Source: a virus
DNA: 54,421 bases
Reading direction: 5' to 3' (one strand)
IMG/VR virus record: IMGVR_UViG_3300045922_000842
Location: 1-54,421 of that record
Shown: positions 1 to 54,421 of the stretch, in pieces
Layout: each line of letters starts with the position of its first letter
Numbering within the stretch: position 1 is the stretch's first letter
Notes under the pieces: model-generated
Seen by the model: the letters and a program-made list of their open reading frames with translations, nothing else
Told to the model about the DNA's origin: nothing
Databases searched by the model: none
Translations under genes and position numbers: made by a program

Positions 1-446
1 TTTCAGTGGTCGGGATTAGCGGTGCTCCGTTGGAAATTATTTCTTTGGTTGGGGCAAATACAACGCCCACCGTTAACGACCGATGGCATGCACCTACCGG
101 AATCACATTAACACCTGGAATTTGGAAAGTTTCTTATAACGCAAATTTTACTTCAAACCCAACAAATGCTCAGTATACCACTTTACAAGGTAACGCCCCA
201 GGAGGTACTTTACTTGCTGACGCAACGAACCCTGCTGCACTTCCAAGTGGAGTCAGCTTTTTGGACAATGCTAACTCAACCTTCCTAACTCAGTGGAACA
301 GTAATTCTCAAGTGTATCAGCCCCCATGTTTTGTAGTTGTAAGCGTATTAACAACGGCCACTTTATATCCACAATATAGAATTTTTGCTTCGACGATTGC
401 TCAAGCAAGGTTAACAGTACGCGTTAGTGCTGAAAGGATAAGATAA
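1..446 (+). CDS. tail fibre/receptor-binding-like protein, 5' truncated
   Basis: This is the C-terminal part of a gene that begins before the window; about 147 residues are visible and the frame is open to base 3. The visible part has beta-rich alternating hydrophobic residues and a 'GIWKVSYNANF' strand. The C-terminus (TVRVSAERIR) is of the kind seen in trimeric jelly-roll (C1q/TNF-like) heads of phage fibres. It sits just before a small accessory gene and the holin, a usual place for fibre genes. The stop overlaps the next start (TAATG). The fold assignment is inference from sequence character; no diagnostic motif is present. Confidence 0.5.
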   Translation, partial: SVVGISGAPLEIISLVGANTTPTVNDRWHAPTGITLTPGIWKVSYNANFTSNPTNAQYTTLQGNAPGGTLLADATNPAALPSGVSFLDNANSTFLTQWNSNSQVYQPPCFVVVSVLTTATLYPQYRIFASTIAQARLTVRVSAERIR

Positions 447-976
447 TGAAAAAGTATTTAGTACCAGACGCAGCTAATCCAGAAAAGTTAGCAATTATCG
501 GTGCAAGTGGCTTTGTCCCTCAAGGGGTGGTAGCTGTATTGCCAGAAGAGCTTTACGAAGAAGAAGCTGAGTGGTTGATAGTGACTGATGAAGAAGGTGA
601 ATTTGGTGAGGTTGTTAAAGTAGTTAGTATTAACGAGCCATTAAAAGCTCAAATACTAGCGGAGAGAGAAGCTGCCCAACAAGCTGCTAACAGACTTACT
701 ATGAGAACACAAAAGCGTCAGTTTGGGGAAAGGTTAATTGACGAAATTAGCCTTTTAAACGAAGCTGCTGAAGTGTCCCTAGCTGGACTTGAAGCCATGA
801 TTCTAGATCAAGACCTATTGCTTATCCGAGAATTACTGTGGACCGGTTCTATTAAATCGGCTCATTCTAAACTAATTGAGACAGAAACTAAGTGTATTGA
901 TATTTTCGGTGAGCCAAATTACTTACTAATTAAATTGAAAATGGAACAGTTCTTACAAAGTGTAGGTGAACTGTAA
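446..976 (+). CDS. hypothetical protein, possible fibre-associated chaperone/assembly protein
   Basis: This 176-residue soluble protein has two parts. Residues 1-70 are acidic and beta-like; residues 70-176 are helical and start with a Gln/Ala/Arg-rich segment (REAAQQAANR). It starts at ATG in a TAATG overlap with the fibre-like gene, so the two are translationally coupled. A small helical protein directly after a fibre gene is often an assembly chaperone, but no known family motif is recognised, so the role is inferred from position only. Confidence 0.5.
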   Translation: MKKYLVPDAANPEKLAIIGASGFVPQGVVAVLPEELYEEEAEWLIVTDEEGEFGEVVKVVSINEPLKAQILAEREAAQQAANRLTMRTQKRQFGERLIDEISLLNEAAEVSLAGLEAMILDQDLLLIRELLWTGSIKSAHSKLIETETKCIDIFGEPNYLLIKLKMEQFLQSVGEL

Positions 977-996
977 TATAAGCGAGGAAGAGGATT

Positions 997-1380
997 GTGG
1001 GAGATGCTTTAAAGTATATTGGGATATCGTTTTTAAGCCTTATAGCCCCCATCCAGCATTTATTAATTATGGTCGGTGTCTTAATCATTGCCGACTTTAT
1101 TTTAGGTGTTGCGGCGGCTGTAAAACGTAAAGAACCTATTACCAGTGCTGGATTTGGTAGAAGTATTGTTAAAATGTTTGTCTATCAAATAGTAGTTGTA
1201 TCAGGTTACTTTATACAAAAATTAATGGGAGATACTATTCCTGTAGTAAATCTTATTTGTGGTATTATTGCCTTGACAGAAGGTAAGTCTTTGCTAGAAA
1301 ATGCAGAAGAAGTTACTGAGCTTAACCTACTTAAGATTAAGGCTGCTTTGAGGTCAAAAAACGACAATAAACAAGACTAA
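997..1380 (+). CDS. phage holin (holin 4_1-like family)
   Basis: This 127-residue membrane protein should form inner-membrane lesions that trigger lysis. It has about three hydrophobic segments (roughly residues 8-30, 50-68 and 72-88). The 'ADFILGVAAAVKRKE' loop, the 'S.GFGRSIVK' segment and the 'LTEGKSLLENAEE' helix are the pattern of the phage holin 4_1 (toxin secretion/phage lysis) family. The start is GTG, preceded by GAGGAAGAGG. The tail is charged and cytoplasmic. No endolysin is visible nearby; it may lie outside the window. Confidence 0.75.
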   Translation: MGDALKYIGISFLSLIAPIQHLLIMVGVLIIADFILGVAAAVKRKEPITSAGFGRSIVKMFVYQIVVVSGYFIQKLMGDTIPVVNLICGIIALTEGKSLLENAEEVTELNLLKIKAALRSKNDNKQD

Positions 1381-1399
1381 TTAACATATAAAGTACGGG
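1380..1399 (+). promoter_or_regulatory. ATTAACATATA element before the acidic protein gene
   Basis: The intergenic ATTAACATATA is followed by AAGTACGGGGAGA, which contains the ribosome binding site. The same 11-mer occurs at 6555, 49975 and 52673, always in the same strand sense and upstream of + strand virion or packaging genes. No sigma70 -35 box is visible upstream here. It is a candidate phage-specific promoter or leader element. Confidence 0.45.
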
Positions 1400-1408
1400 G
1401 AGAACACG

Positions 1409-1783
1409 ATGAAAGATTTGAAGAAAATGATGGGTAAAATGCAGCCAGAAGGTGGAAAGCCCGATGTGCGTGAGCAGCTTAAACTGCGAGCACTTAAAGA
1501 GCTTTCAGACGAAATGTCTTCTATCTCTGGTGGATCGTTAATGGAGTCAATGGCTCCTAAAGCAGCGGTAACAGTTGCTACAGACGATCCTAAAAAACTT
1601 CCTCAAGCATTAGAGGATGCAAAAGAGCTTACAGAAGAACTTCCCTCTGAACTTCTTGCTAGTTCTGAAATGGACGAAGAAAACGAAGAAGAGGATGATG
1701 TTGCTGATGCCATGGACGATCTAGAAGAGCTTTCTCCCGAGCAACTCAAAGAAATGATTCGTAAACTTAAAGCAAAAGTTTAA
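1409..1783 (+). CDS. acidic hypothetical protein
   Basis: This 124-residue protein has a basic N-terminus and a strongly acidic segment at about residues 85-110 (runs of E and D), then a Lys-rich tail. It is predicted helical with no membrane segment. GGGGAG lies 8 nt upstream of ATG, and the gene follows a copy of the ATTAACATATA element. Lying between holin and adaptor it is probably a virion or assembly factor (scaffold-like composition), but it is not recognised. Confidence 0.6.
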   Translation: MKDLKKMMGKMQPEGGKPDVREQLKLRALKELSDEMSSISGGSLMESMAPKAAVTVATDDPKKLPQALEDAKELTEELPSELLASSEMDEENEEEDDVADAMDDLEELSPEQLKEMIRKLKAKV

Positions 1784-1788
1784 CTAAA

Positions 1789-2718
1789 ATGGCTAGAGTG
1801 TATTCTTCGTCAGCACTAATAGAAAGTGCGGTACGAAAAGCAATGCTTCCGGAAACGCAAATAACGTTTACGGAGACAGATTTTTTAGCTTTCGCCAATG
1901 AAGAGATGGATATGGCTATCATACCATATATTCTTTCTTTTCACGAAGACTACTACCAAACTTTTAAAGTTGTTCAAATCCAAGGTAACAAAACTAAGTA
2001 TAAAATCCCCTATAGGGCTATAGGTAATAAACTTAGATATGTTCACTATCAAGACAGTAACGGTAATCTATACCCGATGCACCGTATTCTTATCGAAGAT
2101 TTGTCTAAAGTTCAGGATTATGGACAAGCAGCTTACAATGTATATTACTACTTAGAAAACGATGAGATTGTTCTTTTGTCTTCTCCCAATGTAGACACAG
2201 GTTTTCTTAGAATTACTTATTATCAAAGACCAAACGCTTTAGTTCCCGATAATAAAGTATCTAAGATTCTTGGTATTAGTGGTAATCAAGTTACAGTAAC
2301 AAATATTAATCTTTATACTGTTGGTTTATTAGTCGATATTGTTTCTGCAAAATCCCCAAACAGAATTGTACACGAAGACTTGCTAATTACTGGAATAAAT
2401 ACTATTACTAATACCTTAACTCTTTCTTCTAGCCCGGCTAATATTGAGTTAGGCGATCAACTATCTATCGCAGAAACTACTGCAATTGCTCAAATCCCCA
2501 CAGAACTACAAAGTTTACTTTCCCAAAGAGTTGCCGCTAGATGTTTAGAAGCACTTGGCGACCAAGCCGGTCTACAAGTAGCAAATACTAAAATTGCTGA
2601 AATTGAACAAAAAGCTGCCACCTTAATAGATAGTCGTGTTGAGGGATCTCCATGGAAAGTAATTGCTTCTAGTAGCCCACTTAAATCAATCAGGAGACGT
2701 TTTTGGTGGAGGCGATAA
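1789..2718 (+). CDS. head-to-tail adaptor-like protein
   Basis: This 309-residue protein has an N-terminal helical part with 'FTETDFLAFANEEMDMAIIPYILS', then tyrosine-rich beta segments ('YYYLENDEIVLLSSP', 'LRITYYQRP'). It ends in a basic tail (RRRFWWRR). That arrangement, and its place immediately upstream of the nozzle gene, fit the podoviral adaptor ring that joins the portal to the tail nozzle. The upstream ribosome binding site is weak, so translation may be coupled to the preceding gene 5 nt away. The role is inferred from context and architecture. Confidence 0.55.
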   Translation: MARVYSSSALIESAVRKAMLPETQITFTETDFLAFANEEMDMAIIPYILSFHEDYYQTFKVVQIQGNKTKYKIPYRAIGNKLRYVHYQDSNGNLYPMHRILIEDLSKVQDYGQAAYNVYYYLENDEIVLLSSPNVDTGFLRITYYQRPNALVPDNKVSKILGISGNQVTVTNINLYTVGLLVDIVSAKSPNRIVHEDLLITGINTITNTLTLSSSPANIELGDQLSIAETTAIAQIPTELQSLLSQRVAARCLEALGDQAGLQVANTKIAEIEQKAATLIDSRVEGSPWKVIASSSPLKSIRRRFWWRR

Positions 2719-5700
2719 ATGGCTACGTCCTCAATGCTTCAAGCAAGGGGCCTTGCGACATTTAACAACTACCTTTCAGCAGTTCCTGAAGGTGCTTTAA
2801 TTAAAGCTAACAATGTTGTTATTGATCGTACTGGTGTTATCGAGCCTAGGCGAGGTTTTAAGCAATACTCTATCCTAAACCAACCCCCAAAACAGCTTTT
2901 AAAGTATCGAGAAAAACTCCTAGTTCATTACGACGATATTCTTGCTTATGACGATGGCACGGGTACTTTATCTAACTACTTAGAACCTATTTTAGAAACC
3001 GAAGTTGGTCTTAGACTTAAGTTTATCGAAGAAAATGGTAATCTTTATCTAACTACATCTACCGGAATTAAAAAACTATCTGCGCTAAACGATCTATCAA
3101 TTGCAACTATTGAGGATGCAGGTGGTATAAAGGCTTTAACGGGCCAAGGAATAGCTGATTACAGTTTAGGCACGGGTTTCCTCCCCGGCCTGTCAAAAGT
3201 TGCTTATAGGCTTACCTGGGGCACTAAAGACATCAATGATAACTTTATTGAGGGAGCTCCGTCTCCGGTCGTCGAAGTAATTAATCAAAGCACAGAAAAT
3301 TGTAACATAATTATTACCTTTGATGTACCTAACGCCGTTACCTCTAATTATTTTTATAGACTTTATCGTACGGATATATTCACTGCTACAACACTAGAAG
3401 AACTCCCTGACATAAGAGTTAATGACGAATTACGACTCGTGTTCGAAGAAGCGTATGTTTCGGGACCTACTGTAACAATTACAGATGTTACTCCAAGAAC
3501 TTTTAGAGATTCTGGTCCTCCTCTTTATACTAACGAGTTTAGTGGAGAAGGTATACTTCAGTCAAACACTCCACCCCCTTTTGCGAAAGACATAGTTACC
3601 TACAAAGGCTACACTTTTTATGGTAATACCAAGCAAAAACATAGCTCACTCATCACTGTACTTGGTACTACTAAATTTACTTCTTTTGGTGCTGTAGAAG
3701 ACAGTATTGACATTGTGTCTATTGTTTATTCTGCCCCAGATACAGATATTACTTTTAGCTCAAGTAGTCATGGAATTACTATTGGGCAAAACATTGTAGT
3801 TAAGAACTCAGGTGCTTCTGGATTAGATGATTTAGTACATACTGTGGTTAATGTTTCTGGTGCTGTAATTACAATTACTGCTGATGGAACCGGAGCCAAT
3901 GCGGCTACATCAACTATTCACTCATCCTATCTTACAATAACTAAAGACACTACTGAAAATAACTATTACTTTGTGGGTCGTAAAGAGATTAATCAGCTCA
4001 CATTTGACGCCTATGCCGATGCGACCGAAAGAAGTGCAAAATACCCTGAAACTGGATTACTAAAACTTTATTCTAGCGAAGATGAAGTAGAGTATGCGTT
4101 ATGGTTTGCTCATAGCCCGACCTCTACACCACCGGCTTTCACTGGTGGAATTTTAATTAAAGTTGAAATATATAATACCTCTGCTACCAATATACAAGTT
4201 GCAGAAGCAGTATTTACAGCATTGTCTGAAAATAGTTTTGATTTTGAATACGTTGTAAATACTCCGGCTGGCACACTAGAAGTACAAACAGCTAGAAGTG
4301 GTAGTTCTACTAATCCAATTATAGACCCATTATTAACTGGAATAACAAATATCAATATACAAGAAGGGTATGGGGAAGACATTACAAAACAGTTTGTAAG
4401 ACTTCCAAAATTTCTTAGTGCTGGTTTATCTATTGATGATTTAACTAGATCGTTATGTAGAAACATTAATTCTAATGTCAATGAAGAAGTAAGTGCATTT
4501 TACATATTTAATAGTGCTGATTTGCCGGGTAGAATACAACTTGAGGCTAGAGTTTTAGATGATGTTTCCTTTACAGTATTAGCCAATAGCGTTGATGTGG
4601 GGTCTTCTTTTAATCCCGTACTTTCACCAGCAACTACGTCAACAAACGAAACTTTTCAAAATAGAATTTACTACTCTAAGTTTAGACAACCGGAAGCTGT
4701 ACCTATTGTAAATTTTATTGATGTCGGATCTAAGAATAAACCAATTGACAGGATTGTGTCATTAAGAGACAATCTATTTATTTTTAAGTCTGAGGGTATT
4801 TATAAACTTTCAGGGGATACCCCAAATACATTCTTTTTAGGTCTACAAGACAGCTCTGCTTTTTTAGTAGCCCCCGATGCACTTTCTGTATTAAACAACC
4901 AAATCATGGCATTTACAACACAGGGAGTAGTTCAAATTAGTGACTCTGGTGTTGGTATTATTTCTAGATCTATTGAAGACACTATTTTAAAAGTTATTGC
5001 CCCTGCTTTTACTAATACAAAAACACTGTCCTTTTCCACTTCTAGTGAATCAGACCGCACTTTCTTTCTATGGCTACCAGAGTCCACAAGTAGTACTTTT
5101 GGCGATGTATGTTATAGATATAATATATTTACACAAACCTGGACTACTATGGATCGAACAGCTAGGTGTGCCATTGACTTAAATAGTAGATTGTATATTG
5201 GTGCCGGGGATTTACCACAAATTGAACAAGAAAGAAAAAATTTAAATAAAACTGACTTTGCTGACCGCGTTTTTGATGTTTCTCTTCTTGCTAATTTTTA
5301 CAGCGGATCTGGTAGCACTATTAAAGTTGGATCTATTGCTAATATAGAGCGTGGAGATGTTTTAGTTCAGAGACAGTATGTTACAATAGCTATAGTTAAT
5401 CAACTTGCACAAAAACTAGCACAAGACCCTGGAGTACCACAAGCCGCTAAACCATTCTATCAAAATTTTATACTAGGTCCAGGAGTTAATCTGCAAAATG
5501 AAGTACAAACATTAATTACACAGCTAAATACAGATTTAGGTACAAGTTTTGATACTATTTTTAACTCTGACCCTTTAGTTTTTCAACTAGAATACAATTC
5601 TGTCATTTTAGATTTAAATCTTGCTCCAGAACTTATTTTTTCAAACTATAAACAAGCTTTAACTGCCATCGACTATGAATTTCTAGTAGAATCTGTTAAC

Positions 5701-6150
5701 ATACCTCAATTAGAGGTAACTGGATTAGCTATTGCCCCTTTTGTTGTTGGAGAAATTGAAGTTAATAAAGCCATAAACTCCGACGTAATTTATTCTGCAA
5801 TTTCTTTTGGTGATCCTGCTGTAATGAAGCACATTAGGTCTGGTACAATTATGTTTGCCAATGCAGACTTAGCTTTTGCTTCTTTGGGATATAGTACAGA
5901 CTTATCCCCGAATTATGAAAATATTTCCTTTCAACTAGAGGGAGATGGTTCTTGGGGCGTGTTTTTTTACAACAGCACGACATGGGGGGGAGAGGGTACT
6001 CAACGACCGTTTAGGACCCTAATCCCAAGACAAAAACAAAGATGTCGATTTATTAGGCCTAGATTTATTCATAAAACAGCCTTTTACAAGTTTATGATAT
6101 TTGGAGTGTCTTTTGATTACGAAGTAACAAACACTAGGGCTTATAAATAA
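2719..6150 (+). CDS. tail nozzle / packaged-DNA stabilisation-like protein
   Basis: This 1143-residue structural protein opens with 'GALIKANNVVIDRTGVIEPRRGF', the characteristic N-terminus of podoviral nozzle/stabilisation proteins (T7 gp12 and P22 gp10 type), which form a hexameric beta-propeller tail tube closing the filled head. Repeated short beta blades follow ('FIDVGSKNKPIDRIVSLRDNLFIFKSEGIYKLSG', positions about 670-705, is a clear one). It is longer than its T7 and P22 counterparts (roughly 470-800 residues), so it may carry inserted domains in the 300-650 region. It follows the adaptor with no gap and has GGAGG 6 nt before ATG. Confidence 0.7.
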   Translation: MATSSMLQARGLATFNNYLSAVPEGALIKANNVVIDRTGVIEPRRGFKQYSILNQPPKQLLKYREKLLVHYDDILAYDDGTGTLSNYLEPILETEVGLRLKFIEENGNLYLTTSTGIKKLSALNDLSIATIEDAGGIKALTGQGIADYSLGTGFLPGLSKVAYRLTWGTKDINDNFIEGAPSPVVEVINQSTENCNIIITFDVPNAVTSNYFYRLYRTDIFTATTLEELPDIRVNDELRLVFEEAYVSGPTVTITDVTPRTFRDSGPPLYTNEFSGEGILQSNTPPPFAKDIVTYKGYTFYGNTKQKHSSLITVLGTTKFTSFGAVEDSIDIVSIVYSAPDTDITFSSSSHGITIGQNIVVKNSGASGLDDLVHTVVNVSGAVITITADGTGANAATSTIHSSYLTITKDTTENNYYFVGRKEINQLTFDAYADATERSAKYPETGLLKLYSSEDEVEYALWFAHSPTSTPPAFTGGILIKVEIYNTSATNIQVAEAVFTALSENSFDFEYVVNTPAGTLEVQTARSGSSTNPIIDPLLTGITNINIQEGYGEDITKQFVRLPKFLSAGLSIDDLTRSLCRNINSNVNEEVSAFYIFNSADLPGRIQLEARVLDDVSFTVLANSVDVGSSFNPVLSPATTSTNETFQNRIYYSKFRQPEAVPIVNFIDVGSKNKPIDRIVSLRDNLFIFKSEGIYKLSGDTPNTFFLGLQDSSAFLVAPDALSVLNNQIMAFTTQGVVQISDSGVGIISRSIEDTILKVIAPAFTNTKTLSFSTSSESDRTFFLWLPESTSSTFGDVCYRYNIFTQTWTTMDRTARCAIDLNSRLYIGAGDLPQIEQERKNLNKTDFADRVFDVSLLANFYSGSGSTIKVGSIANIERGDVLVQRQYVTIAIVNQLAQKLAQDPGVPQAAKPFYQNFILGPGVNLQNEVQTLITQLNTDLGTSFDTIFNSDPLVFQLEYNSVILDLNLAPELIFSNYKQALTAIDYEFLVESVNIPQLEVTGLAIAPFVVGEIEVNKAINSDVIYSAISFGDPAVMKHIRSGTIMFANADLAFASLGYSTDLSPNYENISFQLEGDGSWGVFFYNSTTWGGEGTQRPFRTLIPRQKQRCRFIRPRFIHKTAFYKFMIFGVSFDYEVTNTRAYK

Positions 6151-6557
6151 TGCGAATAGGTAAATTTTCAAACATTACTCCAGAAGACTTTGACGAAGAG
6201 CTTCAGCCGGCAATGTCTAAATTAGCAGAAACCATAAACCCGTTTCTTGAGACCGTATCCTCAGCTTTTGACGGTAAAATTGACTTTGATAACTTAAATC
6301 AAGAAATAGTTGAGTTTCAGGTAGAAGTAGACTCAAACGGGGTTCCTAAAACGCAATTAGGGCTAAGTTCTCGGCTTTTTAACCGCGTTAGGGGCTATAT
6401 TGTAATTAGAGCCCAACCAAACAATCCTAATGCCGCTTTACCTACGGCTAATCCGCTTATAACATATAGCCAAACGGAGTCTGGAATTAGGGTACTGGGG
6501 GTAACCGGACTGCCTCCAAATGTTTTATATAGAATTACAGCTATTGCTATAGGGTAA
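6150..6557 (+). CDS. hypothetical tail-associated protein
   Basis: This 135-residue protein has a helical N-terminus (residues 1-50) and a beta-rich C-terminus with 'RVRGYIVIRAQPNNP' and 'GLPPNVLYRITAIAIG'. The start shares a base with the nozzle stop (TAATG), indicating coupled expression. The second half resembles small tail-tip or fibre-connector beta domains in character only. Its function is inferred from position between nozzle and ejection proteins. Confidence 0.5.
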   Translation: MRIGKFSNITPEDFDEELQPAMSKLAETINPFLETVSSAFDGKIDFDNLNQEIVEFQVEVDSNGVPKTQLGLSSRLFNRVRGYIVIRAQPNNPNAALPTANPLITYSQTESGIRVLGVTGLPPNVLYRITAIAIG

Positions 6558-6574
6558 TTAACATATATTTAGAG
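6555..6574 (+). promoter_or_regulatory. ATTAACATATA element before the ejection-protein genes
   Basis: This is an exact ATTAACATATA followed by TTTAGAGGAC, which includes the ribosome binding site of the next gene. The spacing from element to ATG is about 20 nt, nearly the same as at the portal gene (52673). It heads the run of four large virion proteins. Confidence 0.45.
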
Positions 6575-6580
6575 GACTAA

Positions 6581-8410
6581 ATGGCTATTGTTTTAAACCA
6601 ACAACAAGAGCAGGAAAAACAAGAACAGAGTCAGCAACAACCTATGCTGCCTGGGGCTACACCTATGTCCTCTTCGGGTGGTCAAATGGCCGCTGTCCCC
6701 GCTGGGCGACAACAACAAAGACCAGCTTCTAGTGGCCAATTTACCAACGTACAGCGATTTATTCAAGCTAACCAGGGTGTTGGTAATCAAATTGCGCAAC
6801 GAATGGGTGAAACTACTAGTAGAGGTCTTGAAAAAGTAGGTCAAGGAGTTGGTCAGCTTACGGGACTAAAACAGGAAGTAGGCCAAGAACGAGAGCGAAT
6901 TGGGCAAGCAGACGCTGTTGCTAATCAAATCCGCGGCAATGTTCAGGAATTAACGACAGGGCCACAATTTGACCAAGCTAGACAATTAATTACTGGACAA
7001 ACTGCTGCTGACCAACAAAGACAGCAATTACAGGGCATATCTGACCCACTACAAACAAATATCTCTCGAGCACAACAACAAATATCTCAACTAGGTTCTG
7101 AGCCTGGACGGTTTAATTTACTTAGACAAGTAATTGGTGCCCCTAGCTACACAGCTGGACAACAAAGATTAGATCAGCTACTTACACAAACTGAAGGCGG
7201 ACGCACACTCGGACAACAGTTTCAGCAGCAACGTGGTCAACTAGGCTCGCAAACAGCTCAGTCTGAGGACTTAATGAATCGAATTTCTGGTGGTATTTCT
7301 GAATACGGTCAGCAAGCAGCTCAAGCTAGCCAAATGCTTACTGGTCTTCTTGGTTCAGAAATTGGCGGCGTTCAACAAAGAGGTAGAACTGCTCTTGAAC
7401 AAGAGGCAGCTAGAAGACAAGAGGATGAAAATCTTTTGCGTCGGTATTTTGCTGGAGAATTCTCGAGTCCTCAACTAAACGCACCCCCTGGTGCTACTAT
7501 GAAAATGCAGGCGGTTAGTCCAGAATTAGAGAGAGTAAATCAATTATTAAATCAAGTTGGATTTACTCCAGGGCAAAGAACTTTTGGAACTTTAGCAAAT
7601 AGACAGCTAGGAGAAATTTTTACTGGATTCGGTTCTCGTCCCGAAAGAATTCAACAAGTTTTGTCTGATGAGGAAATTGCTAGATTTAATGCTCTACAAC
7701 AATTATCAGGCTCTGCTGATAGAATGAGTAAAGAACAGTTAACCGGTCTTGGATTAAACCAACAAGTAGCCCAAGAAATTGAAGATAAACAAAAACAATT
7801 TCAAAACTTAATATCTGGTGGCGTAGAAGGTGTATACACTTGGGGTGCCGAAGGCGACTCTGGTCTAATTAATACTGGTAGCGGAACTAGCGGAGGTTCA
7901 TTCGGAAGAACTTACTCAGCACGAGATATCTACTCTCCAACTGTAGACAGTTTAGACAGACTTCTTGGTACTGCTTTTGGCGTGGATCCAACTAAACTTA
8001 CGCAAAGGGATTTAGGCGGCCCTCGTTTTGAAGTTAAACCCTTTGACTCTCTGCGTACAGGTGTAGTAAACTTATCTAATCAGCTTCAAAATCTTGGATA
8101 TTTTAATACTTCAATGGACCCGTTTGCTCCTCAAAAAACTCGGGAGCAGTTTGTCGCCGATACTTTAAATAGAATTTACACTAGAGCTAATGAGTTGGCA
8201 TTACAAAACGAACTTAATAAAGCTAGAAGCTCTTTGGGTGGTTTGTTAACACAAAATCCAACTGGTAGAAATGAAATTATGGGTCGAGGTATAGCTATTA
8301 ACTCATTAAATAATAGAATACCCCAACTAGAACTAGCTTTAGAAAATAATCGTAAACAATTACAACAAATGCTAGGTCAAGTACCGAATTTACCAACTAA
8401 ACGAGGCTAA
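6581..8410 (+). CDS. Gln-rich internal virion / ejection protein
   Basis: This 609-residue protein is very rich in Gln, Gly, Ala and Leu, starting with a poly-Gln/Glu stretch. Residues 60-300 are almost continuous amphipathic helix with 'QQR' and 'GQ' spacing, followed by a more globular C-terminal half. Such low-complexity helical proteins behind the nozzle gene in podoviruses are DNA-ejection proteins carried inside the head. No lysozyme or transglycosylase motif is seen. AGAGGAC precedes ATG. Confidence 0.55.
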   Translation: MAIVLNQQQEQEKQEQSQQQPMLPGATPMSSSGGQMAAVPAGRQQQRPASSGQFTNVQRFIQANQGVGNQIAQRMGETTSRGLEKVGQGVGQLTGLKQEVGQERERIGQADAVANQIRGNVQELTTGPQFDQARQLITGQTAADQQRQQLQGISDPLQTNISRAQQQISQLGSEPGRFNLLRQVIGAPSYTAGQQRLDQLLTQTEGGRTLGQQFQQQRGQLGSQTAQSEDLMNRISGGISEYGQQAAQASQMLTGLLGSEIGGVQQRGRTALEQEAARRQEDENLLRRYFAGEFSSPQLNAPPGATMKMQAVSPELERVNQLLNQVGFTPGQRTFGTLANRQLGEIFTGFGSRPERIQQVLSDEEIARFNALQQLSGSADRMSKEQLTGLGLNQQVAQEIEDKQKQFQNLISGGVEGVYTWGAEGDSGLINTGSGTSGGSFGRTYSARDIYSPTVDSLDRLLGTAFGVDPTKLTQRDLGGPRFEVKPFDSLRTGVVNLSNQLQNLGYFNTSMDPFAPQKTREQFVADTLNRIYTRANELALQNELNKARSSLGGLLTQNPTGRNEIMGRGIAINSLNNRIPQLELALENNRKQLQQMLGQVPNLPTKRG

Positions 8411-8412
8411 GT

Positions 8413-9438
8413 ATGTGGGGAGCAATTCTAGGGGCAGCGGCCCCGATAGTAACAGGGATATTAGGAGGGCAAGCGGCTCGACAGCAGTCAGACGAAGCTT
8501 TGTCTGCACTTGATCAGGCAAGGGGACAGTTTGCTGGCATTGCATTACCAGATATTGAGAAGCTTAGACTTCGCCCTGAAGAGCTTACCTCAGCGGGACA
8601 ACTAACTCCAGAAGAATTAGCAATTGTTGGACAATTAGGTCCGTCTGCTTTCGAACAAATACAACTTGATCCTAGACTTAGAGGCGACCAACTTTCAGCT
8701 TTAGACATGGCTAGACAACGTGCTCTAGGTGGATTTACTGCTGAAGATGCCGCGATGCTTGACCAATACATGCGCGGTATGACAAGCTCTATGCAGTCAC
8801 AGCAACAAGCAGTACTACAAGATGCAGCTAGACGTGGAGTTGCTGACTCTGGTATGGCTCTTGCAGCAGCATTACAAGGTGGTCAGGGAATTGCTAACCA
8901 AGCTTCTGAACAGGCTCTTCAAAGAGCGGCTATGAGAATACAACAACAGCAATCTGGAGCCGAAGCAATGGGGCGACTTGCTGCGGGAATTGAAGCTAGT
9001 GATTACTCTAGAGGAGCTGATCTTGCTGGCCGCAGAGACGCTATTAGTGAGTTTAATCAAAGATTAGCGCAAAGTGTTGCAGATAGAAACACTGCTTTAC
9101 GCAATGAGGCGCAGCAACGAAATCTTGCTGAAAGACAACGTATTCAAGATGCTAATGTTGCTGGGAGAAATCAAGCTCAGCTTAATTGGCAGGATCTTAA
9201 TCAACAAAACTTTCAAAATCAAATGTCTAGGGCGGGGGGCACTGCAGGACAACTGCAAAACATTGCCAATGAGCGAAATAGACGAGGCGCGGCTGAATCT
9301 CAACTTTATGCAGGAATTGGAAGAGGTATTTCTGGAGCTGCTGGGGCTTTAGGCGGTGTGGGCGGAGCTTCTGGTGGGACTTCTGCGCTAAATACCGGTG
9401 GTAATAGTTGGATGGATTTAGTTGGCAAAATTGGTTAA
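8413..9438 (+). CDS. internal virion / ejection protein
   Basis: This 341-residue protein has a hydrophobic, Gly-rich N-terminus ('WGAILGAAAPIVTGILGGQAA') that could insert in a membrane, then long Ala/Gln/Arg helices and a Gly-rich C-terminus ('GISGAAGALGGVGGASGG'). A glycine-zipper start plus extended helices is typical of podoviral ejection proteins that build a trans-envelope conduit. It starts 2 nt after the preceding stop. Confidence 0.55.
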   Translation: MWGAILGAAAPIVTGILGGQAARQQSDEALSALDQARGQFAGIALPDIEKLRLRPEELTSAGQLTPEELAIVGQLGPSAFEQIQLDPRLRGDQLSALDMARQRALGGFTAEDAAMLDQYMRGMTSSMQSQQQAVLQDAARRGVADSGMALAAALQGGQGIANQASEQALQRAAMRIQQQQSGAEAMGRLAAGIEASDYSRGADLAGRRDAISEFNQRLAQSVADRNTALRNEAQQRNLAERQRIQDANVAGRNQAQLNWQDLNQQNFQNQMSRAGGTAGQLQNIANERNRRGAAESQLYAGIGRGISGAAGALGGVGGASGGTSALNTGGNSWMDLVGKIG

Positions 9439-9451
9439 AAAGAGAGATAGT

Positions 9452-10741
9452 ATGAATAAACAAAAAAATGCTCTTGATGATATTTTAAGTTTAAATAAAA
9501 TTCAAGAGTTGGCTTTTCAACCACAAGAAATTGTTTCGCGGCAACAAGGTCAAGATTTAATGGACGAACTGGCACCAATGCCAGACACAATTCTTCAAAG
9601 ACAACTACCAAATCCACAACCAGAACTAAATCCCATAAATCAGTATGAACAAGCAATTGCTAGTGCACAACGGGATCAACGAAATTTAGCTTTACTTCAA
9701 GCAGCAAATCAAGTAGGAGCTGCTTTGGCTGGTGGGGGTCGATTTACACCGCAAGTAGATACTAATCTCTCTGAATTACGACCCCTGGTTGGACAAGAGT
9801 TGTCTGGAATTAAAGAAAGAGACGCTATTGTTGAGACCCAAGGCAAACGAGAACTAGCTCGTATTAAACAGTCTACTGAAAAAGATAAAATGAATCCACA
9901 AAGCGAAGCTTCTAGAATTGCAAGAGAAGCTTACGCATCGTCTTTGCGTCGTATTGGTAGAAATAGATTAGCTGACCAAGTTGAAGAGCGGGAAATGTCT
10001 TTAAACGAGCTTGAGTCTATTTTTGGAGGATTAAATCTTCAAAATATGGAAACTCTTTTTGAATCCGCACAATCCAGAAAAGAACTAGCTCAAATTAGGG
10101 AACAAGCTAAAAAAGACACAAAATTAGAAGAATTAAACCCATTTGAAAAAGAAGAAGTTAAAAAGCTTGCCTCTGCTGCTTCTGAGTACACTTCAAAAGA
10201 CAGACCACAATTAATTACTAACTTAAATAAAGTAGATTCTGCCATTGAACTATTAAACACTAAATCTGGTATAAGCGGCCCGGGGGTAGGTAATATTCCT
10301 CAAGCAATTAGATATTTTACAAACCCTGATTCTATTAGGGCACGAGATGACGTAAGATCCGCTATTCAAGACACACTAAGACCTACTTTAGGTGCTCAAT
10401 TTACCGAAAAAGAAGGTGAAAGAATTATGTCTTTTGCTTTCGACGAACGACTCCCACAAGAAGAAAATGTTAAGCGGGCAAATCGTCTACGAGAAGCAAT
10501 TACTCGTAAAGTAGAATTTCAAGACGCTTACTATAATCATTTAAGGCAAGGTGGAAGACCTAAGGATTTTGATTTTGCTAAATATGGTATGCAGCCTGTT
10601 GTAGAAGCTACTACTGTACAACCAACAAATAAACAAGCAGAATTTATTACACTTAGGGCCCCAAACGGTGAAATAGCAAGAGTAAGGGCAGACCAAGCTA
10701 AAAAATATTTAGATAAAGGTGCGGTAAGAGTTGATGAGTAA
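9452..10741 (+). CDS. internal virion protein, helical
   Basis: The ATG at 9452 is preferred because AGAGAG precedes it and it avoids overlapping the previous gene; a TTG at 9422 is in frame upstream. The 429-residue product is mostly charged helix (residues 100-240) followed by a compact domain of about 140 residues ('DDVRSAIQDTLRPTLGAQFTEKEG...RVMSF'-like). That domain resembles a conserved region of phage virion proteins that precede a large internal protein. It overlaps the next gene by 8 nt. The ejection role is inferred from its neighbours. Confidence 0.5.
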   Translation: MNKQKNALDDILSLNKIQELAFQPQEIVSRQQGQDLMDELAPMPDTILQRQLPNPQPELNPINQYEQAIASAQRDQRNLALLQAANQVGAALAGGGRFTPQVDTNLSELRPLVGQELSGIKERDAIVETQGKRELARIKQSTEKDKMNPQSEASRIAREAYASSLRRIGRNRLADQVEEREMSLNELESIFGGLNLQNMETLFESAQSRKELAQIREQAKKDTKLEELNPFEKEEVKKLASAASEYTSKDRPQLITNLNKVDSAIELLNTKSGISGPGVGNIPQAIRYFTNPDSIRARDDVRSAIQDTLRPTLGAQFTEKEGERIMSFAFDERLPQEENVKRANRLREAITRKVEFQDAYYNHLRQGGRPKDFDFAKYGMQPVVEATTVQPTNKQAEFITLRAPNGEIARVRADQAKKYLDKGAVRVDE

Positions 10742-12800
10742 AAAATCGTTTTTTGATCCCGAAGATGTTGAAAGTCAACAAGGTGGGTCATTTTTCAATC
10801 AAGAAGATATTGCACAAGAGTCTCCACCTGAGATTAGTGCGGCTAGAGCTTTAGTACTAGGTGCTGCTCAGGGTGCAACTTTTGGATTTTCTGACGAACT
10901 TGAGGCAGCACTTAGAACCGCAGCCTCAACAGCATCTCCAGACAGGTTTGGCTTATTAGCAGGACTAGACGAGCAGGTAGAGCCCCCTACATCTTACAGA
11001 GAAAATGTTGAACAAGCTAGACAAAAGTACCGAGAAGCCCAAGAGCAAAGGCCAATAACGTTCATGGGTGGAGAGTTGGCTGGTGGTTTAGCTGTGCCGG
11101 TGCCACTAACTGGTACTTTAGCTGCTTTACGAGGTTTACCACGAGCAGCTAGAATTGCTACGCAAGGGGGAATTGGGGGAGCTATTTATGGTGCTGGTGT
11201 ATCAGAGGCCGACAATACTCAAGATGTTGCCTTAGATGCTCTAGCTGGAGGAGCCGTCGGAGGTGCTGTTGGTGGTGCGTTAGGTTCTGCGGTTCCAGCT
11301 ATTGGTAGAGGTATTGGTAAGCTTGTAGAGACATTTCCTCTGGTCGAAGACACCTCTAAAGTTTTTAGTGCTTCTAAAGAAACAGCTAGAGCGGCTAGAG
11401 ATCAGATTAGAAATGTCGGTAAACAAAAACAAGAAGTGATTAAAAATCTAAAAAAAACAGGCGTCGACAGCGAAGCTATTAAAAAAATTGAAGAGCAGGG
11501 AAAGTTAAGAGCATCAATAGAAGTACTAACAGAGCCTGCCGACATTGTAAAAGCAGAGTCCGCACTACTTACCCCTGAAAACTTAGCCCGGGGTTTTGAT
11601 GCGCCACAAGATGAAATTACAAGACTTTTAAACCTAGCTAAAGATGAGTCTTCTGCTAGAAATATGAGCTTTATCAGCCAAAGCGGTCTCGCAAAAGCAA
11701 AACTAGATGCATCTAATGAAGCTAGGAATTTTGTACGAAAAATCACTGGAGTAGGCGAAAAAGAATCTGTTCCAGGATTTGTTTCTCAAAAATTTGATGA
11801 TGTTGTAGACGAGGCTGTTAAAACCGGATTTAAGGCTCCAACAGAAGACATACTAGGTTCCATTTTAGTTCCTCCAGGTGCGACAGCCGGACCAACTTCA
11901 TCCTTATCAAATAAAATTATAAAATCTTTAGCATTAGATCCTGAAAATATACCGCCCGAGCTTACCGCTAAACAACTAAAAACAGTTAGGGATTTAGTCA
12001 ATAAAGAACTACGGTCAACTCGATCTGATCAAACTTTTGACACTTTGGTTGGAGTCAAAGAGCAAATTGATACTTTGTTTAATAGTGCAGTAGAAGGCAC
12101 TGCTTCCATGACCCAAGCTAAGCAAGCAAGAGTTTTGCAGTCGGGTGTTGATGAAATTCTTCCTGGTCAAGGAACCATTAGAGACGTTCGTAAGTTAAAT
12201 ATTACCAACAAAGATAAAGCAGAAAAAACAATTAAAGATTATGCAGAGTCTTTGATCGAAAATCTATCTAAAGTAAAAGATGCTCCTGGTGAAAGAGAGT
12301 TGTTAAAATATAAAAATGCTCGAGAAACTCTAAAGAGATTTGGTGATCTCGGCATGAAAGAGGCTCCTGCGCTTATAGCTCAGCTTGATGACTTAGTTAA
12401 TAGGGCGTCTCGTCTTGATATTCAATCCCGAGTAGTTACTACTCAGGGTATTGGAGCACAAGGTCGAGAAGTTAGCGCTCTTATGAGGCTTGGTGAAACC
12501 GCTAAATCTGCCGGTCTTAAAGCAGTAGGGGTAGTTGGAGAAGCAACTGGTAAATTACAGGGGGCCGCTTCGCCTGCATCTAACCTAGCTCAAAGAGTAA
12601 TTGATCTGCCAAGTGATACATTAATGATGTTATCAAACCGATCTAACAATCCCATTTTAAAGAGATTTTTTGAAGAGGCTGCGTCTGGAGATGCCAGAAA
12701 ACGGAGAGCGTTATCTTTAAATCTAGCTCAACAGCCAGGACTTAGGGATATGGTAAAAGATATGATTCCGGGAGTATTAGAAGAAGATCAAGAAGAGTAG
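10734..12800 (+). CDS. large internal virion protein with glycine-zipper N-terminal region
   Basis: The ATG at 10734 gives 688 residues. Residues 30-125 carry 'ALVLGAAQGATFGFSDELEAA' then 'MGGELAGG', a recurrent N-terminal module of podoviral internal or tail-associated proteins. Gly/Ala zippers follow at about 145-195 ('GGAVGGAVGGALGSAVPAIGRG'). The rest is long charged helix. It is the last + strand gene of the virion block, and its 3' end overlaps the convergent gene by 13 nt. Membrane insertion during ejection is inferred. Confidence 0.55.
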   Translation: MSKKSFFDPEDVESQQGGSFFNQEDIAQESPPEISAARALVLGAAQGATFGFSDELEAALRTAASTASPDRFGLLAGLDEQVEPPTSYRENVEQARQKYREAQEQRPITFMGGELAGGLAVPVPLTGTLAALRGLPRAARIATQGGIGGAIYGAGVSEADNTQDVALDALAGGAVGGAVGGALGSAVPAIGRGIGKLVETFPLVEDTSKVFSASKETARAARDQIRNVGKQKQEVIKNLKKTGVDSEAIKKIEEQGKLRASIEVLTEPADIVKAESALLTPENLARGFDAPQDEITRLLNLAKDESSARNMSFISQSGLAKAKLDASNEARNFVRKITGVGEKESVPGFVSQKFDDVVDEAVKTGFKAPTEDILGSILVPPGATAGPTSSLSNKIIKSLALDPENIPPELTAKQLKTVRDLVNKELRSTRSDQTFDTLVGVKEQIDTLFNSAVEGTASMTQAKQARVLQSGVDEILPGQGTIRDVRKLNITNKDKAEKTIKDYAESLIENLSKVKDAPGERELLKYKNARETLKRFGDLGMKEAPALIAQLDDLVNRASRLDIQSRVVTTQGIGAQGREVSALMRLGETAKSAGLKAVGVVGEATGKLQGAASPASNLAQRVIDLPSDTLMMLSNRSNNPILKRFFEEAASGDARKRRALSLNLAQQPGLRDMVKDMIPGVLEEDQEE

Positions 12801-13261
12801 TCTTTTTTAGAGTCAATAAAATCTATAAGACTGTCTTCAACGCTATTTCTTTCGTCTGAGTCAATAAAAATTCCTGGTTCATTCGATATTTTAGTGTACA
12901 GAGATGCAATGTCTCTGTTGCGAGCATTATTAGCACTAAAAATTTGTTTTCTGTCCTTTTTAGATTTATGTATTTTTTTGAATGGGTGATTTAGTCTGGC
13001 CCCAAGACTTTCCTCAAGAAAGGAGTTAAGCCATCTTTTTTCTTTGTCAGAAAGTTGGTCTACATAGTCGATATCGTGATACTCTTGCTTAGCCTTTGAA
13101 AAAAACCTTTTTTCCAAGCCAGGAAATGAAGAAGCGTCTCGTCTCTTTAATTTTTTTTTTACTTGTTTTTTTGCCTTCGCTTTAACCCGTCTTTTATGGG
13201 ATCTAGCTTTACTTTTTTTAAGAGACTTTCTAATTGTTTTCTTTTTTTTGCGGACAGCCAA
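12788..13261 (-). CDS. Lys/Arg-rich hypothetical protein (TTG start)
   Basis: The TTG at 13261 is chosen because AAGGAGG lies 4 nt upstream; an in-frame ATG at 13279 precedes that site. The product is about 157 residues. The first 45 residues are nearly all K, R, A and S ('AVRKKKKTIRKSLKKSKAR'), suggesting nucleic-acid binding; the rest is charged and helical. Its first roughly 100 nt overlap the end of the upstream gene in another frame. The 3' end overlaps the convergent virion gene. Family unknown. Confidence 0.55.
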   Translation of the reverse strand: MAVRKKKKTIRKSLKKSKARSHKRRVKAKAKKQVKKKLKRRDASSFPGLEKRFFSKAKQEYHDIDYVDQLSDKEKRWLNSFLEESLGARLNHPFKKIHKSKKDRKQIFSANNARNRDIASLYTKISNEPGIFIDSDERNSVEDSLIDFIDSKKDYSS

Positions 13262-13575
13262 GCAACCTCCTTGTTGCATCTATAGGCCAGGATTGTTCCC
13301 CTGTAGTTTCGGACCTTTTCTAACCTATCCCCTATAAGGTCTTCTAGATCATAGTATAAGTTTTCTTTTTCTTCGTCAAGCAAATTCTTCTTCCAGGTGA
13401 CAAAATGAAACCACACGTGAAGCTTAGGACATTTATACTCATCTCTAACTAAGCCTAGGTCCGCCATAAACTCGTCAACTTCCCCCCAAGGAAGGTCGCT
13501 TTCAACCTTACTAGGATTCCTTACAAGCTCTAATAGCTCCTCAGAACTCAATTCCGAGGGAGATTCCGAATTCAT
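13159..13575 (-). CDS. hypothetical protein with Lys-rich tail
   Basis: Starting at ATG 13575 gives 138 residues. The N-terminus is acidic and helical (SELSSEELLELV) and the middle contains 'CPKLHVWFHFVTWKK'. The C-terminus is Lys/Arg-rich (KKVKLDPIKDGLKRRQKNK) and shares about 100 nt with the next gene. It overlaps the upstream gene's end by 35 nt. No known domain is recognised. Confidence 0.55.
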   Translation of the reverse strand: MNSESPSELSSEELLELVRNPSKVESDLPWGEVDEFMADLGLVRDEYKCPKLHVWFHFVTWKKNLLDEEKENLYYDLEDLIGDRLEKVRNYRGTILAYRCNKEVAWLSAKKRKQLESLLKKVKLDPIKDGLKRRQKNK

Positions 13576-13930
13576 TCTTTGTATTACCCCAAACCCCGAG
13601 TTTAAAATCACCAAAAATTCTTCGTTGTATTTGAATTCCGTAAACAGGCTCTCCTACTATAATACCATATTGGATAGACAGATCATAGTTATTTTTGTTA
13701 ATTTTAACTTTTCTATCTTCTTTTTTATCTTCGGTTGTTTGTCGCTCAATAGTTCGAACCGTAGTTCCATCCTTTTTAATAAGTTCTTTAATTACCTCAA
13801 CAACTTCTTTTTTTTCAACAATTTTCTCTACAGTTTCAACTTTAGGTTGTGGGGGATACAAAAAACGCCCTCCTACGAAGCCTATTAGGACTGCTATTAA
13901 GAGAACTGCTACCAACCGTAACTTTGCCAT
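13541..13930 (-). CDS. membrane-anchored V/E/K-rich protein with C-terminal beta strands
   Basis: This 129-residue protein has an N-terminal transmembrane or signal-anchor segment (residues 4-25). It then has a Val/Glu/Lys-rich extended region (33-75), then about four beta strands ending in 'FGISLGIEF'. The last third parallels that of the secreted protein at 28314-28769 ('YGIQIQRRIFGDFKLGV' against 'YGLQYQRMLDSDLSVGV'). An aromatic C-terminus after amphipathic strands resembles an outer-membrane beta signal. A spanin-like envelope-bridging role is possible but not shown. It overlaps the protease gene by 22 nt. Confidence 0.6.
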   Translation of the reverse strand: MAKLRLVAVLLIAVLIGFVGGRFLYPPQPKVETVEKIVEKKEVVEVIKELIKKDGTTVRTIERQTTEDKKEDRKVKINKNNYDLSIQYGIIVGEPVYGIQIQRRIFGDFKLGVWGNTKNEFGISLGIEF

Positions 13931-14610
13931 AATCTACTCCTACTCCCGATAACAGGGCTAATAATAACCCCAGAATGGTCTACTGCACTATTTACACCGA
14001 TTACAGTCGGCTTACCCCTACACATTGCCATAACGGGCCCGCCACTTTGACCCTGAAATATCGGTCCTCCCCTAGCCCGAAGTTGAAAAAACGTATTGTT
14101 TGTAAATACTGCACTTGAACAAAAAAGAGCCTCTCCACTAGGATAGCCGCAAAGTAGTAGCTTCTCTTTTTGTAGATCCCATTGGCAATTCCCGTACCAG
14201 TCAACATCCAGGGACTCAAAATTTGTAAAGTCCCCTCGAATTAGAGCTAAATCCCTTAGATTGTCTACAGCTGCAATTTTAACATTTAAACTATGTAAAT
14301 TTCCCATAATATCGTAAATATGCAAATCTCTTTTTTCTACTTTACCCCAAGAGTCTACCAAGCAGTGGGCTGCTGTTAAAGCGTAATGCTTACTTATCAC
14401 AACTCCAGAACAAAAAAAGAAATACTGGGCATCACCGATACGAATAATTGAATTGTTCTTTCCATCAGATTTCTCTAAATCGTAGATTAATGTATGTTCT
14501 GGAAAAACTTGTAAATCAAAAAAACTACGGTATATAGTTAAAAGGCTGTACGCTAAAATAACTAATAAAACACACACTAAGGATAGTCTAAAGTATTTTA
14601 AAAATCTCAC
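13909..14610 (-). CDS. membrane-anchored trypsin-like serine protease (S1 family)
   Basis: The 233-residue product has an N-terminal membrane anchor or signal (residues 8-27) and the chymotrypsin-fold catalytic triad: His82 in 'LTAAHC', Asp120 in 'NLRDLALI' and Ser189 in 'GQSGGPV'. Several cysteines (67, 83, 142, 154, 164, 197) could form disulfides, fitting a periplasmic location. The domain is complete at about 190 residues. Secreted S1 proteases are rare in phages; a role in host envelope degradation or lysis is inference. It overlaps the HNH gene by 4 nt (ATGA). Confidence 0.85.
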   Translation of the reverse strand: MRFLKYFRLSLVCVLLVILAYSLLTIYRSFFDLQVFPEHTLIYDLEKSDGKNNSIIRIGDAQYFFFCSGVVISKHYALTAAHCLVDSWGKVEKRDLHIYDIMGNLHSLNVKIAAVDNLRDLALIRGDFTNFESLDVDWYGNCQWDLQKEKLLLCGYPSGEALFCSSAVFTNNTFFQLRARGGPIFQGQSGGPVMAMCRGKPTVIGVNSAVDHSGVIISPVIGSRSRLWQSYGW

Positions 14611-14945
14611 TTTGTCCTTTTCTTTCTTGCTGATTTTCGAACTGCGTTTTCAGATATACTTTTTTCTCTATGGTGTTTTTTACAAAGAACCTGAAATTCA
14701 CCATCATCCGCAAACATTCTATCAATAAAACCATCCCAGTTATCCCAACCTGACGTTGGCATTACCGGGCTAATATGGTCTATCTGAACATCATTTTTTT
14801 TGTGTGTAACTCCTTCTGGACACTTAGCACACACATACTCGTTACGACCAACCCTAGCGGCTTTGAGGGCATTATAGCGAGCCGGCCACTTATAGCTGGC
14901 CCGCCTTAGTGCTGCCATTGCAAATTTCATCTTTATTTTATCCAC
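14607..14945 (-). CDS. HNH endonuclease
   Basis: This 112-residue protein starts at GTG with AGGAAG 7 nt upstream. Zinc ligands are Cys39/Cys42 and Cys88/His91. The catalytic core is Asp56-His57 ('VQIDHISPV') with His92 in 'LCKKHHREKS'. This is the compact phage HNH type. Many phage HNH proteins help terminase cut DNA, but this one lies far from the terminase genes, so it could instead be homing-like or act in host DNA breakdown. It overlaps the zinc-ribbon gene by 8 nt. Confidence 0.85.
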   Translation of the reverse strand: MDKIKMKFAMAALRRASYKWPARYNALKAARVGRNEYVCAKCPEGVTHKKNDVQIDHISPVMPTSGWDNWDGFIDRMFADDGEFQVLCKKHHREKSISENAVRKSARKKRTK

Positions 14946-15195
14946 TTATTTTCTTCCTATATCCACAAAGATTACAACTTTCAAAAATCTTGCCTATTAG
15001 TTCTAAAATTGTTAATTCACCTTTACCACAATCAGGACAAGAGTGTTTCTTTTTCTTTTCTTTTTCAAACTCCTCTTTTATTGGTCTTTTGCCCAAGTTT
15101 TTTAAGCTTCTTTCTAGCTGTCGTATTTGTTTTTGCGCTTCTCGCAGCTTTCCTCGATAAAATTCTTCTGAACTTTTTTCTTTCTTCTTTGGCAT
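14938..15195 (-). CDS. zinc-ribbon protein
   Basis: This 85-residue protein has a charged helix (residues 8-50, KEK-rich) followed by a zinc ribbon, CPDC at about 53-56 and CNLC at about 75-78, near the C-terminus. Its first 131 nt overlap the end of the metallopeptidase gene in a different frame. The upstream ribosome binding site is modest (AGGG about 12 nt before ATG). A nucleic-acid-binding role is likely; family unknown. Confidence 0.6.
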   Translation of the reverse strand: MPKKKEKSSEEFYRGKLREAQKQIRQLERSLKNLGKRPIKEEFEKEKKKKHSCPDCGKGELTILELIGKIFESCNLCGYRKKISG

Positions 15196-15691
15196 ATATA
15201 GCCGCCCTTTTATTATTTATTTCTTCTTGCTCCGGGAAAGTACCATTTTCATAAAAATAATAATACATCCACTTATCTAGTTCTTTCTGTTTTGCGTGTA
15301 TTGAATTATCTATTTTTAAATTTAGTTCTTTAACTATGAGGTCTTGGTACTCAGAGTCTGATACCTCTAAGTCATAAATAATTTTTCTTAGGTTTTTAGG
15401 AACTTGATTAGGTTTAGCCATTGCCTCCAAGGCTTGATTTATTTTTTTGCTGTTTTTTCTACCACGATACACCCAAGATAGGTAGTGAGCTAGTTCATGT
15501 AGTAATGTTAATATTACCTCAATTTTAGAGGTATGGTTGTTGCGAAATATGTGAATGTATGGTTTTTTACTTATTACTGCAAAATAACCGTCGTCGGGAC
15601 TGTTCTTAGACACAGAGTCCAAGGTTATGGTGATTCCTAAACTTTTACCATAATTCTCAAGTCGTTTGAGTTCTGAATCTCGAATCCCCAT
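15065..15691 (-). CDS. HExxH metallopeptidase (ImmA/IrrE-like)
   Basis: This 208-residue protein has a zinc-binding 'LTLLHELAHYL' (His65, Glu66, His69), preceded by a beta strand ('PYIHIFR'), as in ImmA/IrrE (DUF955) peptidases that cleave repressors. The C-terminal 45 residues are very Lys/Arg-rich and overlap the zinc-ribbon gene. The ATG directly follows ATAACATATAAAGT with no obvious Shine-Dalgarno, so the start is less certain. Target unknown. Confidence 0.65.
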   Translation of the reverse strand: MGIRDSELKRLENYGKSLGITITLDSVSKNSPDDGYFAVISKKPYIHIFRNNHTSKIEVILTLLHELAHYLSWVYRGRKNSKKINQALEAMAKPNQVPKNLRKIIYDLEVSDSEYQDLIVKELNLKIDNSIHAKQKELDKWMYYYFYENGTFPEQEEINNKRAAIYAKEERKKFRRILSRKAARSAKTNTTARKKLKKLGQKTNKRGV

Positions 15692-15751
15692 ACTTTATAT
15701 GTTATTTTTTAAAACTCTAAAATACGGGGATTTTGCCTTAAGTAGTTGAAA

Positions 15752-17278
15752 TTAAAGCTTTTTAGTAGTAAATTTATTATTTATAAAATTTAACAGCTGT
15801 CTAGACCCATTTTCATGGATTAAGCAGTGCGTATTCATCCAAGATGATGGTCCACTACCATAGTCAGGGGATGTGGGGGTTGATGTACCCACACACCAAG
15901 CATCCCGCATAATTTCTGGTGTATGCATGTGTCCATACACTACTTTGCGATAAGCATTTTCCATTGAATTAATACCACCCTTAGATCCATTGGCACCCTT
16001 GTCCCCATGAGCACCTAGTTGTATTCCTTGAAAAGAATAATCCTCATCTCGACTTAGCCAGCGAATATTTTTTGGTTGTCGCGATCGGTTGAAATAATAC
16101 TCTAGTGGGTTATTTCCATTGATATAAGCAAGGGCTAATTCTAATGCAAGTTTATGGTTTTGGGGGTCATTAACATATCTACCCTCGTTTAAGTATCGCT
16201 CTAGGTGCTCATCGTGGTTAGATTTAACAATAACTACTTGACGGCTGTTAGAAAGCCAGATTAAGTCTCTAACATAGATGTCTAATTCAGCCTCTAAATT
16301 AAGTTTATTTTTAACCTGTTTTTTAGCCAATGTAATATTTTTACCAATATCATGGTGACTACAACTCGTTGCTGAAAAAGCATCGTGAAGTACAAAAGTA
16401 CTAATCCCTAGCTTTTTTCCTAAATTGTCAGTGTGTCTTGCTACATTGTAGTCCGTTTCACCCGCGTGCCAATCACCCAGGACTAAAACGCTAGGACTAC
16501 TTTTACTAACACCTTTTGGAGTGATTTTTTGATTTAAATCATAAAACACACCTTTTGGGTCACTTTGAATCTGCCTAAAATGAAAATGGCCGTCAGACTC
16601 AATTTCAACAATCAAAGCTCCTAAAGTATGGTCATGGTCAGCTAAATAGCTCGTTTTATCTACAAAACTTTTTTTAGCTAGGTAATTCTTTTTAGTCACG
16701 GCTCCAGTGCTCATAAGAGCATGTGGTAGCGCTGAGGGACCAGTAGCAACATACTTAAGTCTTTGTTTTGGCGAGGGGCAAATAATTGAACCATTTCGAC
16801 GCCCAATCCTAGGTAAACCGGTAATTGGATCTACCTGCTTAGCTCCGTTTCTAATACTAAGAATTGACAGATTATTATTAATGTCTGCGTCAGAATCAAT
16901 AATAGTTAATCCCCTAAGTGCAGGATCAAGTTCTAACTCTGAGTTTTGAAACGACACTAAAACAAGTAGTTGAGCATTATTTTTCTTACAGTATTTCTTA
17001 AGAGACTTAAGGAAGTCTTGGTTTACCTCTGCACCAGTAACCGCAGTTGTAATAATAAATCTATTTTTAGTTTGGTCAATCTGACTATTAAACTTTTCAA
17101 GATTTAAATCAAAAATATCATTCTTAATGTATGGATAGGCTTTTTCTTTTAATCCAGTAAGATTTTCTGAAAAAGTTCTAACCTCGGCTCTAGTAATTCC
17201 CAGAGTATTTAACTCTGCCATTTTTGGATAACGCTTGTGTTTTTTAACAAAACTAACAAAGGTTTTTAGTACGGACAT
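15752..17278 (-). CDS. metallophosphoesterase, phage T5 A1-like DNA transfer protein
   Basis: This 508-residue protein has a C-terminal calcineurin-type phosphoesterase core: 'GDWHAGETD' (268-276), 'LHDAFS...SHHD' (297-310), 'SNHDEHLERY' (353-362), 'GAHGDKG' (422-428) and 'GHMHTPE' (449-455). The first 200 residues are helical with 'VTGAEVNQDFLKSLKKY'. This order resembles the A1 protein of phage T5, needed there for second-step DNA transfer and host DNA breakdown. The family call is from memory of the motifs. The start overlaps the polymerase stop (TAATG type), so it belongs to the replication operon. Confidence 0.65.
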   Translation of the reverse strand: MSVLKTFVSFVKKHKRYPKMAELNTLGITRAEVRTFSENLTGLKEKAYPYIKNDIFDLNLEKFNSQIDQTKNRFIITTAVTGAEVNQDFLKSLKKYCKKNNAQLLVLVSFQNSELELDPALRGLTIIDSDADINNNLSILSIRNGAKQVDPITGLPRIGRRNGSIICPSPKQRLKYVATGPSALPHALMSTGAVTKKNYLAKKSFVDKTSYLADHDHTLGALIVEIESDGHFHFRQIQSDPKGVFYDLNQKITPKGVSKSSPSVLVLGDWHAGETDYNVARHTDNLGKKLGISTFVLHDAFSATSCSHHDIGKNITLAKKQVKNKLNLEAELDIYVRDLIWLSNSRQVVIVKSNHDEHLERYLNEGRYVNDPQNHKLALELALAYINGNNPLEYYFNRSRQPKNIRWLSRDEDYSFQGIQLGAHGDKGANGSKGGINSMENAYRKVVYGHMHTPEIMRDAWCVGTSTPTSPDYGSGPSSWMNTHCLIHENGSRQLLNFINNKFTTKKL

Positions 17279-20200
17279 TACTTACACTCCCCATAGCTAC
17301 GACCTACAATTGGTTCTGATTTTAATTTAATTGGATCTAAATTTACAGCAGTTTCCATCGCAAGTTTTGTAAGCTCTACCGCTTTATCAACTTGATCTTC
17401 CCGCACTTCAATGATTTGCTCATCGTGAATAGTCATAACAATATAACCATCAATCCCGTTTTCTTTAAATAAACGAGCTGTTTTAAGCATAGCCCTATTC
17501 ATTGCATGACCAGCAGTACCTTGAACTTGAAAGTTTACAGAATTGTTTAGCAAATTTTTATAAACCCTTCTTTGTTCTACAAGATTATGTTTCTTGGCCC
17601 ACCTTGAGTCAAGAAGTTTGTCTCCATACATTTTATACATATTTTTAAGTTCTTGCAAGTGTCTTGTTCTACCAAAGATAGTTTTAACAAATCCTTGCGT
17701 TTTTGCTAAATAGTGAGTCTTTTCAATAAAGTTCTTAATTCCTGGAAACGCAGAAAAATAACCTTGAATAAGTTCATCAGCTTTTTCTGGAGTGTCGTTA
17801 ATTACTTGTGATATTCGATACTTGTCGGCTCCGTAGAACACAGCCAGACAGTTATGTACTCTTATGTTATTAGCATAAAATTCATGTACAGACTCGACAG
17901 TTATGTCATAGACATCTTCGGTGCTACCTGGAGTTATTCTTAATACTCTACAGGTATCTTTTGATTTAAATATTTTAGGTGGAGTTGCGAGTTCTATAGC
18001 TTCTTTTTTCCTTGGGCACTGCAAAAATTCTGAAAGCCCCAATTGTTTAAGTAAAAATATACCTGATCTAGTCAATGAGATTGTATAATAATCTTTATTA
18101 TAAGTTTTATTATACTGTATTTGGAGCCTTGCGTCAACTCCTAAATCCGACAATAATTTACAGATATCAGAAGCAAAGTCTAAAGATTTTGTACAAACAG
18201 CAACGTCAGAATATTTTTTTGTTTTATTGTGCTTTAAATAGCCATCTGTATCAAAAAGTCCTGCTAAAAAAGCTAACCTAACTCTAAGATTACTATTAAA
18301 AACAAAAGGTTGTATTCTGAGATTTTTATGACCGCGCCCCTCATTACCAATACAAAATGCGTTTAGAGTTTTTTGAAATAAATTTGTCAGTTCAGTAGAA
18401 GAAATAAGAAATGTTTTAAAGCTTTGTTTTTGTTTACCGGGCGGTATCTCACGAGACCTATATCCAAAGCTTTCAAAAAAATCAACCCATTTATTTACAA
18501 CATTGTCTTCTGATAAACCACAAATACCCACATAGGCAGAAATTAAATGACTATTAATATTTCGTTTAGCCCGCTCTTTTCTATTAGTCCAAGAACCAAC
18601 GCCATCTCCCAGAAAAGCTCCTAATATCCAAGCCCAATCTTCGTTGAATGTTAATTCTAAAAAAGCATTTTTGTTTGGTTTTCCGATACTACTAACGGAA
18701 TAAAATGGTAGTTTTAAATAGTTTTCGGAATAGTTTCTAAAGTCTCGATTACTTTCTAAAATATCATTAATTTTTAATTTAGCAGCTTCTACCCAACAAT
18801 TATCTGTGTTTGACCAAATCTTATGGTCCGGCGTACACTTCAATATTCCTTTATTAGTAATAACTGTTACCGTTTCACTTTTTCTTGTAAAAGTGTTTGT
18901 AACTTTAAAATAACCTTTTTTAGTTTTAATTTGATCGCCGACAACAACTCTACTAATAAATGACATTTTATTTTCTAAATCAACTATAGTATCTTCTGTA
19001 AAGCAATAAGTTTTTGTTAAAGCTCTTTTTTTCTTATCAACTTTACCTAAGTAGTTTGGTTGATTTGAGTCCGCAGAAACGCCGCTTAATTTAAACTGTT
19101 TAATTGCAATGGCTGAGTAGAAATCTACATCGTCAATAAAAATTTGTTGGAGTCCTTTGTCCCCCGACACATAAGAAGCGACTCGCGGCTCTAAAGACGA
19201 AAAGTCTGATCCGATTAGTTTATACCCGTTTCTTGAGACAATACCGTTTCTTACTCCGTTAACAAATTCATCCATTGGTGTACCTGTTTTTTGCGGAGCT
19301 GGACAGTTTTGAAGATTAGGATTTCTAGAAGCAAATCTACCAGAAGTAGTTCCAAATTGCAGAAAAGAAGCTCTTAGTATTCCATCAGAGTTGATACGTT
19401 CTAAAATACCGTCATAATAGGTACTTTTCATTTTTTGGACAGTATTTAAATCTCGCAATTTTTCTATCCAAGGATAACGGTCCTTAATAGAGTCTAAAAA
19501 AGTATCATCAACTTGGGGAGCACCTTTATCAGTAGTAGATAGTGGCTCTTCGTTATAGCGACTAAAAAACAACCACTTTAAATGCTGTTTACTGTTTACA
19601 TTAAATATTGCAGTTTCTTCAGGATATTTTGTAAAATACATTTGCCTTTGAATAACTCTAGTTAAATTAGGATTTAATTCGATGTCAGAAGTTAGCCAAG
19701 TTTTAAACTGAGTTTGCTCGGGACTTTGAGGATTGATGCTTTGTATTGCTTTTTTAGATAGTGAATCTATTTCTAGTCCCACTACTTTTGCGTACATTTT
19801 AGGAAAATTACCAGTTTTTTTAACTGGAAACTCTTTCTCCAAAAGTTCGTCCTCAAATGCTTTAATATCACCAGAAATAGAATCCAGTACTTCTTTTTCT
19901 GTTTTCTTAATAAACTCAGTTCCTTTTTCTGAAAGTGTTTTATAAAGCTCAGTGTCAATTTGAACCCCCCGCTTCTTCATTGGAATTGTTACTTCTCTAT
20001 ACAGGGGCATTATTTCGTCTTCATAGAAAAGCTTATGAGTTCCTTCAATTTCAAGGGTTTGAGAGAATTTATTAAAGAGCTTATAGGTAAGCATTACATC
20101 GTAGGCACAGTATTCGCCTAAGACCTCCGTATCGGCCTTATACATCTCCAGATTGGTTTTAGTAATGCTCCCGCCATTGGTTTTTATGTTTTCGTATAAG

Positions 20201-20658
20201 CGTTCCTGGGCCTTATCTGCCCAAGCCCCAAGATACTTAACGGCAGTCTCTTTAAGTCCAAAAGGCTGCTCTTCGTCTACAACGTGCTTCATTAGGATTG
20301 TGTCTGCATAAATCGAATTGGTATGATCTATGCCAGTAGAAAAATACCAAACTAAAATATCGTACACAAGGTTGTGTCCAATAATTTTTTTAGATCCGAG
20401 TAGGTTGTTTATTAAAACATAAATACGCTCAGTAGTTTGAGGATCAAAATATAACTCCCCTAATTTATTCCTAATTGGAATATAAAACCCTTCGTCCTCT
20501 TCAAACGCTAAACCTATCCCATAAATATTAGCTGTTTCTTCGTTTACCGAGTCAGTTTCTAAGTCAAAAGAAACTATAGAAATATTACCAAACTCTGAGT
20601 TTACAAAGTCTATAAACTCAGTTAGAGTTAGTTTATCTAGAAACAAAACATGCTTCAT
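17278..20658 (-). CDS. DNA polymerase family A (3'-5' exo + pol) interrupted by an intein
   Basis: The precursor is 1126 residues; without the intein (Cys552-Asn936) the enzyme is 741. The exonuclease domain has 'DLETD' (32-36), 'GHNLVYD' (94-100) and 'YCAYDVMLTYKL' (183-194). Polymerase motif A is 'GSDFSSLEPRV' (483-493), motif C is 'IHDEQ' (1077-1081) and 'TTSGRFASRNPNLQN' is at 437-451. Motif B is R-A-L-T-K-T-Y then C-L-A-V-F-Y-G, split by the intein. The residue aligning with E. coli Pol I Phe762 is Leu. This is the replicative polymerase, next to the primase-helicase. Unspliced protein should be inactive. Confidence 0.95.
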   Translation of the reverse strand: MKHVLFLDKLTLTEFIDFVNSEFGNISIVSFDLETDSVNEETANIYGIGLAFEEDEGFYIPIRNKLGELYFDPQTTERIYVLINNLLGSKKIIGHNLVYDILVWYFSTGIDHTNSIYADTILMKHVVDEEQPFGLKETAVKYLGAWADKAQERLYENIKTNGGSITKTNLEMYKADTEVLGEYCAYDVMLTYKLFNKFSQTLEIEGTHKLFYEDEIMPLYREVTIPMKKRGVQIDTELYKTLSEKGTEFIKKTEKEVLDSISGDIKAFEDELLEKEFPVKKTGNFPKMYAKVVGLEIDSLSKKAIQSINPQSPEQTQFKTWLTSDIELNPNLTRVIQRQMYFTKYPEETAIFNVNSKQHLKWLFFSRYNEEPLSTTDKGAPQVDDTFLDSIKDRYPWIEKLRDLNTVQKMKSTYYDGILERINSDGILRASFLQFGTTSGRFASRNPNLQNCPAPQKTGTPMDEFVNGVRNGIVSRNGYKLIGSDFSSLEPRVASYVSGDKGLQQIFIDDVDFYSAIAIKQFKLSGVSADSNQPNYLGKVDKKKRALTKTYCFTEDTIVDLENKMSFISRVVVGDQIKTKKGYFKVTNTFTRKSETVTVITNKGILKCTPDHKIWSNTDNCWVEAAKLKINDILESNRDFRNYSENYLKLPFYSVSSIGKPNKNAFLELTFNEDWAWILGAFLGDGVGSWTNRKERAKRNINSHLISAYVGICGLSEDNVVNKWVDFFESFGYRSREIPPGKQKQSFKTFLISSTELTNLFQKTLNAFCIGNEGRGHKNLRIQPFVFNSNLRVRLAFLAGLFDTDGYLKHNKTKKYSDVAVCTKSLDFASDICKLLSDLGVDARLQIQYNKTYNKDYYTISLTRSGIFLLKQLGLSEFLQCPRKKEAIELATPPKIFKSKDTCRVLRITPGSTEDVYDITVESVHEFYANNIRVHNCLAVFYGADKYRISQVINDTPEKADELIQGYFSAFPGIKNFIEKTHYLAKTQGFVKTIFGRTRHLQELKNMYKMYGDKLLDSRWAKKHNLVEQRRVYKNLLNNSVNFQVQGTAGHAMNRAMLKTARLFKENGIDGYIVMTIHDEQIIEVREDQVDKAVELTKLAMETAVNLDPIKLKSEPIVGRSYGECK
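17851..19005 (-). other. intein with LAGLIDADG homing endonuclease in DNA polymerase
   Basis: This is a 385-residue insert. Splicing block A starts at Cys552 ('CFTEDTIVDLE'). Block B is 'CTPDHKIW', with Thr609 and His612. Two dodecapeptide motifs, 'LGAFLGDG' (Asp685) and 'LAGLFDTDG' (Asp805), mark an apparently intact LAGLIDADG endonuclease. The C-terminal block ends 'FYANNIRVHN', with His935-Asn936 and +1 Cys937. All class 1 splicing residues are present. The insertion point lies in polymerase motif B, immediately before the residue equivalent to E. coli Pol I 761. Confidence 0.95.
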
Positions 20659-20921
20659 TATTGAACATTCCCATCATCAGCAGAATCAAGCATTTCAAAC
20701 ATCTCTACAGACTGTTGATCTAAGATCATGGCAATTTCTGACAAAGCGATGGCAGCATCCATGCCGTCACCATTTTGTGATACATATACAAAAGTATCAT
20801 CATATTCTAAAATTTTACAAACAAAAGTGACATTTTCTAAAGAAAATGTCGAGTTTGAGTTAGCTTGGCTTTTTATTGACTTTAGCACTAAAGAAACCTG
20901 TTTGTCTAAAAATTGCTTCAC
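20658..20921 (-). CDS. hypothetical small protein in replication operon
   Basis: This 87-residue acidic protein has beta-like 'VTFVCKILEYDDTFVYVSQNGDG' in the middle and an acidic C-terminus (MLDSADDGNVQ). It overlaps the primase-helicase by 4 nt (ATGA) and joins directly to the polymerase gene, so the three are co-translated. A role as a replisome accessory is inferred from position only. Confidence 0.6.
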   Translation of the reverse strand: MKQFLDKQVSLVLKSIKSQANSNSTFSLENVTFVCKILEYDDTFVYVSQNGDGMDAAIALSEIAMILDQQSVEMFEMLDSADDGNVQ

Positions 20922-22825
20922 AAATCACCGCTTTTTCTTAAATCTTTGTGTTTTCTAATTCCAGCAAGAGCAAACCGCTCATCATCAGATAGCTCTGTTA
21001 TTTCTCCTCGCTTACCGTTCCAACTAAAGTCATAGCTCGCAACTTCACCCAAGTCATTCTTTAAAACATTAACTGTTAAAAATCTGTCTTGTTCAGGAAT
21101 TCTCGGATCAAAGCCCTCTCGATAAACCCCCAAAATCATCCTAAAACTCTGTGCAAGAAATGAGCTGCCTTTGATATTTGTATACGAGTAGATTGGGTGT
21201 GACAAATCTCCGCTTAACTTATTTGGTTGAACTAAGGTAATTAAACATATATCTAAATCGTTTACTAAATCTTGTAATTGTCCAGCAAGTTTTTTACTAG
21301 CTGCAGTATCTTCATTAATGTCAGTATATAGTCTTTCGAAATAGTCCACAAGAACTAATTTAATTTTTTCCCCCGAGTGTTCTTGGCACGCTAAAATGTA
21401 GTTTCTAAGATCATCAACTGTTGGCATAGTTTTATCAAAAAAATAAACATTTTTGTAGTTTTCGTTAATTAAGTCAACAACCTTGGACTCTTGGTCATTT
21501 TGAAACAAGCTGTAGATATTGTCTCTTTTTTCTCCAGTAAGCTTATATAGAATTTTTTCATAGATTCTAATCGAAACCATGTCCAAAGAAGCAAAAACAC
21601 TTTTAATGCCCGCCTTAGAAGTATTTCTTAGGATTTCTAGTGCTAAGGAACTCTTTCCGCTACCGGGACTTCCTAAAATAGCAAGGTTAGTGCCCGTAGA
21701 AATAAATAAATTATCATCTAGAGTTTTAATACCAGTTTTAATTGTATTTTTATCAATGTTCTTAACGTGGTTTTTAAATTTATCTGTAATGTTGTTAATG
21801 TGCTTAGGGCCACTAAAGTCCTCTTTAGGGGGCTTCAAACCCAATCTTTTAGTTACTTCTTGTAAAAGCGGTGTGGCTTCATAGGAGTAAGTTCCACCCT
21901 GCCAGCCGTCTGAATAAACTACGCTTAAAATGTTGTTTTTAATTTCTTGGTCGGTAAAGCGATCTTGATTATTTCTTTTAGCTTGGATATCAGCTACTCC
22001 CTGAAGCAGTCTAAAAGCCAGCTCCTCGTTAAACCCCTGGCTTCTATATGTAGCTGCCAGAATCATGAACGCAGAGTTTCTTTCTCCAGGTAAAAAATAC
22101 CCCTCTTGAAGAGCGTATTTAGCATCAATCATCCACTTAGGTTTGTTGGATAAATCAGCTACCTCAGTAATAAAAATCCCAGATTCTTTTTCTTTTTTAG
22201 GCTCTTCAAACACTGTCTTTGGTAGATTACTTTTTTTCCACCGTCTAGTAATTTCTACCTGTTCTTCTGTAAGAGCGCTTGCAGATTTTTTAATCTGCTC
22301 GCAGCTACTATCTAAATCATTTAGCTTTAAGGGAATTTTGTAAAGGCCACTTTTTAAATTTTTTGTACCAATAACTCTTAGGATTCGATTTGGGTCATAA
22401 ACTACTTTATCGAACGTCTCTAGATCTCCAGCAAGGTTCATTACCGCAACTTTAAATTCTTTAGGAGTAATGTCACTTGTTGTGTGAACCTCAACGCAAA
22501 ACCCCTTGTTGCCTGAAAAAGATAATCGAATAGCGCTGTCATCAACGCCCAATTTTCTTAATCTATTAACTAATACTTTTGTATCGTGTTGAGCCTTTTC
22601 AATATGATCCTCTGAATCAAAATCAAACACTAATTTATCAGTTTTAACATCGGTGATACCACGAACAGATTTTTTATCTTTCCAAATGCGATAGTGATCT
22701 TCTGTATATTTATAAATAGATTGGTAGTAGTCTTTTTCAGTAGTTTGAATATAATCCCAAATATCATCCGTAGTTGGGATAAGACGATAGTTTTTTACGC
22801 CTTCTGATAATCTGATATATTCCAT
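20918..22825 (-). CDS. AEP-type primase fused to DnaB/RecA-like helicase
   Basis: The 635-residue bifunctional replication protein has an archaeo-eukaryotic primase domain at residues 1-170. It carries the metal-binding 'VFDFD' (66-70), 'SFSGNKGFCVEVH' (102-114) and 'RVIGTKN' (150-156). A helical linker follows, then a RecA-fold helicase with Walker A 'GSPGSGKSS' (385-393), Walker B 'LVLVDYFERL' (Asp494) and sensor 'ITLVQPN' (529-535). It should unwind DNA and prime lagging-strand synthesis for the family A polymerase. GGAGGG precedes ATG. It follows an intrinsic terminator, suggesting separate initiation. Confidence 0.85.
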   Translation of the reverse strand: MEYIRLSEGVKNYRLIPTTDDIWDYIQTTEKDYYQSIYKYTEDHYRIWKDKKSVRGITDVKTDKLVFDFDSEDHIEKAQHDTKVLVNRLRKLGVDDSAIRLSFSGNKGFCVEVHTTSDITPKEFKVAVMNLAGDLETFDKVVYDPNRILRVIGTKNLKSGLYKIPLKLNDLDSSCEQIKKSASALTEEQVEITRRWKKSNLPKTVFEEPKKEKESGIFITEVADLSNKPKWMIDAKYALQEGYFLPGERNSAFMILAATYRSQGFNEELAFRLLQGVADIQAKRNNQDRFTDQEIKNNILSVVYSDGWQGGTYSYEATPLLQEVTKRLGLKPPKEDFSGPKHINNITDKFKNHVKNIDKNTIKTGIKTLDDNLFISTGTNLAILGSPGSGKSSLALEILRNTSKAGIKSVFASLDMVSIRIYEKILYKLTGEKRDNIYSLFQNDQESKVVDLINENYKNVYFFDKTMPTVDDLRNYILACQEHSGEKIKLVLVDYFERLYTDINEDTAASKKLAGQLQDLVNDLDICLITLVQPNKLSGDLSHPIYSYTNIKGSSFLAQSFRMILGVYREGFDPRIPEQDRFLTVNVLKNDLGEVASYDFSWNGKRGEITELSDDERFALAGIRKHKDLRKSGDL

Positions 22826-22840
22826 TAACCCTCCATAAAT

Positions 22841-22874
22841 GAAATAAAAACTCCCCAGATTGCGGGCTGAGGAG
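22841..22874 (-). terminator. intrinsic terminator upstream of primase-helicase
   Basis: Read on the - strand, CTCCTCAG and CTGGGGAG form an 8-bp stem (one G-U pair) around the loop CCCGCAAT, followed by TTTTTATTT. It lies in the 81-nt gap between the gene ending at 22907 and the primase-helicase start. It would end or attenuate transcription from the recombination genes into the replication genes. Confidence 0.75.
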
Positions 22875-22906
22875 CCCCGTTGTAGCGGTGGAAGAGGAGG
22901 GCCGCT

Positions 22907-23140
22907 TTATTCTTCACTAATTAAGTAAACTTCTTGACGAATATAATCAGGAATCTTAGCTAATCGTTCCTTGGCTTTGTCTTCAGTAAGCTTACCCGCT
23001 TGAACCATTCGATCCAAAGATACCCTAGGATCTTGTAGTTGAAGCACAGCTCCCTTTTTAAGACTTAAATCTTCGTCCAGTTTTAAGTACAAAGATTTTT
23101 TTTGGCTTTTTCGGATTGTTCCTACTTTAGTCCACTTCAT
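22907..23140 (-). CDS. conserved small protein of recombination operon
   Basis: This 77-residue protein has 'WTKVGTIRKSQKKSLYLKLDEDLSLKKGAVLQLQDPR' in the first half (beta-rich, OB-like in character) and a helical 'KLTEDKAKERLAKIPDYIRQEVYL' second half. I have an impression of similar short proteins near phage recombination genes. It overlaps the previous gene by 4 nt (ATGA). A single-strand-binding or ERF accessory role is speculation. Confidence 0.6.
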   Translation of the reverse strand: MKWTKVGTIRKSQKKSLYLKLDEDLSLKKGAVLQLQDPRVSLDRMVQAGKLTEDKAKERLAKIPDYIRQEVYLISEE

Positions 23141-23475
23141 GTTGTTACTCCTTCTTTTTTGATTTCGTTTGCTGTTTGTTCTAATTTTTGCTTTAGTTCT
23201 TCGTCTTTTTGCACTGCTTCAAGCATAACTTTTTTGTTTTCACCCATTGCAAGGCAAAGTAAAAATAGATCGTTTTCGTCTTTCTTTAATAACTCCGGTT
23301 GAGTTTTATTAAAAGGAAACTCCTGTACTGCAATAAATGCTCTTCGTAATGATCTTAGGCTCATATTAGAAATTTTAACTTTCAGTTCACTAGTAAGTCC
23401 CATAAAGTTACGAGCAGCCATGTTTACTTCCGGGGTGTCTAAGTGGTCAACTTCTTGTTTTACTTCTTCGCTCAT
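23137..23475 (-). CDS. hypothetical protein of recombination operon
   Basis: This 112-residue helical protein carries 'LKVKISNMSLRSLRRAFIAVQEFPF' in the middle and a charged coiled-coil-like C-terminus (LEAVQKDEELKQKLEQTANEIKKE). It is coupled on both sides by 4-nt overlaps, between the ERF gene and the 77-residue protein. No known domain is recognised. Confidence 0.6.
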   Translation of the reverse strand: MSEEVKQEVDHLDTPEVNMAARNFMGLTSELKVKISNMSLRSLRRAFIAVQEFPFNKTQPELLKKDENDLFLLCLAMGENKKVMLEAVQKDEELKQKLEQTANEIKKEGVTT

Positions 23476-24014
23476 AATTCATCCCGCTGTCTGTTTGAAA
23501 AAGACACTTTTTTTGGTGTCATTAATGTTACCGGAGCTGGTGGTGGAGGAACTGCAGTAGATTTTGAATTACTAGTTAATTCTGGGCTTTCTAGATCCCC
23601 ATCAACCATGTCTTCTGTAGGAACACTGAAAGTTTGAATTAGTGCATATTTTAAAGCGGCAGAAAGGGCTTTATTAGTTGCTTTATCACCACTGTCTAAT
23701 CCCTCTGCTGCAATAGGTCCCACTGTAACTTTAGACCCGTCTTCAGCATAAAAATCATACTCTACCATTAAGTGGACAGTTTTATCTACCCCAACTTTTC
23801 CGTTCGACCTAGTAATCTCTCGTTCGGTATGATTAACAGAAATAACTCTAGGAGTCATAAAAACACCAGCTTTTGTAAGAGCAGGATACAGAGCATTTAC
23901 GAATTGATCGATCCCTCTAAATTTAAATCCTTGCTGTAAGTTTTTCTGATCCTTACTTACTGCCTTAATCGATGACATTACCTCTGACATTTTTTTATAA
24001 ATTAAATTTGACAT
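23472..24014 (-). CDS. erf: ERF-family single-strand annealing protein
   Basis: The 180-residue protein matches the ERF superfamily (P22 Erf type): 'IYKKMSEVMSSIKAVSKDQKN', 'GFKFRGIDQFVNALYPALTKAGV' (44-66) and the signature 'GLDSGDKATNKALSAALKYALIQTFSVPTED' (about 105-135). It should anneal complementary single strands to circularise or recombine phage DNA. A Pro-rich linker (VPPPPAPV) leads to a short basic tail. It works with the PD-(D/E)XK nuclease two genes upstream. GAGGG precedes ATG. Confidence 0.9.
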   Translation of the reverse strand: MSNLIYKKMSEVMSSIKAVSKDQKNLQQGFKFRGIDQFVNALYPALTKAGVFMTPRVISVNHTEREITRSNGKVGVDKTVHLMVEYDFYAEDGSKVTVGPIAAEGLDSGDKATNKALSAALKYALIQTFSVPTEDMVDGDLESPELTSNSKSTAVPPPPAPVTLMTPKKVSFSNRQRDEL

Positions 24015-24036
24015 ATTTTCCCTCTTTATTTTAGTT

Positions 24037-24375
24037 TTATCTTTGAGTCTTAAATAACTTTCTAGAAGTTCGTTCCGCAGTTTTTGCTACAGCTACTGCA
24101 ATATTGTCCGTAAGATCTGAAACAGCATTAATTTTAGCATAGTCGTGTTCTAAGTTGTAGTCAATTAAAACTTGCACAAACTTTTTAGTTTCTTTATTGT
24201 AAAAAACATCTTGAGCTTGTTGAGTAGAGAAGGTTTTTTCCGGTTCCCCAATTTCCATAAGTTCTTCTTTTGTTTCCTCAACCGAAACTGGTTTTACTGC
24301 TTCGGTAATACCCAGTAACTCTTCTACATTATCAAAAAGATTATCCTCTTTTACTACTAGTTTTTTCTTAGACAT
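24037..24375 (-). CDS. hypothetical protein of recombination operon
   Basis: This 112-residue acidic protein has a low-complexity N-terminal half and a helical C-terminal half ('YNKETKKFVQVLIDYNLEHDYAKINAVSD'). It lies between the nuclease (8-nt overlap) and ERF, with GGAGGG before ATG. The position suggests a recombination accessory; nothing in the sequence identifies it. Confidence 0.55.
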   Translation of the reverse strand: MSKKKLVVKEDNLFDNVEELLGITEAVKPVSVEETKEELMEIGEPEKTFSTQQAQDVFYNKETKKFVQVLIDYNLEHDYAKINAVSDLTDNIAVAVAKTAERTSRKLFKTQR

Positions 24376-25459
24376 TTTCTAGTCCCTCCATTTTGTTTTT
24401 ATAGCATAACCCAAAATAAGGACAAAGTCCACCCCAATAATTAGTACAGTTATTAAGATTTCTAGGAAATATCTGTGCTTTAATAGCCTCATTTACAGTG
24501 TCTACATTCTCAATTACTATTTGCTCTGTCTGCTCAGGAATTTCGTCTATTAGGATTTGAATATCAATATCAGGCTTAATTGTTTCTTTCCAGGCCCCCC
24601 CGCATCTTTTCTCATTAACGATGTTGTTGCAGGTCTTATGTTTTGATCCAGAGCCGTCATAAGAGCAAACACTACAAATTTTAGTTCTATTTTTATTAAC
24701 TATTTTTTTTAAAACAATATATCCAGCTTTTCGAGTTTTATACTTATCGCTTGTAGCGTGGAGATACAGCGCTAATTGTGAGGACGTAACTACACTATCG
24801 GCGGCATACTCTCTAGTAGAAGTTTTATTGTCTAAGATAACAAGACCGTGATCTCCAAACTCAGCAACTAAATCTAAATACCCAGTAACTTTTTCATCAA
24901 GTTCATTAGATAATTCAATTTGTTCCTGAACTGATATTACTTTTTTTACAGAGGGAATTACTTTTTTAAGATAAGCCCTTAACATTAACTTACCCTTGTT
25001 TCGCATACTCAACCAGTTAAACAGGTTATATATTCTAAGGTCGTCAGCGGATAAGCTCTTTACTGACGGGGATAATCGTTGGTATAAGTCCAATGGATGA
25101 CCAAAGTCTTCCCCGTGTATTTTTTTATAAGTGCTTTCAATCTGTTTGATATCCTCGTCAGTAAGAAGGTCAAAATCAAAATCTGTTTTCGAATAAACCA
25201 CTTTCTCGCAGGTAGGAAGATAGTATTCTTTATTGTTGATTTTACCCATTGTAAACTGTTTTTCAAATTCCACCTCTGCTTTTTCTAAATTTTTTTCTAA
25301 TAATAAAATGTTTAGAGCCGAATCAAGGGCGCTACCGAAAAGCAAGGCCCCGCTTGTAACTTGCGGCCTAATCTTTTTAACGTAGTGGTACTCATAGCTT
25401 TTAGGGCACATTGAGTATTTAGATATTTGCGAGTGGCTTAGTGGGGATCTTTTAGTCAT
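24368..25459 (-). CDS. PD-(D/E)XK nuclease, RecB/Cas4-like
   Basis: The ATG at 25459 (GGAGAAG 3 nt upstream) gives 363 residues. 'LSHSQISKYSMCPKSYEYHYV' near the N-terminus, 'GSALDSAL', then 'GYLDLVAEF..GLVILDNKTSTREY' give the RecB-type nuclease core with Asp and the Asp-x-Lys pair. A 'CSVCSYDG...CNNIV..RCGG' zinc knuckle is inserted. The C-terminal 'CTNYWGGLCPYFGLCY', together with the N-terminal Cys, suggests the Cas4/AddB-like Fe-S cluster. It would resect DNA ends for the downstream ERF protein. Confidence 0.8.
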   Translation of the reverse strand: MTKRSPLSHSQISKYSMCPKSYEYHYVKKIRPQVTSGALLFGSALDSALNILLLEKNLEKAEVEFEKQFTMGKINNKEYYLPTCEKVVYSKTDFDFDLLTDEDIKQIESTYKKIHGEDFGHPLDLYQRLSPSVKSLSADDLRIYNLFNWLSMRNKGKLMLRAYLKKVIPSVKKVISVQEQIELSNELDEKVTGYLDLVAEFGDHGLVILDNKTSTREYAADSVVTSSQLALYLHATSDKYKTRKAGYIVLKKIVNKNRTKICSVCSYDGSGSKHKTCNNIVNEKRCGGAWKETIKPDIDIQILIDEIPEQTEQIVIENVDTVNEAIKAQIFPRNLNNCTNYWGGLCPYFGLCYKNKMEGLENV

Positions 25460-25676
25460 CTCTTCTCCAAAGAATCTTTTTAGTAAAATGGTGACGAATA
25501 GCCACGCCTTTTTTGTCCACAATAACTTCTCCCCTTAGTTGTTTGTACCGCCAAGAGTTTTTACTAAACCTACCTACAATAAGCTCCAACTCATCCAAAG
25601 ATAAATCAGTAAGCTCCATAGCTTTAGCCAGGTTATTATTATCCGACAAGTAAAAAGAGTCAATTAAAAAATTCAT
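25452..25676 (-). CDS. hypothetical small protein
   Basis: This 74-residue protein has helical 'LAKAMELTDLSLDELELIVGRFS' then a basic C-terminus ('YKQLRGEVIVDKKGVAIRHHFTKKILWRRDD'). It overlaps both neighbours by 4-8 nt. The first half resembles a short helix-turn-helix in character, but it is not recognised. Confidence 0.55.
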   Translation of the reverse strand: MNFLIDSFYLSDNNNLAKAMELTDLSLDELELIVGRFSKNSWRYKQLRGEVIVDKKGVAIRHHFTKKILWRRDD

Positions 25677-25873
25677 TTCTTTAATACTGTAATTATTAAA
25701 ATGTCTGAATTTACTGAATCTGGGTCTATGGACACACTAAAAATACTGCCTTTTGTTTCCCCGTAAGTTTCTGTGAGAAGTTTATCTAGAACACTATTTA
25801 TAGATTCTAAATCATAACAACGCATAATATCTTCAATTTCAGCAGCTGTTGATCTAAGTTGATACATTACCAT
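25673..25873 (-). CDS. hypothetical small protein
   Basis: This is a 66-residue protein with GGAGAG before ATG, predicted helix then two strands ('GSIFSVSIDPDSVNSDILIITVLK'). It is coupled to the next gene by ATGA overlap. No family recognised. Confidence 0.55.
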   Translation of the reverse strand: MVMYQLRSTAAEIEDIMRCYDLESINSVLDKLLTETYGETKGSIFSVSIDPDSVNSDILIITVLKK

Positions 25874-25882
25874 TTCACTCTC

Positions 25883-26209
25883 CTATTTTTTATATAAAGG
25901 ACAATAATCACTGTGGCCTGTGTTTTCCCCATACACCCAGGACCCACATTCGCACCCATTTCCTTTTGATGGCTTGGTTGTATTTGTAGTGAAATTTACA
26001 GGGGAATCTTCCATATCAAAAGGGAAACCAAAAGCGTCTGAGATTGGCAATTGTGTGAAATCAGGTATGAAAAGTTTCCCCCTACTGTCTACCCAAGAGC
26101 TTAGACCTTCGTCCCAAGTATATGTTTCATTATTTTTATAATCATAAAACTTTTCTTGGTCAATCGGAGTATTTTTTAAAGTTCCGTCCGGAAAAATAGT
26201 TTTATTCAT
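25883..26209 (-). CDS. hypothetical protein with C-terminal Cys/His knuckle
   Basis: This 108-residue protein ends in 'CECGSWVYGENTGHSDYCPLYKK', a C-x-C-G...H-S-x-x-C-P motif that I associate with small phage proteins and that probably binds zinc. The upstream part is aromatic and acidic ('NNETYTWDEGLSSWVDSRGKL'). GAGGTGGGG precedes ATG. A 109-nt AT-rich gap lies upstream, where an operon start is possible, although I see no convincing sigma70 box pair. Confidence 0.6.
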   Translation of the reverse strand: MNKTIFPDGTLKNTPIDQEKFYDYKNNETYTWDEGLSSWVDSRGKLFIPDFTQLPISDAFGFPFDMEDSPVNFTTNTTKPSKGNGCECGSWVYGENTGHSDYCPLYKK

Positions 26210-26318
26210 TTTGCCACCCCACCTCTAATTTTACTAACTAAATATAGAATTTACCATCTATTTTTATAAAATTTAAAAAGTAATCCAGTTATGTTACAAA
26301 TCTTATCACAAAATAACC

Positions 26319-26708
26319 TTATTTATAGTTTTCTAACAGAAAGGTCTCAGGAGAAGCACTTCTTACATAGTTATATGCTTTACTTAAAATACTAGAAACA
26401 TAGTTATTGTCATTTAAATTTCTGTTTAATCCTGATGGGTGTGGGAGTGAGAAGTGGTTTATACCTTGAGTTGTAAGTTTATTGCTGGCATTTTTTCCTA
26501 AAGCTATAATCTTAAAGTCATTGTAAAAAAGTAATTTGATTTGACATAAATCATAATTTAACTCACTATTAATGAGAATATAATAGTCTGGATTTATAAC
26601 CTTAATCCAACTTACTAACCGCTCAAAGCACTTAGCGCCGACGAAGGGGATGTCTTTACTTAGATTTAAGCTTGAAGGACTATCCCCCACAAAGACCACT
26701 TTTATCAT
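26319..26708 (-). CDS. uracil-DNA glycosylase-like protein
   Basis: This 129-residue protein has 'VVFVGDSPSSLNLSKDIPFVG' at the N-terminus, 'FKIIALGKNASNKL' in the middle and 'HFSLPHPSGLNRNLND' near the end. These match the substrate-binding, core and HPS motifs of the UDG superfamily in a compact phage form. It may remove or sense uracil; phage dCMP deaminase and dUTPase are also present. The usual catalytic Asp/Asn after the first motif is not clearly conserved, so glycosylase activity is unproven. Confidence 0.65.
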   Translation of the reverse strand: MIKVVFVGDSPSSLNLSKDIPFVGAKCFERLVSWIKVINPDYYILINSELNYDLCQIKLLFYNDFKIIALGKNASNKLTTQGINHFSLPHPSGLNRNLNDNNYVSSILSKAYNYVRSASPETFLLENYK

Positions 26709-26924
26709 TTAAGGCTGATCTCCTTCTTCCCAACCATTAACTTCGGTGCAGGATGCAACATAAAAATCTTCAGACCTACCGAAAATATACTCTTTAGTAT
26801 ATGTTGGCGGGAGCATACCCAGGCTTTCAAAAACCTCTAATTCGTTTTCTACCTGGTCGTTAGTAGTAAATACAGTATTGTTTGGACTATCCAATACCAT
26901 ATTTATAAAATCACTCTTTTTCAT
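26709..26924 (-). CDS. small 'MKKS...GMLPP' family protein
   Basis: This 71-residue acidic protein starts MKKSDFINMVLD and carries 'ESLGMLPPTYTKEYIFGRSEDF', ending with 'NGWEEGDQP'. It is a paralogue of 29241-29480 and 29598-29858, which share MKRSE...GMLPP...WEPEDE. Function unknown. Its stop abuts the UDG-like start. Confidence 0.6.
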   Translation of the reverse strand: MKKSDFINMVLDSPNNTVFTTNDQVENELEVFESLGMLPPTYTKEYIFGRSEDFYVASCTEVNGWEEGDQP

Positions 26925-27216
26925 CTTTAACTACTTCCGCCTCATTTAAAAAATACTTTATTCGCTCAAGCGTTTCTTTTACCAGCTCAGTCTGCTCGCC
27001 TTCATATTTGTCCCCAGGCAAAGCTCCAATAAAAAGTCTCTCCGATGAGTACCGATCTCCCAATACACCTAAAACCTCTTGTACATAGTAAAAAAGCTCA
27101 ATTAAAGCTTTCGTCTCGCTTTCATCCGAAGAAAAAACTTCCTTTGTAAGTAAGCCTTCTTCATTTTTGTAGGATATGATAAATCCATTTCTTGCAGATT
27201 CGATTGTTAGTTTCAT
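26911..27216 (-). CDS. hypothetical protein
   Basis: This 101-residue acidic protein has an N-terminal beta hairpin ('LTIESARNGFIISYKNEEGLLTKEVF') and a helical second half ending in EVVKDEKE. It overlaps the next gene by 14 nt. No family recognised. Confidence 0.55.
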   Translation of the reverse strand: MKLTIESARNGFIISYKNEEGLLTKEVFSSDESETKALIELFYYVQEVLGVLGDRYSSERLFIGALPGDKYEGEQTELVKETLERIKYFLNEAEVVKDEKE

Positions 27217-27235
27217 AAATTATCCTAATTGTTTA

Positions 27236-28297
27236 TTACTCACAAACTTTCTTTGTCTTAATCATATCAGATGGTTCGATATATCGCAAGGTAGAATTTC
27301 CTGGAGTAGACCACTTTAGCTCTGCTGCAATCTGTGTTCTTGGTCCTTGGAACCACTGTACTTCCATTTCATATAGCCCTTTAAGTAAATTAGCACTACC
27401 CACTTTTGTTCTTGGTGCGTGTAGACCGTCGTCTTCTAAAACTGGGAATCCATTAAGAATAACTCGCATACCATCATCAGAGGTAATAGAAAAGTTATGT
27501 GTTCCACTACTAGCAACATTTAACTTAGTAAAACATCTAACGGCATAGTTTTCTCGTAAGTGTGCTAGGCTTGCAGGAAACTTAGGAAAACCTTGATCCC
27601 AGCTTCTAGGAGTCACATCAAAACGGTTCATGTAAAAACTACCTAAGTGTGGTGCTCCATCTAGCTGTGTAGCTAAACTGCTCCGCCCGGTAAAATCGTA
27701 AGCGTGGCAAAGCATGTTAAGAGTGGGGTGCGGATCATTACATTGTCTAGGCTCAAGAGTATTATCTTGCTCAGCTAAATAAAAGTAATCCTGCCAACCA
27801 AGTAGCAGCAAATTAAAGCTATAGTCTAAAGTTTGGTTAACTTCAGAGCTAGTAGTATTTGTACTATTCCCACTACCAGTAACCCCAGACTCAGAGGAGT
27901 TGGTGTTGCTGTTATTTGCCTGGTTAGAGGCAGACCCGCTATTGGTAGAGCTATTTGTACTGTTAGACGAGCTAGAGTTGTTTGCTGTGCTGTTACCAGC
28001 AGAGCTAGACCCTCCATTGCCTCCATTACCAGACCCACCAGTTGCAGAGTTGTTACCGGACGTAATGTCGTTAGTATTCGAGCTAGATCCACCACTACCA
28101 CCAGTTGCAGTGTTCGACCCACCATTTACTGTGTTCGTACTACCTTCTACTACAACGGTAACATTAATGGGCTGCCCCACTGGCTGTGTTGTAACAATTG
28201 GATCTTTTTCTTTTTGTTCCGGTAATTTTTCAACCTGGATAAATTCACCGCACCCAGATAAGCTTACTGCTGCTAAAATAATTAATAATGCTTTCAT
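27236..28297 (-). CDS. lipoprotein with Ser/Gly/Asn linker and PA14-like domain
   Basis: The ATG at 28297 (AGGAGA upstream) gives 353 residues. A lipoprotein signal ends in 'LSGC' with Cys16 as the lipid site and no Asp at +2, so outer-membrane sorting is expected. Residues about 50-150 are almost pure S/G/N/T linker. The C-terminal region carries 'SGTHNFSITSDDGMRVILNGFPVLEDDG' and 'LLKGLYEMEVQWFQGPRTQIAAELKW', typical of PA14 carbohydrate-binding beta-barrels. It follows the secreted protein at 28314-28769 by 16 nt. A surface display or superinfection-exclusion role is inference. Confidence 0.7.
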   Translation of the reverse strand: MKALLIILAAVSLSGCGEFIQVEKLPEQKEKDPIVTTQPVGQPINVTVVVEGSTNTVNGGSNTATGGSGGSSSNTNDITSGNNSATGGSGNGGNGGSSSAGNSTANNSSSSNSTNSSTNSGSASNQANNSNTNSSESGVTGSGNSTNTTSSEVNQTLDYSFNLLLLGWQDYFYLAEQDNTLEPRQCNDPHPTLNMLCHAYDFTGRSSLATQLDGAPHLGSFYMNRFDVTPRSWDQGFPKFPASLAHLRENYAVRCFTKLNVASSGTHNFSITSDDGMRVILNGFPVLEDDGLHAPRTKVGSANLLKGLYEMEVQWFQGPRTQIAAELKWSTPGNSTLRYIEPSDMIKTKKVCE

Positions 28298-28313
28298 ATA
28301 TTCTCCTTTAAAG

Positions 28314-28769
28314 TTAAAAATCAAAACTAACAGAACCACTAATTGTACCATTACTTTGCACTTGTACGCCAACAGATAAATCAGAATCTAGCATTCTTTG
28401 GTACTGCAATCCATAAACAATACCCCGCTCAAGTCTAGCTTCAGATCCCGCAATAGATAGTTTAGTAGGGCCAGAGCCAACCAAGCCACTAATTCTATTT
28501 TTCTTGTTTTCTTTTTTAATAACTGTTTGTGTAACTTTTACAGGCACACGCTCTACTACTCGAACTGGAATGCGCTGTTCAACAACTCGCACCACTTCTT
28601 TTTCTACAATAACTGGAACAGGCTTTTCTACAACCTTAGTTCTAGTTATAACTCTGGGCCTTGGTTGCTTACAAACAACCTCTTTTTTCTGCTCACACTC
28701 TTTCGGACAACACTCAGCAAAAGCTGGGTAATACCCTAACAACACAAATACAACTAGTAATTTTTTCAT
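28314..28769 (-). CDS. secreted V/P/K-rich protein with C-terminal beta strands
   Basis: The 151-residue protein has a clear Sec signal (KKLLVVFVLLGYYPAFA, cleaved about residue 18). A Cys cluster follows ('ECCPKECEQKKEVVCK'), then a Val/Pro/Arg/Lys repeat ('VVEKPVPVIVEKEVVRVVEQ') likely to be extended, then a beta-rich C-terminus ending 'SGSVSFDF'. The C-terminal third is related to the protein at 13541-13930. It may span the periplasm and contact the outer membrane. GAGGAGG precedes ATG. Confidence 0.65.
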   Translation of the reverse strand: MKKLLVVFVLLGYYPAFAECCPKECEQKKEVVCKQPRPRVITRTKVVEKPVPVIVEKEVVRVVEQRIPVRVVERVPVKVTQTVIKKENKKNRISGLVGSGPTKLSIAGSEARLERGIVYGLQYQRMLDSDLSVGVQVQSNGTISGSVSFDF

Positions 28770-28853
28770 AAATCCTCCTCTTTGTAATGACAGTACCGGA
28801 AAAAAACCTAGTAAGCAATGTATTTTTTTAAGTGTATCAAACTGAGAAATAGA

Positions 28854-29113
28854 AGGTGTGACAGGCTGGGCGCTACTCCAGCAATGTGCTTACTGAGGTT
28901 CAACCTAAGCACGGCCTTAACCATCAGGTTCGGAAGGCGATTACCCTCTTATTCGGCACCGAATATTGTCTTCATCTGCGCGTTCCAGCCCTCAAAGCTC
29001 CGTTGTCGACCGACCTGTTTCGTTGTTTTAGCTTGCGCCTGCACATTTAAGTGCTAACCGATAAGGTGGAGTCTTGGTTTCCCGTCAAAGGTCAGCTTCC
29101 GCGCCTCTGTCAC
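28854..29113 (-). ncRNA. structured non-coding RNA, about 260 nt, family unknown
   Basis: The ends pair: GUGACAG with CUGUCAC (7 bp), then GGCGC with GCGCC. Inside, on the - strand, are GCUGACC/GGUUAGC; GCAC/GUGC around UUAAAU; AAGCU/AGCUU; AUUCG/CGAAU; GCCUU-CCG-AACC/GGUU-AAGGC; and GUGCUUA/UAAGCAC. It is visibly more GC-rich than its surroundings, no convincing gene covers it, and a near-consensus promoter sits exactly upstream of the 5' end. It contains a GTG-start 30-codon frame (29044 to about 28951) that may be incidental. I do not recognise it as tmRNA, RNase P, 6S or a group I intron. Confidence 0.75.
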
Positions 29114-29120
29114 ATTTATT

Positions 29121-29149
29121 AGAATACTATGTTAATTACTTAAAGTCAA
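29121..29149 (-). promoter_or_regulatory. sigma70-type promoter of the structured RNA
   Basis: -35 TTGACT (29144-29149), a 17-nt spacer and -10 TATTCT (29121-29126). The predicted first base, 8 nt downstream, is the G of the GUGACAG outer stem. The spacer contains AATTAACATA, part of the element seen before late genes. Confidence 0.75.
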
Positions 29150-29240
29150 GCTTTTTTGTTTTTATATCTAAGTGTTGTATCTAGAATATTTAAAGCCTGT
29201 TTATGGAGTTAAGTATTACATATAGATTACTAATCTGTGT

Positions 29241-29480
29241 TTATTTTGTTTCATCTTCCGGTTCCCACTCGTTAAATTCAGCATAAGAATTTTCAGCCCT
29301 ATCCCAGATAGATTTGTCGGTATAGGCCGGGGGCAGCATACCTACCTCTTCGACCTCGTCTAGAAGCGCCCAGACTAGGTAATCGTCGTTTGGGTAAAGT
29401 TCTTCGCCTGTATCAGGATCATTACCTTTGATCTGGTTTAAACGTGTTTTGAGGCGCTCAATCATTTCACTTCGTTTCAT
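29241..29480 (-). CDS. small 'MKRSE...GMLPP...WEPEDE' family protein
   Basis: The 79-residue acidic protein starts MKRSEMIERLKTRLNQIKG, has 'VEEVGMLPPAYTDKSIWDRAE' in the middle and ends 'FNEWEPEDETK'. It is the clearest member of a family with paralogues at 26709-26924 and 29598-29858; two more proteins share only the N-terminus. Probably an early host-takeover or regulatory protein; no biochemical hint. ATGA overlap with the small gene upstream. Confidence 0.65.
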   Translation of the reverse strand: MKRSEMIERLKTRLNQIKGNDPDTGEELYPNDDYLVWALLDEVEEVGMLPPAYTDKSIWDRAENSYAEFNEWEPEDETK

Positions 29481-29578
29481 TCCTGCTCCTTTTTAGGCCC
29501 ATAATAAAATTCTAGATGTCCACCCTCTATTGTGTCTTTATGTACCCAAAATTCTCGTGGTTTATTTTGCTTATTCAT
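29477..29578 (-). CDS. 33-residue protein with GGHxEFYYG motif
   Basis: This 33-codon gene starts at ATG 29578 with GGGAG 8 nt upstream, and its TGA overlaps the next ATG (ATGA). It encodes 'GGHLEFYYGPKK', which repeats 'GGHPEFYYGEKK' at the C-terminus of the protein at 30880-31215. The shared motif, ribosome binding site and coupling support a real gene, possibly a domain detached from the larger paralogue. Confidence 0.65.
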   Translation of the reverse strand: MNKQNKPREFWVHKDTIEGGHLEFYYGPKKEQE

Positions 29579-29597
29579 ATCGACACTCCCTTACCGT

Positions 29598-29858
29598 CTA
29601 CCATCCACGTTTTTTTGCTGCATTCCAGTAGGAATCCTCAACATTTTCTTCATCTTCCGGCTCCCATTTATTGATTGACCTAATAACATTTGCTCCAATA
29701 GGTAAGGTAGGAACAGTCGGAGGCAGCATACCCACTTCTTTTTCTAAAGTGTGTAGTAAGTTATCTGCCCACTCCTGATAATTTTTAGAGTAAGTATCAT
29801 CTAAAATTTCTGGTTTTGCCCAGTTAGCTAATAACTTAACAACTTCACTTCTTTTCAT
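29598..29858 (-). CDS. small 'MKRSE...GMLPP...WEPEDE' family protein
   Basis: The ATG at 29858 is chosen because GGAGG precedes it. The product is 86 residues, starting MKRSEVVKLLANW, with 'EKEVGMLPPTVPTLPIG' and 'INKWEPEDEEN', followed by an extra tail (SYWNAAKKRGW). A possible -10 box, TATAAT, lies at 29888-29893 without a convincing -35. Paralogue of 29241-29480. Confidence 0.65.
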   Translation of the reverse strand: MKRSEVVKLLANWAKPEILDDTYSKNYQEWADNLLHTLEKEVGMLPPTVPTLPIGANVIRSINKWEPEDEENVEDSYWNAAKKRGW

Positions 29859-29920
29859 AAGATTTAACCTCCAGGTAAAAAAGGGCAATTATAAAACCAA
29901 CAGACGCCGCTCGTACAAAG

Positions 29921-30187
29921 CTAGCGTTTACGGCGCCCATTAAAACTACTAGCATCTCCCTCAGTCTTCAAGTCCCCAATTTGTAATCGCCAGCTAACTT
30001 CTTCATCAATCCTAGAAAAATCCAACCTTTTATAAAAGGTCCCATAGAAAGTGATAAACGAGTTCCTTACCCCTCTTAAACTCTCAGTATTACCTACAAA
30101 GTAAATCTCAGCGTACTTATCCTTGTTAACCTTTTTAAACTCTTGAAACTCTCTCATGTTCCCAGCGACCACCATTATCTTATTCAC
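29921..30187 (-). CDS. hypothetical protein
   Basis: This 88-residue alpha/beta protein starts 'MNKIMVVAGNMREFQEFKK', like a Rossmann-type strand-loop-helix, with a second strand 'AEIYFVGNTESLRG' and a basic C-terminus (NGRRKR). It is coupled to the next gene upstream by ATGA overlap. Not recognised. Confidence 0.55.
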   Translation of the reverse strand: MNKIMVVAGNMREFQEFKKVNKDKYAEIYFVGNTESLRGVRNSFITFYGTFYKRLDFSRIDEEVSWRLQIGDLKTEGDASSFNGRRKR

Positions 30188-30426
30188 GATTCCCCTTTCT
30201 TTATCTTGCCGTATTCATCCGTACCTCTTGCTTCGGCGTAATCTTTTCGAGCACGCTCGATACCGCCAAAGTTTGTATCTTTAATCAAGTAATCCCAGAT
30301 TATATCAAGATCTCGCCAACCCGAGAACCATCGATGAACCTGCCAGAACTTATAAGTTTTGGTCTCAAGTTGAATATAACGCCGGTAAGTTTTCTCGGTA
30401 GTAATCCAAAGCCCAAAAAGCCTCAT
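30184..30426 (-). CDS. hypothetical protein
   Basis: This 80-residue protein is rich in Trp and Tyr ('FWQVHRWFSGWRDLDIIWDYL') with a charged C-terminus. It overlaps both neighbours by 3-4 nt. No family recognised. Confidence 0.5.
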   Translation of the reverse strand: MRLFGLWITTEKTYRRYIQLETKTYKFWQVHRWFSGWRDLDIIWDYLIKDTNFGGIERARKDYAEARGTDEYGKIKKGES

Positions 30427-30527
30427 ACCTTATTTCTCCACTCTTCCCTTGTCTTTACCCTATCCATTACCCTTATATCTTGCTCTACTACTTCTTCCCA
30501 TTGGTTCAGGTTTGTGACTATGTACAC
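30423..30527 (-). CDS. possible 34-residue protein (GTG start)
   Basis: This 34-codon frame starts at GTG 30527 and encodes a charged amphipathic helix ('NLNQWEEVVEQDIRVMDRV' then 'KTREEWRNKV'). The TGA overlaps the next ATG, as for other genes here. No strong ribosome binding site is visible, so it is only moderately supported. Confidence 0.4.
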   Translation of the reverse strand: MYIVTNLNQWEEVVEQDIRVMDRVKTREEWRNKV

Positions 30528-30572
30528 ATCATATCATCATCGTATAGAAAAAAACCCTAGCTAGCAAGTATC

Positions 30573-30842
30573 TCATGGTAGTGCCACCTTCAAGTAATAA
30601 AGTGTTATTTCGTGCAACTTCGTATGCTCAGTAGACCAGTGAACACAATCTAAACCTACAAAAGGATATTTCTTAGCTATCATATTAAGAGCATTTTGGT
30701 GCTCGATATTTCTAATGACTTCAGGGGAGACTGCCATATCCAAAGAAACCTTGCTAATCATACGCTTTAACAGAGGAATCTCTTTATACTTTACTTCCGG
30801 TAGACCTGCAAAATCTGAATCGTCGTAAGCTGAGTAACTCAT
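30573..30842 (-). CDS. hypothetical protein
   Basis: The ATG at 30842 is chosen because GGAGG lies 8 nt upstream and a promoter-like palindrome lies just before it. The longer in-frame start would overlap the next gene. 89 residues, with 'LPEVKYKEIPLLKRMISKVSLDMAVSPE' and 'FVGLDCVHWSTEHTKLHEITLYYL'. No family recognised. Confidence 0.55.
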   Translation of the reverse strand: MSYSAYDDSDFAGLPEVKYKEIPLLKRMISKVSLDMAVSPEVIRNIEHQNALNMIAKKYPFVGLDCVHWSTEHTKLHEITLYYLKVALP

Positions 30843-30871
30843 AAACTTTGCTCCTCCGTTGTAACCTATAC

Positions 30872-30901
30872 ATAGTATACTATAAACTATGTACCTTGTA
30901 A
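30872..30901 (-). promoter_or_regulatory. candidate promoter with palindromic operator
   Basis: -35 TTACAA (30896-30901), a 16-nt spacer and -10 TATACT (30874-30879). The -10 is embedded in the perfect 12-bp palindrome ATAGTATACTAT (30872-30883), flanked by ACATAG/CTATGT arms. It lies 30 nt before the start at 30842, inside the end of the upstream gene. A dimeric repressor could bind here. Confidence 0.5.
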
Positions 30902-31215
30902 TTTTTACAAATCTTTTTTTCACCATAATAAAACTCTGGATGTCCGCCCTCAACATACTCTTCCCTAGCATCTGGCCTGTGAACCATAAGATGCGTATAA
31001 ACTAGTCCTAAGATGTCGCCCCATTGCAACTCGTGTTCGTCAATCATTTGGTCTAAAACTTCTTCTAGCTTAAGAAGGTGTTCGCCTAGGGGCTTGGACT
31101 CTGTTGGTTTTAATAACTCAATAATCTCTTTAGCACACTTACCATCTGTAAGTCTGGAGTTTTCCCATTCAGCAAGTAACTTATTTAGTTTTTTAATAGT
31201 TTCACTTTTTTTCAT
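30880..31215 (-). CDS. hypothetical protein, MKKSE N-terminus and GGHxEFYYG C-terminus
   Basis: The 111-residue protein starts MKKSETIKKLNKLLAEWE, like the MKRSE family. It has a helical middle ('LLKLEEVLDQMIDEHELQWGDILG') and ends with 'EEYVEGGHPEFYYGEKK', shared with the 33-residue gene at 29477-29578. It looks like a composite of two small-protein modules found elsewhere in this region. Function unknown. Confidence 0.6.
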   Translation of the reverse strand: MKKSETIKKLNKLLAEWENSRLTDGKCAKEIIELLKPTESKPLGEHLLKLEEVLDQMIDEHELQWGDILGLVYTHLMVHRPDAREEYVEGGHPEFYYGEKKICKNYKVHSL

Positions 31216-31218
31216 AAA

Positions 31219-31422
31219 CTAAGAACCCTCGTCATCCCAGAATTTAATTCTATTCGACTTTTGTATAGAGGCATATTCGACTGGGAATTTTGAAGTAAGG
31301 CCAGTAGCTTCTAAGCCCTTTAGCACATAATTCATTATTTCTTCAACAGAGGCAGAAGGATTAGCTTCTTTATACCCCTCATACCTAATTTTCATTAATT
31401 CAATCGCCTCACTGCGTTTCAT
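31219..31422 (-). CDS. hypothetical small protein, MKRSE N-terminus
   Basis: 67 residues, starting MKRSEAIELMKIRYEG. The helical 'SASVEEIMNYVLKGLEATGL' corresponds in position to the '...EEVGMLPP' of relatives, but the GMLPP motif is absent; it ends 'IKFWDDEGS'. A diverged member of the MKRSE group. Confidence 0.55.
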   Translation of the reverse strand: MKRSEAIELMKIRYEGYKEANPSASVEEIMNYVLKGLEATGLTSKFPVEYASIQKSNRIKFWDDEGS

Positions 31423-31425
31423 AAG

Positions 31426-31617
31426 CTAAAACTCCCACAAAGATTGGTAAATAGCTAGTGCAGCAACAATCAGTACAGCAGACAACAGCACTCCAAAAAA
31501 TCCGTGGAAAAAATCATCAGAATGAATCCACTCTCGTGCTGAGTAAATAAAGAAAACAAGCCCAGCGACAAGTAAAAGAGTTGATACTAAATAAGAAATT
31601 AACTTGTAGGTTACCAT
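31426..31617 (-). CDS. small two-TM membrane protein
   Basis: The ATG at 31617 (TAATG overlap) gives 63 residues with two hydrophobic helices (about 3-25 and 36-56). The end 'ALAIYQSLWEF' matches 'SVVIYDSLWKF' of the protein at 34262-34462, so the two are paralogues. Inner-membrane location likely; function unknown. Confidence 0.6.
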   Translation of the reverse strand: MVTYKLISYLVSTLLLVAGLVFFIYSAREWIHSDDFFHGFFGVLLSAVLIVAALAIYQSLWEF

Positions 31618-31862
31618 TATTTTACCCAATTTTTTGCTACTTGATAGGCTTCAAACAAATCCTTGGCCCAGTCACTATTGTCTCTAGGGAACTCTTCCTT
31701 GCAATCTGGGCACCTTAAAGCTACGATTCCATCGTATATACCTATAAGCCCACCATCAATACCAATATACCTTTTCCAATGGGTAGCGGCATATAGGTGA
31801 GCTATATCTTTAGGAATCTCTTCACCAATCCAAGAAACGCCACACTTAGGACAATTATCCAT
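31617..31862 (-). CDS. small zinc-finger protein
   Basis: The 81-residue protein has CPKC at 4-7 and CPDC at about 52-55, a split zinc ribbon, with 'HLYAATHWKRYIGIDGGLIGIYDGIVALR' between. It is common in style among phage proteins of unknown function. It shares a base with the next gene's start. Confidence 0.6.
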   Translation of the reverse strand: MDNCPKCGVSWIGEEIPKDIAHLYAATHWKRYIGIDGGLIGIYDGIVALRCPDCKEEFPRDNSDWAKDLFEAYQVAKNWVK

Positions 31863-31892
31863 TTTAACTTTCCTAACTACTTTTTAAATTTG

Positions 31893-32390
31893 TCAATCCC
31901 AAAAATGATCCGAATATTTTATTAAAAGTTTACTTAATAACTCTTTATCTTGTTTTTTTAAATACTCAGCGTGCTTGTATAAATCCCGCATTTTTTTATG
32001 ATACTGTTTTCTTTGGTCTAATGTCAACCGGTCTTCTCTAGTACTTTCCAAAGTAGTATAAGGGCCCCAAGTTTTATTTTCGCTGCCCAGCACCGGCTTA
32101 AAATAGTATTCTTCATCTCCGTACAGCCGGGTAAGTTCTTCGTCAACTAAATTGGAATACTCTTCTTTAGATAATCTATTGTAAAGCTCTTGGATGGTTT
32201 GTAGGGCTCGTTTGTGATTTTTATTAGGTAAGTGTACCCCGTCTATATAAAGCGCTTTGTAGAGCCTTTTATGCAACTCATAATTAAATGTAAAAATATA
32301 GCCGTAATCCCAGTCCTGATGCTTCCAGACAATGGGTAAAAACTCTATTACTTTTTTTAAATTCCTAAAAAAATTTAGTAGTCTGTGCAT
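31893..32390 (-). CDS. conserved phage hypothetical protein
   Basis: The 165-residue charged protein has 'VIEFLPIVWKHQDWDYGYIFTFNYELHKRLYK' in its first third, a pattern I associate with unannotated phage proteins, then helical regions to 'LLSKLLIKYSDHFWD'. No catalytic motif is visible. Possibly cytoplasmic; function unknown. Confidence 0.6.
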   Translation of the reverse strand: MHRLLNFFRNLKKVIEFLPIVWKHQDWDYGYIFTFNYELHKRLYKALYIDGVHLPNKNHKRALQTIQELYNRLSKEEYSNLVDEELTRLYGDEEYYFKPVLGSENKTWGPYTTLESTREDRLTLDQRKQYHKKMRDLYKHAEYLKKQDKELLSKLLIKYSDHFWD

Positions 32391-32401
32391 ATATTTTAAG
32401 G

Positions 32402-32653
32402 TTACATACCAATTTTATAACATCGAAGCAGGTTTTCTTCTTTTGTTGCTTCACTTCTGATTTTTTTAATAACCAAATCTAATCTTTCTTTATAATACTG
32501 GTACTCTTTAAGTAATTCATTTGGAATAAAGTGCCCATGTTCCGCCAAGAGGGTTTCATCAACTACTCTTTTTGTTTGAGGTAGAATTTGACCTTCTAAA
32601 TAGAATGCTAAATTTAATTCCGAGTTTAAAGATATATAACAATTATTTTTCAT
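32402..32653 (-). CDS. hypothetical protein
   Basis: 83-residue mostly helical protein ('LLKEYQYYKERLDLVIKKIRSEATKEENLL') with a short beta N-terminus. ATGA overlap with the membrane protein gene upstream. No family recognised. Confidence 0.5.
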   Translation of the reverse strand: MKNNCYISLNSELNLAFYLEGQILPQTKRVVDETLLAEHGHFIPNELLKEYQYYKERLDLVIKKIRSEATKEENLLRCYKIGM

Positions 32654-32808
32654 TTTGTTTCCCTACTAACAAGAAGAATAATTCCTCCGACTACATATAA
32701 AAAACCAAGTGCATGAAGTGCTGCTTCCGAGTCAGATCTTAGCCCGTCATATAAAACAAATCCCAAAGTAATTAATGTAGCTGGTATAAAATAAATAAGA
32801 TTACGCAT
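32650..32808 (-). CDS. small two-TM membrane protein
   Basis: 52 residues from ATG 32808, with two hydrophobic helices separated by 'DGLRSDSEAALHA' and a charged end (SRETK). A longer frame upstream would lie fully inside the HTH gene and is rejected. It overlaps the HTH gene by 8 nt. Confidence 0.55.
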   Translation of the reverse strand: MRNLIYFIPATLITLGFVLYDGLRSDSEAALHALGFLYVVGGIILLVSRETK

Positions 32809-33088
32809 TTGTATTCCCAATAGGCAAAACAGTAGACATATTTTTTGGCTTCTTTGCGGTATAAAAATCATATAAAACGCAATCAACTTCTGAAGGCAGT
32901 TTAACATACTTGGCGAGTAACTCAATCCGATTAGAAACTCCTTCTGATTTGTATATTTGTGTAATGTGCCATTTAAGGCCTTTAATAGAAAAAGAAAACA
33001 TGTCTTCAATTTCCCGAAGACTTTTACTAGTCAGCAGCTGTCTGAGTATATATTTCCTAGTCTCTTCCCCAATATTTTTTGAAGTCAT
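32801..33088 (-). CDS. stand-alone LuxR-type HTH DNA-binding protein
   Basis: The 95-residue protein has 'KSLREIEDMFSFSIKGLKWHITQIYKSEGVSNRIELLAKYV', the four-helix LuxR/FixJ DNA-binding domain (recognition helix SIKGLKWHI). There is no receiver or sensor domain. It is probably a phage transcription regulator for the early-to-late switch or of host genes. It sits between dUTPase and the small membrane protein. GGGAG lies before ATG. Confidence 0.75.
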   Translation of the reverse strand: MTSKNIGEETRKYILRQLLTSKSLREIEDMFSFSIKGLKWHITQIYKSEGVSNRIELLAKYVKLPSEVDCVLYDFYTAKKPKNMSTVLPIGNTNA

Positions 33089-33106
33089 CTTCCCTCTCCC
33101 TCTTTC

Positions 33107-33550
33107 TTAGTTTCCAGTAGAACCAAATCCTCCAGAGCCTCGATTCGAGTCTGATAAACTAAGGGACTCTTCAAACTCTATTGTAGGATATGGCAACACA
33201 ATTAATTGACCAATTCTATCTCCAATTTTATAGTCGCCTCTATTTTTATTCTCCGCGGTCCAAAAAAACTTAAACTTAATCTCCCCACGATAGTTAGAGT
33301 CTATAACCCCAACACAGTTTGTTAAACTTAGGTTTGTTTTATATATTGATGAGCGCGGGAAAATAAGGCCTATATGTCCTTTAGGAATTTCAAAGGCTAG
33401 ACCAGTGCCATAAACTTCTAGATCTCTTCCGTGTTCGTTTACTTCGAAGGTTTTAGAAACGGCCACAAGATCGCAGCCCGCGTCTCCCTCTAGCATATAT
33501 TTTGGTAATTCGGCTTTGGGGTTAAGTTTTAAAACTTTAACTTTTACCAT
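33107..33550 (-). CDS. dut: dUTP diphosphatase (trimeric dUTPase)
   Basis: The 147-residue enzyme converts dUTP to dUMP and pyrophosphate. All five motifs are visible: 'DAGCDLVA', 'PRSSI', 'GVIDSNYRGEI', 'RIGQLIV' and the C-terminal 'RGSGGFGSTG'. The length is typical. It prevents uracil incorporation and supplies dUMP together with the dCMP deaminase at 38102-38545. GAGGAG precedes ATG. Confidence 0.95.
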   Translation of the reverse strand: MVKVKVLKLNPKAELPKYMLEGDAGCDLVAVSKTFEVNEHGRDLEVYGTGLAFEIPKGHIGLIFPRSSIYKTNLSLTNCVGVIDSNYRGEIKFKFFWTAENKNRGDYKIGDRIGQLIVLPYPTIEFEESLSLSDSNRGSGGFGSTGN

Positions 33551-34249
33551 CTATTTCTCCTCTATTAGTTTAACTAAAGGCGTAAAAATCATTTGTCCTT
33601 TACGCCAATCAAGGAAATACAGTTCCATTCTTTTTTTCCAATTTGGTATTAATTTTTTAAACAAAGGAATTAGATTTAAAGAATATGCGGTAGAAAAGTA
33701 TGTTCCAAGATCGTCATTATTACCGAGTTTAAGAGATAGACCTTCTAGTATAAATGTTGTTAAACTGATCGGATAAATAAACCAATGCCATTTTTTACCA
33801 GCACTTTTTACCATTGCATGAATATGGTGAGGCAATAAAGGGTCGCGATAATTAAACCAAGAAAATCTTTTTACTTCGTGTAAATCAGTATAATAGTGTG
33901 GGTAAGGTTTTTTGGGAGTATTTGGCCAATCCCTATCAATATTTTGAGCAAAGAAAAATCTTTTTGCGTGTTGTTTTAAAATTTTATCTACTAAATCCTG
34001 TCTTTTCTGAACAGACAACGCTACTACAGTGGGTATTGTTTGGTCCCTACTTGTATTTCCAGGATTAGAGTGCCACTCCACAAGTCCGTCCCCAGGATGA
34101 CGAATTACATACCCCTGACCGTTGACTAATTTCTCTAAACTTAGAGTCGCCTTGTTATTTGTAGCAATAACATAAAGGGATGAATAGTGGGCACTATCTC
34201 CCCCAGAGCCGTTTTGCTCGACTATTAAGTTGTGGGCATCAATAAACAT
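33551..34249 (-). CDS. hypothetical protein
   Basis: The 232-residue protein has an N-terminal 'GSGGDSAHYSSLYVIATNN', 'IRHPGDGLVEWHSNPGNTSRDQT' and 'YRDPLLPHHIHAMVKSAGKKWHW', with a hydrophobic segment near residues 155-175 and a basic C-terminus. The His/Asp/Gly-rich first half looks enzymatic, but I cannot place it. GGAGG precedes ATG; it abuts dUTPase. Confidence 0.5.
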   Translation of the reverse strand: MFIDAHNLIVEQNGSGGDSAHYSSLYVIATNNKATLSLEKLVNGQGYVIRHPGDGLVEWHSNPGNTSRDQTIPTVVALSVQKRQDLVDKILKQHAKRFFFAQNIDRDWPNTPKKPYPHYYTDLHEVKRFSWFNYRDPLLPHHIHAMVKSAGKKWHWFIYPISLTTFILEGLSLKLGNNDDLGTYFSTAYSLNLIPLFKKLIPNWKKRMELYFLDWRKGQMIFTPLVKLIEEK

Positions 34250-34261
34250 CGTGTCCTCCTG

Positions 34262-34462
34262 TCAAAACTTCCAAAGTGAGTCATAAATAACTACTGATCC
34301 CAAAATAAAAATACCGCCAACAACAATTCCTATCACTGCAATAGGGGCCTCGGTATGCCCCCAGATTAAGTCTCTACAGGATAAGGCTAGGCAAATAAAC
34401 CCAGTAAAACCAGTAATTATTGATAAAAAATAGCAGGTTATTTTATATAAAGTTGTAAACAT
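34262..34462 (-). CDS. small two-TM membrane protein
   Basis: 66 residues with two hydrophobic helices (about 5-27 and 39-60), ending 'SVVIYDSLWKF'. Paralogue of 31426-31617 (same ending and topology). It is the first gene after the promoter at 34480-34508, with GGAG before ATG. Confidence 0.6.
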   Translation of the reverse strand: MFTTLYKITCYFLSIITGFTGFICLALSCRDLIWGHTEAPIAVIGIVVGGIFILGSVVIYDSLWKF

Positions 34463-34479
34463 ACTGTCTCCTGCTGTTC

Positions 34480-34508
34480 ACAATAACTGGTGTTTTTTGT
34501 TAAGTCAA
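34480..34508 (-). promoter_or_regulatory. sigma70-type promoter
   Basis: -35 TTGACT (34503-34508), a 17-nt spacer and -10 TATTGT (34480-34485), in the 50-nt gap upstream of 34262-34462. Same consensus as the promoters at 29121-29149 and 45780-45808. It would drive the dUTPase/HTH operon. Confidence 0.65.
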
Positions 34509-34512
34509 GAAC

Positions 34513-35040
34513 TTACCCGCCGGCATAGTATTTTTTACTAGGTCTTTTATATGGGAACTTTTTGTTTGATCGTAACCAGTTGTCCTTAAAATAGCAATAG
34601 TTATTTGGCAAAGCTGCAAATTGCCCATTATCTAACTGAATTAAATTGTGTGTTTTATACTGCTCAGGATCTTCTGCAAGGCCCGATCCCTCATAGTCCA
34701 AAGTTAAAACATAGGAACCAGAAATCCCAAGTTTAGTGTCTAAATTAGCGTCTTTAAGAAGTTCATAAGAAACTAAACTCACTGGACCTTCTAGGCAGGT
34801 AAAAGGCTGTAATTCCTCGTTCGTTAAGGGAGTGCCCTTTATTTCAGGTCTAGATGTAATAGCCTCAATTGGTAACCCAGAAAAAATGGCACCATGCTCG
34901 GTATATACTGTAAACTGTAACGCTTTATTAGCAACGGCCTTAACGGCAACAAAATAGGCGGCAACGAAGTCATCCTTAACCCCGTCGGCACTTAAGTATT
35001 CACTTCTAATAAAAATTTTTTTCGCTGGTAAGTTTATCAC
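34513..35040 (-). CDS. hypothetical protein downstream of NrdA
   Basis: 175 residues; the GTG start shares a base with the NrdA stop. Beta-rich, with 'LQFTVYTEHGAIFSGLPIEAI', 'VLTLDYEGSGLAEDP' and a basic Tyr-rich tail (KYYAGG). The last gene of the nucleotide-metabolism operon before a promoter gap. No family recognised. Confidence 0.5.
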   Translation of the reverse strand: MINLPAKKIFIRSEYLSADGVKDDFVAAYFVAVKAVANKALQFTVYTEHGAIFSGLPIEAITSRPEIKGTPLTNEELQPFTCLEGPVSLVSYELLKDANLDTKLGISGSYVLTLDYEGSGLAEDPEQYKTHNLIQLDNGQFAALPNNYCYFKDNWLRSNKKFPYKRPSKKYYAGG

Positions 35041-37115
35041 TATCCCTCACATGCCACACACTCATCTGCTCCTCTGGACGCTAAATCGGCTCGAATCGGA
35101 GAAGAGCTTCTTAAATAATATAAAGACTTAAGTTCTTCTTTCCAAGCTTCTAAGTGCACACTGTTAATATACTTCGGATCGGAGTTTGATGCAAAGAATA
35201 AATTAATAGATTGTCCCTGGTCAATAAATTTTTGTCTTTGACCAGCTTGTTTAATAATAGCAAATTGGTTTATTTCTCTAGCGGTAAGAAATACTTGTTG
35301 TACTTCTTCTGGAATTTCTTTAATGCCGAATACACTACCTTCTTGTTTAATAATCTTATTCCACACTTCATCGGTATTTAATTTAAGCTCTTCTAGTGCT
35401 GCTCTTAAAATAGGATTATATTGAATAAAAGTTCCTTTAGCAGACTTTTTCACATAAACATTAGCTGCTAGGGGCTCAATGCCCGCTGACACATTGCCAG
35501 AAATAGTAGAGTTTGATACTGTAGGGGCTATCGCGAGTCTGTGGGTATTTCTAAGTCCCGTACCTAACATCCACTCAGGTTCACCTAATAACTGGGCTAA
35601 CTCTTTAGAAGCCTCTAGAGATTCTTTATCCAGTTTAGAGAATATTTCAGCATTTAACATCATGCTATGAAAAGAGTCAAATGGTAGTTTTTTAGATTGT
35701 AATAAACTGTGCCAACCTAAAACTCCTAAGCCCAAAGCCCTAGACTTAGTAGCGAAGTTACAAGCTCTTTCCAAACCTGGAATAGTTTTAGCTTTTTTAA
35801 TAAACTCTTCCATTACACCGTCTAGAAAGTATATAGCAATTTTAACTAAGTCAGTATTTTTCCACTCGTCGTATTTAGTTAGATTCAAAGAAGACAAACA
35901 ACAAACCAAAGAATGGTCTTTGTCTGTGTTCAAAAAGATTTCTGAGCAGTTTCCAGTCATAATACCGTTAGCTAGAGCAAACTGTGAACTAGACTCTACT
36001 GTTGTACAAAAAGCTGGTCCTGTTAACAAAGATTTTTTAACTCCAGTAACGGTGGCCACATGTTCGCCGACCATAACACTAATTAAAGAATATTCTTTTA
36101 ATTCTGTAGTGGGAACTAATCCAACCCCAATAACAGGCCACCTGTGGTTAGGAGTACAAACTACTATATCTTGATTATTAAATTCAACTTCATAAAATTC
36201 AGAGTAAGCTTGTGTCATTCTAAATGAGTTATTTTTAACCCAATTATATCCGTCAAAAATAGTAACTTCTAGACCAACTAAATCTTTGATAAATACTCCA
36301 CCAAATTCTTTAGTTAGTACTTTAGTTAGGGGATGTAAACAAAGATTTGAACCTTTGACTTCATACCAAGGTAAGTGTTTAGGATTGCCTTTCTGGGCAT
36401 GATCTGTAAAAAATAAATATGGCTCTCCTGTTTCAAACCTTGATTTCAATACTTCTGACCACAACTCTCTTTTTTTAGTATCCCCGGAAATTAAATCATT
36501 CATCCAGGAGTTTGAGATGTTAATTCCATGATGAACATTTGGACACCATCGGTTAGGGTCTCCTTCTGGCCTTCTAACTTTTAAAAACTCTTTAATGTCT
36601 TTATGTTCTATTGGTAAGTAGGATGCAAGTGCTCCCCGCCTAGTTCCTCCCTGATTTGTTGATGCAATCATAGAGTCAAATACTTTAAGCCAAGAAACTA
36701 CTCCGCTAGAATTTCCACCTTTAGATATCTTGTTTCCAGCGGGCCTAACATCTTTTAGATGGATAGATGTTCCGCCGCCGTATTTAGACATTAAAGCCGT
36801 TTCTTTAACAGTATCAAAAATATCACCTAAATTATCGGGGACATAAGACGAGAAACAACTAATTGGTAAAGCTCGTTCCGTTCCCATATTTGCGGCTACT
36901 GGAGTAGCTGGGCACAACCAACCTTTCCACATATAATCAAAAAACTTACTTTCAATTTCTTTTGGGTAATTTGCCGCAGCTGCTTTAGCTACTCTCTTGT
37001 ACATGTCGATAGGATTTTCATTCTCCAATAAATATCCATTTTTTAGAGTTGAGTACCCCTCTTCTGTTAAGAACTCTGGGGCTAAACCTAAATCTTTTAA
37101 AGTTTGTAAATTCAT
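35040..37115 (-). CDS. nrdA: ribonucleotide reductase class I alpha subunit, with mini-intein
   Basis: The ATG at 37115 (GGGAG upstream, TAATG with nrdB) gives a 691-residue precursor and a 560-residue spliced enzyme without an N-terminal ATP-cone. It reduces NDPs to dNDPs with NrdB. Cys at 'ALPISCFSSYV' and at 'VCCLSSLNL' form the active-site redox pair. The thiyl-radical Cys lies in N-L-C-S-E, and the C-terminal 'CVACEG' is the shuttle pair. The intein lies between N-L and C-S-E. Confidence 0.93.
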   Translation of the reverse strand: MNLQTLKDLGLAPEFLTEEGYSTLKNGYLLENENPIDMYKRVAKAAAANYPKEIESKFFDYMWKGWLCPATPVAANMGTERALPISCFSSYVPDNLGDIFDTVKETALMSKYGGGTSIHLKDVRPAGNKISKGGNSSGVVSWLKVFDSMIASTNQGGTRRGALASYLPIEHKDIKEFLKVRRPEGDPNRWCPNVHHGINISNSWMNDLISGDTKKRELWSEVLKSRFETGEPYLFFTDHAQKGNPKHLPWYEVKGSNLCLHPLTKVLTKEFGGVFIKDLVGLEVTIFDGYNWVKNNSFRMTQAYSEFYEVEFNNQDIVVCTPNHRWPVIGVGLVPTTELKEYSLISVMVGEHVATVTGVKKSLLTGPAFCTTVESSSQFALANGIMTGNCSEIFLNTDKDHSLVCCLSSLNLTKYDEWKNTDLVKIAIYFLDGVMEEFIKKAKTIPGLERACNFATKSRALGLGVLGWHSLLQSKKLPFDSFHSMMLNAEIFSKLDKESLEASKELAQLLGEPEWMLGTGLRNTHRLAIAPTVSNSTISGNVSAGIEPLAANVYVKKSAKGTFIQYNPILRAALEELKLNTDEVWNKIIKQEGSVFGIKEIPEEVQQVFLTAREINQFAIIKQAGQRQKFIDQGQSINLFFASNSDPKYINSVHLEAWKEELKSLYYLRSSSPIRADLASRGADECVACEG
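35949..36341 (-). other. mini-intein (no endonuclease) in NrdA
   Basis: A 131-residue insert, Cys259 to Asn389 of the precursor, with +1 Cys390. Block A is 'CLHPLTKVLT'; block B is 'CTPNHRW' with Thr321 and His324. The end 'FALANGIMTGN' has Gly, not His, before the terminal Asn. There is no room for a homing endonuclease. The +1 cysteine aligns with the catalytic thiyl-radical cysteine (E. coli Cys439 in NLCxE). Confidence 0.9.
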
Positions 37116-38083
37116 TAGTTCTCCCAAATTTTTGAAAAGTCTACAGAACCTCTAGAGTATGCACTTGGCTGCATGGCAAAAAAATCAGCGTGTTCAACTC
37201 CTGCTGACAGAGGTTCAAACCAAGAAGTTACTCTATTAACTGAATCAGAATCTATGTTTTTCCAATTACTTTTTAGTCCAAGGTCTTTTAACTTGGTGTT
37301 AGCTCGGTGCCGTATAAATTGCTTTAAATCTTTAGAATCTAGTCCTTCTACGTGACCAGCACTAAAACTAAAGGCTTGGTCTATAAAATCGTCTTCAATT
37401 TTAACTACAATCCTAGCTGCTTCATATAAAGGTTTTTTAAATTCATCTGTCCAAATGTCAGGAAACTCTTCTTTAACCTGATTAAACAATCTACAACCAA
37501 ACTCGGAGTGTAAACTTTCATCCCGAATACTCCAAGAAATAATTTGTCCAACGCCCTTTAATTTATTAAATCTACTAAAATTAAGTAAAATAGCAAATGA
37601 GCTAAATAAAGAAACGCCCTCACCAAAACCACTAAAAACTGCTAAAGACCTTGCTATATCTTCAATGTTTTTTGTTTTAACTAATACCCAGTTGTCTACT
37701 TTGGCTTTAGATACTGGGTCTGTTAAAAATTCTGAAAAATTGTTAATTCCCAAAGTATCGTTTAAATGAGCGTAAGCCCGTTGATGGATGGATTCAAAAG
37801 CACTCATAATAGCCGCAGCTTGGGCAATCTCTGGATGGGGGAACCAATTAGCAACATTTCTCCAATAGTCACCAATTAAAATTTCTACTTGAGTAAATGA
37901 TTTTAAAATGCTACTGATTAAATATTTTTCGGAGTCTGTCAAAACCATTTGCCAATCCATTATATCAGATTGCATGTTTACTTCTTCTGGTAACCAAAAT
38001 GATCTTAGCGAGTTTTGGCTGTACTGATCTGCAAATTGATAAATAAAAGGTTTATAGGTCTGTCGCCTATGAGTAATTTTCAT
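37115..38083 (-). CDS. nrdB: ribonucleotide reductase class I beta subunit
   Basis: The 322-residue ferritin-like radical-generating subunit. Metal ligands include Asp43 ('IMDW'), Glu97 and His100 ('FESIHQRAY'), and Glu/His in 'RDESLHSEFG'. The tyrosyl-radical position is Tyr104, matching E. coli Tyr122. It hands the radical to NrdA, whose gene starts one base into this stop (TAATG). Length is slightly short but complete. Confidence 0.93.
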   Translation of the reverse strand: MKITHRRQTYKPFIYQFADQYSQNSLRSFWLPEEVNMQSDIMDWQMVLTDSEKYLISSILKSFTQVEILIGDYWRNVANWFPHPEIAQAAAIMSAFESIHQRAYAHLNDTLGINNFSEFLTDPVSKAKVDNWVLVKTKNIEDIARSLAVFSGFGEGVSLFSSFAILLNFSRFNKLKGVGQIISWSIRDESLHSEFGCRLFNQVKEEFPDIWTDEFKKPLYEAARIVVKIEDDFIDQAFSFSAGHVEGLDSKDLKQFIRHRANTKLKDLGLKSNWKNIDSDSVNRVTSWFEPLSAGVEHADFFAMQPSAYSRGSVDFSKIWEN

Positions 38084-38101
38084 TCGAAGTCCTCTCCCAA
38101 A

Positions 38102-38545
38102 CTACGAAAAAGATAAAAAATAAAAATTGTTTTTAAACTCTAACTGTGTTCGTAAATCTTTGGCTTGTTCAATGCTTACTAAATCTTGTCTTTTTTCTTT
38201 AAATACTATTCTAGTTATACCAGCATTGCAACACAATCTTACACATACTTCACACGGGCTGTGTGTACATACCAGCGTTGTGTTTTCCGTTTTAATTCCA
38301 TGCCTAGCTGCATTACATAGTAAATTTTGCTCGGCATGTAAAATGTATCTGTATTTATTTGGTCTAGTATTTGGTAACTGATCGTCGGGAGCGCCGCGAA
38401 TAAACCCATTGTAGCCGGTAGCTATTACAGAGCCCGATGAGTTATCAATAAGCACGGCCCCAACTTTAGTCTCAGAATCGTGTGATCGCAGGGCACAAGT
38501 CTCAGCAAGCTGCATCCAATTTGAGACTTTATCCTGTCGTACCAT
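38102..38545 (-). CDS. dCMP deaminase
   Basis: The 147-residue zinc enzyme of the cytidine-deaminase superfamily has the catalytic 'HAE' (70-72) and zinc-binding 'SPCEVC' (Cys98, Cys101), plus the N-terminal 'ALRSHDSETKVGAVLID' typical of dCMP deaminases. It makes dUMP for dTTP synthesis and sits in the operon with nrdB/nrdA. No thymidylate synthase is visible in the window. The start overlaps the upstream stop (TAATG). Confidence 0.9.
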   Translation of the reverse strand: MVRQDKVSNWMQLAETCALRSHDSETKVGAVLIDNSSGSVIATGYNGFIRGAPDDQLPNTRPNKYRYILHAEQNLLCNAARHGIKTENTTLVCTHSPCEVCVRLCCNAGITRIVFKEKRQDLVSIEQAKDLRTQLEFKNNFYFLSFS

Positions 38546-38814
38546 TATTGACCGCCCTTTTCCTTAATTAATTCTACCAAGTATTTTTGTTTCATGTCGT
38601 TAGCCTTAATAGCATCCTTAAAAGGTGCTTTAAGTTCTTTTAATTCTTCTTGAAGCTGCTTAATATCGTCCCTACCAACTAAATCCTCTAAGATTTCTTG
38701 TCGGTGCTTTGCTAAAGTTACAAGGTGTGTTTCTAATTCTGACACAGACCTACCGTTTAGCGTATCTACCCAAGACCCATGCTCTTTTTCTACTTTAATT
38801 TTAAATTTACTCAT
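38545..38814 (-). CDS. coiled-coil hypothetical protein
   Basis: 89 residues, almost all helical, with heptad-like 'ELETHLVTLAKHRQEILEDLVGRDDIKQLQEELKELK'. Co-translated with the deaminase. Function unknown. Confidence 0.55.
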   Translation of the reverse strand: MSKFKIKVEKEHGSWVDTLNGRSVSELETHLVTLAKHRQEILEDLVGRDDIKQLQEELKELKAPFKDAIKANDMKQKYLVELIKEKGGQ

Positions 38815-38999
38815 TTTGACTCCTTTTGTTTAAATTCAATTATAGCTAAACTTATAAATGAGCTCATATAGTTTTCTGCAATAGCTTTTGCCTGATCGTC
38901 AAACTTAGCATAAAAAGAAAATATTGTAAACCCAGTTTCTGATACAATTTTATAATAAAAATTTCTCTCTTTTACTAAGAAAACCTTCTTAACTGTCAC
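38811..38999 (-). CDS. hypothetical small protein
   Basis: 62 residues, beta then helix ('RNFYYKIVSETGFTIFSFYAKFDDQAKAIAENYMSSF'). ATGA overlap on both sides. Not recognised. Confidence 0.5.
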   Translation of the reverse strand: MTVKKVFLVKERNFYYKIVSETGFTIFSFYAKFDDQAKAIAENYMSSFISLAIIEFKQKESK

Positions 39000-39184
39000 T
39001 GTAGTCCTTCTTTTGTAAAGAGCTCGTAGTCTTCTGTTTCAACTTGCGCACAAACACTCTTGACAATTGTTTTATCTCCTAGAATAATATGGCTTATGTT
39101 ATCAGCTGGCAAAGCTAAACACCACCCTAGAGAAGCAGCTATCTCCGCAATTTGCTCAATTTTATCTTTTTTCGTATCGCCCAT
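38996..39184 (-). CDS. hypothetical small protein
   Basis: 62 residues from ATG 39184, preferred because AAGG lies upstream; the ATG at 39205 has none. 'KIEQIAEIAASLGWCLALPADN' then beta strands. It overlaps the secreted protein upstream by 23 nt. Not recognised. Confidence 0.5.
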   Translation of the reverse strand: MGDTKKDKIEQIAEIAASLGWCLALPADNISHIILGDKTIVKSVCAQVETEDYELFTKEGLQ

Positions 39185-39350
39185 ATTCGACCTTACAATG
39201 TTCAACTGTTTCTTTTTTGATCATTCCATTTTCAGTCACGCAACAATTTACCATATAGTCCATACATTTAAAATTGTCGTCAGTAGGTGGAGTAGGATTA
39301 TTAAATCCACAAAATACAAAAATAACTGCTGCTAATTCTGCTGCTGTCAT
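39162..39350 (-). CDS. small exported or membrane Cys-containing protein
   Basis: 62 residues with a short hydrophobic N-terminus ('AAELAAVIFVFCGF') that could be a signal peptide, then 'CMDYMVNCCVTENGMIKKETVEHCKVEYG' with four to five cysteines that could form disulfides in the periplasm. AGGT precedes ATG. Function unknown. Confidence 0.55.
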   Translation of the reverse strand: MTAAELAAVIFVFCGFNNPTPPTDDNFKCMDYMVNCCVTENGMIKKETVEHCKVEYGRYEKR

Positions 39351-39360
39351 GCTTACCTCT

Positions 39361-39684
39361 CTATTCGTCTTTATAAACTTCGTTAGGATCGATTCCCAAT
39401 CGTCTTAATACTCGTTTTACTTTAACCTCAACAGGAGTATCTCTTTTTTCTACACCGATATCAACACCCAGTTTTTTAAGAGCTTGCCTAAGTTTAATTT
39501 TAATTTTATGTGGGCTAGACGCTGAATAGGACAGGATAGGTATTTCTCCAATGGCCGTGATAACTGAACCACTTTTATTATCTTCATTAATTAAAAGTTT
39601 TAATTGAGTGCCGTCTTTATCGGTAAAAACTCGCATGGAAACTTTTTTACCGTCCGATCTTTTTACATACTTAACTCTGAGCAT
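39361..39684 (-). CDS. basic hypothetical protein
   Basis: 107 residues, Lys/Arg-rich. The first half is beta ('RVKYVKRSDGKKVSMRVFTDKDGTQLK'). The second half has two similar helices ('RQALKKLGVD' and 'KRVLRRLGID'), looking like an internal duplication and perhaps nucleic-acid binding. Not recognised. Confidence 0.55.
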   Translation of the reverse strand: MLRVKYVKRSDGKKVSMRVFTDKDGTQLKLLINEDNKSGSVITAIGEIPILSYSASSPHKIKIKLRQALKKLGVDIGVEKRDTPVEVKVKRVLRRLGIDPNEVYKDE

Positions 39685-39956
39685 TAGTGTACTCCCTCAA
39701 ATTCTTTTGTGTAGTAGAGATAAATTACTGTTTTAATCTCATCGCAATCAAAAGCCTCTTCGACTTCAATGTAGTTTAAATCTTTTCTAGTTCTAGCAAC
39801 TAGAAGTTTCAATGCGTTTATTATTGTTTCTTTTGCTTGATCCTTACTCTGATCTTTTGCTTTTAATAAGGCTTCGCGGTAAATTGAGTGCAGCTTTAAA
39901 ATTTTTTCCTCATAAAGCAGGGTTTCTGCAATGGAATACTCAATTGCAATACTCAT
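39684..39956 (-). CDS. hypothetical protein
   Basis: 90-residue helical protein ('ILKLHSIYREALLKAKDQSKDQAKETIINALKLLVARTRKDL') ending 'IYLYYTKEFEGVH'. It shares a base with the next gene's start and overlaps the small membrane gene upstream by 17 nt. Not recognised. Confidence 0.5.
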   Translation of the reverse strand: MSIAIEYSIAETLLYEEKILKLHSIYREALLKAKDQSKDQAKETIINALKLLVARTRKDLNYIEVEEAFDCDEIKTVIYLYYTKEFEGVH

Positions 39957-40083
39957 TTACAACCTCAGCAAACGCACTTTTATAACATAAACCATCATAC
40001 AGCCAATACTTTAAAAAAGCTAGTAAAATAAATCCTATATACGCAATATAAATATAAATTAAAATTTTACCTAGAAGTAGCAT
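39940..40083 (-). CDS. 47-residue single-TM protein
   Basis: 47-codon gene from ATG 40083 with a strong GGAGG 4 nt upstream. It encodes 'LLLGKILIYIYIAYIGFILL', a single membrane helix, then 'KYWLYDGLCYKSAFAEVVNEYCN'. It overlaps both neighbours by 17 nt, filling an otherwise unexplained gap. Inner-membrane location likely; function unknown. Confidence 0.65.
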   Translation of the reverse strand: MLLLGKILIYIYIAYIGFILLAFLKYWLYDGLCYKSAFAEVVNEYCN

Positions 40084-40711
40084 TAATCCTCCGGCATTCT
40101 TTGTCAAGAATTTTATTTAGATACTTGGGTGCTGAAAATGAAGTTCCCCAAAAAGTTCTGTTTAAAGCAAAAATCTTACCCGATATATCGTTAACAGTCC
40201 AGTCCCCTTTTGAGGCTGCGCTCATATCGTTTGCAGAAATAGTTCGTACATTTGGATAGTGTTTTGCATAAGATTGTGGAAACCTATCATGCTTATTTAA
40301 ATCAACTCCGTGATTTCCAGCTGAAATTATTATTTTTGTTTTGCTTTTTGCAGCTCGGTCAAAAGCCTTTCTTTCAATAGCAAACGGGGAAGCAGTACCC
40401 TCGTATGGAATAAGTACAAACTTAATATTACTGCTTATAGCTTTATTGATACACTTTGCGACTTCCCAAGCATAAATAGTTTCAGATTCTAAGCAAAGAT
40501 GAATTTCAACTTGAGAACAAAGTCGGTTAGGATTTGTTGTTAGTGTGTGTATAGTTAAGAGGCTATGTAGGGAGTTTGTTTGCTTTTTAGTTCTGAAAAC
40601 TCGATGAGACACCATGGGGTGATCATAAAAAGCTGTGTCAATAACCATAACTTTAATTGGCTCGGCTAAGCTTATGAGTGGACAAAGAGTCAGAAATAGA
40701 AGTGTTCGCAT
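40067..40711 (-). CDS. secreted subtilase-like (S8) protein with degenerate His motif
   Basis: The ATG at 40711 (GGAG upstream) gives 214 residues starting with a Sec signal (MRTLLFLTLCPLISLA). Subtilase landmarks are Asp25 in 'VMVIDTAF', oxyanion Asn133 in 'ISAGNHG' and nucleophile Ser191 in 'WGTSFSAP'. The usual HGTxVA is not present; 'TIHTLTT' near residue 55 is the only candidate. It is short for the family, with no propeptide. It may be an altered or inactive protease acting in the periplasm. Confidence 0.75.
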   Translation of the reverse strand: MRTLLFLTLCPLISLAEPIKVMVIDTAFYDHPMVSHRVFRTKKQTNSLHSLLTIHTLTTNPNRLCSQVEIHLCLESETIYAWEVAKCINKAISSNIKFVLIPYEGTASPFAIERKAFDRAAKSKTKIIISAGNHGVDLNKHDRFPQSYAKHYPNVRTISANDMSAASKGDWTVNDISGKIFALNRTFWGTSFSAPKYLNKILDKECRRINATSR

Positions 40712-40910
40712 AATAATCTCCTGCTTGGTTTTTAGTGAGTGTTTTTTTCTCAAGTTCTTCTTTTATAAAATCATAAACGTAAAAATCATATTTTTCTGGT
40801 TCATATAAAGCTAACATAGCAAAGTCTAGTCTTGTAAATTTTCCTTTTGACTGGTCAATGTATTTGTTTTCCATCAGTTCACAAATGTCGGCAAACGAAA
40901 GTTTTATCAT
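40653..40910 (-). CDS. hypothetical protein
   Basis: 85 residues, acidic/helical ('LSFADICELMENKYIDQSKGKFTRLDFAMLALYEPEKYDF'). The last 59 nt overlap the start of the subtilase-like gene. AGGAG precedes ATG. Not recognised. Confidence 0.55.
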   Translation of the reverse strand: MIKLSFADICELMENKYIDQSKGKFTRLDFAMLALYEPEKYDFYVYDFIKEELEKKTLTKNQAGDYYANTSISDSLSTHKLSRAN

Positions 40911-40918
40911 TTTAACTC

Positions 40919-41143
40919 CTATCTGTCAAAGTCGTATAAATCATCACTATTATTAATTATACTCACCTCATCTAACCAATACTCTCCTCCGTCGTTTGTA
41001 AACACCATTTCCCTAAAGTGAGCTTCTCCGCAGCAAGTTTGTTTTTCTTTGCGAAAATCTCCGCAATACTCGCAAACCTCGAGAATTTCATTGATATTAC
41101 TGTCATCAATAACATGATAACCTAGATCCATATTTTTACCCAC
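40919..41143 (-). CDS. Cys-rich hypothetical protein (GTG start)
   Basis: 74 residues. GTG at 41143 is chosen because GGAGG lies 6 nt upstream; the ATG at 41131 is too far. 'CEYCGDFRKEKQTCCGEAHF' is a likely zinc knuckle, followed by an acidic C-terminus. Overlaps the upstream gene by 8 nt. Confidence 0.6.
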   Translation of the reverse strand: MGKNMDLGYHVIDDSNINEILEVCEYCGDFRKEKQTCCGEAHFREMVFTNDGGEYWLDEVSIINNSDDLYDFDR

Positions 41144-41297
41144 AAACTACCTCCAATAAAAAATCATAGTCCTCATTTTGTTTCTGGTTTCGTAAGTAGT
41201 CAACCCACTTTTTAGCTTCGACAAAATCAGCATAAATATCTTTTAAATAGTACTCAAACTCTCCGTCTTTGGCTCGCATAAGTATACGGTATTTCAT
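41136..41297 (-). CDS. 53-residue hypothetical protein
   Basis: 53 codons from ATG 41297 with AGGAAG 7 nt upstream. 'RILMRAKDGEFEYYLKDIYADFVEAKKWVDYLRNQ' is a beta-helix pattern like the neighbours at 41299-41481 and 41847-42059. Its 3' end carries the GGAGG for the next gene. It fills a 155-nt gap. Confidence 0.65.
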   Translation of the reverse strand: MKYRILMRAKDGEFEYYLKDIYADFVEAKKWVDYLRNQKQNEDYDFLLEVVCG

Positions 41298-41298
41298 G

Positions 41299-41481
41299 TC
41301 AATACTTCCTGCTAAGCAAAACTACAGGTGCGGTTAGTTTTTCAATTCTAACCCGGGTAGCTGGTTTTAATTCAACCGCAGATTGCGCAACTCTTAAAGC
41401 CTCTTCGCGCGATGTCACTACACGCTCGAAAGTGTGTCCGCCTGTGTAGTAAAGTTTAACTAACCACTGCTCTTGGGTCAT
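41299..41481 (-). CDS. hypothetical small protein
   Basis: 60 residues, 'WLVKLYYTGGHTFERVVTSREEALRVAQSAVEL' then 'TRVRIEKL'. The strand-strand-helix-strand pattern, with 'TSREEA', resembles the 70-residue protein at 41847-42059 ('LSTREQAEDFI'). ATGA overlap with the next gene upstream. Confidence 0.55.
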   Translation of the reverse strand: MTQEQWLVKLYYTGGHTFERVVTSREEALRVAQSAVELKPATRVRIEKLTAPVVLLSRKY

Positions 41482-41813
41482 GATTCTACTCCTTCTTTTT
41501 GAATCAAACTTAAAAACTCATCTACAATATAATGTCTATTTTTGTCTGTGTGCTGCCCTACAAATCCCCAACAGGAGTCAACTGTTTCCCATCCAATTCC
41601 AATCATAGGATTCCATTTTTCTAGAGTATAGCCAAAAACTCCCTCAGTTTCAACTAGGTTATTAAATATCTTTTCCTCTCGCATAAGTAGCTGGCTGTCT
41701 GTTTCGGTATTTACTACTGGACAAAAACAATCTCCTTTAAGTAACTCTAGGCTAGTATTTGTGTCGATAATTTCTACAATTCGGTAGGGTCCGCGTTCAT
41801 AGATTATTCTCAT
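41478..41813 (-). CDS. hypothetical protein
   Basis: 111 residues with 'RGPYRIVEIIDTNTSLELLKGDCFCPVVN', 'GYTLEKWNPMIGIGWETVDSCWGFVGQH' and 'YIVDEFLSLIQKEG'. The look is that of a compact alpha/beta phage protein; no family recalled with confidence. Confidence 0.55.
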   Translation of the reverse strand: MRIIYERGPYRIVEIIDTNTSLELLKGDCFCPVVNTETDSQLLMREEKIFNNLVETEGVFGYTLEKWNPMIGIGWETVDSCWGFVGQHTDKNRHYIVDEFLSLIQKEGVES

Positions 41814-41846
41814 ATTCTCCTCCTATAGTCTATCGGTCTTTCACTG

Positions 41847-42059
41847 CTATTTCTTTTTAGGTGGGTTTTTTAAAATCTTTAATGGATTGTTTTTATTGCC
41901 AATATAAGTATAGCTAATGTTTCCAACCATTGTTCTTATAAAGTCCTCAGCTTGTTCGCGGGTACTTAGCGGTATTGACAAAGGTCTTAACCCAGCACCC
42001 TCGCTAACATAGTACCATACTTTAGACCCTAATTGGTGACGCTCAATAAATACTTTCAT
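41847..42059 (-). CDS. hypothetical small protein
   Basis: 70 residues, beta N-terminus ('KVFIERHQLGSKVWYYVSEG'), then 'STREQAEDFIRTMVGN', ending in Lys/Pro-rich 'NPPKKK'. ATGA overlap with the next gene. Confidence 0.55.
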   Translation of the reverse strand: MKVFIERHQLGSKVWYYVSEGAGLRPLSIPLSTREQAEDFIRTMVGNISYTYIGNKNNPLKILKNPPKKK

Positions 42060-42358
42060 AGACCCTCCGGTAAATCTGTCTTTGTTTTTGGAAAGAAAAT
42101 CTCTCTAAGAGTATTGTTAGACAACTTAACTAGCACGGTTTTAATTGGTAAATGATCTAGTGCTTTTTCGTTTTTATAAAGCAGCTCTGCTAACGAGGAT
42201 GCTATTACTTTATTAGTAAAATCCTCTCCCGTAGGATGCTGCGTGACTTTAAAGGGCACTGAGTTTTTTAGTGCTTTAAGTATGTGAAAACTCGTGACGT
42301 ACTGTTTAGTCTCAGGATCGTAAATTTTACGGTTTTTATATCTAATGAAATTTTTCAA
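42056..42358 (-). CDS. hypothetical protein
   Basis: 100 residues, basic N-terminus ('KNFIRYKNRKIYDPETKQYVTSFHILKALK') and helical remainder. Co-translated with the ankyrin-like genes by 4-nt overlap. Not recognised. Confidence 0.5.
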   Translation of the reverse strand: MKNFIRYKNRKIYDPETKQYVTSFHILKALKNSVPFKVTQHPTGEDFTNKVIASSLAELLYKNEKALDHLPIKTVLVKLSNNTLREIFFPKTKTDLPEGL

Positions 42359-42693
42359 GCGTATCTCCTTTTAATTGACTCTTCTAAAAGCTTCACTACT
42401 TCAGTATGTCCATAATAACTAGCCCAGTACAAAGCACTCTGACTAATTCGATCAACTCCTCTGTCTAGCAGTAGCTTTACTATTTCAATATGTCCTTTAA
42501 CACTAGCTTTCCACAAAGCCTCCTGACTACTAGGATCAGCTCCTCTATCTAGCAATAATTTCGCTATTTTAACATGTCCATTGGTACTAGCAGAACCCAA
42601 AGCATCCTGGCTATTAGGATCAGCCCCTTGATCTAGTAACAGCCTTACTACCTCAACATGCCCGTATCGTGCTGCTGTTTGTAATTGGTTCAT
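42355..42693 (-). CDS. ankyrin-like repeat protein, copy 3
   Basis: 112 residues, starting 'MNQLQTAARYGHVEVVRLLLDQGADPNSQ', with three further 28-residue repeats (D-P-x-x-Q-x-A-L-x-x-A-S-x-x-G-H-x-x-x-x-K-L-L-L-D-R-G). The usual ankyrin TPLH is replaced by DAL or EAL. A capping 'LLEESIKRRYA' ends it. Likely a protein-binding scaffold; partner unknown. ATGA overlap with copy 2. Confidence 0.8.
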   Translation of the reverse strand: MNQLQTAARYGHVEVVRLLLDQGADPNSQDALGSASTNGHVKIAKLLLDRGADPSSQEALWKASVKGHIEIVKLLLDRGVDRISQSALYWASYYGHTEVVKLLEESIKRRYA

Positions 42694-43118
42694 ACTGCCT
42701 CCTTTTGTTTTGTAATTGCATCTTCTAAAAGCTTTACTACCTCAACACGCTCATACTTATTAGCAATATGCAAAGCATCCTGGCTATTAGGATCAGCCCC
42801 TCGATCAAGTAAGAGCTTTACTACTTCACCATGTCCATTAAGACTAGCAAAGTAAAGAGCATCCTGACTATTAGGATCAGCTCCTCTGTCCAGTAGTAGC
42901 CTTACTACCTCAACATGCCCATTAGCACTTGCCCAGTACAAAGCATACTGACTACTAGGATCAGCTCCTCTATCTAGTAATAGCTTAACTACCTCAACCT
43001 GTCCCTTAAAACTAGCCACGTACAAAGCATCCCGACTATTAGGATCAGCTCCTCTGTCCAGTAATAGCTTTACTACTTCAGTGTGTCCGTATCGTGCTGC
43101 TGTTTTTAATTGGTTCAT
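42690..43118 (-). CDS. ankyrin-like repeat protein, copy 2
   Basis: 142 residues, N-cap 'MNQLKTAARYGHTEVVKLLLDRG' and about four 28-residue ankyrin-like repeats, C-cap 'VVKLLEDAITKQKEAV'. Same architecture as its two neighbours, and probably produced by tandem duplication. Coupled by ATGA overlap on both sides. Confidence 0.8.
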   Translation of the reverse strand: MNQLKTAARYGHTEVVKLLLDRGADPNSRDALYVASFKGQVEVVKLLLDRGADPSSQYALYWASANGHVEVVRLLLDRGADPNSQDALYFASLNGHGEVVKLLLDRGADPNSQDALHIANKYERVEVVKLLEDAITKQKEAV

Positions 43119-43543
43119 ACTGCCTCTTTTTGTTTTTTAATTGACTCTTCTAAAAGCTTCACTACCTCAACATGTCCACAATAATTAGCCCAGTACAAAG
43201 CACGCTGATTATTAGGATCAGCTCCTCTATCAAGTAATAACCTTACTACTTCAGTGTGACCATGCCTACTAGCCCAGTACAAAGCACGCTGATTATTCGG
43301 ATCAACTCCTCTGTCCAGTAGTAGCTTTACTATTTTAATATGTCCATCAAAACTAGCCAAGAACAAAGCATCCTGACTATTAGGATCAGCCCCTCTGTCC
43401 AGTAATAGCTTTACTACTTCAGTGTGACCATGCCTACTAGCCCAGTACAAAGCACGCTGATTATTCGGATCAACTCCTCTGTCCAGTAGTAGCTTTACTA
43501 TTTCAGTGTGACCGTACTGTGCTGCTGTTGTTAATTGGTTCAT
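43115..43543 (-). CDS. ankyrin-like repeat protein, copy 1
   Basis: 142 residues, N-cap 'MNQLTTAAQYGHTEIVKLLLDRG', four 28-residue repeats with consensus 'DPNNQRALYWASRHGHTEVV', C-cap 'VVKLLEESIKKQKEAV'. Two of its repeats are identical over 93 nt, indicating very recent duplication or gene conversion. Directly downstream of the PcfJ-like gene. Confidence 0.8.
   Translation of the reverse strand: MNQLTTAAQYGHTEIVKLLLDRGVDPNNQRALYWASRHGHTEVVKLLLDRGADPNSQDALFLASFDGHIKIVKLLLDRGVDPNNQRALYWASRHGHTEVVRLLLDRGADPNNQRALYWANYCGHVEVVKLLEESIKKQKEAV
43243..43503. repeat. 93-bp perfect direct repeat (43243-43335 and 43411-43503)
   Basis: The two copies are identical and offset by 168 nt, exactly two 28-codon ankyrin-like units. 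They begin ttactacttcagtgtgac and end gtagctttactattt. The perfect identity extends over synonymous sites. Confidence 0.9.
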
Positions 43544-44262
43544 ACTGTTTTCCTTGCCTTTAGATTTTGGTACTTATAAACATATTTTTTGCCACCGAAG
43601 CTAATATAGTTATAATCTTGACCATAGACTTCCTCAAAAAGCTTTAAATAATCAGGATCAAAAGTAATATAGCCTAGATTCTCCATTTCACTATCGCGAA
43701 CTTCCATTTTATGATACTTAAGTATTTTTAAGATATAGCTAATATATTTAGGGTGGATACTACCATTTCCTTTACCTTTAATCTGATTAACCGATCCTGT
43801 TTTAGTAATTTCAATAGTGGCGTGGGGCTCGTTGTTTTCATCGCGCAAAGAATACACCTCAACTTCAGAATTTCCAAAATAACTAGCGACACAGTGGCGC
43901 ATGATAGCACCTTCGCGCTTAAAGGCATTTTCTCCAACAAGCTTCACATATCTAAAACCTGATTTTTTAGACCTCAAAATTATTTCTACATCATCTTCAG
44001 TTTCGACAATATTCTGTCCTTTTTTCTGCAGAGCTTCGGTCCACTTTCTAGCAGACTCTTTAGCCTGATCATAGCTCATCTTCTGCAGTCGTTTTGGTGC
44101 TTTATCTGAAAGTAGAAAGTCCAAAATATGCTCCACCTCAGACACGTTCTGCGGTCTAGCAATGTCTCTTTTTAACGCAGCTTTTAAAGTGTTATCAATC
44201 CACCATTTTACTTCGGGGTTACCGCTTGCGTTGTTATAGTTTAAAAATTGTTCTAAGTTCAT
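43540..44262 (-). CDS. PcfJ-like protein
   Basis: The 240-residue protein carries the PcfJ-like core: 'EGAIMRHCVASYF', 'VYSLRDENNEPHATIEI' and 'VNQIKGKGNGSIHPKYISYI'. This Cys/His motif family is found in phages and conjugative elements; its biochemical role is not established. The N-terminal 90 residues are helical. It heads the ankyrin-like cluster with a 4-nt overlap. Confidence 0.75.
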   Translation of the reverse strand: MNLEQFLNYNNASGNPEVKWWIDNTLKAALKRDIARPQNVSEVEHILDFLLSDKAPKRLQKMSYDQAKESARKWTEALQKKGQNIVETEDDVEIILRSKKSGFRYVKLVGENAFKREGAIMRHCVASYFGNSEVEVYSLRDENNEPHATIEITKTGSVNQIKGKGNGSIHPKYISYILKILKYHKMEVRDSEMENLGYITFDPDYLKLFEEVYGQDYNYISFGGKKYVYKYQNLKARKTV

Positions 44263-44537
44263 ACTGCCTCCAAAGCCGTAACTAATTTAAGTATTTTTTT
44301 ATAGGAAAGCGGGCCTTGGTATCCTCTTACGCCTGGTTTAACCCCATTTTCGTTAACTTCACCGTAGGCCCGCCAAACACTTACAGTAGTAGCTTTACCA
44401 CGAAACCCACCTCTACAAGTAGTGTCTGGACGTACTTTCAATAAATATTTTTTATTTTTAATAGTCAACTCAGTTGAAAAATACATACCGCTTGATTTGT
44501 CCGCTGTAAGTTTTAAAATTAAATCTTGCATTTTCAT
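44259..44537 (-). CDS. hypothetical protein
   Basis: 92 residues, 'MYFSTELTIKNKKYLLKVRPDTTCRGGFRGKATTVSVWRAYGEV' in the middle, C-terminal helix 'SYKKILKLVTALEAV'. Beta-rich; possibly starts at the second ATG (residue 3). ATGA overlap with PcfJ-like gene. Not recognised. Confidence 0.55.
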   Translation of the reverse strand: MKMQDLILKLTADKSSGMYFSTELTIKNKKYLLKVRPDTTCRGGFRGKATTVSVWRAYGEVNENGVKPGVRGYQGPLSYKKILKLVTALEAV

Positions 44538-44538
44538 A

Positions 44539-44880
44539 CTATTCCCCCAATTCCTTAAGAAATTTTTTAGCTTGATGCAAACTTAGGTTATTAAATTCCC
44601 CCACTGTTTGGATGCTAATTGTAGAAACTAGCGCTCCATCCCCTCGTCTAATGTCCTCAATAACTGCCTTTCTAACCGTTGCGCGCCTTGGGCTATAGTA
44701 GTCCATACGTTCAGTTGTTATAAAATAAGCTTGTTTGTCTGACACTCGCTTAAAGTGATTAGTTAACTTGGTTTTAAAAGCTCTCATATTATTTGGGCTA
44801 AACCAGTTACCTGATCCAATTTGTTCGTAAAGGTATCTAAGTTCGTTAACATTCCAAGGCATTGTTTTTGTGTAATTCAT
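44539..44880 (-). CDS. conserved phage/plasmid-type hypothetical protein
   Basis: 113 residues with 'NWFSPNNMRAFKTKL' and 'QAYFITTERMDYYSPRRATVRKAV', a pattern I associate with small proteins of phages and conjugative plasmids, and 'HQAKKFLKELGE' at the end. AAAGGAGAC precedes ATG, a ribosome binding site shared by many genes in 44-49 kb. Function unknown. Confidence 0.6.
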   Translation of the reverse strand: MNYTKTMPWNVNELRYLYEQIGSGNWFSPNNMRAFKTKLTNHFKRVSDKQAYFITTERMDYYSPRRATVRKAVIEDIRRGDGALVSTISIQTVGEFNNLSLHQAKKFLKELGE

Positions 44881-44945
44881 GTTGTCTCCTTTGTTATAAT
44901 CTACTCATCGGTAAGTTTTAAAAATACTTTAACAAAAAATTTTAA

Positions 44946-45179
44946 TTAATCCCATAACAAATGTTTATTATGCAGTACCACTGAAAGCCTTTGCTCCCTA
45001 ACCTTAATCTTAAACGATACCTTCACTTGATCCTGAGTGAATATCCTAGAGCTAACAAGTCTGCCATTTAGGTACTGATCCAGTCTAAACCCTTGTATAT
45101 GTCCCTCATGGCACCTGTAAAGCTCTAATCGCCCCTTGGTTCGTTTATTTATACCAACTGCTACAATTCTCTGGATCAT
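44946..45179 (-). CDS. hypothetical small protein
   Basis: 77 residues, basic and beta-rich ('RIVAVGINKRTKGRLELYRCHEGHIQGFRLDQYLNG'). AAGGAG before ATG and TAATG overlap with the preceding gene. Not recognised. Confidence 0.5.
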   Translation of the reverse strand: MIQRIVAVGINKRTKGRLELYRCHEGHIQGFRLDQYLNGRLVSSRIFTQDQVKVSFKIKVREQRLSVVLHNKHLLWD

Positions 45180-45388
45180 TAAAAAACTCCTTGCAAGTTA
45201 GCTGCCATTCGTTTAACATATATTACTGAGGTGCCCGTAATAGTTCGACACATATCAAGGCGGCCACTTCGGTTACTGAGGAGAAAAACTAAGCTTATCC
45301 TAGCTGCCCGTGTTTTGCGGCGGGCTACCCTAGACAGTAACCCCTCGATTTGGCGAGGCAGATACCAAGTCACCTTCCAGTTTCTCAT
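45179..45388 (-). CDS. Arg-rich hypothetical protein
   Basis: 69 residues, Arg-rich ('GLLSRVARRKTRAARISLVFLLSNRSGRLDMCR'). The DNA contains hairpins CCTCG/CGAGG and GCCCG/CGGGC and is more GC-rich than its neighbours, so a structured RNA function is an alternative. The TAATG coupling to the next gene favours coding. Confidence 0.4.
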   Translation of the reverse strand: MRNWKVTWYLPRQIEGLLSRVARRKTRAARISLVFLLSNRSGRLDMCRTITGTSVIYVKRMAANLQGVF

Positions 45389-45429
45389 CCAAAGGATATC
45401 CTAATGGTAATCTTTTGTTTGGATCATAA

Positions 45430-45744
45430 TTAAACAGATTTCCTTGATTTACGAACGCCGGCTCCGGAACGGCGGGCAACACCAACAGAACTAACTCCTA
45501 AATGTTCGGTTAGAAAGTAGTTAACTGTTTCTTGTCCGTAGTAGTGGATCATCTGCTTAACTGCTAAGGTACGCTTAGATTGATTAAATACAGCCATATC
45601 AAAAGCACCGTCACCACAGGTTAGGTTGTAGTTATCTCGGTGTACCTGTAATTGATACATAATGGGTTCGCTTTCCAAACCAAAGCGTACAGTAATGAGC
45701 TCTCCTTTGGTGCTGTTTAGTTCGGTTATTTCTGCATGTTTCAT
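45430..45744 (-). CDS. hypothetical protein
   Basis: 104 residues: beta N-terminus ('TVRFGLESEPIMYQLQVHRDNYNLTCGDGAFD'), helical middle, and an Arg/Ser/Gly-rich tail (VARRSGAGVRKSRKSV). AAAGGAGAC precedes ATG, and a sigma70-type promoter lies 36 nt upstream. Not recognised. Confidence 0.55.
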   Translation of the reverse strand: MKHAEITELNSTKGELITVRFGLESEPIMYQLQVHRDNYNLTCGDGAFDMAVFNQSKRTLAVKQMIHYYGQETVNYFLTEHLGVSSVGVARRSGAGVRKSRKSV

Positions 45745-45769
45745 GTGGTCTCCTTTGTCAGTTAGTTGG

Positions 45770-46066
45770 CTACTTGGTTAGAATATGATAAATTACTAAT
45801 TGCGTCAAGTGTGTAATAACTATAGTGGTTATAAGTAGATTTGATAGTAGGGTTATAAGACAGGTGAGAAATTGTGAAAAAGCTGCTTTGCGTGTCTGAA
45901 AGCAATTTTCGTGCCACGATTTTATTCTCCTCTCGTCTAAAATACAGCCTAGAATCAAATATAAGTCAGTTACGCAGTCACACTGTCTACAACGATCGGA
46001 GACGTACCTCGGTCTAGTCGGCCAGAGGTGTGTCTTTACAGACCCGGATATGCTAGGATGTCTCAT
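45770..46066 (-). CDS. possible Cys-containing membrane protein
   Basis: 98 residues. The first half has 'RYVSDRCRQCDCVTDLYLILGC' and 'KSWHENCFQTRKAAF', which looks like a zinc-binding module; the second half is a hydrophobic helix ('FLTCLITLLSNLLITTIVI'). ATGA overlap with the upstream gene and AAGGTGG support translation. A promoter lies within its last codons, so the 3' part may not be under coding selection. Confidence 0.45.
   Translation of the reverse strand: MRHPSISGSVKTHLWPTRPRYVSDRCRQCDCVTDLYLILGCILDERRIKSWHENCFQTRKAAFSQFLTCLITLLSNLLITTIVITHLTQLVIYHILTK
45780..45808 (-). promoter_or_regulatory. sigma70-type promoter
   Basis: -35 TTGACG (45803-45808), a 17-nt spacer and -10 TATTCT (45780-45785), upstream of 45430-45744. 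It lies inside the 3' end of 45770-46066. Same -10 as the structured-RNA promoter. Confidence 0.65.
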
Positions 46067-46269
46067 GCTGCCACCTTTTCGATCAAGAATTTGTCTTTAT
46101 CAGTTACGATTAAGGTAATGGTGCCAAATGTCTTAATACCTCTCACTCCATGTCCTAGTTTAGTGAGCTGTTTCTTTAAAGCAGTCTGACACTGATCTAA
46201 CGATCCTAGGCAAAGGGAATCGGTCTCGTAGGTGCTCCGACGGTATCTTTTAAGTTCGTGAATGTTCAT
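46063..46269 (-). CDS. hypothetical small protein
   Basis: 68 residues: 'QCQTALKKQLTKLGHGVRGIKTFGTITLIVTDKDKFLIEKV', helix then two strands. Strong GAGGGGGGA before ATG. Not recognised. Confidence 0.55.
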   Translation of the reverse strand: MNIHELKRYRRSTYETDSLCLGSLDQCQTALKKQLTKLGHGVRGIKTFGTITLIVTDKDKFLIEKVAA

Positions 46270-46286
46270 GTGTCCCCCCTCTTTTG

Positions 46287-46358
46287 TTACCCGTCTAGGA
46301 CAGCTGCTACTGTCCCTATTGTAATAATCAGAGTTATTAAATAAATAAGCTCCGTCAC
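46287..46358 (-). CDS. 23-residue transmembrane micropeptide (GTG start)
   Basis: 23 codons from GTG 46358, preceded by GGAGGTGA, an almost perfect anti-16S match. It encodes a single membrane helix ('LIYLITLIITIGTVAAVL'). The GTG overlaps the previous TGA by 4 nt. The 85-nt gap has no other explanation. It could be a toxin-like or regulatory membrane peptide. Confidence 0.6.
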   Translation of the reverse strand: MTELIYLITLIITIGTVAAVLDG

Positions 46359-46807
46359 GATATCACCTCCAAGTTGATCAGTCCCAAGTCCTTAAACATG
46401 TCCGGACAGAGTGTTGCTTTCACCCGTTGACCGTCTTTAAGTTGAACGTTGGTTACAAGTTGAGGATACTGGCTGTTAGCCCCATTAAAGTTACATGAAA
46501 AGAAATGAATACTTCGACTTAAATCACCATCTCCAAGTCGTATAGAGCCCTCACCGGATATTTGGTCAAACCAGCGTACCGTACCCTCAACTTGATGAGT
46601 ATTGTTTGATAAGCCTTCCCATAACACACATTCCTCACCGTAGATGATGATTTTAAACTGGTATCCGTCCCCCTCTTCTACAGCTATTGATTCAATGTAC
46701 TGCCCTGGTTTATTTGGTAAGACCTGAGTCTGAACATATAGGCAATGTGGCTTCACGAATTCTAGAACAAAGTCTTTATCGAATTTGGTGTTATTAAATA
46801 GTCTCAT
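46355..46807 (-). CDS. hypothetical protein
   Basis: 150 residues, beta-rich: 'HCLYVQTQVLPNKPGQYIESIAVEEGDGYQFKIIIYGEECVLW' and 'GTVRWFDQISGEGSIRLGDGDLSRSIHFFSCNF'. The second stretch (GxVxWFD...GxGxI) resembles a cold-shock/OB-fold core, so it may bind single-stranded nucleic acid. AAAGGAGAC precedes ATG. The OB inference is mine. Confidence 0.6.
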   Translation of the reverse strand: MRLFNNTKFDKDFVLEFVKPHCLYVQTQVLPNKPGQYIESIAVEEGDGYQFKIIIYGEECVLWEGLSNNTHQVEGTVRWFDQISGEGSIRLGDGDLSRSIHFFSCNFNGANSQYPQLVTNVQLKDGQRVKATLCPDMFKDLGLINLEVIS

Positions 46808-46825
46808 GGTATGTCTCCTTTGTTT

Positions 46826-47080
46826 TTAAATTAAATTTGTTTGTAAATTCCTGAGTTCAGTCCCAGTCGCTGTCCCCGTTTTCACGGTCTCACATACTTT
46901 CTTAAGGAGAGTTTGAGATGTTTGTTTTAGTATTCGCTCAGGCAGATGCATTCTAGACTTATTCACCCAGACTTGAATCTCAACATTATCAGGAAGTGAA
47001 GCGTCTTCCCAGATGTGAATGATGTCTACTTGTCCAACTTCGGTTTCAAATGTTTGGATATGTTCCTTGTATTCACACAT
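46826..47080 (-). CDS. hypothetical protein
   Basis: 84 residues: beta strands ('HIQTFETEVGQVDIIHIWEDASLPDNVEIQVWVN') then helix. First gene of the 47.0-44.3 kb group, with AGAGGGAG before ATG. Not recognised. Confidence 0.5.
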   Translation of the reverse strand: MCEYKEHIQTFETEVGQVDIIHIWEDASLPDNVEIQVWVNKSRMHLPERILKQTSQTLLKKVCETVKTGTATGTELRNLQTNLI

Positions 47081-47452
47081 GATGAGTCTCCCTCTTTTGT
47101 GTCAACCGTTATTGATTGACTTATAAAAAACATATCGGCGGGTTTTTTAAATAATTCAATGAAACTTTCTTATAGCTAGTATAAGCAAGGGGGGTACCCT
47201 CCCAGAAAGCTCGGATGCACCAAGACCCCTTTCGTACTTTGTCTATTTCAGGATGGTGTTTTTGTGGGGAGTAATATGATGGGAATATGTGTGTTGGTAG
47301 CCCCGACGGCTTAGGCAGACTTATTATGAAAACGGTGATATCCAGGAAAATTCAAATAGGGGGGTGGGTGTTTTTTGTGGGGGGGTATAGTTTTACCCTG
47401 CAAGACAAAAAATTTTTTATTTTTAATCCTAATAACCCTTTTTGCCCACAGG
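47081..47452. other. 372-nt non-coding region with G-rich tract
   Basis: No supported gene on either strand. It holds an inverted repeat around GGGTACCC (near 47193-47207), AGCC/GGCT around CCGAC near 47305, and two G runs on the + strand (near 47357-47388). A long A/T tract follows near 47405-47425. I find no convincing sigma70 pair. It could contain an operon leader, origin or cis-acting site. Confidence 0.4.
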
Positions 47453-47761
47453 CTAGCCCCTATCATCCATTTCAGGCTTGCGGGCCAGCATGTATTGCAG
47501 TAAAGCTAATGTGGCTGCCGCGTGATGGATGTGATTCAGTCCTGATTCGGGATCATTGTCCTCTCCTGATAAAAAAGCATAGATGTGCCTAAGGGTAGCA
47601 TCCGTAAGTCTTGTGTAGGCTAAGCCACCAGTAAAGTTATAGGTACCATACTTGTCAGCACCATATCCTAAAGCTTTAGCAGTACCTTCCATTGCCTCGC
47701 GGGGGATAAGGGATAGCCTTGGCTTACCTTTGTCATACTTTTTACCAGGTTTATTTTTCAT
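47453..47761 (-). CDS. dATP/dGTP diphosphohydrolase-like protein (DUF5664/MazZ-like)
   Basis: The ATG at 47761 gives 102 residues: 'KYDKGKPRLSLIPREAMEGTAKALGYGADKYG', 'RLTDATLRHIYAFLSGEDNDPESGLNHIHHAAATLALLQ'. The ESG-x-x-H-x-x-H-A helix and KYDxGKPRLS start mark the phage dATP/dGTP diphosphohydrolase (DUF5664) family, which includes MazZ-type enzymes. It should hydrolyse a purine (d)NTP. No PurZ-like synthetase is seen here. Confidence 0.7.
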   Translation of the reverse strand: MKNKPGKKYDKGKPRLSLIPREAMEGTAKALGYGADKYGTYNFTGGLAYTRLTDATLRHIYAFLSGEDNDPESGLNHIHHAAATLALLQYMLARKPEMDDRG

Positions 47762-47766
47762 AAATA

Positions 47767-48294
47767 TTAAAATCCAAAATTTTTCTCGGGCCACTTAGAT
47801 TTAATAACCTTTTTATCTTCATCACTAAGTCTAGAGCTTAGTAGATCGTGAAGTGTTTCTACAGGAGGTTTAGGATCGGTTAAAACTCGCCCGGCCAGTG
47901 CTTCTATTGCCTGAAGCATGACCTGAGCCGTCTTTCCTTCGGCTAAGTGGTACACAACATCCCCGTTCCTGTTAAAGTACTTGGTTATGACTAGATTGGG
48001 TCTAGAAAAATAATGAGCCGTCCCTGGCTCAGTCAAACTCGTCTCTCTCCTAAGACTGCTCGCCCTCGAAACCCACAAAAGGCGAGGATAAAACGCTGTA
48101 ACCCTATCTCCCTTATCATAACCCTTTGTGTGGATGAATGCAAGGGGTATTTCGTGTCCGATCATGTTTGAGGTAATAAAATCATATCCAGTGTCGTCAA
48201 GGATGCCCTTCATCTGGTTTATTAAACTTCGGTAAGTATCCTTACCTGGCCTAAACTCGCCCCAGGTAGTTTTATTTAGCTTGAGCGGGGCCAA
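47767..48294 (-). CDS. hypothetical protein (TTG start)
   Basis: 175 residues; TTG at 48294 is supported by GGGAG 6 nt upstream. 'DFITSNMIGHEIPLAFIHTKGYDKGDRVTAFYPRLLWVS' resembles a compact alpha/beta fold but lacks the peptide deformylase motifs I looked for. The C-terminus is helical ('LHDLLSSRLSDEDKKVIKSKW'). Overlaps the next gene by 23 nt. Confidence 0.55.
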   Translation of the reverse strand: MAPLKLNKTTWGEFRPGKDTYRSLINQMKGILDDTGYDFITSNMIGHEIPLAFIHTKGYDKGDRVTAFYPRLLWVSRASSLRRETSLTEPGTAHYFSRPNLVITKYFNRNGDVVYHLAEGKTAQVMLQAIEALAGRVLTDPKPPVETLHDLLSSRLSDEDKKVIKSKWPEKNFGF

Positions 48295-48784
48295 CCCATA
48301 CTCCCTTTAAAACCAATAAAAAGCCGTCTTCCCCCGTCTGTTCGTTTACCGAATGCGTAAGCCCTTCCTGAAAGGAAACATAGGACAGCCCAAACCTGCC
48401 TTCTGTTGGTTTTCCGAAGGTGTGGGCGTAGCGAGACAGGGCAATCGTAAGCACTTGATCAAAGAAGTAGTTAAAGTAAGCAGGCTGGTTCAACGCCGCC
48501 TCGACCTCGGATGCAGGTACGAAAAGGCGATATAGGGCCGTAGTTGGCTTCTGAGCCCTTAATTTCACACTGACGGCGGCTGGGGGTGGCAGCTTCAGGG
48601 GATCGTCGCTTGTAGGGGCTAATAGAGCGCCACCGCCGCCGGCAATCTCGATAGTAGGCACTTCTAGCTCGCCTGCGTCGTTTAAAGCAGCTGGAAATAC
48701 GTTTTGGTTCAGTTCAGCCAATTTCTTGGCATATCGGGTAAATAATAGCTTATTGGCTTTCTCGGCCATCTCTTTGTATGTCAT
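48272..48784 (-). CDS. hypothetical protein
   Basis: 170 residues: helical N-terminus, a Gly/Pro-rich middle ('IAGGGGALLAPTSDDPLKLPPPAA') and a C-terminal domain ('PAYFNYFFDQVLTIALSRYAHTFGKP', 'EDGFLLVLKGVW'). More GC-rich than most neighbours. AAGGAGACC precedes ATG. Not recognised. Confidence 0.55.
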   Translation of the reverse strand: MTYKEMAEKANKLLFTRYAKKLAELNQNVFPAALNDAGELEVPTIEIAGGGGALLAPTSDDPLKLPPPAAVSVKLRAQKPTTALYRLFVPASEVEAALNQPAYFNYFFDQVLTIALSRYAHTFGKPTEGRFGLSYVSFQEGLTHSVNEQTGEDGFLLVLKGVWVGPAQAK

Positions 48785-48962
48785 CTGGTCTCCTTGTCAC
48801 TTTTGCGTTTTTAAGCAAGTTAATCACTCCACCCATTACTTCCAGGGCTAGAATGACCAGTACTAAGTTTACAAGTGACAGAACATAAGGGTAGGGCACT
48901 CCAAGAATTACAGACATTAGGAAGGAAGCACCGGCCACAATTACAAATAAAGCATATCTCAT
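48750..48962 (-). CDS. small two-TM membrane protein
   Basis: 70 residues with two hydrophobic helices (about 4-22 and 27-48), then a charged cytoplasmic tail ('KNAKVTRRPDDIQRDGRESQ'). It shares a base with the upstream stop and overlaps the next gene by 35 nt. A second lysis or anti-holin role is possible but unproven. Confidence 0.55.
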   Translation of the reverse strand: MRYALFVIVAGASFLMSVILGVPYPYVLSLVNLVLVILALEVMGGVINLLKNAKVTRRPDDIQRDGRESQ

Positions 48963-49240
48963 TAGAACTCCCAGGTATAGGATATTTTTTGATCTTGTAC
49001 GGATTTAATAACCAGTCCCACGTTCCCAAGGATTTTCTGGGTGTCTTTACCTACGTTTTTATTTAGAAAATCCTGGAACATCTTATCTATCTCCAACTGT
49101 ACCATCAGTGCCTCCGCAGCTTTTTGGACTGCGGTGGTTTCTGTGTTCGCTAGAACAAATGGCGCGCTAGTTAAAAGTACGAAGGCTGTCAATGCGCCCA
49201 TTATTAGTCCTCGAATCTTTGAACTCAACAGGTACTGCAT
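48962..49240 (-). CDS. secreted small protein
   Basis: 92 residues from ATG 49240 (GGGAG upstream; an inner ATG at 49201 also has GAGG). A Sec signal 'SKIRGLIMGALTAFVLLTSAPFVLA' is cleaved before 'NTETT', leaving a helical periplasmic protein of about 60 residues ('AAEALMVQLEIDKMFQDFLNKNVGKDT'). It overlaps the ClpP-like protease gene, so a joint envelope function is likely. Confidence 0.6.
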   Translation of the reverse strand: MQYLLSSKIRGLIMGALTAFVLLTSAPFVLANTETTAVQKAAEALMVQLEIDKMFQDFLNKNVGKDTQKILGNVGLVIKSVQDQKISYTWEF

Positions 49241-49961
49241 CTTCAAGTGCTCCCTTTGTTGGTACAACTAAAGCTAACCTATCTACAAATCCTAGCTTAA
49301 AAGCGTCTGGTCCGTCAAGCCATAATTCATCCCTAGAAAGCTGTTTAAATTTAACATACTCCATTTTACTCCGAGAAACTGCGTGTTGGTCAAAACGATC
49401 CACGTATTTGTTGATTGTTTTTAACAAGCTGGACATTTCTTCTAATGTTCCTTTTAGTCCACCAGAGGCGGGGTGAAACATGATAATAGCTTTTTCGCCG
49501 GAGTATCGGGTTTTACCTGCCTGTAGGATGTGTGCCCCCATTGAAGCACATAAAAGTTTACAGTATGTATTAATTACCATTGGAGATGAGTTTATATAAG
49601 CAATCAATTCAGCTCCAGCAAAAACACTGCCGCCCGGACTGTCGATAACCAACAAAGCCTCTCGGTACCCCCGCATTCTAATTTGCTCTAGTCTAGCCAA
49701 CGTTAAAGCTACGCTTCTAGGATTTACGGAGCCAGCTAAAACAGCAATCTGATCTAAATCAATACCCAATCTTACAACCTGCAGTTGTTCCGGTGCAGCC
49801 TTAACAGACAAGTTTTCTTTTGATTTGGTATTCGGCACAGAAAAAGGAATTAAGACTTCTTCTTGAGTCACCAGACCTGAGTTATTATTGATAATAGCTA
49901 AGGTTATTGGTAAACCTATAACCAACACCAAAGCAATCCCTAAAACAATATATCTTGACAT
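49167..49961 (-). CDS. membrane-anchored ClpP/SppA-class serine protease
   Basis: The 264-residue protein has an N-terminal membrane anchor (residues 4-25) and a crotonase-fold protease domain. Oxyanion loop 'DSPGGSVFAG' (107-116), nucleophile Ser140 in 'CASMGAHILQAG', His163 in 'MFHPASGG' and probably Asp211 in 'LSRDELWLDG' form the ClpP-like set. Anchored versions resemble SppA/NfeD-type proteases facing the periplasm. Substrate unknown. GGAGG before ATG; divergent from the packaging genes. Confidence 0.8.
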   Translation of the reverse strand: MSRYIVLGIALVLVIGLPITLAIINNNSGLVTQEEVLIPFSVPNTKSKENLSVKAAPEQLQVVRLGIDLDQIAVLAGSVNPRSVALTLARLEQIRMRGYREALLVIDSPGGSVFAGAELIAYINSSPMVINTYCKLLCASMGAHILQAGKTRYSGEKAIIMFHPASGGLKGTLEEMSSLLKTINKYVDRFDQHAVSRSKMEYVKFKQLSRDELWLDGPDAFKLGFVDRLALVVPTKGALEDAVPVEFKDSRTNNGRIDSLRTFN

Positions 49962-49974
49962 AGTACCTCCAAGC

Positions 49975-49994
49975 TATTAACATATACTATGAGA
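49975..49994 (+). promoter_or_regulatory. ATTAACATATA element in the divergent region before packaging genes
   Basis: Exact ATTAACATATA followed by CTATGAGAAAC, in the 139-nt gap between the divergent protease (-) and packaging (+) genes. It lies about 115 nt from the first + ATG, unlike the other copies, so it is more likely a transcription signal than a ribosome-binding feature. Confidence 0.4.
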
Positions 49995-50100
49995 AACGAA
50001 AAAACAAGGGGCAATGTGCTATTGCACAAAAAAATTTTAAACAAGCCGTCACGTTAAGTAGTAATCTCAAGTTGGTCCGATATGGAAATTGGAGAGTTTT

Positions 50101-50364
50101 ATGATTAAAAAACTAGATATAGTTTTGACGGTAGCCATTGCTTTGGGCATTCGCGCCCTTATTGATATGAGTATTGCCCAAGCCCTAGTAGCACTCGGTT
50201 TCCTTGGCGTACTCGCCTATACTAAGTATTTAGAAAGCAAAAAACAACCAGACTATGTTAGTATGTTTAAAAGTGAGCTTGACGACGTAAAAAGCAAAAT
50301 GTCGTCACTTTATGTTAAACAAGCCGTAAAAACTCAGAATACCGAAGGTAAGAGATTTTTCTAA
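50101..50364 (+). CDS. small membrane protein at the head of the packaging operon
   Basis: ATG 50101 has GGAGAG 4 nt upstream. 87 residues with two hydrophobic stretches (about 5-24 and 26-42), then a charged helix ('KSELDDVKSKMSSLYVKQAVKTQ'). Shares a base with the next start. A role as an inner-membrane or lysis-related protein is possible; no family recognised. Confidence 0.55.
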   Translation: MIKKLDIVLTVAIALGIRALIDMSIAQALVALGFLGVLAYTKYLESKKQPDYVSMFKSELDDVKSKMSSLYVKQAVKTQNTEGKRFF

Positions 50365-50777
50365 TGAGTAATGTAATTGATATAAACGAACTCCGTAAAA
50401 AAGCGGAGTCTATTTCTAAACCAAAAGACTTAAAAGCTTTTATTGAAGCTCAGCATGAACTCATTGGTAAGTTACAAAGAGATTTAATTTTTCTTCAAGA
50501 CAAACTCAAAGATGCTGAAAGATTGCTTCTATCCGCACCTAAGACTCAGCTATCAGTTAGTCCAGAGGAAATGATTTGTATTGAACAAATTGAAATGCTG
50601 CGCAATAGGTCTTATGGTCGAGAGCTTTCTTTGGATGAAGTAAAGCGCCTTGATTTGCTTGTTAAAAACCTAAGACTTATTCGTGAACAATCAACCCAGG
50701 TATTAAATACTACCGCATACGAACATATTAAGGAAGATGAGCTCCTCTCAATTGCCGCAAAAAGCGAGGATAGATAA
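50364..50777 (+). CDS. terS: probable terminase small subunit
   Basis: 137 residues: an N-terminal coiled coil ('IEAQHELIGKLQRDLIFLQDKLKDAE') and a C-terminal 'ICIEQIEMLRNRSYGRELSLDEVKRLDLLVKNLRLI', a pattern I associate with small terminase or packaging proteins. It overlaps the large terminase by 41 nt. A classical N-terminal HTH is not obvious, so the call rests on position and that pattern. Confidence 0.6.
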   Translation: MSNVIDINELRKKAESISKPKDLKAFIEAQHELIGKLQRDLIFLQDKLKDAERLLLSAPKTQLSVSPEEMICIEQIEMLRNRSYGRELSLDEVKRLDLLVKNLRLIREQSTQVLNTTAYEHIKEDELLSIAAKSEDR

Positions 50778-52206
50778 GAGGCAAGCCGTCGCAGAGCTTT
50801 GGCGACGCGGCACTTTAAAATGGAAGTTGTATCCACACCAGTTGGAAATGTACGACTTTATTCATAACAACCCTGCTCCAGTATTAGTAATTGCCTCTAG
50901 CAGACAAATCGGTAAATCAACACTGTCTACCCTACTTGCTGTAGAAGAGTGCATTAAAAAACCAAATAGCATTGTTAAATTCGTTGCTCCTAAAGTAAAA
51001 GACATTAGGCGCATTATTGCACCAATTATAAGAGATTTAACAAAAGATTGCCCACCAGATGTCAGGCCAAAGTATAATACGCAGGATCATATTTATAGAT
51101 TTCCTAACGGAAGTGAAATTCAGTTAGCTGGTACAGATAATGGGCATGCAGAATCTATTCGCGGTACTAAAGCTAATTTGTGTATTATTGACGAAGCTGG
51201 GTTTTGTGATGACTTAGATTACGTTGTCAGTTCAGTTTTAGTTCCGACACTCACGACGACCGGTGGAAAAATTATAATGATTTCTACTCCATCTAAATCT
51301 CCTGACCATCCTTTTATGGAGTTTATGGCGGAGGCTGAAGCCGAGGGTAGATTCATTAAGCGAACTATTTATGACAATACAATGTTGTCTAGGGAGCAAA
51401 TTAAAAAGATTGCGGAAGCTATCGGCGGAGAAGACAGTGTTGACTTCAAACGAGAATATTTAGTAGAAAAGATTATTTCTGAGGACGATGCGGTAATTCC
51501 TGAGTTTACTGACGAGTTGCAGAAAAAAATTGTTGTAGAAACTACTCGGCCTCCATTTTTTGATTCTTATGTTTCGATGGATATTGGTGGTCGAGACTTA
51601 ACTGTTGTATTATTTGCTTTTTACGATTTTTTGGGCGGTAGGACTGTTATTGAGGATGAGCTTGTTTTTAACCGTAAAATCTTAACGGACGAGCTTGCTT
51701 ACGCAATTAAAGAAAAAGAAGAGACGCTGTGGGCACACCCTATTACCAAAGAACCACACAGACGAATACTGCGAGTTGCGGACAACAATAATATTATTCT
51801 TCTTAATGATTTAGCGGCTAAGCATGAAATTGCTTTCGTACCAACTGCAAAAGATAATAAAATTGCCGCCCTTAATAATATGCGAATGATGCTAAAAACT
51901 GGTAAAATCATTATTAATCCAAGATGTAAAACTCTTATTAGTCACCTTAAAGGTGCAATTTGGAACAAAACTAAAACAGATTTTGCTAGAAGTACCGACA
52001 AGGGTCACTACGATAGCGTATCTGCAATGATGTATTTAACTCGAAATATTAATTTGACAAAAAACCCGTATCCTGGTAACTATAGTTTTAGTGGAAAAGA
52101 AAGCGTTGTCTTCTTACAAAAAGAAGAAACTCTTTCTAATTTCGAGCGACAACTAGTTGAAAAGACCAAATCTTTTAAACTTTACAGCCGCTGGAAAAAA
52201 AACTAG
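50737..52206 (+). CDS. terL: terminase large subunit
   Basis: The 489-residue packaging ATPase-nuclease has Walker A 'SSRQIGKST' (54-62) and Walker B 'LCIIDEAG' (148-155). Coupling is suggested by 'IISTPSKSPDHPF'. The RNase H-like nuclease has 'SMDIGGRDLTVV' for the first Asp and 'HYDSVSAMMY' for the last. It packages DNA into the procapsid through the portal. The start ATG follows GGAAG with no spacing, so translation is probably coupled to the small subunit. Confidence 0.92.
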   Translation: MSSSQLPQKARIDKRQAVAELWRRGTLKWKLYPHQLEMYDFIHNNPAPVLVIASSRQIGKSTLSTLLAVEECIKKPNSIVKFVAPKVKDIRRIIAPIIRDLTKDCPPDVRPKYNTQDHIYRFPNGSEIQLAGTDNGHAESIRGTKANLCIIDEAGFCDDLDYVVSSVLVPTLTTTGGKIIMISTPSKSPDHPFMEFMAEAEAEGRFIKRTIYDNTMLSREQIKKIAEAIGGEDSVDFKREYLVEKIISEDDAVIPEFTDELQKKIVVETTRPPFFDSYVSMDIGGRDLTVVLFAFYDFLGGRTVIEDELVFNRKILTDELAYAIKEKEETLWAHPITKEPHRRILRVADNNNIILLNDLAAKHEIAFVPTAKDNKIAALNNMRMMLKTGKIIINPRCKTLISHLKGAIWNKTKTDFARSTDKGHYDSVSAMMYLTRNINLTKNPYPGNYSFSGKESVVFLQKEETLSNFERQLVEKTKSFKLYSRWKKN

Positions 52207-52527
52207 CAGCGAACTCCACCTGGGACCGTCAAAAAATGGCTTAGACTTGTATGAGAGAGCCGGATATAGATGCCGCACCCACGGGGACATGCATCACTAG
52301 GAAACGAGCATTAAGTTCCTAGCGGAAAGCCTGGCTGGAGAGTCCGTAAGGACACAGTAGTAAGCAATCGGTACAAGCGAACTTACTATAAGCGAAGACA
52401 ATTTGAGTCCGTTTAGTGACAGTTTCAAGGTCGCTAGACCATCGACTCCAGGGATTGGGGTGAAATCTTGTCGTACTTAACCTCAATCCTCGGTTGAAAA
52501 CAGTAAAACTACGACTGTTTATTCAAC
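52207..52527 (+). ncRNA. structured RNA region between terminase and portal, about 320 nt
   Basis: No gene fits here. Successive stems on the + strand are CTAGGAA/TTCCTAG (52297-52322), GTCC-GTAA-GGAC (52342-52353), TAGTAAG/CTTACTA (52358-52388), GAGTC/GACTC enclosing GGTC-GCTA-GACC (52405-52448), GGATTGGGG/CCTCAATCC (52452-52489) and a bulged GTTGAA+AACAGT/ACTGTT+TTCAAC hairpin (52493-52527). It is more GC-rich than the flanking AT tract. Strand is assumed from the genes. It could be a packaging RNA, ribozyme or leader; I do not recognise a family. Confidence 0.6.
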
Positions 52528-52636
52528 TAGTATATAATATATGATATATAGACCGAGGTGCGTTTAAAATTATATAGGCTTTTTTAGGATAAAATTAATA
52601 ATATTAATAGTATACCATAATATATTTAAAAAATAA

Positions 52637-52665
52637 TTGTCTTGAAATAATGTCAGTGTTATAAT
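52637..52665 (+). promoter_or_regulatory. sigma70-type extended -10 promoter upstream of portal
   Basis: -35-like TTGTCT (52637-52642), a 17-nt spacer and a perfect -10 TATAAT (52660-52665) preceded by TGT (extended -10). It lies in an AT-rich tract of about 160 nt after the structured RNA. Confidence 0.65.
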
Positions 52666-52672
52666 TAAGCTT

Positions 52673-52692
52673 ATTAACATATAAATCGAGGT
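52673..52692 (+). promoter_or_regulatory. ATTAACATATA element before the portal
   Basis: Exact ATTAACATATA followed by AATCGAGGTAC, which contains the portal ribosome binding site. It lies 7 nt downstream of the TATAAT box, so it would be near the 5' end of the transcript from that promoter, or a separate promoter. Confidence 0.45.
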
Positions 52693-52696
52693 ACTT

Positions 52697-54421
52697 ATGT
52701 CAGAATATTTCGCTAAGAAGCCAGCTTCAGAGGCAGCAGCCGTTATCCTTTCTAGATCTGAAGATTGGTTTAAGGGTTTGTATTCAAACGGATACTTCGA
52801 TAAAGTTAAAATGAGTTGGCTTGCATACCATGGAGCATACTATGGATCTGATCACTCCATCTCTTTTGGTGGTGAGCAGGGTGAACTAGCTCAAATGGCG
52901 GTAAATCACTATAGAAATATTGGTGATTTAATGTGTACCTTAATTACAAATACACGTCTTGCATATCGAGCAAGAGCTACTAATAGTGATAGTAAGTCAC
53001 TTATTCAAACAGATTTAGCAAATGGTCTATTAGATTACTATGTTCGTCAAAAACGAATCGAAAAGTACATTCAACACTCTGTAAAGCAGGCTGTAATTTT
53101 AGGAAGCGGGTACATTAAAGTTGACTGGAACGCCACTTCAGGCGAAATATATGATTATCATCCTGAAACTAATGCCCCAATCTATGAAGGTGACATTGAA
53201 TTTTCAAATTTAGAGCCATTTGATGTTGTTTTTGATCCTAATAAAGGATCAAATGACAAACACGAGTGGGTTGTTTGTCGATCCTTTAAAAATAAATACG
53301 ATTTGGCTGCAAAATACCCTGAATTTAAAACTAAAATTGAAAATTTAGGTACAAAATCAGATTTAATTAACTATAAAACAGGTTTTACACTAGCTTCTAC
53401 TGAAAAATCGGACGACGTACCAGTTTATGAGTTTTTTCATACTCGAACTGAGTCTCTACCTGAAGGTAGATACATGTTACTTTTGTCTCCAGACTTAGTT
53501 TTAATTGATATGCCTATGCCATATCGAAGATTGCCTATTTTTAGGATCGTTCCTGCTGAAATTATGGGAACTCCGTTTGGCTATACTTCAATGTTTGACT
53601 TATTACCACTCCAAGATGCGCTAAACTCATTATATAGCACTGTTTTAACAAACCAACACGCATTTGGTGTACAGAACATTTACATCCCAAGAGGAGCTGA
53701 CATCCAATATAAGGCACTAGAGGGTGGGTTAAACATTATCGAGGGTAATTCTGGAGCTGGTGAGCCTAAGGCAATGAACTTTACTCAGACTCCGGCGGAA
53801 GTTTTTAAATTTATTGAGATGCTAAAGAAGGAAATGGAAACTATCTCTGGAATGAACTCTGTAATCAGAGGTGATCCAGAAGCTTCTATTAAATCTGGTG
53901 CAGCAATGGCCTTAGTTCAATCTATGGCTTTACAGTTTATTTCTGGCCTACAAACTCAATACATCCACTTAGTTGAAGACATTGGTATGATGGTGGTTGA
54001 GCTATTAAGAGACTTTGCCACGGTTCCAAGAGTAGCTCTTATCGCTGGTGAAAGTAATTACGGTTATGTAAAAGAGGAGTTTACTGGTGACGATTTATCT
54101 GAAGTAGACAGAGTAATTGTAGATATTGGTAATCCAATTGCCGTAACAAATGCCGGTAAAATGCAAATGGCATCGGAACTTCTCCAATATGGTCTAGTAA
54201 AAACTCCAGAAGACTATTATACTGTTTTAAATACTGGACAATTTGCTTCTTTTGTAGAAGATCCACAAAAAAGTAATAACTTTGTAAAACGAGAAAACGA
54301 AAAGCTTCTTAGGGGTCAACCTGTTAGAGCTTTAGCTACTGATGCGCACACATATCACATTAGAAAGCACAAAGCCCTACTAGATGACCCAGACATGAGA
54401 GATTCTGAAAGTCCAGTAGTC
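52697..54421 (+). CDS. portal protein, 3' truncated by window end
   Basis: 575 codons are open from ATG 52697 (GAGG upstream) to the last base. The N-terminus reads 'SEYFAKKPASEAAAVILSR'. Portal features include 'GYIKVDWNATSGEIYDY', 'FEPFDVVFDP'-like 'LEPFDVVFDPNKG', 'PFGYTSMFDLLPLQDALNSLYST' (stem region) and 'ETISGMNSVIRGDPEASIKSGAAMALVQSMALQF', typical of podoviral portals. It forms the dodecameric DNA channel engaged by the terminase. Capsid and scaffold genes presumably follow outside the window. Confidence 0.88.
   Translation, partial: MSEYFAKKPASEAAAVILSRSEDWFKGLYSNGYFDKVKMSWLAYHGAYYGSDHSISFGGEQGELAQMAVNHYRNIGDLMCTLITNTRLAYRARATNSDSKSLIQTDLANGLLDYYVRQKRIEKYIQHSVKQAVILGSGYIKVDWNATSGEIYDYHPETNAPIYEGDIEFSNLEPFDVVFDPNKGSNDKHEWVVCRSFKNKYDLAAKYPEFKTKIENLGTKSDLINYKTGFTLASTEKSDDVPVYEFFHTRTESLPEGRYMLLLSPDLVLIDMPMPYRRLPIFRIVPAEIMGTPFGYTSMFDLLPLQDALNSLYSTVLTNQHAFGVQNIYIPRGADIQYKALEGGLNIIEGNSGAGEPKAMNFTQTPAEVFKFIEMLKKEMETISGMNSVIRGDPEASIKSGAAMALVQSMALQFISGLQTQYIHLVEDIGMMVVELLRDFATVPRVALIAGESNYGYVKEEFTGDDLSEVDRVIVDIGNPIAVTNAGKMQMASELLQYGLVKTPEDYYTVLNTGQFASFVEDPQKSNNFVKRENEKLLRGQPVRALATDAHTYHIRKHKALLDDPDMRDSESPVV

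Follow-up and report, generated by a model that had tools for sequence, protein, structure and literature searches.

The minus strand of a 54-kb phage genome fragment carries a noncoding RNA that is, we conclude with high confidence, a divergent member of an RNA family, an outlier whose P2 helix is probably expanded; this confidence covers jointly the membership of this copy and the existence of the family. The family has a three-helix tRNA-like frame, is under selection at the RNA level, is distributed among phages, and undergoes wholesale replacement of its interior. It is absent from Rfam 15 and appears to be undescribed so far, and an earlier description may exist outside the open literature. 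The window is the whole stretch of DNA analysed, IMG/VR record IMGVR_UViG_3300045922_000842, 54,421 nt long. An earlier note on this DNA had proposed an unrecognised structured phage RNA at this place, and this is supported: helices P1, P2 and P4 covary in homologues, and an Rfam search of the window returned nothing, whether GOLLD, ROOL or any other Rfam 15 family, even at E≤10.

The RNA and its parts in the window

The features of the locus are as follows, from the 5' to the 3' side of the RNA.

29144-29149 (-): -35 hexamer TTGACT, a 9/12 promoter match jointly with the -10 hexamer
29121-29126 (-): -10 hexamer TATTCT, 7 nt upstream of G29113
28857-29114 (-): noncoding RNA bounded by P1, 258 nt, matched by the family-core scanner
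29107-29114 (-): P1 5' strand UGUGACAG, acceptor-like, the partner of 28857-28864, with covariation across family members
29100-29104 (-): P2 5' strand GCGCG, D-arm-like; N-G-GCGUG in the family, at equal spacing from P1
29095-29099 (-): P2 loop motif GAAGC, whose family version is GAAAGC
28987-29094 (-): putative insert within P2, of the expanded-P2 subtype found in members L176, L177 and L181
28978-28986 (-): 3' part of the P2 loop, GGAA (28986-28983), and P2 3' strand CGCGC (28982-28978), resembling GGAGA-CACGC of expanded-P2 members
28883-28977 (-): variable domain, P2-to-P4, with several hairpins in the fold
28865-28882 (-): P4 hairpin GCUGG-AGUAGCGC-CCAGC, T-arm-like, abutting P1; matched by covariance model R1 with 17.9 bits
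28857-28864 (-): P1 3' strand CUGUCACA, pairing with 29107-29114

The closing stem GUGACAG/CUGUCAC reported earlier is present and actually has 8 bp (29114-29107 with 28864-28857; pairing probability 0.54-1.0), so that the RNA bounded by it measures 258 nt, close to the 260 nt first estimated. The family core is defined by a P1 of at least 7 bp that joins the ends and abuts P4, and the window copy has one: its P4, of 5 bp with an 8-nt loop, is seated directly on the P1 3' strand, and the loop AGUAGCGC fits the family pattern RGUAGCGN. The third family feature, N-GGCGNGGAAAGC after P1 closing as P2, is harder to place. Its 5' strand and loop motif are present with a 1-nt deletion (GGCGCGGAA-GC, against GGCGUGGAAAGC in the family), and its 3' strand is found only as an expanded P2, displaced to GGAA-CGCGC at 28986-28978. 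Imposing the family core with this P2 on the fold costs 0.6 kcal/mol (-79.4, against -80.0 for the free minimum). We infer the P2 pairing of the window from the similarly expanded L176, L177 and L181, its pairing probability in the unconstrained fold being as low as 0.32. A second closing stem, GGCGC/GCGCC, had also been proposed and does not hold: across the family these positions form parts of P2 and of the P4 loop, and the P4-loop base in question is a C in just 81 of 140 members.

As claimed, the interior forms at least six hairpins (about ten local ones in the constrained fold), and GC content is elevated, at 0.50-0.52 against 0.31-0.45 in most of the adjacent 200-nt segments. The folding energy of the RNA is ordinary (z -0.68), so stability alone does not demonstrate structure, and the proof lies in the homologues. 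No tRNA or tmRNA was detected in the window by ARAGORN, and no gene of note overlaps the RNA interval on either strand.

The sequence TTGACT-N17-TATTCT does lie at 29149-29121, ending 7 nt ahead of G29113. Its reading as the RNA's own near-consensus promoter fares less well: it is a plausible sigma-70 match (9/12), and suggestive only. A score of at least 9 at the RNA start is reached at 1.1% of random minus-strand positions, and promoter-like sites are as numerous as in shuffled sequences (39 versus 38±4.9). Nor is it the best promoter on the minus strand, as had been stated, since four minus-strand sites score 10-11/12 versus 9 here.

A phage-borne family with a conserved core

The family was traced by motif; against phage sequences, the window RNA had only chance blastn matches. 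The pattern GGAGTAGCGCCCNNNCNGNCAC, which covers the 3' hairpin and the closing strand, matched three IMG/VR contigs that carry GCCGG-AGUAGCGC-CCGGC followed by CCGUCAC or CCGCCAC; the same contigs hold the cognate 5' strand (GUGACGG or GUGGCGG), with a GGAA.GC motif after it. Further motif searches led to four cultured phages of Pseudomonas and Ochrobactrum, PotUPM1, POI1126, Persinger and Orimi01. Common to the elements traced, these four included, is GGCGUGGAAAGC.GACACGC, downstream of the first strand of P1. This 20-mer pattern is found in at least 120 IMG/VR contigs, as against 36 contigs in GTDB, a far larger set, which shows that the family is phage-borne. The GTDB carriers are metagenome-assembled or other genomes of Proteobacteria, Acidobacteria, Planctomycetes, Brocadia and Bacteroidetes. 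The P2 motif was absent from 5,426 E. coli genomes, and plasmid matches were set aside as short and mostly inside coding genes.

In total, the family comprises at least 169 elements, from more than 120 IMG/VR contigs, the four cultured phages and some bacterial genomes; 145 elements were extracted from motif sites. As a control on extraction, a score of at least 12 was reached at 125 of the 154 real sites and at none when the downstream sequence was shuffled. A single copy per record is usual, two occur at times, and the maximum is 3. In sampled genomes, about 1% carry a copy under strict filters, both in the Pseudomonas genus of member L154 and in the Thalassospira phylum of member L147. A pattern designed for near kin of the window copy, GGCGCGGAAGCTGACC, gave 43 chance matches and no family member, and hence no close relative. 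A separate pattern, ACGGGAAACCNAGNCTCC, gave chance matches. Searches for relatives of the window phage through its primase/helicase, the gene downstream of the RNA and its terminase yielded none that was usable, the terminase being about 30% identical to that of a Silvanigrella phage.

All members share the same core: ends paired by a P1 of 8-25 bp, a P2 loop GAAAGC.GA, and a P4 with loop RGUAGCGN that stacks directly on P1. Lack of covariation in homologues had been named in advance as something that would refute the RNA; covariation was found in P1, P2 and P4, far above shuffled and slid controls. Among 38 diverse members chosen through P2, both-sided changes were seen at 7 of the 8 pairs of P1 and 4 of the 5 pairs of P4. 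Cells with a double change in these two helices numbered 131, versus 33 in shuffled controls and at most 20 in slid ones; stem quality was a further filter for these members and inflates the number of cells counted as paired, so that the controls and the abutting geometry weigh more. In a second set, mostly chosen through P4, P2 covaries at 4 of its 5 pairs, with variants GCGUG/CACGC, GCACG/CGUGC, GAAUU/AAUUC and GCGGG/CCCGC. Across P1 and P4, G.U wobbles outnumber A.C mismatches (31 versus 5), which shows that the annotated strand is the functional one, under selection as RNA; scoring G.U as a pair during extraction mildly biases this count. Positions 5 and 6 of the P4 loop, G and C, are invariant in 140 of 140 members, and the GC of the P2 loop is kept in nearly all members chosen through P4. 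In L176, L177 and L181, the expanded P2 reads 5' GAAAGC...GGAGA 3', then CACGC. A k-turn reading of P2 was rejected on inspection because of its G.A order. Sites resembling promoters and terminators are over-represented at the ends of the elements, yet only a minority of members have them.

Could the window copy be a chance resemblance, with only the other members forming a family? Covariance model R1 has a single match in the window, at P4 (E 0.057), and the P2 of this copy is divergent, both of which would suit such a reading. We nevertheless regard it as very improbable. The window P4 is identical at 18 of 18 positions to a hairpin in 28 IMG/VR contigs, an 8-bp P1 abuts it, and GGCGNGGAA-GC is exactly spaced. 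A core scanner that accepts a site only when P1 abuts P4 and the 5' motif keeps a set spacing found one in the window, this RNA, and this joint pattern did not occur in 10.2 million shuffled strand-bases.

A tRNA-like frame around a replaceable interior

The helix order P1, P2, variable domain, P4, P1 corresponds to the acceptor stem, D-arm, insert and T-arm of a tRNA. The likeness to tRNA and to the tRNA-like domain of tmRNA (RF00005, RF00023) extends to an end-joining stem, a D-like arm, an insert, and a 5-bp T-like arm that abuts the end stem. The differences are equally clear: the T-type loop is RGUAGCGN rather than UUCRANY, P1, at 8-25 bp, is often longer than the 7-bp acceptor stem, there is no conserved 3' CCA, and the core has no tRNA or tmRNA match in ARAGORN or Rfam. 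The invariant GC in both the P2 and the P4 loop suggests, as a hypothesis, a contact like that between D-loop and T-loop. One variant pair is part of the basis for it: in L008 (1119-1258, +), a second copy in one phage, the P2 loop is GAAGGA and the P4 loop UAUCAAGC, possibly co-varying loops.

An association with tRNA is also seen around and within the elements. Sixteen loci, about 14 of them independent because L035, L051 and L070 are related, have tRNA genes no farther than 1 kb away; every such gene lies on the strand of the RNA, several only 2-7 nt from it. About 10% of the members are near tRNAs; the window has none. A canonical tRNA T-arm is found in 9 of 169 interiors versus none in shuffles, and L110 contains a tRNA above the Rfam threshold. 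In L176 (86-280, +), a circularly permuted, closed-acceptor tRNA is inserted in P2. This module resembles that of the bacterial Y RNA YrlA (RF02553), whose model scores 23.2 bits there, below its threshold of 69. It is recognised in no other member, the window copy included; the core has no YrlA match, the YrlA model finds nothing in the window, and the Rsr family is not among the neighbour-gene matches listed.

The interior, from P2 to P4, is the variable domain. It spans 39-192 nt in the members measured, and the 169 elements fall into 132 clusters of interior sequence; that of the window RNA is related in sequence to no other collected member. Several pairs of members that share the P1 sequence AGCAAGGG have upstream flanks 82-92% identical and P4+P1 ends 96-100% identical. 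Their interiors are 47-66% identical, at or near the 53% baseline obtained with shuffled sequences. For L194 and L178, the upstream flank is 92%, the P4+P1 end 100% and the interior 61% identical. P1, P4 and, in several, the upstream flank are likewise shared by L177, L178, L181, L187, L192 and L194, whose interiors are unrelated, so that these six offer a natural series for interior replacement. On average, interiors are scarcely more stable than shuffles (mean z -0.44); in one 15-member subfamily, the interior is conserved, folded and partly covarying. No surplus of complementarity was found between interiors and their own loci or nearby sequence, and in the two hosts checked interiors have no further match in the host genome, which weakens simple antisense or host-capture readings. 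Their diversification could be neutral.

Possible roles and relation to known phage RNAs

Among the neighbour genes of the family, no fixed partner gene, packaging or retron context was found; terminase, endolysin, HNH and integrase families recur in only a few cases. This lack of a fixed neighbour makes action in trans most likely. The genome around the window copy has several features of its own. A family A DNA polymerase (17278-20658, -) is split by an intein that carries a homing endonuclease domain of the LAGLIDADG type, and the ribonucleotide reductase large subunit (35040-37127, -) has on inspection of its sequence a probable small intein (CLHPLTKV...IMTGNC), Pfam recognising RNR domains only. 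Ankyrin-repeat genes form a tandem duplication, unusual for a phage, at 42385-43543 (-). Small, probably paralogous proteins with a common MLPP / EWEPEDE-like pattern are encoded at 26709-26924, 29241-29480 and 29598-29888 (-), with no Pfam match in the two tested. Downstream of the RNA, 27236-28372 (-) encodes a secreted-looking Ser/Asn/Gly-rich protein with a PA14 domain.

The reading we tentatively prefer, at somewhat less than even confidence for the mechanism in full, is that of a decoy in an arms race, encoded by a noncoding RNA gene that stands alone in the phage genome and belongs, as a divergent member, to a family outside Rfam. The RNA would either have a promoter of its own or be expressed as part of a tRNA operon. 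Its invariant P2 and P4 loops may meet like the D- and T-loops of tRNA, forming an elbow that would be recognised by a conserved host factor, probably one of tRNA metabolism or translation, and the frame would then present the variable domain. Its most likely part would be that of a trans-acting mimic or decoy, aimed at host factors that attack tRNA or sense infection in another way. The quick domain swaps between near-identical phages point to an arms-race role. Of the roles initially suggested (host-RNA mimic, decoy, ribozyme or large ornate RNA), a ribozyme is made less likely than a tRNA mimic or decoy by the tRNA-like helix order and the tRNA modules. A broader statement, that this is an undescribed and widespread class of phage RNA whose invariant tRNA-like frame carries a hyperdiversified domain, exchanged as a whole among close relatives, and whose action in trans serves counter-defence or immunity specificity, seems possible, and we hold it with a little more reserve.

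The rival of most weight, though an unlikely one, is a trans-acting regulatory sRNA whose core is a protein-binding handle and whose variable domain pairs with phage-specific target mRNAs. Guide-like RNAs typically combine a constant frame with a variable interior, and interiors little more structured than shuffles would suit pairing; against it stand the lack of excess complementarity to their own loci, the two interiors that match nothing else in their host genome, and the subfamily whose interior is folded, conserved and partly covarying. That the RNA acts in cis on the gene downstream, 28769-28314, as its leader or riboswitch, might be suspected in the window, where that gene lies on the same strand, starts 87 nt past the RNA end and is separated from it by no clear terminator. 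Yet the family has no conserved downstream gene, downstream ORFs are on the opposite strand in about 40% of members, and terminators directly follow some, such as that of Persinger, all of which makes this reading very hard to sustain. Near-invariant loops, a P1 that joins the ends and HNH endonuclease genes beside some copies would suit a ribozyme or a self-processing mobile RNA, but outside P1 no conserved nucleotides are fit to mark a cleavage or splice site, and the HNH neighbours are a small minority; we judge this reading quite improbable.

Retron noncoding RNAs have an end-joining inverted repeat, a conserved part and a variable part. The new family is like them in all three respects, and unlike them in that no reverse transcriptase family is among the neighbour matches listed. 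GOLLD and ROOL are noncoding RNAs of phages and prophages, often located in tRNA islands, with a conserved part and a variable part that may contain a tRNA, as the GOLLD linker does (PMC12286853). The new family shares their habitat, their conserved-plus-variable design and the tRNA in the variable part. It differs by a core of about 55 nt plus insert, versus 600-800 nt, by its P1/P2/P4 tRNA-like layout, and by having no sequence or structure match to them in Rfam scans. The tRNA neighbours and the tRNA modules within interiors could also suggest an RNA-only assembly of the same kind, in which the conserved part builds a particle and the variable linker is the cargo; given so much smaller a core and no Rfam similarity to either, we consider this rather improbable, slightly more so than the sRNA. 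Five core sequence strings were absent from 5.39 million open-access papers, and topic searches of the open literature found no description of the RNA family.

Well over a hundred phages carry the family; their hosts are Proteobacteria and members of some further phyla. With GOLLD and ROOL, both unexplained RNAs of tRNA islands, the family can be compared as a third and far smaller case. With its invariant frame, tRNA-like layout, tRNA modules and interior swaps, and with cultured carriers at hand (Persinger, PotUPM1, Orimi01 and POI1126), it makes a conflict between phage RNA and host tRNA biology directly testable.
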